A DNA stretch of 45,179 nt from Pirellulales bacterium. GTDB lineage: Bacteria > Planctomycetota > Planctomycetia > Pirellulales > Lacipirellulaceae. The stretch is from assembly GCA_022448345.1 (NCBI GenBank), contig JAKVCB010000017.1:1-45179 (forward strand), in the 5' to 3' direction. Each line of letters begins with the position of its first letter. Position 1 is the stretch's first letter. Below the pieces are notes generated by a model that had not been told where the DNA came from, did no database searches, and was given only the letters and a program-made list of their open reading frames with translations. A program made the translations under genes and the position numbers. Below are positions 1 through 45,179 of the stretch, in pieces.

Positions 1-1407
1 GTCGTAGCATGGCTACTCAGTACAGCTTCCCATTTGATGCTCTTGATTCTCTTGGCATTATTCACCCTCAGTGGTCCTGAAAAATCAGAGCAAATCCAAT
101 TGAGCCTTCACATCGATCCAATTCGAATTGAAGGTGAACTCGAAGAGCAAGAACCAGTTGTCCGACATATTGGGTTCAAGCTCCCAGTGGAAGAAGTACC
201 ACCATTGCCACCCGATCCAGAGGCGTTGGAAGCTCAAATGTGGGCCGACCAACTCGTGGTCGCCGCCGAAGACCCGGCTCCCAACCTTCCTGAGTTGAAC
301 CGCGTCATCGAGGCGGTGGAGTCGGAAAATCAATATTGGCGAATGCTGTCCTCCCGTGACCCGAGAATCCGCAAAGAACTGATTGACCAGGAAGGAGGGA
401 CCTCCCGTACCGAAGCCGCCGTTGCCCGTGCGTTGCGATGGATTACGCTCCATCAGCACCCCAACGGAAGCTGGCCACTGGACGCCTTTCACGAGGCGCC
501 TGCCTGCGATGGCCAGTGCCGGGATGCAGGCCACATTCGAACCGGACCGGGAGGAACCGCCTTGGCGCTACAAGCTTTGTTGGGGGCTGGACAAACCCAC
601 ACCTACGGCATCTACCGCGATGCGGTCTCTGACGGATTGCGGTATCTCCTCGAGATCCAAACAGAAAACGGAGATCTGCGCGGGAACACTCGCGCGAACG
701 CGGGAATGTATGTGCAGGCACTTGCTGCTATTGCCCTGGCCGATGCTTTGGCAATGACCGGCGACAAGCGACTCGTCGCCCCTGCCCAAAATGCGATCGA
801 TTTCATTGCCGCATCTCAAAACGATGCTGGAGGATGGCGATACCGACCGGGTGAGAGCGGCGACACCAGCGTGATTGGCTGGCAACTCATGGCCATGCAC
901 AGCGGAAGAGCCGCCGGACTGGAAGTTTCAAACCTGGCTTTGATTGGAGCCAGCTTCTATCTCGATAGCGCACAGGTCGACCAGGAGGGGGCATTTTACA
1001 GCTACCAACCTGGCAGTGGTTTTTCTGAGGTCATGACGGCCGAAGGGCTCTTGAGTCGAATGTACCTGGGCTGGCAGAGACAAAATCGAGGGCTCCGCCG
1101 AGGGGTTTTGCAGCTTGCGGAAGATTTTCCGCCAATTCGAAGCAAACCCAATATTTACTACTGGTATTACGCAACCCAGGTCATGCACCATTGGGGAGGA
1201 CCTGTCTGGACACGCTGGAACCAGCAAATGCGGGATGTCCTGGTGGAAAGCCAAGCGACCCAAGGTCACGAAGCAGGCAGTTGGTGGTATCCGGGAACTC
1301 CGCACGGAGGCCGGGGAGGTCGGCTTTATATGACGGCCCTGGCCTGTTGCACGCTGGAGGTCTACTACCGGCACGCCCCCCTGTTTCGCAAGATTAAACT
1401 GAATTAA
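1..1407 (+). CDS. Prenyltransferase/squalene-oxidase repeat protein, membrane-anchored (5' partial)
   Basis: The frame is open from base 1, so the start probably lies outside the window; the first internal candidates are TTG 34 and ATG 37. The visible N-terminus is one hydrophobic segment (about residues 5-22 from base 1), followed by an acidic, proline-rich linker. An alpha-alpha toroid domain of the squalene-hopene cyclase/prenyltransferase class follows, with repeated G-x-W blocks such as HPNGSWPL, NDAGGWRYRPG and GSWWYPG. This architecture (TM anchor, linker, toroid repeats) is common in planctomycetes, where the proteins are annotated only by fold and no cyclase activity is shown. I do not see the DXDD motif of true squalene-hopene cyclases, so a structural or binding role is as likely as catalysis. 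The toroid assignment is fairly certain, the function unknown. Confidence 0.8.
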   Translation, partial: VVAWLLSTASHLMLLILLALFTLSGPEKSEQIQLSLHIDPIRIEGELEEQEPVVRHIGFKLPVEEVPPLPPDPEALEAQMWADQLVVAAEDPAPNLPELNRVIEAVESENQYWRMLSSRDPRIRKELIDQEGGTSRTEAAVARALRWITLHQHPNGSWPLDAFHEAPACDGQCRDAGHIRTGPGGTALALQALLGAGQTHTYGIYRDAVSDGLRYLLEIQTENGDLRGNTRANAGMYVQALAAIALADALAMTGDKRLVAPAQNAIDFIAASQNDAGGWRYRPGESGDTSVIGWQLMAMHSGRAAGLEVSNLALIGASFYLDSAQVDQEGAFYSYQPGSGFSEVMTAEGLLSRMYLGWQRQNRGLRRGVLQLAEDFPPIRSKPNIYYWYYATQVMHHWGGPVWTRWNQQMRDVLVESQATQGHEAGSWWYPGTPHGGRGGRLYMTALACCTLEVYYRHAPLFRKIKLN

Positions 1408-1569
1408 ACCTCGCAAACACCTAACAAGGGTGGTTGCAGGGACTTGTGTCCACTGTGTAAAATAAGGGACTCGGTTTACTTGTCTGGCTGGGCTGGTTAT
1501 TTGGCAAGGTCCATAGCAGCGAGCGACGCTGCCCCGCCAGTTAGCATGCCATCATCCAAGGAGTTTAAT

Positions 1570-1659
1570 TTGGGCACGAAGAAATCTGGCAAGGGTCGGC
1601 GGAAACTCGGCCGCAAAAAGCGGCGTATGCGTTCCAAAATCCGCCACCGCAAAAAATAG
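1570..1659 (+). CDS. 29-aa very basic microprotein, bS22/mS38 (AURKAIP1/COX24)-like
   Basis: A TTG at 1570 is preceded by AAGGAG (1558-1563) with 6 nt spacing, a near-ideal ribosome-binding site. The product has 29 residues, of which about 18 are Lys or Arg; its core reads GRRKLGRKKRRMRSK and it ends IRHRKK. This resembles the tiny ribosomal protein bS22 of actinobacteria and the C-terminus of mitochondrial mS38 (AURKAIP1/COX24), which lie on the small subunit. The frame is open further upstream (to 1444), but that part has no basic or conserved character and the SD argues for the short form. The similarity is by eye, so the ribosomal role is inference; the alternative is a nucleic-acid-binding peptide of unknown role. 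Confidence 0.6.
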   Translation: MGTKKSGKGRRKLGRKKRRMRSKIRHRKK

Positions 1660-2010
1660 TTCTATCTGGCCGCTCGCGCAGTTCGGCACTTGGTCTCACG
1701 TATGCTTTGAGTCGCGTAGGCTTTGGTTGTGCGCATCGTGACACGATGTGTAGTCGAACGGTCATGGGTTAAACATCCGTTTGGCAAACGCATGTCTCTG
1801 GAAGTCGCAGTCGGGGTGAAAAGTGGTTCAGCTCTCCCTGTCAACGTCCAAGATCACCAAGCGACCATTCCAAAAGCTTTCTCGATAGCAGCCTGATCGA
1901 ACTCGATCACATCTCCCCAACAAACGCCAAGGCGCTCTGGCCAATCGGCCCGCAAGCATTGTGGTACCCATCTGCCAACACGGTGTGGCTGTTTTTTAAA
2001 ACCTGTCGTT
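1660..2010. other. Gene-free stretch with a 15-nt palindrome
   Basis: No convincing coding region is seen on either strand; the short open frames here lack a start with an SD and any recognisable motif. The region lies between the plus-strand microprotein and the 3' end of the minus-strand permease, so it should contain terminators for both. I see no strong GC hairpin plus U-tract. The only clear structure is the perfect palindrome CATCGTG-A-CACGATG at 1734-1748, which could be a protein-binding site or a weak hairpin. Confidence 0.4.
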
Positions 2011-2835
2011 TTATGAATCCTTAAGCCCCGTTGTGACAATTCCTCGCAAAAAAGTCCTCTGGGTAAGCAAGAAGATTGCGATGATTGGAAGGGTGAACAA
2101 CAAAGCTGCAGCCATCAGCAAGTTGGTTTCACTCGAATGGCTACTGACAAACTGCTCCAGCCCATAGGCTAGAGGAAATTTCTGCGGATCACTCAGATAG
2201 AGCAGTGGCCCTCCATAATCGTTCCACACCGCAACAAATTGCAACAAGGCAACCGTTGTCAACGCAGGCGTACTCAAGGGCAACACAATTCGCCAGAAGA
2301 TAGTCCATTCACCACATCCATCCGCACGAGCCGCGTCAATCAGCTCTTGGGGAATATTGCGGAAGAACTGCCTGAACAGGAAGATATAGAAAGCGTCACA
2401 AAGAAACGTGGGCACAATGAGTGCTGCCAGCGAGTTATAAAGCCCTAGCTCGCGGATCAGCAGGAAGCGGGGAATCATCGTCGCCTGCCAGGGCAACAAC
2501 ATGGTTGCGATAACCATCCCAAAGACAAGATCACGTCCAGGCCACCGCAACCGGGCAAAACCATAGGCAACGACAGAACAACTCGCAACTGTTCCCAGTA
2601 CACTTCCCACGCAAAGCACGATCGAATTGGTCAGACAACGACCTACAGAAATTGTGGCAACCGCATCAGGATAATTTTCCAGGCGCAGCCGTTCCGGTAA
2701 CAGTTTATAGGGAGCAGTCGTAATTTCAGCCGCTGGCTTGAACGACGTCGTCACCATCCACAGGATCGGACCTGCCATCACCATGACGGCCATCGCAAGC
2801 AGCAAATACACAGCTAGGGGTGTCTGACGACTCAT
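2011..2835 (-). CDS. Carbohydrate ABC transporter permease, MalG type (CUT1)
   Basis: 274 residues, the usual length for this family. It is an inner-membrane subunit of a binding-protein-dependent importer. The N-terminal TM segment is followed by the typical WMVTTSFKP block. The cytoplasmic EAA loop that docks to the ATPase is clear (DAARADGCGEWTIFWRIVLP). About six TM segments can be drawn. ATG at 2835 is 19 nt downstream of the stop of the permease/binding-protein fusion, so the two are one operon in MalF-MalG order. No ATPase gene is near, so the transporter presumably uses a shared MsmX/UgpC-type ATPase encoded elsewhere. The substrate cannot be read from the sequence. Confidence 0.9.
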   Translation of the reverse strand: MSRQTPLAVYLLLAMAVMVMAGPILWMVTTSFKPAAEITTAPYKLLPERLRLENYPDAVATISVGRCLTNSIVLCVGSVLGTVASCSVVAYGFARLRWPGRDLVFGMVIATMLLPWQATMIPRFLLIRELGLYNSLAALIVPTFLCDAFYIFLFRQFFRNIPQELIDAARADGCGEWTIFWRIVLPLSTPALTTVALLQFVAVWNDYGGPLLYLSDPQKFPLAYGLEQFVSSHSSETNLLMAAALLFTLPIIAIFLLTQRTFLRGIVTTGLKDS

Positions 2836-2854
2836 ATTCTCAACTCGACGGATT

Positions 2855-5191
2855 TTAATCCGAACCTATCCCAGGTGATGAGCCATCAGAAACCGGGGTT
2901 TCTCCCATGGTTCTTTGCAGTTGCTTTCGGACACGGTCGGCCGCCTGATGCAATCGCGACTCAGGTTCGGCCCCACGGTACATGACATCTTGAGCTGCAC
3001 CCACTACTTCCCGGTAAAAGAAAGGCGCGACAGGCAATGCGGGCGTTGGCAGTTGCTTGTCGCTACCAGCAAGTTTCACAAACGTGTCCATCAGCGGCAC
3101 CCGTTTCAAATACGCCTGATAAAGAGGCTGATCGACCACACTTTGGCTGACTGGAATCCACCCACCCGCTGCACAAGCCCGGGCAGCCTCGGCCTCGTTA
3201 CCTCCAAAACCACTCCAGAATTTCATAAATTCCCACGCACCGTCTGGATTGTGCGCACCGCGGGGAACCACGAAGAAATTGCCATTCACCCAACCTGCCT
3301 GGTGGCAACCTCCTGGAGGAGGTGGCAAAGGGACGACACCATACTCGTCGATCAGCCGACCATTGGACGCAGCCAGTTGTCGGGCCTCAAAAATGTCACG
3401 GACGCGCCATTGGCCATCCATGATGACCGCATAGCGACGGTTAGCGAGCAACGGAAACAGAGTACCGGTCAGTGCCTGATCACCCGATCGGAATGCGGTA
3501 ACGCGCCCGGTACCGTAATGGTCTCTGTAACTGGCCATCCACTCCAAGGCTCGCAGGATTGCCGGCTGGTCGGCGGTAATGGTGGCCTCCGGGTGAGAAG
3601 CTGTCAAATTGGCGAACTTGCCACCAAACACCGGCCCCCAAGCCCAGAGACGTCGCGGGTCGGGCAAATAGCCAACCTGGTCAAGTCGCTGCGATTTCTG
3701 GGGCGGAGCAATGGTCACTGCAATCGCGTCAAGGTCAGCCAGCGTCCCGGGAGGCGACAATCCGTATTCTTCCAAGAGGGTTTTGTTGTAGTACAAGGCG
3801 CGAATATCGAGACCGTTTGGCATTGCGTAAAGGCAACCTTGATAACTGGCCAACCGAAGGGCTGCAGGAAATAGCCAACTTCGCAGTTCGACAAGCTCCT
3901 CGGGAGTCGCCAAATCTGCAAGCGGCAGTAGCGCGCCGCGGTGGGCCCAATCGGCGACAATCGGATCATCCTGGTTCACCAAGTCAGGGGGATCCCCACC
4001 AGCCACGCTCAAAAAGAACTTGAGGTCGAGGTTATTTCCCGGCATCGCAATTGGACGAACGAAATAGTGCGGTTGACTGGCATTGAATTGGTCTACGATC
4101 TGCTGCACAACCGGACGGTCACGACCGCCCCAAAAGTGCCAGAAAATGACCTCGGACCGGTCGTCTTCAGTTTGCGGGGGTGCGCAGCCCAGCACACTGA
4201 TCAGCAGTCCGATAACAGCAGCCCTGCGACCTACGCCCTGGTAATGCACCCAATGGTGTGCGGACCGGAACAAGCCTAGCGTCACCAGCAAAACCAGAAT
4301 GAACAAGATCCAAGCCATTGCCGATGCATATCCGATATCGAGATCGCGGAAGGCGGCCAAAAACATGTAAAGCGAAAGAAGCAGGGTCGACCCGGCCGGG
4401 TCCCCCTGTCCGTCGCTTACCAAGTAAACCTGGGTAAATGCCTGGGTAGCCTGGATTGTTCCCAGCACGAGATTAAAGAATATCACTGGTGTCAGCAGGG
4501 GAAGCGTAACATGGAAAAATCGGCGCAAGGGACCAGCACCGTCGAGCCGAGCTGCCTCGTAAAGTGTCGTGGGAATATCCCCCAACGCGGCAAGATAGAT
4601 GATCATAAAATTGCCAACTCCCCACAAACTCATCAGTACGAGTCCGTCTTTCGAACCGAATATCTGGACCGGATCGCTGCCAATCCAGGACGGAGGCCAA
4701 AAGGCTTCGCTGGTACTCTGAAACCACGCCTGTGGCGGCAAGCCCATCCAATCGCTGAGCAAATGGTTAAGAATGCCGTGTGCCGGATCGAGAATCCACA
4801 TCCACAAAATAGCGGCTGCCACCACTGGCACGACCGACGGCAAAAACAGCAGAGTCCTGTAAATGGCAATCCCGCGGACCTTGCAGGAGAGTATCACAGC
4901 CAGCCCAACGCCCAGTGCAATCGAAAGTGGAACACTCACAAGCACGTAGTAAGCCGTGTTCCAAAGTGCCAACCCGAATGGCCCACCTTGCCACAAATCA
5001 TGAGCCAGCCTGCTATAATTTTCGCCGCCAACCCACTGCGGAGCCGAAAGTAAATCGTAGCGGCAAAAACTCCAGTAGAGGGAAGCCAGAAACGGATAAA
5101 CCGTCAGTAGCGCAAAGCCGATCAGCCAGGGGCCGATAAAAGGAAGGGCCGAAAACACTCTGCGGGTGGAAGAAGGTTTCGTCAATCGCAC
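2855..5191 (-). CDS. Fused ABC sugar permease (MalF type) and solute-binding lipoprotein
   Basis: 778 residues in one uninterrupted frame. Residues 1-318 form a complete MalF-type permease: TM1 near 15-38, the EAA loop at 212-231 (YEAARLDGAGPLRRFFHVTL), last TM about 290-308, and a HHWVHYQG end typical of free MalF proteins. Immediately after comes GRR, a short hydrophobic run and a lipobox-like LGC (Cys336), which looks like a lipoprotein signal peptide, and then a family 1 extracellular solute-binding domain (about 345-778, starting EVIFWHFWGG). Topology fits: six TMs leave the C-terminus inside, and the seventh hydrophobic segment would carry the binding domain out. A GTG codon at 4249 (Val315) could be an internal start for a separate lipoprotein, but has no clear SD. 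The GTG start at 5191 is the first start after an in-frame stop. Confidence 0.85.
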   Translation of the reverse strand: MRLTKPSSTRRVFSALPFIGPWLIGFALLTVYPFLASLYWSFCRYDLLSAPQWVGGENYSRLAHDLWQGGPFGLALWNTAYYVLVSVPLSIALGVGLAVILSCKVRGIAIYRTLLFLPSVVPVVAAAILWMWILDPAHGILNHLLSDWMGLPPQAWFQSTSEAFWPPSWIGSDPVQIFGSKDGLVLMSLWGVGNFMIIYLAALGDIPTTLYEAARLDGAGPLRRFFHVTLPLLTPVIFFNLVLGTIQATQAFTQVYLVSDGQGDPAGSTLLLSLYMFLAAFRDLDIGYASAMAWILFILVLLVTLGLFRSAHHWVHYQGVGRRAAVIGLLISVLGCAPPQTEDDRSEVIFWHFWGGRDRPVVQQIVDQFNASQPHYFVRPIAMPGNNLDLKFFLSVAGGDPPDLVNQDDPIVADWAHRGALLPLADLATPEELVELRSWLFPAALRLASYQGCLYAMPNGLDIRALYYNKTLLEEYGLSPPGTLADLDAIAVTIAPPQKSQRLDQVGYLPDPRRLWAWGPVFGGKFANLTASHPEATITADQPAILRALEWMASYRDHYGTGRVTAFRSGDQALTGTLFPLLANRRYAVIMDGQWRVRDIFEARQLAASNGRLIDEYGVVPLPPPPGGCHQAGWVNGNFFVVPRGAHNPDGAWEFMKFWSGFGGNEAEAARACAAGGWIPVSQSVVDQPLYQAYLKRVPLMDTFVKLAGSDKQLPTPALPVAPFFYREVVGAAQDVMYRGAEPESRLHQAADRVRKQLQRTMGETPVSDGSSPGIGSD

Positions 5192-5324
5192 TGGAATTCA
5201 ACCTATCAAATGACCGATAAAAACGAAGTGAGGTGAATGCGGCTCTCTTCTACGGTACTCAACCGAGCCTAGCATTTCTATTTGAGTTTTTGCATTCCGC
5301 GAGGGAAAGGCTCCCATTAAACTC

Positions 5325-7520
5325 TTGGTTATGGAGGCTATCACCCCCAAATCAGCTCGTTTTCCCTTCGCTGCCCATCGCGATGATGCCGGTGTACCAC
5401 ACATCACGGCATCGTCCTGGCAAGAGGCAATCTACGCACTTGGCTATATGCATGCTACCGATCGCCCCACACAGCTCTATTTTGCCCGTGCTGTTGCAAG
5501 CGGACAGGCTACAGAACGGATTGCTGACAAGCCAGAACTTCTGGAAATGGACTTGTTCTTGCGGCGGGCTGGGCTCGAACGTCATCTAAAAAATGAAGTT
5601 GCCCTGTTACCGGATGACCTGCTGCAACAACTCCAATGGTATAGCGATGGAGTTAATGATGGTTTCCTGGACGCCGGCCGTACACTTCCGATGTGGGCCA
5701 CTGGTTTTCAGCCACTCCCCTGGGATCCCAATGCGGTACTGCTGATTGGTAACCTGCTGAGTTTTGCTGGACTCTCGGTCACCGAACAAACCAACAAACG
5801 CGAACTGCTGGAACTCATCCAACTCGGAATAAGTGATGAGAGGCTTCGAGAACTATTTCACCCTTACCTCGATGGCATCGACCTGGCTCATCTACGAAAA
5901 ATCAACAACACAAAACGGCTCTCCGACGATGCGCTGGAACTGCTGGCAGATCTACCACGCCTGGCAGGAAGTAACGCCTGGGCAGTTAGCGGAGCACGAA
6001 GTGCCACCGGGCACGCCCTACTGGCCGGTGACCCTCACCTGGAAGTCAATCGGCTGCCCGCCATTTGGTATGAGATTGTACTGAAGTGGGATGATGGCCA
6101 GTATGCGATGGGGGCAACGCTGCCAGGTTGTCCACTTATGGCTGTCGGACGTACACCCAAGCTCGCCTGGAGTGTGACTTACCTGCATGCAAACACCAGC
6201 GACTTTTTCATCGAAGACTGTCGCCCTGGTGGATCCACAGGATGGCAATATCGACGAGGAAGTGACTGGCACGATTTTGAACGTCGACAGGAACTCGTGC
6301 GGCGTAAAGGAAGTAAAGACGTTGTACTTGATGTGCTTGAAAACGAAGTCGGTACACTCACACGGACACCCGACGAAGATACACCCGGCATGTACCTTTC
6401 ATCGGCCTGGATAGGTGGACAGGTCGGTGGTGGTCGTGCCATTGGAAACTGGTTACAAGTTATCCATTCTCAAAGTGTGTTGGAAGCGATGCAGTCGGTG
6501 CGGCCCTGCCCACACCCTGCCCTCGTATGGGTCTTTGCCGACAGCGAAGATCACATTGGAAGCCAGGCCAACGGCTGGTTACCTGTGCGGGGTGCTGACC
6601 AGTCGGGGATCGTACCGATCCCTGCCTGGGATGAAAAAAATCACTGGCAAGGAACCGTTCCAGAGGAACTGTTGCCTCACGAATATGATCCTGCAATCGG
6701 TTTCGTGGCAACCGCAAATGAAGAGCTTTATCGAACAGATGGACCACCACTTCACGCACATGGTTTTCCCGACTACCGCAAAAGGCGAATCGTGGAACGG
6801 CTGACGGAACTTCCTCAAGCCACCGTCAAAGACATGCAAGAATTGCAATACGACGTATTGAGTATGCAAGCCCGAGATTTACTTCCCATTTTCCTCGCCC
6901 ACGTTGAGGAGGGGCCATTCAAAGAGACACTCGCCAACTGGGACTACCGCTACGATACCGATTGTACCGAAGCAGCCCTATTTCAGAATTTTTACCACCA
7001 GGTACTGTTAGAAATTTTTGGCCACGAAGAGGGTATTGGGTGGCGACGAATGCTCTATCTCTGTACCCGCATGGGCTATTCTACTCTGGTTCTCTGTGCC
7101 GCTGACCGACTGCTGCGCAAGGTAACCTCTTCGTGGTGGAAAGCCCGAGACAAAGGAGAAATGATTCGCCAGGCTGCTAAACGCGTTGAGAACCGGCCTC
7201 CCCAAACCTGGTCGTCGATCAATTGGTTTCACTTTGCCAATCGCTTCTTTTCAGCCGGAAGCGTCGGACGCTTACTCGGTTTGCGATCCCGGGCAATCCC
7301 CATGCGAGGCTGCCACGCAACCATATTTCAGGGACACCTGCTCACGACGGCAACCCGCGAATCGACGTTTGCTCCCAGCTACCATATGGTTACCGAACTG
7401 GGCACGGACCAGGCATGGACGAATCTTCCCGGGGGACCAAGTGAAAATCGCTTCTCGAAGTGGTACAACACGGATATTCCCCTTTGGCTCAATGCCGAAT
7501 ATAAAGAACTCGCATCATGA
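5325..7520 (+). CDS. Penicillin acylase family protein (Ntn hydrolase), no signal peptide seen
   Basis: 731 residues. Members are made as precursors that self-cleave before a Ser, which becomes the N-terminal nucleophile and hydrolyses amides such as beta-lactam side chains, N-acyl-homoserine lactones or other N-acyl compounds. Seen here: an A-chain with GVPHITASS and YALGYMHATDR, the cleavage site AGSNAWAVSG with nucleophile Ser216, the AGDPHL block (about 235-239), and TANEE with Asn465 as the likely oxyanion Asn. The start is TTG 5325 or ATG 5331; an in-frame stop (5283-5285) with no other start codon before TTG 5325 rules out a hidden signal peptide upstream. Most relatives are exported, so a cytoplasmic form is unusual. 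It is divergent from the ABC importer (133 nt) and 62 nt upstream of a PLP decarboxylase, which suggests import, deacylation and decarboxylation of an acylated amino acid (inference). Confidence 0.85.
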   Translation: MVMEAITPKSARFPFAAHRDDAGVPHITASSWQEAIYALGYMHATDRPTQLYFARAVASGQATERIADKPELLEMDLFLRRAGLERHLKNEVALLPDDLLQQLQWYSDGVNDGFLDAGRTLPMWATGFQPLPWDPNAVLLIGNLLSFAGLSVTEQTNKRELLELIQLGISDERLRELFHPYLDGIDLAHLRKINNTKRLSDDALELLADLPRLAGSNAWAVSGARSATGHALLAGDPHLEVNRLPAIWYEIVLKWDDGQYAMGATLPGCPLMAVGRTPKLAWSVTYLHANTSDFFIEDCRPGGSTGWQYRRGSDWHDFERRQELVRRKGSKDVVLDVLENEVGTLTRTPDEDTPGMYLSSAWIGGQVGGGRAIGNWLQVIHSQSVLEAMQSVRPCPHPALVWVFADSEDHIGSQANGWLPVRGADQSGIVPIPAWDEKNHWQGTVPEELLPHEYDPAIGFVATANEELYRTDGPPLHAHGFPDYRKRRIVERLTELPQATVKDMQELQYDVLSMQARDLLPIFLAHVEEGPFKETLANWDYRYDTDCTEAALFQNFYHQVLLEIFGHEEGIGWRRMLYLCTRMGYSTLVLCAADRLLRKVTSSWWKARDKGEMIRQAAKRVENRPPQTWSSINWFHFANRFFSAGSVGRLLGLRSRAIPMRGCHATIFQGHLLTTATRESTFAPSYHMVTELGTDQAWTNLPGGPSENRFSKWYNTDIPLWLNAEYKELAS

Positions 7521-7582
7521 TTCTAAAGCGGCGAGCAGCCTTTTTTCTGAATTTCTCGGTCACCGCACGTTGAACTACCGTT

Positions 7583-9112
7583 ATGAGGGACGACCACGAA
7601 GTCGGGAATCCGAAAAGCGATCAACTCGCCACCGCTCGTGCACGGATCGCTGCGGCGTATGATCCGAACAAGCTTGCTGAAGTTGGCAAACAGGTTGTGG
7701 ATCTGATCGCCGCTCACCAGCAGAAAATCCAGGCTGGCAATGGCAATGTCCTTAACTGGAAAACGCCAATAGAACTTGTCGATCAAGCCCGCGAATCTCT
7801 TCTCCACACGCCCCCTGCCGAGGGTGACTTGCTGGAGCAAGTAACGAACCTCGTTCAAAAATCGCTCGATCGCGGCACCAATCTACACCATCCCCGATAC
7901 GTGGGTCATCAGGTACCCGCTTCCATTCCACTGGCGTCGTTGTTTGAACTGGTTGGGTCGGTGACGAACCAGGTCATGGCCATCTATGAAATGGGCCCCT
8001 GGGCGACGGCCGTCGAACACTCAATCATTCAATCGGTTGGCAAGCAACTCGGCTTTAATCCAGGCACCTTTTCCGGGCTTATAACTTCTGGTGGGTCGCT
8101 GGCAAATGTTACTGCCTTGCTGACAGCCCGTAATATTGCTCTGGACGATGTATGGAGCAAAGGCCTGGCAAGCCAAACTCCGCCACCGGTAATCGTGACG
8201 CATGCCGAGTCCCATTACTCGGTATCGCGTGCCGCAGGAATGTTGGGGCTTGGTACGGACCAAATTGTCCACGTCGGACTTGATGCACAGCGGCGCATGG
8301 ACCCCAGGCACCTGAGGGAGGTATTGAATTCTTTGCGCCGTCGAGAAGTGCCTGTGATCGCTGTGTCGGCAGCAGCCTGCGCCACACCAATCGGGGCATT
8401 CGATCCACTTGATGCGATCGCCGAAATATGCCGCCAGTACGGTGTGTGGCTACACGTCGACGCGGCCCATGGCGGTGCGACCTGCTTTAGCGATCGACAT
8501 CGCCACCTGATAGCTGGTATTGAAAAGGCAGACAGTGTCGTTTGCGATGCCCACAAAATGATGTTCATGCCCGCCTTGTGTGCAATGATCTTCTACCGGG
8601 ATCGTCAACACCGCTATAGAACCTTCCACCAGCATGCAACTTACCTGTTCGATCCCTCGGCACCCGAGTTCGCAGACTATGACAGCGGGCTGGTTAATCT
8701 GGAATGTACCAAGCGAGCTGCTGGGCTGGGACTTTGGGGCATATGGTCCTTATTTGGCTCGCAATTGTTCGCCGATCTGGTCGACGTCACCTTTGATATG
8801 GCCGCTCAATTTTTTGAGCTGTTAACTGAGGCTGAGGATTTTGAGGTTTTTTGCCAACCACAGTGCAACATCGTTGTCTTCCGCCATGTGCCACTCGAAA
8901 TGCAGGCTGCAAGTGACGACCAAAGCAACGCGTTTCAGCTGAAGTTGCGCCGTCGGGTTATTGAATCGGGTGAGGCTTACCTGGCGGCAAACCAAATCGA
9001 GAACCGCAACTACCTGCGCACCACAGTTATAAACCCACTTACGAGGAGCCAGGACCTGGCTGATTTAATCACCCTTTTGCGAAAACATGCACAAGAGTTG
9101 TTAAAGACTTAA
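7583..9112 (+). CDS. Group II pyridoxal-phosphate-dependent decarboxylase
   Basis: 509 residues, matching the aromatic amino acid/glutamate/diaminobutyrate decarboxylase family (fold type I). Features seen: the PLP-phosphate-binding TSGGSLAN (168-175), HVDAAHGG with Asp293 that contacts the pyridine nitrogen, and DAHKMM with Lys325 as the PLP Schiff-base lysine; most relatives have DPHKW or DAHKW here. It lies 62 nt behind the acylase on the same strand, so co-transcription is likely. The substrate is not readable: L-2,4-diaminobutyrate, glutamate, tyrosine/DOPA and tryptophan decarboxylases all share these motifs. Its 3' end overlaps the convergent isomerase by 4 nt. Confidence 0.88.
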   Translation: MRDDHEVGNPKSDQLATARARIAAAYDPNKLAEVGKQVVDLIAAHQQKIQAGNGNVLNWKTPIELVDQARESLLHTPPAEGDLLEQVTNLVQKSLDRGTNLHHPRYVGHQVPASIPLASLFELVGSVTNQVMAIYEMGPWATAVEHSIIQSVGKQLGFNPGTFSGLITSGGSLANVTALLTARNIALDDVWSKGLASQTPPPVIVTHAESHYSVSRAAGMLGLGTDQIVHVGLDAQRRMDPRHLREVLNSLRRREVPVIAVSAAACATPIGAFDPLDAIAEICRQYGVWLHVDAAHGGATCFSDRHRHLIAGIEKADSVVCDAHKMMFMPALCAMIFYRDRQHRYRTFHQHATYLFDPSAPEFADYDSGLVNLECTKRAAGLGLWGIWSLFGSQLFADLVDVTFDMAAQFFELLTEAEDFEVFCQPQCNIVVFRHVPLEMQAASDDQSNAFQLKLRRRVIESGEAYLAANQIENRNYLRTTVINPLTRSQDLADLITLLRKHAQELLKT

Positions 9113-9900
9113 TGCGTTAATTCTCGCAAGTACGCGATTGCATTTCCAACTTCGGCAATGGGATCCACCGAGTCATGACGCTCAATCGTAACCCAATCGC
9201 GGTATCCAAATTCTTCCAACTGGCCCAACAAGGATGGAAATTCTGCCATACCTCGGCCCAGTTCGACCTCCGCCCCCTGCCCGCCGGAGAGATTACGAAC
9301 CGCATCACAAGCATGTACGTGAACCACCCAAGGCCCCAAGTCGACAATGGCTTCTTGTGGTGAATGGCCTTGTAGAATTAACCCATTCGGGTGGAAATCG
9401 ACACCGATCGCTTGTTCTGGAAGTGCCTCAATCAACTGCTTGAGCTGCTCTCCACTTTCACTACCAGTTTGAGCAGCGATCCGGGCACCGACCCGCTCGC
9501 CATGCGCACCAAGCGCTGTTAGTGATGCGGTTAACAATTCAAATCGAGGATCCTCAGTATCTGGAGGGACACTGCCCACACGATTCACCACAAAGCTTGT
9601 CCCAAGCTGATAGGCCAGCGTCATCGCCTGCTGGGTCGCCAGAATCCTGCGGTCCAGAGCTTCCAGGACGTCATAACCGCGCCTGGTGGGAAATGCAACG
9701 GCCGACAAGCGGAGGTTTAAATCCTCTAGCTGTTTGCGAAATTGGCGAATACTGGTGTGTGACAATTCCGCCATGGGAAGTTCGGTCCGCAGATCAACCT
9801 CGACACCGTCGGCTCCTAACCGCGCTGCAGTCTGCAAGGCTTTCTTGAGCGGTTGGCGCAGGCTACGAGTTTGAATTCCAATTTTCAGGTTCGATACCAT
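9109..9900 (-). CDS. Sugar phosphate isomerase/epimerase-like TIM barrel (xylose-isomerase-like/AP endonuclease 2 fold)
   Basis: 263 residues from ATG 9900; an extension to 9972 is possible but would add a non-conserved stretch before the first barrel strand (NLKIGIQTRSLR). Metal-ligand blocks typical of the family are visible: GADGVEVDL, GVDFHPNG, VVHVHACDA and the terminal VTIERHDS. Such proteins act in the cytoplasm as sugar isomerases or epimerases, or inositol and keto-sugar enzymes; planctomycetes carry many and the substrate is rarely predictable. The gene converges on the decarboxylase and overlaps it by 4 nt. A GC-rich hairpin lies in its 5' leader region. Confidence 0.85.
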   Translation of the reverse strand: MVSNLKIGIQTRSLRQPLKKALQTAARLGADGVEVDLRTELPMAELSHTSIRQFRKQLEDLNLRLSAVAFPTRRGYDVLEALDRRILATQQAMTLAYQLGTSFVVNRVGSVPPDTEDPRFELLTASLTALGAHGERVGARIAAQTGSESGEQLKQLIEALPEQAIGVDFHPNGLILQGHSPQEAIVDLGPWVVHVHACDAVRNLSGGQGAEVELGRGMAEFPSLLGQLEEFGYRDWVTIERHDSVDPIAEVGNAIAYLRELTH

Positions 9901-9946
9901 GATGATGCAACTCGGGTATTTGATGATCGTGGTGCAGTTCTCGATT

Positions 9947-9966
9947 GTAGCCGCCGCTGCGGCTAC
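9947..9966. other. 8-bp hairpin (GTAGCCGC/GCGGCTAC, 4-nt loop) upstream of the isomerase
   Basis: Perfect inverted repeat of 8 bp with a 4-nt loop, 47 nt upstream of the isomerase ATG on the minus strand. No U-tract follows in either direction, so it is not an intrinsic terminator. It may be an operator or an RNA leader hairpin. Confidence 0.35.
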
Positions 9967-10371
9967 GACCAATGACCGTTATCATACACGTGTCGCCGAA
10001 CCCTTTTCAGTGCACATTTGCGCGGTCATAGAGGACATTAACACGGTCCTCTGTCGGAGCAGTCAACCGCGACCAGAATTTTACTCTGGAAATTGGCAAT
10101 CCTGAATGTGGTGATCCACTATCCTCATCTTCCTCTGATGCTTCTGTGTTTTATCGACAAACGGGAGGTACCTTGTCAGGCTGCCCAAATAGATGGAAAC
10201 CGTATTCTCCTTACACCTGAAGGTCGTAATTTCGCTGACCTCCAGGGGAAGTGGTTGGTCTGCAAACGGCCTCTTTAGACACCGGTCTTGACACGGTACG
10301 ACAGGGCGTCGACGCTCAAGGCCTTCTCAACCTGTTTGAACTGGCCACCAAACCCCCAAATCAAATCAACC
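9967..10371. other. Intergenic region upstream of the NIF3 gene
   Basis: About 400 bases between divergent genes. A 61-codon frame at 10093-10278 has a hydrophobic start and a weak TTG initiation codon, and resembles no family I know. The frame of the NIF3 gene is open up to 10288, but those extra 28 codons are not conserved family sequence. I see no terminator and no convincing promoter hexamers. Confidence 0.35.
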
Positions 10372-11160
10372 ATGCCCACGATTCATGAAATCACCGATCT
10401 TCTCAAAAAGTTTGCCCCACTGAAACTCGCTGCAGAATGGGACAACGTAGGGCTGTTGGTCGGCCAGAGAAACCGGGCCGCGAATCGCATCATGACCTGC
10501 CTGACCGTTACGCCCCACAGCACCCAGGAAGCTATTGCTGAACAAGCCGACCTGATCATTACCCACCACCCTCTACCTTTCCGTCCAATCACCCGTCTCA
10601 CCGACGAGACTCCTGATGGCCGCTTGTTGTTACGTTTGATCGAGGCAAAGGTCGCTATTTACAGTCCGCATACGGCGTTCGACTCGGCTCGCTCTGGCAT
10701 CAACCAAAACCTGGCCGAAGGCCTCGGGCTGACCGGGATCCAACCGCTCACAACCCATGAAATCGACGCTGGTTCCGGTGATGGGCGGTATGGAGGGGTG
10801 AGTGGCCCCATTGAACTTGTGGAACTTGCCAGACGCGTCAAAACGTTCCTGGCACTACCTCAGGTTCGTGTGGTTGGCGAACTCTCTCAACCAGTCACAA
10901 GAATTGGTGTCTCCTGCGGTAGTGGAGGTAGTTTGCTTGCGACCGCCAGGGAACAAGATTGTGATGGCTTCGTGACAGGCGAAACGAACTTTCACACCTG
11001 TTTGGAAGCGATGGCCACGGGGATTGGCTGCGTGATTACAGGCCATTTTGCCAGCGAGAGGTTTGGCGTCGAACAATTAGCCAACCATTTAGCGGCAGAG
11101 TTACCCGACACCAAAGTCTGGGCAAGCCACCAGGAAGCAGATCCCATATGCACCGTTTAG
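10372..11160 (+). CDS. NIF3-like dinuclear metal-centre hexameric protein (DUF34)
   Basis: 262 residues from ATG 10372, chosen because family members begin with this kind of helix (MPTIHEITDLLKKFAP) before the conserved AAEWDNVGLLVG. Dinuclear metal ligands are recognisable: ITHHPLPF, YSPHTAFDSARSGINQNLA (His and Asp) and, near the C-terminus, ITGHFASER (His and Glu). NIF3/YbgI proteins form a toroidal hexamer in the cytoplasm. GTP cyclohydrolase I-like or metal-handling roles have been proposed but the function is not settled. Length and motifs are complete. Confidence 0.9.
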   Translation: MPTIHEITDLLKKFAPLKLAAEWDNVGLLVGQRNRAANRIMTCLTVTPHSTQEAIAEQADLIITHHPLPFRPITRLTDETPDGRLLLRLIEAKVAIYSPHTAFDSARSGINQNLAEGLGLTGIQPLTTHEIDAGSGDGRYGGVSGPIELVELARRVKTFLALPQVRVVGELSQPVTRIGVSCGSGGSLLATAREQDCDGFVTGETNFHTCLEAMATGIGCVITGHFASERFGVEQLANHLAAELPDTKVWASHQEADPICTV

Positions 11161-11255
11161 TTTTAAGAACTACCCGATCCCGCCAAACCGAAGAGAACTG
11201 TGGGATACGAAAACGGGGCCTCAACCGCAACTTTGTGACGACCGGATAATGATTT

Positions 11256-12611
11256 TCAGCAACCCTCTCTGCAACCGCATCTGTTGCTGCAAGGCACTTC
11301 CACTTCTTTAGCAACCATTTTGCAAACCCTCACCTGAACCTCCTCCTCGTAGGTGTGTGGCACGCAAACCGAATACTCACACGTGCGCTCTTCCGGCTCA
11401 CAACGGTATTTAGTCACCTGAACCGTCTTGGACCGCTGTTCTGGTACGCAAACCGTGTACTGCACCTCTTTTTGGTGCTGTTCGGCCACGTACCGGCAAA
11501 CCTTGTAATCGCCTGTCCGCTGTTCGTAACGCATTTTGCACACGGTTACAGTACGCCTCTGCTGCCGTGGGACCATCTTGCAAACTTTGACCCTGCATTG
11601 GCGTTCCTCGGTACGGTATTTACAAACCTTCACGGTTTGTTGGCGCTCTTCACAACGCACTTTGCAAACCTTAATTGTTTGCTGGCGTTCTTCAGCACGG
11701 CACTTCCGGACCTTTACTGTACAGGTGCGTTGTTCCGGCACGCATACATTAACGCAGTAGGAATAAGGGACTTCCTCCGACACACACTTGTATGTGGTGC
11801 AGGGAACCTCCTTCGTCTCGCAGGTGGGAACCCAAACCCGCCGGGTGCATCCACGACAACCGTTCCCACAATCAGAACCACCACAGTCGCAGTCATTGTC
11901 CACTGCACACGTTTTCCAATGACCACCACGAACCATCACCGTTCTGGTGGTGGTCTCGGGTACGCGCTTTGTCACGGTATGCGTCCCTTGCCGTTGCTCT
12001 TGCTTGTAGGTGTTGACAGTGTAGGTTTTTTCAACCTCCTCGTAGTAGGGAACTTGCACGGTACACGTCTGCACTTGTTCTTCGGTGTAGGGAACATTGA
12101 CCTTGCAAGTCACGACCTTCTCTTCGGTATAGGGAACCTGCACCAACCGCGTCACTGACTTCTCTTCCCACTGGGGAACCATCACGGTACAAGTCTGCTC
12201 TACCTGTTCCGTGTATGGAACACAAACATTGTATGTGCAGCTCTTCGTCTCCCACACTGGCTTCATTTCGCAATACTGGACCGTCTTCTTACGCAACTCC
12301 GGAACCATGACCGTGTAATTGCAGGTTTTTTCTTCCACGTAAGGTACCCGTTTGTTCACGGTATACGTACGCGTGCGCTGTTCGTTCTTGTAACCAGTTC
12401 TTGTAACCGTACGGGTTTGCATCTCATAAGTTGGCACATGCACAATTTTTTTGACCGTGCCAGCACAGTCACTCGATCCACACTCACACTCGCAGCTGCA
12501 TTTACTGGCACAACCACAATTGCCACATTTCTGCGCGGCCCCTAGCAGCGACTGCGGAGTAGCCATCGTGCAGGCCACGATCGACATCAATACCAAGAGT
12601 GCACGCCTCAT
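11256..12611 (-). CDS. Secreted Cys-rich YTV-repeat protein (planctomycete cell-wall type)
   Basis: 451 residues with an N-terminal signal peptide (MRRALLVLMSIVACTMA) and a Cys cluster at 29-49. The rest is tandem 13-16-residue units of two kinds: VPYTEE..xxCTVxVP units (about 85-230) and VCK..xxEERQQTVK units (about 295-400), separated by another Cys-rich block (235-255). I count about 45 cysteines, roughly 10 percent. The pattern matches the YTV domain described from Rhodopirellula baltica, where such proteins were linked to the proteinaceous cell wall. It is probably exported and cross-linked by disulfides. ATG 12611 is preceded by GGGAGAG. The repeat structure makes unequal recombination and length variation likely. 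Confidence 0.85.
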   Translation of the reverse strand: MRRALLVLMSIVACTMATPQSLLGAAQKCGNCGCASKCSCECECGSSDCAGTVKKIVHVPTYEMQTRTVTRTGYKNEQRTRTYTVNKRVPYVEEKTCNYTVMVPELRKKTVQYCEMKPVWETKSCTYNVCVPYTEQVEQTCTVMVPQWEEKSVTRLVQVPYTEEKVVTCKVNVPYTEEQVQTCTVQVPYYEEVEKTYTVNTYKQEQRQGTHTVTKRVPETTTRTVMVRGGHWKTCAVDNDCDCGGSDCGNGCRGCTRRVWVPTCETKEVPCTTYKCVSEEVPYSYCVNVCVPEQRTCTVKVRKCRAEERQQTIKVCKVRCEERQQTVKVCKYRTEERQCRVKVCKMVPRQQRRTVTVCKMRYEQRTGDYKVCRYVAEQHQKEVQYTVCVPEQRSKTVQVTKYRCEPEERTCEYSVCVPHTYEEEVQVRVCKMVAKEVEVPCSNRCGCREGC

Positions 12612-13195
12612 GAGGAAAACTCTCCCTTAAACAAAGTTGCTTTCGAAAAAACCTGTTTGGACTTCTACAGGTCGCATCCAATCCATTCTGAGGTTGATGC
12701 TACCGCCGACAGCCACAACACGAGTTGGCCCGGGCAACGAGCCAGCACCTCGGCTCAAACCTGCAGTGACGTATGGAGCACCACTCCGATAGGGTCGGTC
12801 CTGCTCAAACCGGGCCAACTCGACGAATAGCAATCCAACGTCATGCGGAACTCCCAGGCGAGAGCTTCCTCGTCCAAACCGCGTTAACTTGCGGACTTCA
12901 TGCCGGATAATTAAGACAGGATAACTGAACAAAATGGGGGCGAAAACCCATTCTGAGTGATTTTTGGGGTTTTTACAAATTCCCCCAATCGGGCCGATTT
13001 CAAAAGCAAAGGCCACTCAGGGAATTATGGCTCAACTGTCCCAGCCTGCTCCGAATGATTTCCAATGCAAATGTCAACGCAGGCCAAGCCAGGGATGACC
13101 CAAAAACGCCCTTGGCGCTGGAGATGGACGTTTAGCGAGGTTGATTCGATGTGCGATTGAAGCAAGCCGTATCGATCCGAGGCGGGCGATCGCGA
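12612..13195. other. Intergenic region between the YTV protein and PPIase genes
   Basis: A 129-codon minus-strand frame (13016-12627, GTG start) fills most of it but has no recognisable motif, signal or SD, so I do not call it a gene with confidence. Inside lies a 13-bp perfect inverted repeat (listed separately). The promoter of the YTV gene should be here, but clear hexamers are not visible. 13017-13195 holds nothing I recognise, including no clear terminator for the PPIase gene. Confidence 0.4.
12721..12822. repeat. 13-bp perfect inverted repeat, arms 12721-12733 and 12810-12822
   Basis: CGAGTTGGCCCGG and its exact reverse complement CCGGGCCAACTCG are separated by 76 bases. It lies 110-211 nt upstream of the YTV-protein start on the same transcript side, so it could form a long-loop leader structure or be two operator half-sites. 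Confidence 0.5.
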
Positions 13196-13960
13196 CTAAG
13201 GACCGATTCCCAGCAGTTCGATTTCAAAAACGAGCAGGCTGTTTGGTTCGATAGTCGCGCCTGGCGGATTGCTCCCGTAGGCCAATTCTGGCGGAATGAA
13301 AAGCTGCCATTTGTCGCCAACACGCATTTTTTGCAAGGCCTCGGTCCAGCCGGGGATCACACGACCGACAGGAAATTTTGCCGGCTTTCCACGTCGATAG
13401 GAACTGTCGAACTCGGTGCCGTCCAGTAGGGTACCCACATAATGCGTGCTCACCTCATCAGAAAGAGTTGGCGATGGCCCCTCGCCTTTCTTGAGTACTT
13501 TGTACTGCAAGCCACTGGCTGTCTCAACGACACCAGGACGTCCTCGATTTTCCTTTAAAAACGCCGTGGCTTTCTGCTTGTTGCGGTCAGCTGCCGCCCC
13601 CATTTTACGGCGTGCGCGATTTTGCAATTGCTGCTGAAAACGTTCTATCGCAGCAGTAAGCACTTCCTCGGAGAAACGAGGGTCGTTTCCGCGCACGCCA
13701 TCCTCCAGCCCGGCAAACATGTTCTCAAAATCAACCTCGTTCTCTTCCATGCCACTGGCGCGCAAATCACGGCCGATCGACAAACCAAGCGTATAACTTA
13801 TCTGCTGTTGTAATACTTCATCGCCAGCGGTGGGATTGGATCCATCACTCCCAGCTTGGGCCTGCTGTGGAACTTCGTCCTGGCCATGCACAGAAGGACT
13901 GAAAAACAACACAACGGACACGAAAATCAAAAGCGTCACTCGAAAAAAATGGTAGTTCAT
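13196..13960 (-). CDS. Exported FKBP-type peptidyl-prolyl cis-trans isomerase (FkpA/Mip type)
   Basis: 254 residues from ATG 13960, chosen because it begins a clean signal peptide (MNYHFFRVTLLIFVSVVLFF, cleavage near VHGQD); a longer frame to 14041 would bury it. Residues about 60-130 are the helical FKBP N-terminal dimerisation domain (SYTLGLSIGRDLRASG). Residues about 145-254 are the FKBP catalytic domain with VSTHYVGTLLDGTEFDSS, FPVGRVIPGWTEAL and IPPELAYG. It should fold or chaperone exported proteins in the periplasm. Transcribed alone. Confidence 0.92.
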   Translation of the reverse strand: MNYHFFRVTLLIFVSVVLFFSPSVHGQDEVPQQAQAGSDGSNPTAGDEVLQQQISYTLGLSIGRDLRASGMEENEVDFENMFAGLEDGVRGNDPRFSEEVLTAAIERFQQQLQNRARRKMGAAADRNKQKATAFLKENRGRPGVVETASGLQYKVLKKGEGPSPTLSDEVSTHYVGTLLDGTEFDSSYRRGKPAKFPVGRVIPGWTEALQKMRVGDKWQLFIPPELAYGSNPPGATIEPNSLLVFEIELLGIGP

Positions 13961-14416
13961 TGGAATTCTCTGTAGGAAGGGACTTGTTAAAATGGGAAAA
14001 GTGTCCAACAGGTGGACTTGTACAAAATCTGCATCCTGCATTTAAGGGCTATGGGAAACTGTGTCCACCGCGTCGGGGTAAAACTTGCCACCGTCAAGGA
14101 GAGAAGTCGGCAGCAAAAAATGCTGTAACATTCTCATCCCCGTAAATACCACGACGGAGAACTTTCGGTAAAAAGTTGCGATTCTCCTTAGAATCGGAAA
14201 AAACTTTATTTTCAGTTATTCTCGAAGGCCACGGTACGAAACGTGAAGGTGATTGGTATAATGGGGGAGCAAAAGGAAGCAGGAACCGCCCAGAGCGAGG
14301 CCAGAGCAAGGGCAGTTCACCCGAAATTGTTTGTGGCGTTGTCCCACAACCTGCTGTAATTCTCCTCTCCTGAGTCAGACTCGTGTCTGGGGCAGAGTAC
14401 TCGCCAAACTGACGAC
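13961..14416. other. Divergent intergenic region upstream of the PPIase and DUF1559 genes
   Basis: No gene is seen in these 456 bases. They must hold divergent promoters; the clearest is an extended -10 on the plus strand (14254-14262, listed separately). No hairpin terminator is evident. Confidence 0.4.
14254..14262 (+). promoter_or_regulatory. Extended -10 promoter element TGGTATAAT
   Basis: Perfect match to TGnTATAAT, the extended -10 element that can work without a good -35; no clear -35 is seen 16-18 bases upstream. It lies about 155 bases before the first DUF1559 gene, which would give a long leader of roughly 145 nt. Confidence 0.45.
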
Positions 14417-15562
14417 ATGCAACCTCGTATCACCACCTCCCTGCTCATGGCTTGCCGGTCACCAGGATCAGTTTTCAGGAGGGGTTTTACGCTTATCGAA
14501 CTCTTGGTCGTTATCGCGATTATTGGCGTATTAATCCACCTTCTGCTTCCTGCCGTGCAAATGGCTCGCGAATCGGCGCGGCGGATCCAGTGTGCCAACC
14601 GTCTCAAGCAATTGAGTCTGGCCGCGCTGAACTACGAACAAACCTACCGAGTCCTTCCAGCCTGCGGTATCGTGGACCCAGTTCAGCAAACTGCGCGTGG
14701 ACAAGATTACCTGGTCTACGACCAACTGCAGGGAAAAATGTTCAGCTGGGCTGTGCTTTTGCTGCCTTATCTGGAAGCACAAAATTTGTACGATCAATTT
14801 GATTTCGACGTTTCGATCTTACAGCAAGCGAATAACCCACAAGAGACATTTGTCGAAGCCTATCTTTGCCCCAGCGAAGAAAATTCAGGCCTTTATTACC
14901 AAGACAGCGACTTTACAAAAGACAAACGCTTCGCCAAGGGCAATTACGCGGCCTACGTGAGCCCATTTCATTCTGATCTACAGTATGTCTATCCGGGTGC
15001 CCTCATTGGCACCGGGCAACGTCTCAAGCGTGTGACCGATGGTCTTAGTGATACGATTGTGTTTAGCGAGGTGCGAACATTCGACCACCCGCACGATGAG
15101 CGGGGAGCCTGGGCCCTGGGTTGGAATGGTTCCAGCCTGCTGTCCTTTGATATGCACCACAACATGAAATATGGTTTTTTTGGCAAATGGGTCGCTTTTG
15201 ACCTGTTTGCCTTTCAAACACAACGACCAAATACCCTTGGTCCCAATGCAGATGTTCTGGTCAAATGCCCCAAAGAATCGCAACAGGAAGCTCAACTTCA
15301 AGGGCTACCCTGTTTGCAGAACGAAGATGAACTGGGTTTGGCCGGTTATGTTTCTGCTGCACCGCGTAGCATGCACCCTGGGGGTGTGAATGCCGCCTAC
15401 CTCGATGGTCACGTCAAATTTATGGTCGATGACATTGATCCCTTCGTCATGGCGTTCAAAATCAGTATTCATGATGCAAAATTCATCGACATCACTAAAT
15501 TTAATAACATCATAGTAGGTGGACCTCCTGCCATGCCTATTATCCAAAATGAAAACTTCTAA
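14417..15562 (+). CDS. DUF1559 prepilin-like protein (H-X9-DG), copy 1
   Basis: 381 residues. Residues 23-40 are a type IV prepilin/pseudopilin signal: Gly23 then FTLIELLVVIAIIGVL, cleaved by prepilin peptidase before Phe24 with Glu at +5 after cleavage. The C-terminal part has the planctomycete H-X9-DG motif (HPGGVNAAYLDG). These proteins occur in tens to hundreds of copies per planctomycete genome and are thought to be pseudopilin-like surface or secretion components; their precise role is not established. It is paired with a close paralogue at 16032-17144, with a small membrane protein between. No SD is visible before ATG 14417. Confidence 0.92.
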   Translation: MQPRITTSLLMACRSPGSVFRRGFTLIELLVVIAIIGVLIHLLLPAVQMARESARRIQCANRLKQLSLAALNYEQTYRVLPACGIVDPVQQTARGQDYLVYDQLQGKMFSWAVLLLPYLEAQNLYDQFDFDVSILQQANNPQETFVEAYLCPSEENSGLYYQDSDFTKDKRFAKGNYAAYVSPFHSDLQYVYPGALIGTGQRLKRVTDGLSDTIVFSEVRTFDHPHDERGAWALGWNGSSLLSFDMHHNMKYGFFGKWVAFDLFAFQTQRPNTLGPNADVLVKCPKESQQEAQLQGLPCLQNEDELGLAGYVSAAPRSMHPGGVNAAYLDGHVKFMVDDIDPFVMAFKISIHDAKFIDITKFNNIIVGGPPAMPIIQNENF

Positions 15563-15616
15563 GTTTCAACAACGAGGAATTCCTAGAGGTCCGTTTGTTG
15601 AGAAAGATTGTATCTC

Positions 15617-16003
15617 GTGAAGATCCTCAATCCAAAACTCGGTCATATTGTGGTCCTAGTCATTGGGTGCGGAATGGTCCTGCTCGTAATTTCCTGGATC
15701 TGGCCATCTCATGCCTTATCCAAAACAGCGTGGTCTGACGAGCAGGCACAAGCGTATGCAAATGCCTCCCATAAATTCCACCAGCTTTCGCATCAAAACA
15801 TCCATTCAAAACAGCAGAGAAACCGCCCAACTCCCTTTCAAGCGGAATTGGCCGAAGCAAAAACCAAATACCAACAGCTACGCCAGCAACTCGATCATGC
15901 CCGAAGTCGCCCAAAATATTTCAGCTGGTTTGCGAGTGGACTAGGAATACTTTTGGTCGCCGGTGGCTGCCTGCTCTGGATGGTAACTCGGAATACTGCG
16001 TGA
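15617..16003 (+). CDS. Small two-TM membrane protein between DUF1559 paralogues
   Basis: 128 residues from GTG 15617, which has GAGAAAG 11 nt upstream; TTG 15608 is an alternative start. TM1 is near residues 8-28 (LGHIVVLVIGCGMVLLVISW), then a charged Gln/Lys-rich helical segment (about 40-95, probably coiled coil), then TM2 near the end (GLGILLVAGGCLLWMV). The hairpin topology with an extracytoplasmic or cytoplasmic coil resembles small accessory subunits of pilus/secretion systems, but I do not recognise a family. Spacing of 54 nt after and 28 nt before the DUF1559 genes suggests co-transcription. Confidence 0.65.
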   Translation: MKILNPKLGHIVVLVIGCGMVLLVISWIWPSHALSKTAWSDEQAQAYANASHKFHQLSHQNIHSKQQRNRPTPFQAELAEAKTKYQQLRQQLDHARSRPKYFSWFASGLGILLVAGGCLLWMVTRNTA

Positions 16004-16031
16004 TCTTTTCGCTCAGCCAACATGCAAATAC

Positions 16032-17144
16032 ATGCAACCGCGTATCACCACCTTTCTGCCCTTGGTTTCCCGGTCACCAAGACCAGTTTTCAGGAAGGGT
16101 TTTACGCTCGTCGAACTCCTGGTGGTTATCGCAATTATTGGCGTGTTGATCCACCTCCTGCTTCCTGCCGTACAAACGGCTCGAGAATCGGCAAGGCGGA
16201 TTCAGTGTACCAATCGGCTCAAACAATTGAGTTTGGCCGCGCTGAACTACGAGCAAACCCACCACGTCCTTCCGGCCTGCGGTATTGTGGGAGAAGCCAA
16301 GATCACCGTTCAAGATGGCGATTCTCAAGTCATCCAAGACCAGCACCCCATTTACCTTCAAAACCATGGGAAAATGTTTAGCTGGGCTGTTCTCCTGCTA
16401 CCCTACCTCGAAGAACAGTCGCTGCACGACCAATTTAATTTTGATGTTTCAATTCTGGCACAAACACAAAATCCGCAGGAGACCTTTGTCAAAACCTACC
16501 TTTGCCCCAGTGAACAACATGCGGCGATTTATTATCAAGACGACGATTTTACTTTTGGAAAACGGTTTGCCAAAGGCAATTATGCGGCATACGTGAGCCC
16601 CTACCACTCGGATCTGCAGTATCTCTTTCCAGGTGCCCTGATTGGCACCGGACAACCTCTCAAGCGCATAACCGATGGCCTTAGTAAAACCATTGTCTTT
16701 AGCGAGGTGCGAACATTCGACCACCCACACGACGAGCGCGGCGCGTGGGCATTACCCTGGAATGGTGCCAGCCTGCTATCCTTCGACATGCACCACTACG
16801 AAGACAAATATGACAATCACCATGGCTGGGTGGCACAGCCCGACTGGCCCGATTCCCAACTTCCAAATTTACTGGGTCCGAATTCAGATACTCTGGTCAA
16901 ATGCCCGGAAGAAATACGACAGCAAGCGCAAATAGAAGGAATGCCCTGCATACAGTACGAACGCAATTTTCCCATTGGGTACGTCTCTGCGGCGCCACGC
17001 AGCATGCACCCTTTGGGTGTGAATGCCACCTACCTTGATGGTCGAGTCGACTTTCTTTCCAACGACATTGATAGTTTAGTCATGGGATTTAAAATCAGTA
17101 TCAACGACAACAATTTTGTTGATCCAGACTTCACCAACCAATAG
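16032..17144 (+). CDS. DUF1559 prepilin-like protein (H-X9-DG), copy 2
   Basis: 370 residues and clearly a duplicate of the gene at 14417: the same MQPRITT start, prepilin signal at Gly23/Phe24 (FTLVELLVVIAIIGVL), shared long blocks such as NRLKQLSLAALNYEQT and VFSEVRTFDHPHDERGAW, and the same C-terminal HPLGVNATYLDG (H-X9-DG). Differences cluster in the middle (about 80-100 and 225-290), the variable region of the family. Tandem duplication followed by divergence is the simplest origin. No SD is visible before ATG 16032; ATG 16022 is out of frame. Confidence 0.92.
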   Translation: MQPRITTFLPLVSRSPRPVFRKGFTLVELLVVIAIIGVLIHLLLPAVQTARESARRIQCTNRLKQLSLAALNYEQTHHVLPACGIVGEAKITVQDGDSQVIQDQHPIYLQNHGKMFSWAVLLLPYLEEQSLHDQFNFDVSILAQTQNPQETFVKTYLCPSEQHAAIYYQDDDFTFGKRFAKGNYAAYVSPYHSDLQYLFPGALIGTGQPLKRITDGLSKTIVFSEVRTFDHPHDERGAWALPWNGASLLSFDMHHYEDKYDNHHGWVAQPDWPDSQLPNLLGPNSDTLVKCPEEIRQQAQIEGMPCIQYERNFPIGYVSAAPRSMHPLGVNATYLDGRVDFLSNDIDSLVMGFKISINDNNFVDPDFTNQ

Positions 17145-17425
17145 CACACCACGACAGACTGTTCCTGACGAAATCGCCGGCCAAGGTTCACGAGTATACT
17201 GGCATTTCAAGCCCACTGTCGTTTGTGAAGAGTTGGGTCCACAACTCGACCGCACCCGCCATCGGCGGCCAAAATTTAGCGGGCTTACAAGCGGAAGGGA
17301 CGAACTCTGGTCGCCGCTGGCTATTTGCTCTGAATGGTCACCCGGACTATCGCGTGATCTTTACGTCGCGGCAAACAGGCAACGAGGACACACCATTTTT
17401 TCAAAGCGAGGGGCAACCAGACAGC
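17145..17425. other. Convergent intergenic region
   Basis: 281 bases between the DUF1559 copy 2 stop and the cysC stop. A plus-strand frame starts at 17225 and runs into the antisense of cysC; it shows no motif. No clear terminator hairpin with a U-tract is seen. Confidence 0.3.
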
Positions 17426-18034
17426 CTACGAGATGATTCCGCGGCCCTGCAGATAGTCCAACACCTGGATAACACAGTCATCCAGAGAACTTACCCCAGT
17501 ATCGACAACCAACTCGGCATTCTCTGGTTCCTCGTAGGGTGCAGAAATTCCCGTGAATTCCGGAATCTCACCAGCCCGCGCTTTTTTGTACAACCCCTTC
17601 GGATCCCGCTCTTCGCAGATGTCCAAAGCGCATTTGGCATAGACCTCGATAAACGAATCGCCTGAAATTTCACGGGCTTCGTCCCGATCCTGCCGATAAG
17701 GTGAAATAAAGGCGGTCAATGCCATGACACCAGCATCATTGAACAATTTTGCCACTTCGCCAATCCGACGAATGTTCTCGGTGCGGTCTTCCGGTGAGAA
17801 GCCGAGATTCTTGTTCAATCCATGGCGGATGTTGTCTCCGTCTAAAACGTAGGTACGGCAACCACGATCAAACAGGGCGTTTTCAACTGCATGTGCCAAC
17901 GTCGACTTCCCTGACCCACTCAAACCGGTAAACCACAGCACCGCCGCTTTGTGACTATTCATTTTTTCCCGGTCATCCCGCGTCACATCGGCGTGGTGCC
18001 AGGTAATATTCGTACTCTTGATTTCTTCAGCCAT
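17426..18034 (-). CDS. cysC: Adenylylsulfate (APS) kinase
   Basis: 202 residues from ATG 18034, preceded by AGGAGA with good spacing; the frame could extend to 18094 but without conserved sequence. It phosphorylates APS with ATP to give PAPS. Seen: Walker [27 protein letters not shown], the [17 protein letters not shown]-binding block, [10 protein letters not shown] and [19 protein letters not shown]. The length is full for a stand-alone CysC. It lies 149 nt downstream of sat on the same strand. No PAPS reductase is seen, so PAPS may feed sulfation or a reductase encoded elsewhere. Confidence 0.95.
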
Positions 18035-18183
18035 GCTGTTTTCTCCTGATTCCGCTGGTAGTGGCACCTGATGCTTCTGCACTGGCCAGAACAAGAGGTG
18101 CTACTTTGTCACGTGATTACTAGGAATGATCTCCGAACACCGCAGTTGAACTATTGAAATATGGCCGCAATTGAGACGGTACG

Positions 18184-19455
18184 TTATGAATCTGACATTG
18201 CGGTGGCAAGGATTTTCGACGTGGTCTCACGCATGATGCGAGGATCAACCATGTTGCCTTCCTGGAGGGTGGCGCGTACTTGCTTGCCAGAAATAAAAAC
18301 TGGCTTTTCATCCGGATGGCTTTCCATCAAATCAACTCGACCGATTGATTCATAGTACGCAGCAAAACCGACATTTACCGGGGTGACCTTCAAGTCACCG
18401 CCAAGCGCACCGAAAATTTCCTGGGCATCAAAATCTCCCCAGATGGGGTCACCATCGTGGTAAGGCGCATCGGCGTGCTTGCGGCCAATGACGATATGGG
18501 TGTATCCCATGTTCTGCCGATAGATACCGTGCATGACCGCTTCCTTCGGCCCCCCATAAAACATTTTGATGTCCAGCCCCAATAGCAGTACACGATCAGG
18601 AACCTTGTCGTCACGACTGTCCCAAAGTTCTGGGTCGCTGTCTCCGTCACCCATAGCGCGATCGCCGATTAATTTCTCGTAGGTTTCCATACGAACCTCT
18701 GCGCTGACGTCATCTCCCTTGGTTTCACCTATGAGCGGATTCAAGACCGCCGCGGCGTTTCGACCTTCCCGCAACAGTTTTTCTAGTGCATACACCAGAG
18801 CATATTCATGCGCGCGATGCAGCGGGTTTCGGGTTTGAAAGGCGACGACGGCATCCCACCCCTTGTCCGCCAGAACACCACGAACTTCTCGCGGGGTGAG
18901 TACATATTTTCCGAAGTTTGCATTTTTGGGCTGGCGAAGCGCGCGCAGCGATCCACCGACAAGATGCGTTTTATCTTCGTCATTCTTAAGGACCATGTCT
19001 CCGCCTGGATGGTCAGTCCTGGTCGTCTGATAGACCGATTCAAGATACCGCGGTTTATCCCACGGAAAAACGTCGCTGACATCCAGATTTCCGATAATGT
19101 CGCCGTTCGGACCAGTCAGCGCTACTTTTGTGCCAACCGTCAGTGAACTGGCTAGTTGCCCTGTTACTGGCAACGAGATGGGAATCGTCCAAGCGTACAA
19201 ATTTCCGCCAGATTCAATAACACTTTCGTCGAGTACCCGATTGAAAGTGTGGCTGTCCATCGGCCCGGTCAAGGGGCTCAAAGTGCCGTCCGCAATTCTG
19301 TAGACGCTCGATACGTCGGCCGCCGAAACTGGAAGTTGCGGCAAACGTTCAGCCTCACTTTTAAAATCTTCGACTTCGTCTTCCGGAACAGTGCAACACA
19401 CTACTTCGGAGAGCCCACCATGTGGAGCAATCAGATCTGACATCGTTATTTCCAT
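18184..19455 (-). CDS. sat: Sulfate adenylyltransferase (ATP sulfurylase), homo-oligomeric type
   Basis: 423 residues. It converts sulfate and ATP to APS and pyrophosphate in the cytoplasm. The nucleotide-binding motif [17 protein letters not shown] is clear. The usual GRDHAGxG block reads [14 protein letters not shown], a variant with Lys for Asp; this may mark a particular Sat subgroup rather than loss of function. There is no fused APS-kinase domain; that function is in the adjacent cysC. ATG 19455 has AGGA 4-5 nt upstream; ATG 19443 is an alternative. A terminator-like hairpin sits 14-43 nt before the start (see separate entry). Confidence 0.95.
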
Positions 19456-19468
19456 CGGTCCTATCGCT

Positions 19469-19498
19469 AAAAATTAAAAAACAGCCTGTAAGACAGGC
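19469..19498 (-). terminator. Intrinsic-terminator-like hairpin in the sat leader (possible attenuator)
   Basis: Read on the minus strand: GCCTGT-CTT-ACAGGC, extendable by one G-U pair, followed by TG, six T, AA and five T. The U-tract ends 13 nt before the sat ATG and only the SD lies between. A promoter hardly fits downstream of it, so the hairpin must be inside the sat transcript. It would then act as a conditional terminator, unless it ends an unrecognised upstream transcript. An ACAGG just upstream could compete for the CCTGT arm. Confidence 0.5.
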
Positions 19499-20135
19499 CC
19501 TGTGGGACAAGCTAGGTGAAGGGCAACGTTACGTCAAGACACTCCCGACCCGATGCCAGCATGACGCCACCTGCTTGCACATTTCCGGACAATTTCTTGA
19601 CGGGTGGAAGCACAGATAAGGCGTGGGTTTAACAAAAATTCCACCCGGCTCAAATCCTCCCAAGCAACTAAAATTGCTGATAATTTAGCATTCTTGGACC
19701 AATCGGTGTGCAAGCAGTGTGATGAACTGCTCGCCAGGCAACCAGCCATACTACGGAAACTGCGCGTTGCCACACCTCGACTTTGACCTTGCCTGGTCCC
19801 TTGTGGACGGGACTGCATCCCATCCACCATCGGTGAGATCTCGATCTTTACTGCAAGCGTTGCCTGACGATCGAAGAGAGGTAGCCAACGGCCGAAACAA
19901 GCATCGCTTGACCGCGGGAGCCGTCTCAACAGGCAGCTCGTTCACGGCAAGCCGGACATGTGCAATAGCTTTTCACAGCCAGTCGGGATTAATGTCACAA
20001 GATGGCTGTGAAAACGGAACCCCGCCTCTTGGTGACGTTGGACTGGGAGGCCCCACAGTGCTTACGAGTGGCGCCGCTGCCCAACAATGAACTCCAAGGG
20101 CTAGCAAGATAGGATTCAAGCAGTCGATCATCCAG
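19499..20135. other. Long gene-poor region upstream of sat
   Basis: About 640 bases. Open frames here (for example 19929-19534 minus and 19719-20090 plus) overlap each other, lack SD sequences and match no family I know. The minus-strand half must contain the sat promoter and leader. A 12-bp inverted repeat lies at 19970-20014 (separate entry). Confidence 0.35.
19970..20014. repeat. 12-bp perfect hairpin TTTTCACAGCCA/TGGCTGTGAAAA with 21-nt loop
   Basis: Arms at 19970-19981 and 20003-20014 are perfectly complementary. Each arm begins or ends with four A/T, so transcription in either direction gives a stem followed by a short U run, as in a weak bidirectional terminator. It could separate sat transcription from the polysaccharide region. 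Confidence 0.5.
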
Positions 20136-20300
20136 ATGCCCGGCAGGCGGTTGCCAGCAACCTGGCTCTGCCTGCCACCTCTTCTAGTCGGTTGTCTGGG
20201 AATTGTCACAGGCTGTGCCGATTCGTCAAATTTAACCGACACGACCGGCAAGATCGGCACCATCGGCAATAGTCCTTTGAAGAACCCTTTTCGTGGTTGA
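20136..20300 (+). CDS. Small lipoprotein, 54 aa
   Basis: ATG 20136 to TGA 20300. The N-terminus is a textbook lipoprotein signal: MPGRRLPA, a hydrophobic core with Cys12 and Cys20, then the lipobox VTGC with Cys27 as the lipidated residue. The mature part is only 28 residues (ADSSNLTDTTGKIG... ending NPFRG). The RBS is poor (AGGA lies about 21 nt upstream), and no other start exists after the stop at 20088. It lies 192 nt upstream of the polymerase-like gene. The lipobox is convincing and expression unproven. It could also be the remnant of a longer lipoprotein. Confidence 0.5.
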   Translation: MPGRRLPATWLCLPPLLVGCLGIVTGCADSSNLTDTTGKIGTIGNSPLKNPFRG

Positions 20301-20491
20301 CGTGGTTGTAAACATGCCTTGGTTGGCAATATTTACCCGCCTAACAACCCACACTAATTGGCAGACAGTCCTGAAATTACGGGCTACACTGACGGTAGAG
20401 TGAGACAAAACCGGTGGCAAGAAAAATACAGCAAATTTCTCTTTTGCCCTTCCTGGCTAAACTTCCCCACAAGATCGTTTGACGACGTTGC

Positions 20492-21907
20492 ATGACCAAT
20501 CTTGACGAAACACTCTACGTACTCAGCGCCACGCTAGCAATCAGTTGCGTCGGCATTGTGGTTTTGGGGTACTTCATTGGCCGGCGCGACTTGTTCCTGC
20601 CCTCGAATTTCTACTTAGGTGGCACCGCTCTTTTTATTGGTGTTTCAGGGATGCGCGCGGCTAGTCAGCAGCACTTAGTCGATTACCCTCCAAGTGTCTA
20701 CCACAAGCTCTACGCAGGTTTTGCAGTTTTTTTCATGGGAATCCTGCTGGCGTATCTGCTGTGGCGTTTTCCCCGGCGAATGGCAGGCAGGTTCTTCCGC
20801 AAGTGGGCACCAATAAACACCGGAACGATGCTGCTCTTATCCTTGCTCACGATTGGTTTGGCGACGGTTCCACTTTTTCCAATTCCGATTCCCGTGGTCG
20901 GTCAACTTATCGGAAAAATCTTTATTCACTTCGGAGCCTTTGCTTTTGTCTTCGCATTGGCGGCATGGCAACTCGACAGATCAAATCCCCTGTGCATTTT
21001 GAACTTGCTGTTTGTGGGGGGATATGCAGGTCTCCTCGCCCTTTCATTTGGCGGTGGCCGTCGGCAGCTTGTAGGAATCTTGTTGGCAGCGATAATTTAC
21101 GGATATTGGGTGTGGCTGCGTTACAAACCGCGCACGGTCGCACTCTGCTTACTGGGGGCTGCTTTCATGGGAGCCTGGATTTTCTTGCAAGGATACGGTT
21201 ATGTACGTTGGCGCAAGGGTAATGAGGGGGGATTGGCTCGTGCCGTAGAATCTGTCCAGATGGTGGCTCGTGGAGCCGAGTCTGCTGCAAAATCGAGTCT
21301 ATTCAACACTGCGCAACCTTCGGTGGAATTCACCCTCCTTGCCATTCACATGTTTACTGGAGTCGACCGGGCAAGAGATGGAATCCCCTTTTACGCGGCT
21401 TACAACATTTTTGCCAATCCGATTCCCCGCCAATTTTGGCCGCTGCAAAAACCTGAATCGCTTGGAAAAACACTCCCCGAAATTGGTAAAGAGCATTATC
21501 AATTTCGGGGATATGGGGACGTAATGTGGTCCATCAATCCGGTTGCTTATGGTTTTCATGACGGTGGGCTTTTCCCAATTCTCGTTTACGGTTTGGTCAT
21601 CGGAGGATTCCTTCGTTTCTTCGATGATCTGATGATCCGTCAGTCAACCAACCCGTTTCTTATCGGGCTGCTGGCGGCAAGCAGCGGCCACATCACTGGA
21701 TTTGCTCGTGGCTCAATGGATGTGATGACATGGATGCTCATCGGATGTGTGCTTGGGCTGTTTTTGCTCAAATTTCTCAGCCAACTTTTGTTTGGAACTG
21801 GCACTGAATATCCCCGCACCGACCATGTGGTAAACTACCCGCGATTTGGTCAAATCAGCAATTTGGTCCGCCGCGCGAAATCAGGACGGCAGTCGTTCCT
21901 GTTGTGA
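20492..21907 (+). CDS. Polytopic membrane protein, putative oligosaccharide (O-antigen-like) polymerase
   Basis: 471 residues with about ten predicted TM segments and one large loop (about 250-350) containing NIFANPIPRQFWPLQKPE, which resembles the NP-IPR-xWPxKP signature of Wzy/oligosaccharide repeat-unit polymerases. These enzymes join lipid-linked repeat units at the outer face of the inner membrane. The first TM begins within ten residues of ATG 20492 and no SD is visible. Downstream neighbours are a GT9 and a GT4 glycosyltransferase, consistent with envelope polysaccharide synthesis. Assignment to the polymerase family is by topology and one motif, so moderately sure. Confidence 0.65.
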   Translation: MTNLDETLYVLSATLAISCVGIVVLGYFIGRRDLFLPSNFYLGGTALFIGVSGMRAASQQHLVDYPPSVYHKLYAGFAVFFMGILLAYLLWRFPRRMAGRFFRKWAPINTGTMLLLSLLTIGLATVPLFPIPIPVVGQLIGKIFIHFGAFAFVFALAAWQLDRSNPLCILNLLFVGGYAGLLALSFGGGRRQLVGILLAAIIYGYWVWLRYKPRTVALCLLGAAFMGAWIFLQGYGYVRWRKGNEGGLARAVESVQMVARGAESAAKSSLFNTAQPSVEFTLLAIHMFTGVDRARDGIPFYAAYNIFANPIPRQFWPLQKPESLGKTLPEIGKEHYQFRGYGDVMWSINPVAYGFHDGGLFPILVYGLVIGGFLRFFDDLMIRQSTNPFLIGLLAASSGHITGFARGSMDVMTWMLIGCVLGLFLLKFLSQLLFGTGTEYPRTDHVVNYPRFGQISNLVRRAKSGRQSFLL

Positions 21908-22314
21908 TCCATCATTCGGCGCCCTGTTAGATTTTCCGCAATCCTGGAATGGTCGTCGAAATGAAAAAACGCTGTCGAAGATCGGTGGGAAAGCTTACCT
22001 CAGATAAGTTTCCACTCGATTTCAGACGGAGAAAAGCCAAGGCTCGGTCAACGGAAACGTGGCATTATGCCAGGCAAGGCTCTTGAATGATGAGGTAAAC
22101 CGACCGCTCTCTCACAAAACTGCTATCGTCTTTTGCAGTCTTTTATTCTTTGTTCGTAGTAGCGCACCATAAAAAAGACCACCATGGTTGCTGTACAGTG
22201 GTTTGCCACATTGTTGTATAACCCCTCTCTTGCACTGTGCGAAAAGGGTCTTGCAGGACTCCCAAAACGCTTTCACCCAAAAGGGGCCCCTCCAGCGGAC
22301 TGCTGCTACAACGC
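21908..22314. other. Intergenic region upstream of the GT9 gene
   Basis: About 400 bases. A 41-codon frame at 21961-22086 (basic, starting MKKRCRRSVG) has no SD or known motif and is not called. The GT9 frame is open back to 22237 but the extra 26 codons are not conserved. A TATAAC at 22217-22222 could be a -10, with no fitting -35. No terminator is obvious. Confidence 0.3.
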
Positions 22315-23373
22315 ATGTCTTTATCTAACACAAACCCAGAGCTGTCCCGCCGCATCCTGATTGTTCGGCTCACTGCTTTGGGCGATGTCATTCATGGTCT
22401 GCCTGTGCTCTGTGCACTTCGGGAAAATTATCCGAGTGCATTTATCGGATGGGCTGTCGAAGGTCCGGCAGGAGATCTATTGGAAGGACACCACGCCCTG
22501 GATGCATTGATTCGCTTACCGAGGCACTGGCTAAAATCTCCTGGTGAAGTGGTCAAATTTCGACGACGGTTACGCCAACTCCACTTCGACACAACGCTTG
22601 ATCTGCAATGCCTGACCAAAAGTGGTTTGGCCGCTCGCCTGTCGGGGGCACGAAGGAGGATTGGAAAAGCAGGTTCCGATGGTCGCGAGCTAAGCAAGTG
22701 GTTCAACAATGAATTGGTCGAGCCAGGTGGAGAACATGTCATTGACCATTATTTGGGCATGCTTAGGCCATTTGGAATCGAATCGCCTAAGGTAAATTTT
22801 GATGTACCTGAGCAAGAACAAGACATCCAATCCATCGCGAATTTCCTCCGTTCTGCGAAGTTCGCCAACCAGCAGTTCGCCATTGTCAATCCAGGTGCAG
22901 GGTGGCCCTCGAAATTGTGGCCTGCCGAGAGGTACGGGCAGGTTGCCAGACACCTGATGCGCAAACATCAGTTACCAAGCATTGTTGTTTGGGCTGGAGA
23001 CGGGGAACAGGAATTGGCGAAAACGATTGCTGCCGAAAGTGCCGGCACCGCAATCATGGCACCGGCGACCTCCATCACCGAACTTGCTTCCCTGACGCGC
23101 AGAGGAAGACTTTTTATTGGTTCCGATACTGGCCCAATGCATCTGGCAGTTGCAGTAGGGACACCCGCAATTAGCTTGCACGGTCCCAGTCGTGCCAAAT
23201 GGTGTGGTGCCTACGGGCCAAAAAACGCCTGTCTCCAAGTTCGCTTCGACAAAGGTCCCTCACAACACCAGCGGAATACAAACAATTCGGCCATGCGGGA
23301 AATTTCCGTTGCGATGGTCGCTGAAGCTTGTGACCGTTTGCTCACCGCAGATACATTTCGACGCTGTGGTTGA
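22315..23373 (+). CDS. Glycosyltransferase family 9, heptosyltransferase I-like
   Basis: 352 residues from ATG 22315, chosen because the Rossmann strand ILIVRLTALGDVIHGLPVL that opens GT9 enzymes follows 18 residues later. Family features: WAVEGPAGDLLEGH (compare the WVVE block of WaaC), the donor-binding NPGAGWPSKLWPAERYG, and SDTGPMHLAVAVGTPAISLHGPS. These enzymes transfer heptose from ADP-heptose to the LPS inner core on the cytoplasmic face of the membrane. The sequence looks closer to WaaC than WaaF, but I would not fix the acceptor. Confidence 0.9.
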   Translation: MSLSNTNPELSRRILIVRLTALGDVIHGLPVLCALRENYPSAFIGWAVEGPAGDLLEGHHALDALIRLPRHWLKSPGEVVKFRRRLRQLHFDTTLDLQCLTKSGLAARLSGARRRIGKAGSDGRELSKWFNNELVEPGGEHVIDHYLGMLRPFGIESPKVNFDVPEQEQDIQSIANFLRSAKFANQQFAIVNPGAGWPSKLWPAERYGQVARHLMRKHQLPSIVVWAGDGEQELAKTIAAESAGTAIMAPATSITELASLTRRGRLFIGSDTGPMHLAVAVGTPAISLHGPSRAKWCGAYGPKNACLQVRFDKGPSQHQRNTNNSAMREISVAMVAEACDRLLTADTFRRCG

Positions 23374-23465
23374 AACGAACGCCTACCACTTCAACAGGAG
23401 TTGCTACAGGCAAGACACACCCCCCAGCAACGTTTTCACCCTATTCTCCTTACCATTGACAATCG

Positions 23466-24623
23466 CTATTCGTCAAAACGTGCATAAACCTTTTCGAGTT
23501 GGTCTAAATACCCAGCCCACGAATAATCAGCACGGGCTCGCTCCCGCCCTCGTCGCCCCAAGGCCTCCGCATCCCCGCGATTGTCCAGTAGCGTCATCAT
23601 CGCCGTAGCCAGTGCCTGTGGAGTTTTTGGCGGCACCAGCAAGCCATTTCCGTTGTGCTCAACGACCTCTGGGGCTCCGCCGGTGGTACAGCCAATCACA
23701 GGACGGCCAAGCAAGCCTGCCTCAATGTAAACTAGCCCCAAGGGCTCCCGATGCGAAGGCAAGGCCACAATATCAACGGCTCGCATCAAATCGGCTACAT
23801 CGCGTCGAAAACCTGTCATCCGCAGCTGACGCATGAATCCCTCTCGGTCCGCTTCGGCCAGCAGTGCCTCTCGAAGCGGTCCCTCGCCAACACACCAGAA
23901 TTGCGTTTCTGGGAACGAGCGAAGCACCATTGGAATCGCACGGAAAAGGTCTGCCCAACCTTTCTTGGGAGACAAGTGCGCAAAACAGCCAATCACTGGA
24001 GTCTTCGGCCCGGCGCCCAGCTCCTCACGTACTCGCAGAGGTAACCGCCGGGGCTGAATATCGTCGGGGTCGACTGCGTTGTGGATCACCGTGACACGAT
24101 CTTCTTGAATCCCCTGCTCAACAAGATGCATTTTCACCGCTGCCGAAACCGCTACCAGGTGCTTCTGCGACCGGTGCCAGATCGCCGATGTAAATCCATG
24201 GACATGCCCGAGCGAGGGAATCCCACCGAATTTTTCCAACCAACCTGCCCACCAACTCGCTGATGACAAGTGCGTGTGAAAAAAATCGGCTCGATACCGT
24301 TGAGCGACTCTCTGCAAGACCTGGGGAGCCAACAAGTTGGCCTTCCCACCTATTGCGACAGGCTCAATCGCAAGCCCCGCAGCACGAAATTCAGCAATTG
24401 CAGGACTGAGACGGTTGCAAACCGAATGCAACGCATGACCACGGGCTTCCAGTTGGGGTACAAGTCGCGCCAGAACGCGTTCGGCACCCGAATAACGGGA
24501 TGGTGTAATCACCTGCACGATGCGATGCTGAGTCGCCGCATCCGAAGGCGTTGGGGCAAATAGTGAAAAACTGTGGGCAGGATGACCCATAATGACTGAA
24601 ACCGTTGCAATCTGTGAATCCAC
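23466..24623 (-). CDS. Glycosyltransferase family 4
   Basis: 385 residues with GT-B fold features: N-terminal IVQVITPSRYSGAERVLARL, linker region HNAVDPDDIQPR, IGCFAHLSPKKGWADLF, VGEGPLREAL, and the donor-binding E-x7-E motif in REPLGLVYIEAGLLGRPVIG. It transfers a sugar from a nucleotide-sugar donor in the cytoplasm; the donor is not predictable. The start is GTG 24623 or ATG 24590; neither has a good SD and the first 33 residues are not conserved-looking. It lies 47 nt downstream of the DUF4254 gene on the same strand, so they form a likely operon. Confidence 0.88.
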   Translation of the reverse strand: MDSQIATVSVIMGHPAHSFSLFAPTPSDAATQHRIVQVITPSRYSGAERVLARLVPQLEARGHALHSVCNRLSPAIAEFRAAGLAIEPVAIGGKANLLAPQVLQRVAQRYRADFFHTHLSSASWWAGWLEKFGGIPSLGHVHGFTSAIWHRSQKHLVAVSAAVKMHLVEQGIQEDRVTVIHNAVDPDDIQPRRLPLRVREELGAGPKTPVIGCFAHLSPKKGWADLFRAIPMVLRSFPETQFWCVGEGPLREALLAEADREGFMRQLRMTGFRRDVADLMRAVDIVALPSHREPLGLVYIEAGLLGRPVIGCTTGGAPEVVEHNGNGLLVPPKTPQALATAMMTLLDNRGDAEALGRRGRERARADYSWAGYLDQLEKVYARFDE

Positions 24624-24670
24624 TTTGCAACATATTGCGTGAGGTGATGACCAAATTTTCCAACGGGTGC

Positions 24671-25288
24671 TTACCCGGCAAGGCGCTTCGATTTGTAGAG
24701 ATATGGGTTTAAGGTGGGATCGTTGTACATCTTCATTTGTCGGTACACTTTTAGCAGCTTCCTACCTGAAAAGATGTCTTCCAGAAGTTCTGCAAGCGAT
24801 TCTGACAAGTCTTTCGTCTGAAGTTCACAGCGGCTAATTCGCTCCCTGACTTTGTCACAATGTTCTTGATCTACATTGGGACGACTAAGTTGTTCTTTCA
24901 GATGATAAATCCGCAGTGACATAATCGAGAGTCGATCGATAGCACTTCCAGGAGTTTCCGTATTTAGCCGGGCATCCGTCTGCGGGCGAACCTCCTGAGC
25001 CACCAGGTCCTGAATAAGTGATTCGTCGATTCGTTCGATCCAATTGTTGCGATGCTGGTTATAGCCATCGATCGCTCTTTTAACCTCGGCCACGCGAACA
25101 TCCCCGACGTCACCACTGCGGGCAATATCTTCTTCATGCCACAGCAGAAAGTTGTATTGGTGCTGTCGGCAGATGACCCACAGCAACCCATCATAGGAAT
25201 TGTCCAACTCGCAGTGGTGCCAGCGTTCCACCGTGTCACGCTGCAAGGTGATTATTTGCTGAACACGCTGGTAGGGATCGTGGAGCAT
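24671..25288 (-). CDS. DUF4254 domain-containing protein
   Basis: 205 residues from ATG 25288, which has GGGAGG about 7 nt upstream; a longer frame to 25360 lacks such a signal. The protein is soluble and mostly helical. The family-typical block [20 protein letters not shown] is present near the middle, preceded by [26 protein letters not shown]. The family's function is unknown; members are often beside heptosyltransferase and LPS/capsule genes, as here (GT4 just downstream, GT9 and polymerase-like genes beyond). Direct repeats in its promoter region suggest regulation (separate entry). Confidence 0.85.
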
Positions 25289-25336
25289 CGTTTTCCTCCC
25301 ACGCAAAAACGCCGCAATTCCGCTGGGGAAAGCAGC

Positions 25337-25383
25337 CAAGTGGAACTTACAACCGGGCAAGTGGAACTTAAACCGTAGAACTT
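25337..25383 (-). promoter_or_regulatory. Direct repeats upstream of the DUF4254 gene (possible operator)
   Basis: CAAGTGGAACTTA occurs exactly at 25337-25349 and 25358-25370, a 21-bp period or two helical turns. A third, degenerate copy of the core (GTAGAACTT) is at 25375-25383. They lie 49-95 bp upstream of the DUF4254 ATG, the usual place for regulator sites. Confidence 0.45.
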
Positions 25384-25529
25384 CAAATGAGATTCTAAGA
25401 AATAAGCTGAAAGACCAACAGATTAATCAGGGCTTAATAACCACCGCAAGAAGAACCCACTCGCTCGCCGCTCTCGATCACCGTAGAATGGTCAGTAGCA
25501 CTATCCATTTCGCTAACCCGTGTGAACCG

Positions 25530-26525
25530 ATGGGAAACGATACGCTAACGATGACAGGCCAACCCATGCTGGATTCTAAAAGCCCCCTGCCACTAGTGCT
25601 AGCATCACTGGCAGTGGTGCTATCCCTCGGGCTTAGCTGGCCTGCTGTTGCCGAGGACTCCTTCCAAAACCCACTCAACTCCGTACGGGTCGCCGGCTAC
25701 CTGGAGAAAATTTGTGATCTTGGTCCGCGGTATAGCGGGTCACCAGGAATGGCTCGACAACAGCAACTGTTGGTAAACCATTTTGAACAACTCGGAGGGC
25801 AAGTAACTCGGCAACGATTTCGTGCCAAAAATCCGCAAACGGGCATCCCAGTCTCAATGGCTAATCTGATTGTGCGTTGGCACCCCCAAAGAGATCGCCG
25901 GATTCTACTCTGCGCACACTACGACACTCGCCCACTCCCAGATCAAGATCCCGATCCGAATCGCCGTAAAAATGGAAAATTCGTGGGGGCTAACGATGGT
26001 GGTAGTGGCACGGCAGTGCTGATGGAACTCGCCCACTTAATGCCCGAATTGGACGGGAATTACGGTGTTGATTTCGTACTGTTTGATGGCGAAGAGTTTG
26101 TCTTTAGTGATCGTCGGGGGGATCGTTATTTCCTGGGAAGTGAATGGTTCGCCCGGCAATATATTGCTAACCCCCCTGCACATCCCTATCAATGGGGCGT
26201 CCTGTTGGACATGGTGGGAGATGCCGAATTGCAAATTTATCAGGAGCGCAATAGTGTCCAATGGCGCGACACCCGCCCACTGGTTGCGCAAATTTGGGCA
26301 ACTGCCAGGCGTTTGGGTGTCAAAGAATTCATTGCCAAACCAAAGCACCTAATTCGGGATGATCATTTGCCACTACATAATTATGCAAAAATCCCAACCT
26401 GCGACATCATCGATTTTGACTATCCGTATTGGCACACTGAAGATGACACACCACGACATTGCTCAGGCGCCTCGCTGGCAAAAGTGGGCTGGGTTGTGTA
26501 TGAATGGTTAAATAGTCTCAACTAG
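25530..26525 (+). CDS. Exported M28-family peptidase / glutaminyl-peptide cyclotransferase-like
   Basis: 331 residues from ATG 25530; ATG 25551 and 25566 are equally possible, all before one signal peptide (PLPLVLASLAVVLSLGLSW, cleavage near AVAED). The zinc-hydrolase fold shows LLCAHYDTRPLP, GANDGGSGTAVLMELA (bridging Asp), LFDGEEFV (catalytic and ligand Glu) and a final RDDHLPLHNY (His ligand). The length and the DDHLP-YWHTEDDTP pattern resemble glutaminyl cyclases, which form N-terminal pyroglutamate, more than aminopeptidases. It acts outside the cytoplasm. It is first in a tight group with two small membrane proteins 24 and 27 nt apart. Confidence 0.85.
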   Translation: MGNDTLTMTGQPMLDSKSPLPLVLASLAVVLSLGLSWPAVAEDSFQNPLNSVRVAGYLEKICDLGPRYSGSPGMARQQQLLVNHFEQLGGQVTRQRFRAKNPQTGIPVSMANLIVRWHPQRDRRILLCAHYDTRPLPDQDPDPNRRKNGKFVGANDGGSGTAVLMELAHLMPELDGNYGVDFVLFDGEEFVFSDRRGDRYFLGSEWFARQYIANPPAHPYQWGVLLDMVGDAELQIYQERNSVQWRDTRPLVAQIWATARRLGVKEFIAKPKHLIRDDHLPLHNYAKIPTCDIIDFDYPYWHTEDDTPRHCSGASLAKVGWVVYEWLNSLN

Positions 26526-26549
26526 TTTTGCGATCCCCTCGGTCACGCG

Positions 26550-26978
26550 GTGCAACCCACAAACCCTCGGTGCCCCAACGTGCTCGCTACCAACATCTTT
26601 GCGTTATTGCTTCTGGGATTATCGGGGTTACTGATAAATTCCCATCGCCGCGCCAGGGAACGGGTAAAATTTGCAAGTGGACTGGAAGATCACGCCCGCC
26701 GGTTCGCCAACTCGCAGTACTATCGCCGGATGATGGCAAGTGGATTAATTGGACTTCTCGGGATAGCAATTGCGATTCACCCTCTTGTCCCAATCCGGCC
26801 GGTACCGTTCACAATCTACCTGTGTACCCTCTTTTTGGCGTGTGCCTTGATTATCTTCTTTGCCGTGCTCGACGCCTTTGCAACCAGATTGTATTACCAA
26901 CGGTTACGGTGCAACCAACAGACAGCCCAGATCAAGCTCGCCCGAGAGTTGAAAGATTTTCAAGACCACCTGGAATAA
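26550..26978 (+). CDS. Small membrane protein, unknown function
   Basis: 142 residues from GTG 26550. Three hydrophobic segments: about 12-28 (VLATNIFALLLLGLSGLLI), 62-80 (SGLIGLLGIAIAIHPLV) and 88-110 (IYLCTLFLACALIIFFAVLDAF). It ends in a charged helix (ARELKDFQDHLE) that is probably cytoplasmic. I recognise no family. It starts 24 nt after the M28 gene and ends 27 nt before the next gene, which supports a three-gene operon. An overlapping frame at 26528-26998 is a shadow without membrane or motif character. Confidence 0.65.
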   Translation: MQPTNPRCPNVLATNIFALLLLGLSGLLINSHRRARERVKFASGLEDHARRFANSQYYRRMMASGLIGLLGIAIAIHPLVPIRPVPFTIYLCTLFLACALIIFFAVLDAFATRLYYQRLRCNQQTAQIKLARELKDFQDHLE

Positions 26979-27005
26979 TCGGCATTACATTTTCCTAAGA
27001 ATGAA

Positions 27006-27668
27006 TTGGAATCACACTTGGACCCCCTACGCCTCACCATTGCGGCAGTTCCCCTGGCCGCATACCTGTTGTTACTTGGCTTGTTGAATCTGCGACGTCA
27101 ACCACTAATAACCTCCGGGAGCAGCGATCTGGCAACTTTGGGATTGGCGTTGTCGGGAGTCATGCTTGTTGGACCGCTGGAACTCTTTCGGCCCGAAGCG
27201 GCCGTGGTAGAAATGGGCAATTACGTATGGTTGTTACTCCTCTCGTTCTATTGGCTCTGGGTTTGGCTCTTTGGTTTGCTGGCGCGACCACGACTTGTGA
27301 TCTACAATATTAGTGCCGAAGAATTGCACCCTGTCTTGGCTGAGGTCGCATCAGAATTGGATTCCAACGCACGCTGGGCTGGTGACAGTCTGACGATTCC
27401 AAAGCTTGGGATCCAATTACACCTCGATAGTTTTTCTATCATGCGGAATGTTTCGCTGGCGAGCAGCGGTGGCCATCAGAGTCTCGACGGATGGCATTGT
27501 TTGGCGACCCTGATGGCAAAAAAGCTGTCGGTAATTCGAGTACAATCGAACCCCCGCGCGATCAGCTTTTTTGCAACTGCGGCCGTGCTAATTGCCCTGA
27601 GCTTTACCCAGTTACTAAGCCGTCCTTTGGAACTGGCCGAAGCAATTCGCGAGGTCTGGAAGTACTAG
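27006..27668 (+). CDS. Membrane protein, conserved-hypothetical type
   Basis: 220 residues. TM segments are near 10-28, 43-60 and 72-92; then a soluble region (about 95-180) with LVIYNISAEELHPVLAEVAS and a final TM (ISFFATAAVLIALSFTQLL). Both candidate starts are TTG (27006 and 27018); the second has GGA 7 nt upstream. No family is recognised. It is third in the row after the M28 peptidase and the 142-aa membrane protein and probably co-transcribed. Confidence 0.65.
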   Translation: MESHLDPLRLTIAAVPLAAYLLLLGLLNLRRQPLITSGSSDLATLGLALSGVMLVGPLELFRPEAAVVEMGNYVWLLLLSFYWLWVWLFGLLARPRLVIYNISAEELHPVLAEVASELDSNARWAGDSLTIPKLGIQLHLDSFSIMRNVSLASSGGHQSLDGWHCLATLMAKKLSVIRVQSNPRAISFFATAAVLIALSFTQLLSRPLELAEAIREVWKY

Positions 27669-27841
27669 CATGGGCATGAGACAAGCGATTTCCCACCCAT
27701 CAGAAGAGGCTTCGGGAAACGCAGGGCGCATATCTCGATCGCCAGAACCGTTGCCACAAGGCCGGCCCAGGTAACCACCATCCCTGCCCAGACACCCCCC
27801 AAGTGTCGGCAAACCCGAGAGCCTTAAAATGGGCGAACAAG

Positions 27842-29800
27842 TTAAGGAGCCTGATTCTCCGTCGCGAGATATCGGTGAAGCGCACCCGTCAAACGGGGGG
27901 CTGCCGCTGGTGCCCGGTCAAGGGTTGGAAGACCTGCGGCAATTGTCCCGGCAGCTTTCTCTCGATAATCCGAACGATTGAGCGCCTCTGCCAAGAGCAG
28001 CAGATTTTCCGCCGAGATGGAATTACCCGACGGCAAAGCCCCATCCACCTGCTTTCTCCCCCGTGCGAAGAGTGCTTCATGGTCATGAGATGTGAAGAAG
28101 AAGCCACCTCGCTGATCATCCCAAAAAAGCTCGATCTGCTTGCGGGTGAGTTGGTCAGCTCGATCAAGCCACTTTGGATCCCCGGTTGCCTTGTAGAGTG
28201 CCAGAAGACCATTCACAAAGAAAGCGTAATCATCAAGATAGCCATTTAGCTTGGCCTCTCCCGCTCGATAAGTTCTCAGCAACCGGCCGTCTGATTGCCG
28301 CAGCTTCGCCCACAATAAATCGGCTGCGCGGGTAGCGGCAACAAGATATTTTGGCTCGTTGAGAATCCGGCCAGCATCGGCAAATCCGCTGATCATGATC
28401 CCATTCCAGGCAGTCAGGATTTTGGTATCGGTCAGTGGTCGTTCGCGCTGGTCGCGCGTTGCCAGGAGTTTTGACCTGATTGGCTCCCACTCGGCAAGCA
28501 ACTCAGAGACACTTTTACCTTGCTGAGTCGCATATGTAGTGAGCGGCTCACGGAGCAACAGGACATGATTGCCTTCGAAGACCGGTTCTCCGCTGGTGCC
28601 ATAGACTTCATCTAGCCAGGCCAGTTGCGCGTCGGAAAGTAGGTCACTCATCTCTGCGGTGGTCCAAACGTAGAATCTACCTTCTTCCTCATCCGTTTCG
28701 GCATCGAGCGCCGCGTAAAAACCACCTTCATCGCTGGTCATCTCTGCCAGTACGAAATTCAGGATAGCATGAACCACTCTTGCAAAATCTTCCCGCTGTG
28801 TCAGTTGGTAGGCCTCACTGTAAACAGTCGCCAGCTGACCGTTGTCGTACAACATTTTTTCAAAATGAGGAACCAACCAGTAACGATCGGTACTGTAGCG
28901 GTGAAACCCACCACCGAGATGGTCATAAATACCACCCTGTGCCATTTTCTCAAGCGAAAGGCACAACATGCGTTGCGCATCGTTGGCTTGCTCAGGGTTG
29001 TCGGCTCGAGCAATTTGAAGCAAAAATAGCAGGTTGGACGGTTCGGGAAACTTGGGTCGCTGTGGATTACGGGCCACATAGCCAAACCCACCATATTCCG
29101 GATCGAATTGCTCGCCGAGGACCCGTAACGCATCGTCGATTGGCTTGCGGGTCCAGCGCGATGGCTGATCCAGAGCATCCGATCCCACCTGCTCAAAATT
29201 CTGGCGAACCACTTTCACAAGCGCTTGGCTATCGTGGCGCAATTTGTCCGGACTGTTTTCCCAGGTCTTCTGAATAAATTTGAGTACCTCTAGAAATCCT
29301 GGGCGTCCCCCCTGACTCCGGGGAGGAAAATAGGTGCCACCGAAGACGGGATCACCACCTGGTAAGAGAAACATGGAGAGTGGCCACCCCCCACCCTGTG
29401 GCGAACCAACCAGCTGGAAATAGATCTGCAATGCGGTCATGTAGAGATCATCGATATCAGGCCTTTCCTCGCGGTCGACCTTGATACAAATAAAATGTTC
29501 GTTGAGATATTTTGCGATATCGTCATTCATGAAGGATTCACGCTCCATGACATGACACCAATAACAACTGGAATAGCCAATCGACAGGAAAACAAGCTTT
29601 TTCTCCTGGCGTGCCTTTGCAAATGCTTCCTCACCCCAGGGAAACCAATCCACCGGATTGTGCGCGTGCATCAACAGATAAGGACTGGTCTCGCTGGCTA
29701 GACGATTGGTCGGCTCCGGAGCAACCGTCTCCGCAAATAGGCCGGAAGTCGCTAAACTACAAACAGCAAGTGTCGAAGCGACCCAATGGGAGTCGAGCAT
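27842..29800 (-). CDS. Exported SPATA20/YyaL-type thioredoxin-domain protein (DUF255)
   Basis: 652 residues with an N-terminal signal peptide ([17 protein letters not shown]), which many family members lack. Residues about 32-190 are the DUF255 thioredoxin-like domain: [20 protein letters not shown], then [13 protein letters not shown] with a CxxC pair, and [14 protein letters not shown]. The rest is an (alpha/alpha)6 barrel like that of N-acylglucosamine 2-epimerase or cellobiose 2-epimerase ([39 protein letters not shown]). The biochemical function is unknown; a periplasmic redox or sugar-binding role can only be guessed. ATG 29800 opens the signal peptide. Confidence 0.9.
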
Positions 29801-29873
29801 GTTGATGGTCCATAAGTTCAGCGGTATATCAAGGAAATAACAACTTCCACCTTAACATAATACGCATTTGCCC

Positions 29874-29901
29874 TTGAATGGGTGTACCTCGGGCTTATAA
29901 T
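29874..29901 (+). promoter_or_regulatory. Putative sigma-70 promoter P1 of tRNA-Gly (TTGAAT-N16-TATAAT)
   Basis: The -35 TTGAAT is at 29874-29879, the -10 TATAAT (perfect) at 29896-29901, spacer 16 bp. It lies 141 bases before the tRNA. It is the best-scoring promoter I see in the window by eye. Confidence 0.5.
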
Positions 29902-29946
29902 CCGTCATTTGGCGGCGGGGGTCTTTGTTGATCCAGATCGTGGCCT

Positions 29947-29952
29947 TATAAT
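29947..29952 (+). promoter_or_regulatory. Second perfect -10 (TATAAT) upstream of tRNA-Gly, putative P2
   Basis: TATAAT at 29947-29952, 90 bases before the tRNA and 51 bases after the first -10. The -35 would be TTTGTT (29924-29929, 17-bp spacer), a weak match. Tandem promoters are common for stable RNA genes. Confidence 0.35.
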
Positions 29953-30042
29953 TGGGATTCTGGAGATCAGGGTGCCGGAAATCAGGAAACCCGGCGATGC
30001 TGTCAACCCTTCATTCGAGGTAGTGTTCAGGTAAGAAGCTAT

Positions 30043-30115
30043 GCGGGTGTAGCTCAGTTGGCAGAGCACAACGTTGCCAACGTTGTTGTCGTGGGTTCGA
30101 ATCCCATCACCCGCT
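30043..30115 (+). tRNA. tRNA-Gly (anticodon GCC)
   Basis: 73 nt fold completely: acceptor GCGGGTG/CACCCGC, D-stem GCTC/GAGC, anticodon stem CAACG/CGTTG with loop TTGCCAA (anticodon GCC), T-arm GTGGG-TTCGAAT-CCCAT, discriminator T. CCA is not encoded. It is followed by an intrinsic terminator and then tig. Confidence 0.97.
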
Positions 30116-30129
30116 CTTGAATAGAATGA

Positions 30130-30171
30130 GGCCCGCGAATCTTGGCACGGGAGGGCGCAGGCCGTTTTTTT
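30130..30171 (+). terminator. Intrinsic terminator after tRNA-Gly
   Basis: GGCCCGCG (30130-30137) pairs with CGCAGGCC (30156-30163) with one C/A mismatch. After G30164 comes a run of seven T (30165-30171). It would end the tRNA transcript 46 bases before tig, leaving room for read-through or a separate tig promoter. Confidence 0.6.
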
Positions 30172-30216
30172 AATTCTGGTGCCCACATCCGTGAATGCGG
30201 ATAGAAAGTTTCGTCG

Positions 30217-31728
30217 ATGTCCACAGACCAAATCGAAGGCGATCAACTCGACGATGTCGAGTCTGGAAAAGGTCTCGCCGATGACGGTGGTTCCGGTGAT
30301 GAATCCCCCGAAAAACTTGATCTAGCAGTGGAAATCCAGAGCCCGTCGGCCTGCGAGCGGCATATTACCGTAACCATTTCGCGGGACGACATTGACCGCT
30401 ATCTGGACGACGCATTCAGCGAAATGATGGCGACCGCCGCAGTACCGGGATTCCGCACCGGGCGGGCTCCCCGCAAGGTGGTCGAGGGGCGCTTTCGTCA
30501 AGACGTCACCGAGCAGATCAAAGGCTCTTTGCTCATGGACAGCTTGAGCCAGATTAGCGAAGAGCAAAAGTTGGCGGCGATTGGTGAACCAGATTTAGAC
30601 CTTAGCGCGGTGGAAGTCCCCCAAGAGGGTCCAATGACGTTCGAGTTTCGCCTCGAAGTCCGACCTGATTTTGACGTACCCAACTGGAAGGGGATGGAAC
30701 TTCGACGTCCGTCCCACGATTTTAGCGAGAAGGATATCGACCAACAACTGGAGCAAATGCTTGCCCGCTTTGGACAGTTGGTTCCTTACGACGGCGAAGT
30801 CGGCGACGGTGATTATCTAACGGTTAACATCACATCAACTTCGGCAGGCAAACAGGTGGCTGCCGAGCAGGAACAAATCGTCCGCGTACGTCCCACACTT
30901 AGTTTCATCGACGGCAAACTGGAAGGATTCGCAGACCTCGTTGCCGGCGTGAAGGCCAAAGAAAAGCGGTCTGCTGAAATCACTCTCACCGAAGACGCAC
31001 CGAATGAAGCGTTGCGTGGCGAGAAGGTCTCCGTAGAATTTGAGGTCCTCGAAGCAAAAACTCTCAAACTCCCTGAGCTCACACCAGAGTTCTTACAGGA
31101 AATCGGCAACTACCCATCAGAGGAAGACCTTCGTACCGCAGTACAAGAAAACCTCCAACGCCAACTCGAGTACCGTCAGCAACAACTGGCCCGCGAGCAA
31201 ATTACCGCGTCACTGACCAAAAGCGCTGACTGGGAATTGCCGCCAGGCCTGTTGCAACGCCAAAGCAGTCGCGAATTGGAACGGGCGACGATGGAATTGC
31301 AGCGTAGCGGATTCAGCGAGGCTGAAATTCGTGCCCGGGAAAACCAATTAAAACAGAACAGTACTGCCTCAACCGCAACGGCGCTTAAAGAGCATTTTAT
31401 TCTTGAAAAGATCGCGGAAGAGGAAAAAATTGACGTCGAACAGGGCGACTACGAAAAGGAAGTAGGCCTGATCGCATTGCAAAGCGGAGAGTCTCCCCGC
31501 CGAGTACGAGCCCAGCTTGAAAAGCGGGGCATGATGGACGTACTGCGAAATCAAATTATCGAGCGAAAGGTTCTTGAACTCGTTCAGGCCGCAGCCAAAT
31601 TCAAGGACGAAGACTATGTGCCCACCAAAGCAACTGACGAAGCCATTCAGATGGCAGCCGGGGGGGGTGGGACTGCGATCCCCGATGTCACGGAAACGTC
31701 GGTGGACGAAACCAAGGAATCTGAATAG
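30217..31728 (+). CDS. tig: Trigger factor
   Basis: 503 residues, longer than the usual 430 or so because of an acidic N-terminal extension (about 30 residues) and an acidic, Gly-containing C-terminal tail. It is the ribosome-bound chaperone and PPIase. The ribosome-docking signature is VPGFRTGRAPRKVVEGRF (about 77-93; the usual GFRxGKxP has Arg in place of Lys). A PPIase-like domain (about 185-290; VPYDGEVGDGDYLTV, VSVEFEVLEAKTLKLPELT) and the helical C-terminal domain follow. The tig-clpP order with ClpP downstream is a widely conserved proteostasis arrangement. ATG 30217 starts the frame. Confidence 0.95.
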   Translation: MSTDQIEGDQLDDVESGKGLADDGGSGDESPEKLDLAVEIQSPSACERHITVTISRDDIDRYLDDAFSEMMATAAVPGFRTGRAPRKVVEGRFRQDVTEQIKGSLLMDSLSQISEEQKLAAIGEPDLDLSAVEVPQEGPMTFEFRLEVRPDFDVPNWKGMELRRPSHDFSEKDIDQQLEQMLARFGQLVPYDGEVGDGDYLTVNITSTSAGKQVAAEQEQIVRVRPTLSFIDGKLEGFADLVAGVKAKEKRSAEITLTEDAPNEALRGEKVSVEFEVLEAKTLKLPELTPEFLQEIGNYPSEEDLRTAVQENLQRQLEYRQQQLAREQITASLTKSADWELPPGLLQRQSSRELERATMELQRSGFSEAEIRARENQLKQNSTASTATALKEHFILEKIAEEEKIDVEQGDYEKEVGLIALQSGESPRRVRAQLEKRGMMDVLRNQIIERKVLELVQAAAKFKDEDYVPTKATDEAIQMAAGGGGTAIPDVTETSVDETKESE

Positions 31729-31868
31729 GATTTGGTCAAACTGAGCTCTGCAGGTTGACGTTACGAGACTGGGCGCGTTTTGTTGCAAGTTCTCGGTAGC
31801 ATGACTTACTTTGGGTTCATTTCAAGAAATATATATCAAGTATGTTACCCACCCTTTCTCGCACCAAG

Positions 31869-31888
31869 CGGCCACCTCGAAGTGGCCG
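31869..31888 (+). other. 7-bp hairpin CGGCCAC/GTGGCCG in the tig-clpP1 gap
   Basis: Perfect 7-bp stem with 6-nt loop, 41 bases before the clpP1 ATG and not followed by a U-tract. It may stabilise or process the mRNA between tig and clpP1; an operator is also possible. Confidence 0.35.
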
Positions 31889-31929
31889 GGGCTGAAAGAG
31901 GGTGAGTGAAATGAAGGAAGGACCGAACG

Positions 31930-32577
31930 ATGAGTGACTTCTCCGCATTAGGATCGAGTGTCGCTTCTCCCGTAAGCCACCCGGCAGCTCAAGCCATGCG
32001 GGACTATCAACGCCAGCGGCAAATGACCTTGGGCGATTTGCTACTTGAAAACCGTATTATTTTCCTGCAAGGAGAAATCTACGACGGTAATGCGAACGAA
32101 CTGGTAATGAAACTGCTCTACCTGCAGAGTGAAAACCGCCGGAAAGATATCCACTTCTACATCAACTCGCCGGGCGGGAGTGTTACTGCAACCCTTGCCA
32201 TTTACGATACGATGCAAATGATATCTTGCCCTGTTGCTACCTATTGTGTGGGCCTGGCAGCGAGCGGAGGCGCCATCCTCCTGGCCGGGGGTGAGAAAGA
32301 TAAACGATTTTCACTTCAGCATGCCAAGATCATGATTCATCAACCCCATGGTGGTGTCGGTGGACAGGTCTCCGATATCGAGATTCAAGCCGATGAAATC
32401 ATAAAAACTCGTAGCGCACTCAATGAGATCCTCGCCCACCACACAGGCAAGGATGTCGACGAAATTGCCAAGGCGTGTGACCGCGATTTTTATATGAACG
32501 CCGAAGAAGCCCAGAAGTTTGGTGTTGTCGACGACATCCTGACCAAGCAATCCGTTGAAAAGGATGAAGAAGAGTAG
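31930..32577 (+). CDS. clpP1: ATP-dependent Clp protease proteolytic subunit, copy 1
   Basis: 215 residues. The catalytic triad is complete when aligned to E. coli ClpP with a constant offset of 15: Ser112 (GLAASGGA), His137 (MIHQP) and Asp186 (CDRDFYM). The usual SMG after the nucleophile is [36 protein letters not shown] and the acidic C-terminal tail (KDEEE) are seen. The N-terminal stretch of about 25 residues before RQMTLGDLLLENR is longer than in E. coli. It sits 201 nt after tig and 89 nt before the second clpP. ClpX is not in the window. Confidence 0.95.
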   Translation: MSDFSALGSSVASPVSHPAAQAMRDYQRQRQMTLGDLLLENRIIFLQGEIYDGNANELVMKLLYLQSENRRKDIHFYINSPGGSVTATLAIYDTMQMISCPVATYCVGLAASGGAILLAGGEKDKRFSLQHAKIMIHQPHGGVGGQVSDIEIQADEIIKTRSALNEILAHHTGKDVDEIAKACDRDFYMNAEEAQKFGVVDDILTKQSVEKDEEE

Positions 32578-32666
32578 GCGACGACAGGCTTTTACCAGCC
32601 AGGACCACTGCGAATAACTCTCTCCTGAGTTTTCTCCCCGTATTCACTCGTTGAGCCAACCGGACC

Positions 32667-33260
32667 ATGCCCCTAATTCCCTACGTCATTGAAAAAAGCG
32701 GCCGCGAAGAGCGGGCGATGGATATCTACAGTCGTCTCCTTGCCGACCGTATCGTCATGCTCGGCTCGGGCATCCACGACGAAGTTGCCAATAGCCTTGT
32801 GGCCCAGCTGTTGTTTCTGCAATCAGACGATCCCAAAGCTGATATCCACCTCTACATCAATTCTCCGGGTGGAAGCGTGACGGCTGGGATGGCAATTTAC
32901 GACACGATGCAGTTTGTCACTTGCGATGTCGCTACCTACTGCATGGGACAGTGTGCTTCGATGGGTGCCGTTCTTCTTTCAGCCGGTGCCGAAGGCAAGC
33001 GGCACGCACTACCCAATAGCCGCATCATGATTCATCAGCCGTCAGCCGGAATGGAAGGAACGGCCGAAGATATCATGATCCACGCCAATGAGTACAAGAA
33101 AACCAAGGAAAAACTGAACCGTATCTTGTTCAATCACACCGGCAAATCGCTGGAACAAATCGATCGTGATACCGACAGAGATCACTTCATGTCAGCTGAG
33201 GAAGCGCATGCATACAACATTATCGACAAAGTTGTCAGTAGTATGCCTGCGGCAGGCTGA
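32667..33260 (+). CDS. clpP2: ATP-dependent Clp protease proteolytic subunit, copy 2
   Basis: 197 residues, standard ClpP length. Triad Ser98 ([10 protein letters not shown]), His123 (MIHQP) and Asp172 (DTDRDHFM), at an offset of one from mature E. coli numbering. The N-terminus [24 protein letters not shown] is the classical ClpP start, so this is the canonical copy and the upstream one the divergent paralogue. Differences in the handle region ([18 protein letters not shown]) versus copy 1 (HGGVGGQVSDIEIQADEI) suggest a mixed-ring ClpP1P2 is possible. Confidence 0.96.
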
Positions 33261-33485
33261 TAGCCCCTTGGCCTTTCAACCGGTCCTGCCACGAATCGTT
33301 GCTCCGTCACTTATTGGTCTCCTGTAACGATTGCCCATCGTGGTATCGACGCTGGCGGTGCTGTCACCCGACTTGCAATTGACGTATCTCGGTTGATCTT
33401 CTAGTTACGGCCCGTTCGACGCCAAGTCGAAGTGCTACTTGTCTTAGAATCTTTTTCGTCCACCCTCTTACTGTGATGACACGTC

Positions 33486-34862
33486 GTGTGGAACCTGTAC
33501 TCCCTACGTCAATCGATTTGTATTTTTACTCCCCTGATATGTGGCTTGCTCTCGGGCTGTCACGGTGGCCCAAAGACTGACGTAATTGAACGCGAACTCC
33601 GCTGGCAGGAAGACCAGATCTATGCCCTGGAAGACTACTTGATGGAATACCAGGCAAAAGTTCGTCGACTTCGTTGTGAAAATGAAACGCTCCGTCAATC
33701 TTTGGCTAAAGCCAAAACCCTAAAAATACAAGAGGTGAGGGAAACATTGGAACTCCCTTCACCAGTACAGCCTGATGAGACAATTCGCCCCGAGCGATCG
33801 CTCTTAAACAATTCAAATCCCGCCAATTCGCAGCGCGACATTCTTGATTCGGTCGATCTGGAAATACAAGAAGTTGAAGTCCCCGTGGTCCCGCAACTTG
33901 GTGTGCCGGATACACCTGACCTACCAGAAAACACCTCTCCGCGGTCACCCGATCTCCATAGTGCGAACTCAGCCTCGATGGAGACAGCAGCCGAACCGGC
34001 AAAAAAGCCCACACCGGACCGACAACTGTCAAACAATCACCTGGCCGCTCCATCGGTAGAGCCTGACTTTCCTCCCTGGATCACCGTTGTGCCAAGCCCG
34101 ACCATCGCAGAGGCTACCGAAACCGCTGAATTCTCCAGTCCGCTATCGAAAGAACCCACTGACAGGCAGCTAGAGATTCCCTGGAATAGAGCCTTAAAAA
34201 AAGGAAAACAGACAGATTCGAAGCAAACGGGCACAAATTTAAACAACCACACTATCCAGGGAACTTTCGAAGCGGCCTGGGATGGTGAAAAACTCGAGCT
34301 ACTACAAACACCACAACCTGTTGTTCCCATTGTAGACCCAGAGGTTTCCTACACCTCATTTCAACCAACCAATATGCTGCTAGAAGTTGACCTGGATGCC
34401 AATCGAGAGCAACTGAACATCACCATCACACCACTAGCTGCGAATCAAGAATCTACAGACTTCACGGGAACCGTTTCATTGATGTTACGTGACCCGCAAG
34501 AGCCAACTGGATCGCTGCACGACTTGCAGTGGGATTTCGACAGCGATCAGGTGCAAAACGCTTGGATACCTTCATCACGAAAACAGGCGCTACACTTCCG
34601 CTTACCACTTCCCGAAACGTTGCCGACCAGTCGGCCAGTTGAGTTCTGGGTCCGTTTGATGGCCACGTCGCTTGAGGGTCCCACGAAAATCCTCGACCAT
34701 ATCGTACTGCAACCGGCAAGCTTTCCGAAATCAATACCTGTCAGAATGGAAAATGACTGGGCAATCGCCAGACCGGGCGCACCCAGTTTGCTCGAGCCCC
34801 GGATGCCCAACCAAATCAAGCCTGACTGGCAGGCAACGGATGCTCCGGTAATTCTCCGCTGA
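33486..34862 (+). CDS. Lipoprotein with N-terminal coiled coil, unknown function
   Basis: 458 residues from GTG 33486. Signal peptide ending in lipobox LLSGC with Cys25 as the lipidation site. Residues about 37-80 form a coiled coil (ERELRWQEDQIYALEDYLME, then KVRRLRCENETLRQSL). About 80-260 is a low-complexity Pro/Ser/Thr/Glu-rich linker. Residues about 285-420 look like a beta-sandwich domain (LLEVDLDANREQLNITITPL, WVRLMATSLEGPTKILDHIV). The layout of anchor, coil, flexible linker and beta domain suggests a spacer that holds a binding domain away from the membrane. No family is recognised. Confidence 0.75.
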   Translation: MWNLYSLRQSICIFTPLICGLLSGCHGGPKTDVIERELRWQEDQIYALEDYLMEYQAKVRRLRCENETLRQSLAKAKTLKIQEVRETLELPSPVQPDETIRPERSLLNNSNPANSQRDILDSVDLEIQEVEVPVVPQLGVPDTPDLPENTSPRSPDLHSANSASMETAAEPAKKPTPDRQLSNNHLAAPSVEPDFPPWITVVPSPTIAEATETAEFSSPLSKEPTDRQLEIPWNRALKKGKQTDSKQTGTNLNNHTIQGTFEAAWDGEKLELLQTPQPVVPIVDPEVSYTSFQPTNMLLEVDLDANREQLNITITPLAANQESTDFTGTVSLMLRDPQEPTGSLHDLQWDFDSDQVQNAWIPSSRKQALHFRLPLPETLPTSRPVEFWVRLMATSLEGPTKILDHIVLQPASFPKSIPVRMENDWAIARPGAPSLLEPRMPNQIKPDWQATDAPVILR

Positions 34863-34921
34863 ACAGCCGGACAAGAAGGACAGCCTTGCCCGCTCAGCAG
34901 CTCGCGCGCACCGTGTTCAAA

Positions 34922-36040
<1,119 letters not shown>

Positions 36041-36125
36041 TCACGTTTTACGTTTCACGTTGAAAAAATCGAGCCGTTCATTATAGGGCTGGTGAAAATT
36101 CAGAGCAACCAGTGACCTTCCGTCA

Positions 36126-37175
36126 CTAACGGCGCCTGTCCGACCGACTTTTCTTATCACGTCCCTCAGGCAATCGTTGATCTTTAGTTGGGTCGGCTAG
36201 CGTGATAGAAATCTTCCTTGCCGCACCTTGTTGCGGCCGTCCTGGTGGTCGCCGCTGGCCGCCAGATTCTCCATAGTCGGTATAACCAATATCTGCCAGA
36301 ATTTGATCCCCTGGCCGTGCAAACTGGTGAGAAGTCAAATCGACTTCGACAACCACATCAGCAGCTACGCTTCCTCGAATTGCTCCCGCCTGCCCGACAT
36401 CAACGACAAAACGGCCTTTTTTCGGCTGGAAACTTTTGAGGATACCAGCAATGTAGTAACGTGTACCAGGTTTTTCCACTTTGGCTCGGGAACGATCACG
36501 ACGACGGCGACGCCGTTCAGCAGATGTGGGTTTGTTTGTCTGATCGTCACTCCGCATTTCTGTCTCTTGGGTTGGTTCCGCTTGGCTCTGAGCCGTAGCA
36601 GAACTTGTACCCTGATCGTTTGACTGTTCGGTTTCACTCGATTGGGTTGTTTTACCTTGGTCCGTAGACTTTTCTATCATTGGCTGAAAAAACTTGCGCG
36701 GTGAAAAAATGGTCATCTTCTTGACCGGCACAACGGTCATGGCGCGATCATTGACTTCGGCGTGGAAACGTACATGCAGCTGTGGCTGCAACAATGCCGC
36801 ACTTGCTTTACCTTTCACCTCAACAACTGTGTCTTCCGTAAGTTCGACTTGCCAGGCCTGTTGGTCCTCGGTAAGAACGTTGATCCGTTTGGCATTGAAA
36901 GAATGGATGCGGCCCTTGATATCCATATACTTTGTTTGAGGTGCGTTGTTCACCTCGACGGGCTGAGCCAAAGCAACAGAGAAGAGGGTTAGCACACACC
37001 ACCAGGTCGCCACCGGAGAACCCAGGCCCAAGCCAGTTGCAATATGGGACCCTAGCACCCCACTGGGCAAAAAAAAGATTTGTTGCCAGTATTGACCCAA
37101 CGAAAAATTGAAATATCGCAACATTGGTCTGGATAGCTTGCTCTGCACCGATTTCCCAAAAAAATGGTCCCCCAA
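36126..37175 (-). CDS. Exported protein with two similar small beta-domains and an Arg-rich linker
   Basis: Up to 349 residues; the start is uncertain because no candidate has a clear SD. A hydrophobic signal-like segment ends at about residue 70 (CVLTLFSVALA, then QPVEVNN), so a later start (ATG at residue 18, or GTG at 40 or 55) would make a normal signal peptide. Two related domains are visible: about 82-145 (IKGRIHSFNAKRINVLTEDQ) and about 235-300 (IAGILKSFQPKKGRFVVDVG), each ending in a V-x-V-E-V strand. Between them is a Gln/Ser/Thr/Glu-rich linker that ends in six consecutive Arg. No family is recognised. The 3' end is also Arg-rich. Confidence 0.65.
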   Translation of the reverse strand: MGDHFFGKSVQSKLSRPMLRYFNFSLGQYWQQIFFLPSGVLGSHIATGLGLGSPVATWWCVLTLFSVALAQPVEVNNAPQTKYMDIKGRIHSFNAKRINVLTEDQQAWQVELTEDTVVEVKGKASAALLQPQLHVRFHAEVNDRAMTVVPVKKMTIFSPRKFFQPMIEKSTDQGKTTQSSETEQSNDQGTSSATAQSQAEPTQETEMRSDDQTNKPTSAERRRRRRDRSRAKVEKPGTRYYIAGILKSFQPKKGRFVVDVGQAGAIRGSVAADVVVEVDLTSHQFARPGDQILADIGYTDYGESGGQRRPPGRPQQGAARKISITLADPTKDQRLPEGRDKKSRSDRRR

Positions 37176-37326
37176 GCCATAGGCCCCAAGCCGGGCCAGC
37201 TCGAATGGTTCCTTTAAACCTAACCTGAACCGGCCTCAGAAACCAGCAGGAGTTGCCAGCCAGGCCACTACGGTAGACAATCCAGATAGAAAACACCTCT
37301 GAATTACCTCGTGCACACTATTTTCC

Positions 37327-38124
37327 ATGCCCTCAAGCCGTCGCATCACCGTCCCAGAATTCTCGTCGATGAAAGTCGAGGGGCACCGCATTTCGATGCT
37401 AACCGCTTACGATTACACGATGGCCCAATTGGTCGACAGTTCAGGAATCGAGGGAATTCTTGTCGGAGACAGCATGTCGATGGTCGTCCAGGGGCACGAA
37501 ACAACTTTGCCCGTCACGCTCGACGAAATAATTTACCATGCCGAGATGGTCGGACGCGCTGTGGAACATGCCCTGGTTATTGTCGACATGCCATTTCCGA
37601 GCTACCACCTTGGTAATCACAAAGCTATCGAGAATGCGGGACGGATTCTCAAACAAACGCGATGCCAGGCCGTAAAGCTCGAAGGAGGGACTGACCAGGC
37701 TGAAACCATTGCAGCCCTCGTAGCAGCTGGTATTCCAGTGATGGCTCATTGCGGCCTGCGTCCCCAAAATGTCCACCAACTTGGAGGGTATCGCGTACAA
37801 CGTAATCGCGAACAACTTATAGCCGACGCAACGGCTGCCGAGCAAGCTGGCGCCTTTGCCATGGTGCTAGAGTGCATTCCAAACGAAGTGGCTCGAGTCA
37901 TTACCGAAAAGGTTTCGATCCCAACGATCGGGATTGGTGCTGGGCCACATTGCGACGGGCAAGTGCTTGTTCTTAATGACCTACTGGGAATCACTAGTGG
38001 CTATATACCCAAGTTTGTGAAGGCGTACGCTGACCTCAAGAGTGATATTTCCCGAGCAGTTACTCAATATCGGGATGAAGTACGGGAAGGGCAATTCCCT
38101 GAGAAGTCGGATGGATACCAGTAG
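37327..38124 (+). CDS. panB: 3-methyl-2-oxobutanoate hydroxymethyltransferase (ketopantoate hydroxymethyltransferase)
   Basis: 265 residues. First committed step of pantothenate synthesis: transfers a hydroxymethyl group from 5,10-methylene-THF to 2-oxoisovalerate in the cytoplasm. The Mg and substrate residues are in place: Asp48 (VGDSM), Asp87 (VDMPF), Lys117 (AVKLEGG) and the catalytic Glu182 (VLECIP). The usual GHxGLTPQ reads AHCGLRPQ. GIGAGPHCDGQVLVLNDLLG is intact. ATG 37327 starts the conserved N-terminus. It stands alone; panC is not in the window. Confidence 0.96.
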   Translation: MPSSRRITVPEFSSMKVEGHRISMLTAYDYTMAQLVDSSGIEGILVGDSMSMVVQGHETTLPVTLDEIIYHAEMVGRAVEHALVIVDMPFPSYHLGNHKAIENAGRILKQTRCQAVKLEGGTDQAETIAALVAAGIPVMAHCGLRPQNVHQLGGYRVQRNREQLIADATAAEQAGAFAMVLECIPNEVARVITEKVSIPTIGIGAGPHCDGQVLVLNDLLGITSGYIPKFVKAYADLKSDISRAVTQYRDEVREGQFPEKSDGYQ

Positions 38125-38243
38125 GTAGCCTCGAAACATTGCTTTCAAGCAAGATCTTCAACCAACGGGTACCGTTTTTCTTGGTTCGTGTTGCGTTATC
38201 GGTTGGTCACGACTGGCCAAGAACCCATGTCAAGTTGCTGCCG

Positions 38244-38681
38244 TTAACGGTGCAATGCACAAGCAGCATCGGCGCATTCGGCAGTGCCGGAGAACCTATA
38301 GCGGTTACGTGCTACCCAGCGGTAGAGGTGCCGCCACAACAACATGCTGCCAGGAATGTGCAGCAATGGCATGATCCACCAAAGTGTGGGTAAGCGGCGG
38401 GTGAAATACCGAATCGCTGCGGGTCCCCAAAACTGGTGCCCGCTGTGAGTCACCACGGCTATTTCTTGCATGAGCCGCTCGTGAGGCAAATTGGGCCAGC
38501 GCTGGCCAACTTCGGGCGCATGAAGCGAAATAAACGCAAGGCGGTCGTGACGATCCCACCGGTGTAACCGCCGCATTTGTCCCTGGCACATGCGGCACGC
38601 ACCATCGTAAATCACAACATCCACCCCAGGCCGATCAACGGGTGAAGGCAAAGTGTACGAATTGTTTTGATCTGGAGCCAT
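38244..38681 (-). CDS. DCC-family thiol-disulfide oxidoreductase-like protein (DUF393)
   Basis: 145 residues, the family's usual size. The defining N-terminal motif is VVIYDGACRMCQGQM (DG-x-C-x-x-C), placed as a thioredoxin-fold CxxC. It continues with FISLHAPEVGQRWP and RYFTRRLPTLWWIMPLLHIPG, also typical. Family members are proposed redox proteins but no substrate is known. ATG 38681 is preceded by no strong SD. It is convergent with panB. Confidence 0.88.
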   Translation of the reverse strand: MAPDQNNSYTLPSPVDRPGVDVVIYDGACRMCQGQMRRLHRWDRHDRLAFISLHAPEVGQRWPNLPHERLMQEIAVVTHSGHQFWGPAAIRYFTRRLPTLWWIMPLLHIPGSMLLWRHLYRWVARNRYRFSGTAECADAACALHR

Positions 38682-38905
38682 ACTTTTTCATGCCTGATGC
38701 CACGGAGAGCGACTATGCAAATCGTGCAATTCGAGACTATTTTTGTCAAGGCAACTGCAGGGGGACACTTTGTACTCACTTGGATGGTGGTGACACTGGG
38801 GATGCCGTGCCAGAAGTACCTTCTAAGAGTATAATCCATGGAACCTTCGGTATCCCTTCTGGCTGAAACCAGACGTTCAACCAATTGCGGAAAAGAAAGC
38901 AGGTA

Positions 38906-40600
38906 ATGAATCCACTCGAAAAACAAGTCGCTCAAGCGCGCCGCCGGTTAGTCTGTGAGCAGTTTGTCCATAGATTGATTGGATGTCTGTTTTTCAGTTT
39001 TCTTGTCGCCACTGGAGCGATTGCACTACCGAAAATCTTGGTGATCGCACCGCTGCCCACGTCTTGGGCAGCTGGCTGGCTGGCCGGAGCTGGAATTACA
39101 GGAGTCGTTACCGCACTCGGATGGACTTTTTTTTCTCGGCACAGCACGCTGGAGACTGCCATTGAGATCGACCAACGGTACAACCTCCGGGAACGTGTTG
39201 CGAGCAGCCTGTTGTTGTCAGCAGTAGAACAAGAAACGGAAGCTGGCCAAGCTGTGATGAACGATGCGATTCGCGCCGCCAGTCGCATTGATATTGGCCA
39301 GAGATTTCGTTTACAGGTCACCCACCGTGCCTGGCTGCCCTTGATACCCATACTGCTTGCATTCTGTCTTGCGATCTTTGTGGGTAATCGTGAAGCAACC
39401 AGCAAGACCAGTTATCTGGATCCGCAAGAGACGACACAACAGGTCAAACAATCGGTGGAATCTCTCCGCAAGAAAATTGCGGCGAAACGCAAATTGCTAG
39501 AAAACCGGGGGCTCAAAGATGCCGAGGGAATCCTTAAAGAAATTGAAAAACGTTCCCTGGAAATTGGCAAGGAAAAAGAAACCACCCGTGCGAAAGCAGT
39601 CGTGAAATTAAACGATCTTGGAAAAATGCTCGAAAAACGTCGGCAACAAGTCGGTGGGAAAGATGCATTAAAACGACAGTTCAACAAACTTAAAAATCTT
39701 AGCCAAGGACCCCTCAACAAAATTGCAGATGCCATCAAACACGGTAACTTTAAGGAAGCAGTCCAACAGGCCGAAGAACTCCAAAAGCAAATTGCCGAAG
39801 GCAATCTGACCGAGGAACAAAAAGGCCAATTGCAAAAGCAACTGGCACAGATGCAGGAAAAAATAACCGCCTCCGCAAATGCCCATCAACAGGCCATGGA
39901 CAATCTTCGGAAACAAATCGATGAGCAACGTCGCCTGGGCAAAATGTCAAAGGTGGGACCACTACAACAAAAACTCGACCAGCTTGCTTCCCAGCAACCC
40001 CAGACGCAATCTATGCAAAAAATGTCCGAACTCATGGCCACAGTGCAACAATCGATGAAGCAAGGTAACCCTGAACAGGCAGCCGAAGCCATGCGACAAA
40101 TGGCAGGACAACTCGCCCAGATGCAACAGGACTTGGAGGAGTTGGAAATGCTCGATGCGGCGATGAACGAGCTCGAAATGGCAAAATCTGCTATGGGATG
40201 TAAGCAATGCCAGGGTTCGGGCTGTAAAGCATGCCAGAAAGCAGGTACTAAAGCGGGCACCAATGCAGGCACTCTCGTAGGCACCAAGGCAGGCGCGGGA
40301 ACCGGCACCGGCAAGGGGTCAGGAATGGGCACAGGAACGGGCCAGGGTCCAAGAGCAGATACAGAAAATGTGACCAATCTCCGCGATACGCGGGTGCGTC
40401 AAAAACCGGGGCGTGGTGCCACTGTTTTTGGCGGATTCACCGAGGGTGGCAACGTGCGAGGAACCGTACTGGAAGAACTCAAGGCAGAAATGGCCAGCCT
40501 GGGTGCCGAGCCGGCCGACCCGCTTACCAACGAGCGACTTCCTCGCTCCCGCCGCGAACATGCTGAGCAGTACTTTCGCTCGTTGCGCGAGGGTCCTTAG
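38906..40600 (+). CDS. Membrane-anchored long coiled-coil protein with zinc-knuckle-like motif
   Basis: 564 residues from ATG 38906 (AGG just upstream; a TTG at 38885 is possible). The N-terminus has two TM segments (about 20-45 and 57-75) and a third at about 145-162 (WLPLIPILLAFCLAIFVGN). Between them is TLETAIEIDQRYNLRERVASSLLLS, a stretch I associate with large planctomycete membrane proteins. Residues about 180-425 are almost continuous charged coiled coil. Then Cys432-x2-Cys435-QGSG-Cys440-x2-Cys443, a CxxCxGxG pattern like DnaJ zinc fingers, followed by a 12-bp-repeat-encoded (A/V)GT(K/N) tract and a Gly-rich stretch. Possible scaffold; function unknown. Confidence 0.75.
   Translation: MNPLEKQVAQARRRLVCEQFVHRLIGCLFFSFLVATGAIALPKILVIAPLPTSWAAGWLAGAGITGVVTALGWTFFSRHSTLETAIEIDQRYNLRERVASSLLLSAVEQETEAGQAVMNDAIRAASRIDIGQRFRLQVTHRAWLPLIPILLAFCLAIFVGNREATSKTSYLDPQETTQQVKQSVESLRKKIAAKRKLLENRGLKDAEGILKEIEKRSLEIGKEKETTRAKAVVKLNDLGKMLEKRRQQVGGKDALKRQFNKLKNLSQGPLNKIADAIKHGNFKEAVQQAEELQKQIAEGNLTEEQKGQLQKQLAQMQEKITASANAHQQAMDNLRKQIDEQRRLGKMSKVGPLQQKLDQLASQQPQTQSMQKMSELMATVQQSMKQGNPEQAAEAMRQMAGQLAQMQQDLEELEMLDAAMNELEMAKSAMGCKQCQGSGCKACQKAGTKAGTNAGTLVGTKAGAGTGTGKGSGMGTGTGQGPRADTENVTNLRDTRVRQKPGRGATVFGGFTEGGNVRGTVLEELKAEMASLGAEPADPLTNERLPRSRREHAEQYFRSLREGP
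40241..40300 (+). repeat. Coding minisatellite, five 12-bp units
   Basis: Five consecutive 12-bp units (40241-40252, -40264, -40276, -40288, -40300) of the form GCAGGCACCAAG with variation, encoding AGTK/AGTN/AGTL/VGTK/AGAG. It lies in the Gly-rich tail of the coiled-coil membrane protein, and in-frame units can be gained or lost without a frameshift. Confidence 0.6.
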
Positions 40601-40652
40601 CCCCGCATGTCTACGAGACAGGGCCCATTCAAATACGCGCAGGGAGGGTGCC

Positions 40653-42068
40653 TTACGCCAGCAGTTTTTTCATGACATTTCCGTACACATCGGTAAGCCG
40701 GAAATCACGTCCCTGGAAGCGGTACGTCAACTGCTTGTGATCCAGACCCAGGAGGTGCAGGATCGTGGCATGCAAGTCGTGAACGTGTACGGGGTCTTGG
40801 GTCGCATAGACCCCCAGTTCATCCGTCTGGCCCAACGTATAACCTGGGCGAACACCCCCACCAGCCAGCCACACAGGAAACGCCTCGATATGGTGGTCAC
40901 GACCAATTTGCCCACTTTGTTGCTTCTGGGCCACAGACGTACGGCCAAATTCGCCAGCAAAAATCACCAACGTTTCATCGAGTAGTCCACGTTCCTTGAG
41001 GTCCAAAATTAATGCCGCACACCCCTGGTCAATCTGTCTGCAAATCCCCGGCAAACTGCCTGCCAAATTCGCGTGGTGATCCCAGTCACCGTGGAAAAGC
41101 TGCACAAATCGAACACCACGTTCGACCAGGCGGCGAGCGAGCAAACAGTTGCGGGCAAAAGATGGCTGTGTGGGATCTGCACCGTAACGGGAAAGTGTAG
41201 TCGCTGACTCATCCGTCAAACTCATCAACTCAGGTGTTGCATGCTGCATCCGAAATGCCAGCTCGTAGGCGCTGGTACGGGCCGCAATTTGAGGATCTCC
41301 CATTTGTTGGTCACGAATCTTGTTAAGCTGGCCAATCGTGTGAACCACATCCCGCTGATGAGCCTCAGAAATACCTGCCGGAGTAGAAAGATTCAATACC
41401 GGGTCGGCCGCATCACGAAAAGGCACTCCCTGGTAGGTGGGTGGCAAAAATCCATTGGTGAAATTTGCACCTTTGGCGCGCAAACGTGAACCACTTTGTA
41501 AAACGATGTAGGCTGGAAACTCCTGCGACTCGCTTCCCAGACCATAAGTGACCCAAGCCCCAATCGATGGCTTGCCATATTCCCGGTACCCGGTGTTAAA
41601 CAACATTTCAGCAAAAGGGTGTACTGTTTCTTCTGTCTTCACGGTCTGAACCATTGCCACTTCATCGACGATCGAACGAAAGTGGGGTATCAACTCTGAA
41701 ACGTAACGTCCTGTCTCGCCGCACTGCGTGAATTTCCACGGTGTTGGCAGGATTTTTGGCTGCTTTTCCTTGATCTGGGCAAATTTCTGAAACCGCTGCA
41801 GCGATGTTGGTAATGGCTGCCCTTCATACCGGGCCAGCGCTGGTTTGTAATCGTACATATCCAGATTGCTGGGCCCACCAACCATGAACAGGTAAATGAC
41901 GTTCTTGGCTCGTGGCGGAAAATGAACCACCCGTGGGCCCGTAGGAGCGGCCTGCAAATTACCCTGCCCCATGAGAGTTGACAGGGCCATTCCACCAAGC
42001 CCCTGGCCAACCCGGTAAAAAAATTTCCGGCGTGCTGAAAGGTCGTTATTTTTTGATTGCGATTTCAT
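40653..42068 (-). CDS. DUF1501 domain-containing protein
   Basis: 471 residues from ATG 42068. The N-terminus holds a twin-arginine-type signal (SARRKFFYRVGQGLGG, then MALSTLMGQG), so folded export is likely. The DUF1501 core follows: AKNVIYLFMVGGPSNLDMYDYKP, FVQLFHGDWDHHANL, LVIFAGEFGRTSVAQ and the C-terminal LHLLGLDHKQLTYRFQGRDFRLTDV. The fold is of the alkaline phosphatase/sulfatase superfamily but the activity is unknown. It follows the PSD1-type gene by 35 nt; this two-gene unit recurs across planctomycetes and is regarded as one functional pair. Confidence 0.93.
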   Translation of the reverse strand: MKSQSKNNDLSARRKFFYRVGQGLGGMALSTLMGQGNLQAAPTGPRVVHFPPRAKNVIYLFMVGGPSNLDMYDYKPALARYEGQPLPTSLQRFQKFAQIKEKQPKILPTPWKFTQCGETGRYVSELIPHFRSIVDEVAMVQTVKTEETVHPFAEMLFNTGYREYGKPSIGAWVTYGLGSESQEFPAYIVLQSGSRLRAKGANFTNGFLPPTYQGVPFRDAADPVLNLSTPAGISEAHQRDVVHTIGQLNKIRDQQMGDPQIAARTSAYELAFRMQHATPELMSLTDESATTLSRYGADPTQPSFARNCLLARRLVERGVRFVQLFHGDWDHHANLAGSLPGICRQIDQGCAALILDLKERGLLDETLVIFAGEFGRTSVAQKQQSGQIGRDHHIEAFPVWLAGGGVRPGYTLGQTDELGVYATQDPVHVHDLHATILHLLGLDHKQLTYRFQGRDFRLTDVYGNVMKKLLA

Positions 42069-42103
42069 TTCATACAACTTTAATCGTCGACCAGCAACAA
42101 GAT

Positions 42104-44332
42104 TTATGGTCGTGTAATAAATTCATCCAGGTTAAGCACGGCCCGGCAAACAGTTGCCCAGGCCGCCCGCTGAAAACCATCGACAGGAGGATCCTGTGAG
42201 GCAGCCGACTGACCAAGCAACTCGGCAGCCCGCTCAGGAAACTGCCGAAACTCCTGCAGGCGGTTTTGTCTCAAATCCTCCAGCAGCGAAAATTCCTCGG
42301 ACGTTGGCTCACGGCTGACACCAATCATAAACGCGTAGTTGAGTCGTGCTACGTCGTCATCAGGCACCTCACGAATCACACAGTCTGCCATCCCAATTGC
42401 AGCTTCGACAAAACTTGGGTCATTCAGTAGCGTCAGTGCCTGTAATGGTGTATTGCTACGATACCTTCGTGTACACGACGCAAGCGCTTCAGGAGCATCG
42501 AATGTCCGGAAAAACGGATGCGGCGTGAGCCGCCAGTGGTAAGTATACATACCACGGCGGTAACGATCCTGCCCCGGACTGAGGGTCCACTGAACTGGAT
42601 TCGCCCGACTCTCTAGCACCCCGTCTGCCTGGTGCGGAAAAACACTTGGACCACCAACCTTCATGCACAATAGGCCACCTGCCGCCAGCGACGTATCTCG
42701 CACAATCTCGGCCTCCAACCTTAACCGAACCTGCCTCGCCAGCAGGATATTCTCCGGGTCTCGCTCTACCAGGTCGCTCCGCAAACCTGAAGACTGACGA
42801 TACGTTGCCGAAAGCACAATGAGACGATGCAGTTCCTTCACATTCCAGCCACTCTCGACAAACTCACGGGCAAGCCAATCCAGCAATTGCGGATGCGAAG
42901 GTGCTGATCCCTGCCTGCCAAAATCGTTTTCAGTACTGACAATCCCCTGGCCAAAGTAGCGCTGCCATATTCGGTTTACGGTTACACGGGCTGTCAGCGG
43001 ATGATCTGGGTCAACCAGCCAACGAGCCAGGTCAAAACGATTGGCCAGTGGCTTGGAACTGACCTCTCCTGTCGGTAATGCTAATACCGCGGGAATACCT
43101 GGCACAACCGACTTGCCTGGACTATGGAAATCTCCCCTCCCATACACGAAGGTGTCCCGTGAGTCCTTGCGTTGATGCATCACAGGCGTAAGTACTCTCT
43201 CAGGAAAATCGTGTTGAAGTTTGCCAATGACTTTTAACCGTTGCTGGCATCCCGGATCTTGTAAAAAAAACTGGGCGTTTACCAACTTGGTATGCTCGGC
43301 CGATCGCACTTCAACCGCTGTTTGGAGCGCAACCTGTACCGCCGGAGGCAACCCCTTACGGTCCTCGTCTGTTAAATTGAGCTCCCACCGCCTGATCTTA
43401 CCCTTTACCTTCTCCTTGTATTCAGCAAGCTCTTTCTCCAATACCTGAAACTGGGCGCGAGCCGCCTCGTAAGAAGCCAGATCGGCTTTGGATGGAAGTC
43501 CCTGAAAAATGTCATCCACGTCGTTAAAGAAAGCAAACAACTGGTAGTACTCTTTTGCCGATATGGGATCAAATTTATGGGAATGGCATTGGGCACAACC
43601 AACCGTCAGGCCCAAAAACACCGAACCGGTCGTGTTGACGCGATCAATGACCGTTTCCAGACGGGCAATTTCATCCGAGCCGTTTCCGGCCAGCCGGTCA
43701 TAAACTCCGCAACGATAAAAACCGGTCGCGATTTGCTGAGCTTCGGTCCGGTCAGGTAACAAATCGCCTGCAAGTTGCCAAATTAGAAACTCGTCAAACG
43801 GCATGTTCCCGTTGAGCGCACCGATCACCCAGTCGCGATATCGCCACATGTTGCGCGGCTCATCCATCTCCCCGCCGGTGCTGTCTGCGTACCGTGCCAA
43901 ATCCAGCCAGTGACGTCCCCACCGCTCGCCAAAATGTGGTGACTTCAGCAGTCGCTCAACCACCCGCTGATAAGCCCCCGGCTCTGTGTCCTGTAAAAAA
44001 CTGTTTACCTCAATCACGCTAGGTGGAAGGCCTGTCAGATCAAGAGTCACTCTTCGTAGCAGAGTCACTCGGTCAGCCTCAGCGGAAGGAACCACCTGTT
44101 CAGCCTCAAGCCGTGCCAGAACAAAGTGGTCAACCGGTGTCTGGAGCCAACCTGTATTGCTTACCTGTGGAAGGTCCGGACGAATTACCGGGGAGAATGA
44201 CCACCAGGCCGCATCGTGGCCTGCCGTTCTGCCGCCCACTGCAGATACCAGCAAGAGATCCACCAACAAAAACAACGCCAGGGATTTGGTTCCAACAAGC
44301 GAAACAGCCGTAAACCGATCGATGGAAACCAT
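42104..44332 (-). CDS. DUF1549/DUF1553 (PSD1-type) protein, without N-terminal cytochrome domain
   Basis: 742 residues from ATG 44332, with AGG about 7 nt upstream; the frame extends to TTG 44353. A hydrophobic signal (LVGTKSLALFLLVDLLLVSA) is followed by DUF1549 (WWSFSPV..., DLTGLPPS, SPHFGERWGRHWLDLARYADS) and DUF1553 (LARWLVDPDHPLTARVTVNR, IWQRYFGQGIV). The motif CAQCHSHKFDPIS is a CxxCH heme-c-like site conserved in the family. Many homologues begin with a PSCyt1 cytochrome domain; here it is absent, so the protein starts directly with DUF1549. Exported; function unknown. Operon with DUF1501. Confidence 0.93.
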   Translation of the reverse strand: MVSIDRFTAVSLVGTKSLALFLLVDLLLVSAVGGRTAGHDAAWWSFSPVIRPDLPQVSNTGWLQTPVDHFVLARLEAEQVVPSAEADRVTLLRRVTLDLTGLPPSVIEVNSFLQDTEPGAYQRVVERLLKSPHFGERWGRHWLDLARYADSTGGEMDEPRNMWRYRDWVIGALNGNMPFDEFLIWQLAGDLLPDRTEAQQIATGFYRCGVYDRLAGNGSDEIARLETVIDRVNTTGSVFLGLTVGCAQCHSHKFDPISAKEYYQLFAFFNDVDDIFQGLPSKADLASYEAARAQFQVLEKELAEYKEKVKGKIRRWELNLTDEDRKGLPPAVQVALQTAVEVRSAEHTKLVNAQFFLQDPGCQQRLKVIGKLQHDFPERVLTPVMHQRKDSRDTFVYGRGDFHSPGKSVVPGIPAVLALPTGEVSSKPLANRFDLARWLVDPDHPLTARVTVNRIWQRYFGQGIVSTENDFGRQGSAPSHPQLLDWLAREFVESGWNVKELHRLIVLSATYRQSSGLRSDLVERDPENILLARQVRLRLEAEIVRDTSLAAGGLLCMKVGGPSVFPHQADGVLESRANPVQWTLSPGQDRYRRGMYTYHWRLTPHPFFRTFDAPEALASCTRRYRSNTPLQALTLLNDPSFVEAAIGMADCVIREVPDDDVARLNYAFMIGVSREPTSEEFSLLEDLRQNRLQEFRQFPERAAELLGQSAASQDPPVDGFQRAAWATVCRAVLNLDEFITRP

Positions 44333-44603
44333 ACCCAGCCTGACTGAATACAAAAATCTAGAAAAAGGGGATTTTTAAACCGTGAGCCATTTATGGTCAC
44401 CCCGTTATTATGGATGTGATGAATCAATCCATCAACCAACCCACGCTACGGAAAACCGCTATTTTTGCTGCCCAATAGTCTTATGATTTTTTGAAAATTG
44501 TCCTGTCTTTAATTCCTGTTTTATCTGAGGAAATCGGCCAGTCGTTGCTAAAATAACAATGGCAGTAAGAAGAAAAAAAGGGCAAGCAAACAGGAACAGC
44601 AGA

Positions 44604-45179
44604 ATGACGGCTCGGATTTTAAAGAAAAAAGCATTTCAAAGCCATCCATTACGCTTTGAAAGTCTTGAGCAGCGATTACTCCTTTCGGCCCAGTCCTGGG
44701 ACTTGGCCGCAGACTTTGCTGCCGATTTCTCTGGTGGTCTTCCCCAAAACAACCCCAACGGCGTTTGGGGCTACTATGGGGCTGACGGGACCTATGCCTC
44801 CCTCCAAAAAACCAACGGCAGTTCTTCTGCACCAGGACCTGATACATTTGGCGTTGGTGCAGGTTGGGCCGCTACTGGTGGCGTTCCGTCGTACGCCCGA
44901 GGCGGAAGTTGGGGATTACCCACCGATTCCGTAGCTGGTCATGGGCCTAATCTCATCGCTTGGTTTGCTGGCCCTGACGTCGACATGGGGGCTGTAGAAA
45001 TTACGGGTTTCCTCACCCAGGCCACCCATGAACCAGACCGCCAGATGCGGCTGCAGGTGTTCAAAAATGCGGACACGGACGCAATCATTGATGTCTCAGC
45101 CGACTTCGCAGATCAAGACAAAATCATCGAGATACCGCCGACAACCGTGAAGATGGAAATGCTGGATCAGCTTAGAATT
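44604..45179 (+). CDS. Large exported planctomycete protein with LEQRLLLS motif (3' partial)
   Basis: The frame runs from ATG 44604 to the end of the window without a stop (192 codons); AGGA lies 8 nt upstream. ATG 44559 is an in-frame alternative without SD. The basic N-terminus leads to RFESLEQRLLLSA, the planctomycete-specific N-terminal signal of giant secreted or surface proteins. The following part (GLPQNNPNGVWGYYGADGTY, DTFGVGAGWAATGG) looks like a beta-rich secreted domain, not a catalytic one I know. It is divergent from the PSD1 gene; 44333-44603 should contain both promoters but no convincing hexamers are seen. Confidence 0.75.
   Translation, partial: MTARILKKKAFQSHPLRFESLEQRLLLSAQSWDLAADFAADFSGGLPQNNPNGVWGYYGADGTYASLQKTNGSSSAPGPDTFGVGAGWAATGGVPSYARGGSWGLPTDSVAGHGPNLIAWFAGPDVDMGAVEITGFLTQATHEPDRQMRLQVFKNADTDAIIDVSADFADQDKIIEIPPTTVKMEMLDQLRI

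Follow-up and report, generated by a model that had tools for sequence, protein, structure and literature searches.

A conserved 29-codon gene of planctomycetes encodes a basic microprotein and candidate ribosomal protein

Introduction

bS22 is the 30S protein with an AURKAIP1/COX24 domain (PF08213, NF047430) of actinobacteria, Bacteroidota and Borrelia. The known ribosome-bound proteins of the size and charge considered here are bS22, mS38, eL41, bL37, and bTHX. Borrelia bS22 was unannotated, begins with GUG and is 61% basic, and its pocket is formed by h2, h27, h44, and h45, from which it touches 23S rRNA (PMC10618245). PMC10085706 puts bS22 and eL41 at 55–65% basic residues. eL41 and mS38 occupy the same place as bS22, as described in PMC7005279, PMC10085706, and PMC6582356. 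Our literature search found no work linking planctomycetes with bS22 or with unannotated small ribosomal proteins, and no planctomycete ribosome structure, as judged by title.

Here, we analysed a window of 45,179 nucleotides from a Pirellulales bacterium, this being the whole stretch of DNA under study. The original prediction had placed in it a 29-residue basic microprotein, as a candidate homologue of bS22 and mS38.

Results

The gene and its translation signal were located as follows.

1558..1563, + strand: Shine-Dalgarno (SD) sequence AAGGAG, 6 nt ahead of the start codon (spacer TTTAAT); read from the sequence
1570..1659, + strand: 29-codon gene with the product MGTKKSGKGRRKLGRKKRRMRSKIRHRKK, start codon TTG at 1570-1572 and stop codon TAG at 1657-1659; based on the sequence and on homologues

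Reading of the sequence confirmed the predicted AAGGAG six nucleotides before TTG and the 29-residue product. The peptide contains 9 Lys, 8 Arg, 1 His, and 0 acidic residues; its strongly basic character stands as predicted, and the exact figure of over 60 percent Lys/Arg was slightly too high (17/29 = 58.6%). Among the 1610 short ORFs of the whole window (20–60 aa; ATG, GTG, or TTG starts; both strands), AAGGAG at -16..-4 occurs before this ORF alone, whose Lys/Arg fraction is also the largest of all. The frame is open farther upstream, yielding 71 aa when counted from the TTG at 1444. Some homologues (e.g., L002) carry a stop codon directly 5' of the 29-aa start; therefore, the longer form was rejected and the 29-aa form was taken as the conserved one. 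A promoter scan found no promoter-like site 5' of the gene. Reverse-strand ORFs overlap it.

The gene is flanked on one side by a gene for a squalene-cyclase-like protein and on the other by a convergent gene for an ABC permease. The neighbourhood differs among homologues: even the most frequent neighbour cluster was present at no more than 16 of 217 loci, and the clusters, read by eye, showed no linkage to ribosomal-protein genes. Further along the window, a separate permease at 2011-2835 adjoins a single ORF at 2855-5191 (- strand), in which an ABC sugar-type permease (PF00528, residues 91-305) is fused to an extracellular solute-binding protein (PF01547, residues 362-659). A penicillin amidase family protein (PF01804, E = 1.8e-136) is encoded at 5325-7517 (+ strand), and tRNA-Gly(gcc) at 30043-30116 (+ strand) is the sole RNA family match in the window.

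MGTKKSGKGRRKLGRKKRRMRSKIRHRKK matched 38 of 39 close relatives at E <= 1 (own genome counted), 37 of them at 2e-7 or better. Across the class, which appears to be Planctomycetia to judge from names like Pirellula, Gemmataceae, and Rhodopirellula, a homologue was found in 285 of 297 genomes at E <= 0.01, nearly always in single copy; for the good-quality genomes, the count was 253 of 260. Seven of the 12 genomes that gave no match belong to the good-quality set; 11 are at most 97% complete, and G316 is 99% complete. A profile was used to repeat the search on nine genomes that had lacked a strong match (G001 from the close-relative set; G408, G029, G316, G341, G355, G374, G446, and G498 from the class set). 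No convincing match emerged from these nine, G001 giving a weak one only, and some of the absences may be real.

To describe the constraint on the sequence, we used 180 class homologues, selected with a search motif in which 11 of 20 positions are set. Invariance at those 11 positions is therefore to some extent built in, which does not apply to synonymous variation or to the five Lys/Arg positions that the motif leaves free. Pairwise differences in sampled pairs were distributed over codon positions 1/2/3 as 7201/2681/34998 (third position, 34,998 of 44,880). Four of the free positions were nearly uniform (K175/R5, R178/K2, R179/K1, and R178/K2), and the sole tolerant site had K133/R47. Since Lys and Arg are seldom swapped, specific RNA contacts fit better than bulk charge. 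Across 18 chosen diverse members, the Gly, Ile, and His positions were fixed. An SD 4-mer at -18..-4 preceded 157 of the 180 homologues, as compared with 10% at random positions. The 29-aa coding sequence is under strong purifying selection, and the ORF is a real gene. The predicted microprotein gene, conserved in planctomycetes, easily missed and with a non-ATG start, is thus borne out, and both the peptide and its SD are conserved in relatives.

Start codons at the conserved place were GTG in 87, ATG in 78, and TTG in 15 of the 180 homologues; a slightly different start rule gave 85/80/15. The choice varied by lineage. GTG or TTG was present in 15 of the 15 first-listed relatives of the same order (L001–L015), and ATG in 9 of the 10 listed next (L016–L025), which mostly belong to another order. 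The lineage-specific start codons could reflect tuned or autoregulated translation.

The family extends into a second planctomycete class. In 199 genomes drawn evenly from the phylum, there were 31 matches to MGTKKSGKGRRKLGRKKRRMRSKIRHRKK, of which the 12 strong ones all came from its own class. The 19 matches outside the class had E values of 0.09 or worse, and two of them (L029 and L043) were homologues on reading. The diverged forms MAKPRRRRKIGSKKRRARWKVRHKIS and MPKPRRRRKVGSKKRRARWKVRNKK emerged from such reading of weak matches. Profile A6, which includes these forms, detected the diverged form starting with MAKPRRRRKVGSKKRRARWKVRHK... in 45 of 150 genomes of the second class at E <= 1e-4 and in 48 at E <= 0.05. 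Applied to the 199 phylum genomes, A6 gave 16 matches at E <= 1.4e-8, four of them outside its own class. The forms of the two classes are alike far beyond composition (z = 7.2) and have the core RRK[LIV]Gx[KR]KR in common. This core is also seen in members with poorer scores, for example MRKKHRGRRKLGQKKRRARKKRRQKK (E about 0.02). An SD was present at -18..-4 in 30 of 31 second-class homologues, as compared with 7% at random positions. A pattern scan of named genomes returned at least 120 stretches; 115 of the 120 matches listed hold the core motif, and, among the matches listed, 79 of the 80 titles read by eye name planctomycetes, with one saying only 'Bacterium'. Hand-chosen representatives make up A2 (13 sequences), A3 (18), A6 (8), A7 (16), and A8 (17).

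No Pfam or NCBIfam model gave a match. MGTKKSGKGRRKLGRKKRRMRSKIRHRKK matched neither PF08213 nor NF047430, and bS22 of the Flavobacterium and Borrelia type also misses both models. Searching 39 relative genomes with PF08213 gave 0 matches over the cut-off, and the 29-codon gene was not reported. PDB sequences yielded nothing at E <= 10, in a phmmer search with the peptide as well as in profile searches, and Pfam gave no match of MGTKKSGKGRRKLGRKKRRMRSKIRHRKK to PF05162 (eL41). bTHX (PF17070/TIGR04560) was rejected, as MGTKKSGKGRRKLGRKKRRMRSKIRHRKK did not match while the Thermus THX control did; with the bTHX model, none of 29 relatives had a match over the cut-off, and the 29-codon gene was absent among the matches listed. 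bL38 was also rejected: PMC10618245 describes it as a strand-containing large-subunit protein that extends at least to R52 in Borrelia.

Similarity to the known small proteins was assessed with composition-preserving shuffles; the comparisons were many, the p values are uncorrected, and the best single values were picked out of this large number. The gapped test has power, because it recognised the bS22 subtypes as related to each other (z = 6.1) and eukaryotic as related to archaeal eL41 (z = 4.7). The class peptide gave p values from 0.004 (Flavobacterium, the best of many) to 0.52 against single bS22 sequences. In a fixed start-to-start register, the own class gave p = 0.026 with planctomycete bS22, 0.043 with the Bacteroidota/Borrelia type, and 0.011 with eL41 (bS22 range 0.02–0.12). 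Over nine registers, these values became 0.30, 0.34, and 0.027, respectively (bS22 range 0.2–0.4). The gapped test of the whole family gave p = 0.057 for bS22 of the Bacteroidota/Borrelia/MPCG type, 0.19 for the PF08213 type, and 0.28 for eL41. The second-class form gave p = 0.022 against MPCG-type bS22; eL41 gave 0.011–0.13 against the own class and 0.73 against the second class alone. For bL37 (MAKRGRKKRDRK..., sequence verified), p was 0.038 with the own class and 0.30 with the second. bTHX gave 0.34 in the single comparison and 0.67 with the whole family, and mS38 about 0.6, against a human segment. The hhalign comparison of the class-family profile with a bS22 profile returned a probability of 2.3%. 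Similarity to bS22 or eL41 thus appears hardly above composition (most p 0.02–0.3). Membership in the bS22/mS38 family, as originally proposed, was not established: there was no PF08213 or NF047430 match, the hhalign probability was low, and the shuffles were mostly non-significant.

Canonical bS22 was detected in 0 of the 297 class genomes at E <= 0.01 (profile A8; no positive genome was among those searched). With profile A2, which largely overlaps A8, it was found in 16 of the 199 phylum genomes at the same threshold. These 16 share no genome with the 12 of the own class or with the 16 that gave strong A6 matches; this non-overlap of bS22 and A6 (16 and 16 of 199) is not significant alone. 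The distribution fits replacement or divergence, but most phylum genomes outside the class show neither bS22 nor the 29-aa family, and one clade counts as one event. The canonical tiny bS22 of other planctomycete lineages is of two types, MGSxIKKRRKKM... and MPCGRKRR... (L246, L077, L080, L081, and L247–L254). Some of these genes apparently start with a codon other than ATG, and two MPCG-type copies have an extra AIGHKGG tail.

Discussion

The 29-aa family is a new conserved microprotein family whose function is probably ribosomal. A ribosomal role is our best guess because of the analogies with bS22, mS38, eL41, bL37, and bTHX; coding capacity, conservation, and translation signals are observed, and from there we infer ribosome binding. 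The site of bS22 is the leading candidate for its location. On this basis, we tentatively propose a constitutive, stoichiometric small-subunit protein in the h44 pocket, which would stabilise the decoding region and form a bridge to the large subunit. The stand-alone gene would encode a constitutive planctomycete ribosomal microprotein, whose 29 residues would form a mostly helical rod in an rRNA pocket. This pocket would most likely be the small-subunit cavity of h27/h44/h45, held by bS22, mS38, and eL41 in other lineages. The Lys/Arg side chains may grip the upper end of h44 close to the decoding centre and extend to 23S rRNA, making an inter-subunit bridge. In a class that has no recognisable canonical bS22, the peptide would fill this site as a lineage-specific occupant, having either arisen by convergence or diverged from bS22 so far that the relationship can no longer be recognised.

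With the above results in hand, we weighed other explanations. We give appreciable weight, short of preference, to the reading that the RRK[LIV]Gx[KR]KR microproteins are an undescribed Planctomycetota-specific ribosomal family, unrelated to bS22 and eL41, which evolved independently for the h44 pocket or for a site that is empty in every solved bacterial ribosome. Somewhat less likely than the h44 pocket is that the protein binds the ribosome at another site, such as the large subunit, where the 24-residue bL37 of actinobacteria is found, or a site unoccupied in solved ribosomes. The same conservation, size, and charge apply to such a placement, the bL37 similarity (p = 0.038 / 0.30) is as good as that to bS22, and none of the known families is a convincing fit. 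Against this placement, the peptide lacks the NHGKRPN tail of bL37.

A nucleic-acid-binding microprotein outside the ribosome, for example a nucleoid-compacting or RNA-chaperone peptide, would agree with the highly basic, acid-free composition, with a gene that stands alone without a conserved neighbour, and with the lack of a family match. We consider it improbable, given that most sites do not tolerate an exchange of Lys and Arg and that Gly, Ile, and His are fixed in the 18 members, unlike in charge-only DNA condensers. A functionless chance ORF or misread frame could be suspected from the 29 codons, the TTG start, and the missing promoter-like site. We give it a negligible chance: presence in 285 of 297 class genomes, the third-position variation (7201/2681/34998), and the conserved SD rule it out.

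The 29-codon gene is too small for routine annotation, and its product is a good candidate for a ribosomal protein not yet described. A gene with such class-wide conservation, which the Pfam and NCBIfam libraries nonetheless lack, probably belongs to the core machinery. Should the protein be ribosomal, the ribosomes of planctomycetes would contain a component missing from E. coli-based models, either close to the decoding centre or in another place. Such a protein would also provide one more example for the open question whether bS22, mS38, and eL41 have a common ancestor or were repeatedly invented for one rRNA pocket.

Compared with known systems, the peptide resembles bS22 in several respects. 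bS22 has 28–33 residues, about 60% Lys/Arg, and few acidic residues, and MGTKKSGKGRRKLGRKKRRMRSKIRHRKK lies within that range (29 residues, 58.6%). Both genes are easily missed by annotation, and a non-ATG start is also described for Borrelia bS22 in PMC10618245. Arg-His at residues 25-26 of MGTKKSGKGRRKLGRKKRRMRSKIRHRKK is at the same distance from the N-terminus in several bS22s. The 29-aa family differs in having the fixed RRK[LIV]Gx[KR]KR core instead of the KxHK region. eL41/eS32 of eukaryotes and archaea is similarly short (25–37 residues) and very basic, and 11 of 25 residues of the class peptide, counted by hand, are identical to fly eL41 in an ungapped start-to-start alignment, whereas adding the second class of planctomycetes removes the signal (p = 0.28). 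mS38 (AURKAIP1/Cox24) places a basic C-terminal segment at the ribosomal site of bS22, as stated in PMC6582356, but it is a much longer protein and shows no similarity to the peptide. bTHX (PF17070) is likewise basic, with 27 residues, but its model does not match the gene. bL37 of mycobacteria and Cutibacterium has 24 residues, is basic, and contains a GRKKR stretch; it differs from the 29-aa family by its NHGKRPN tail.
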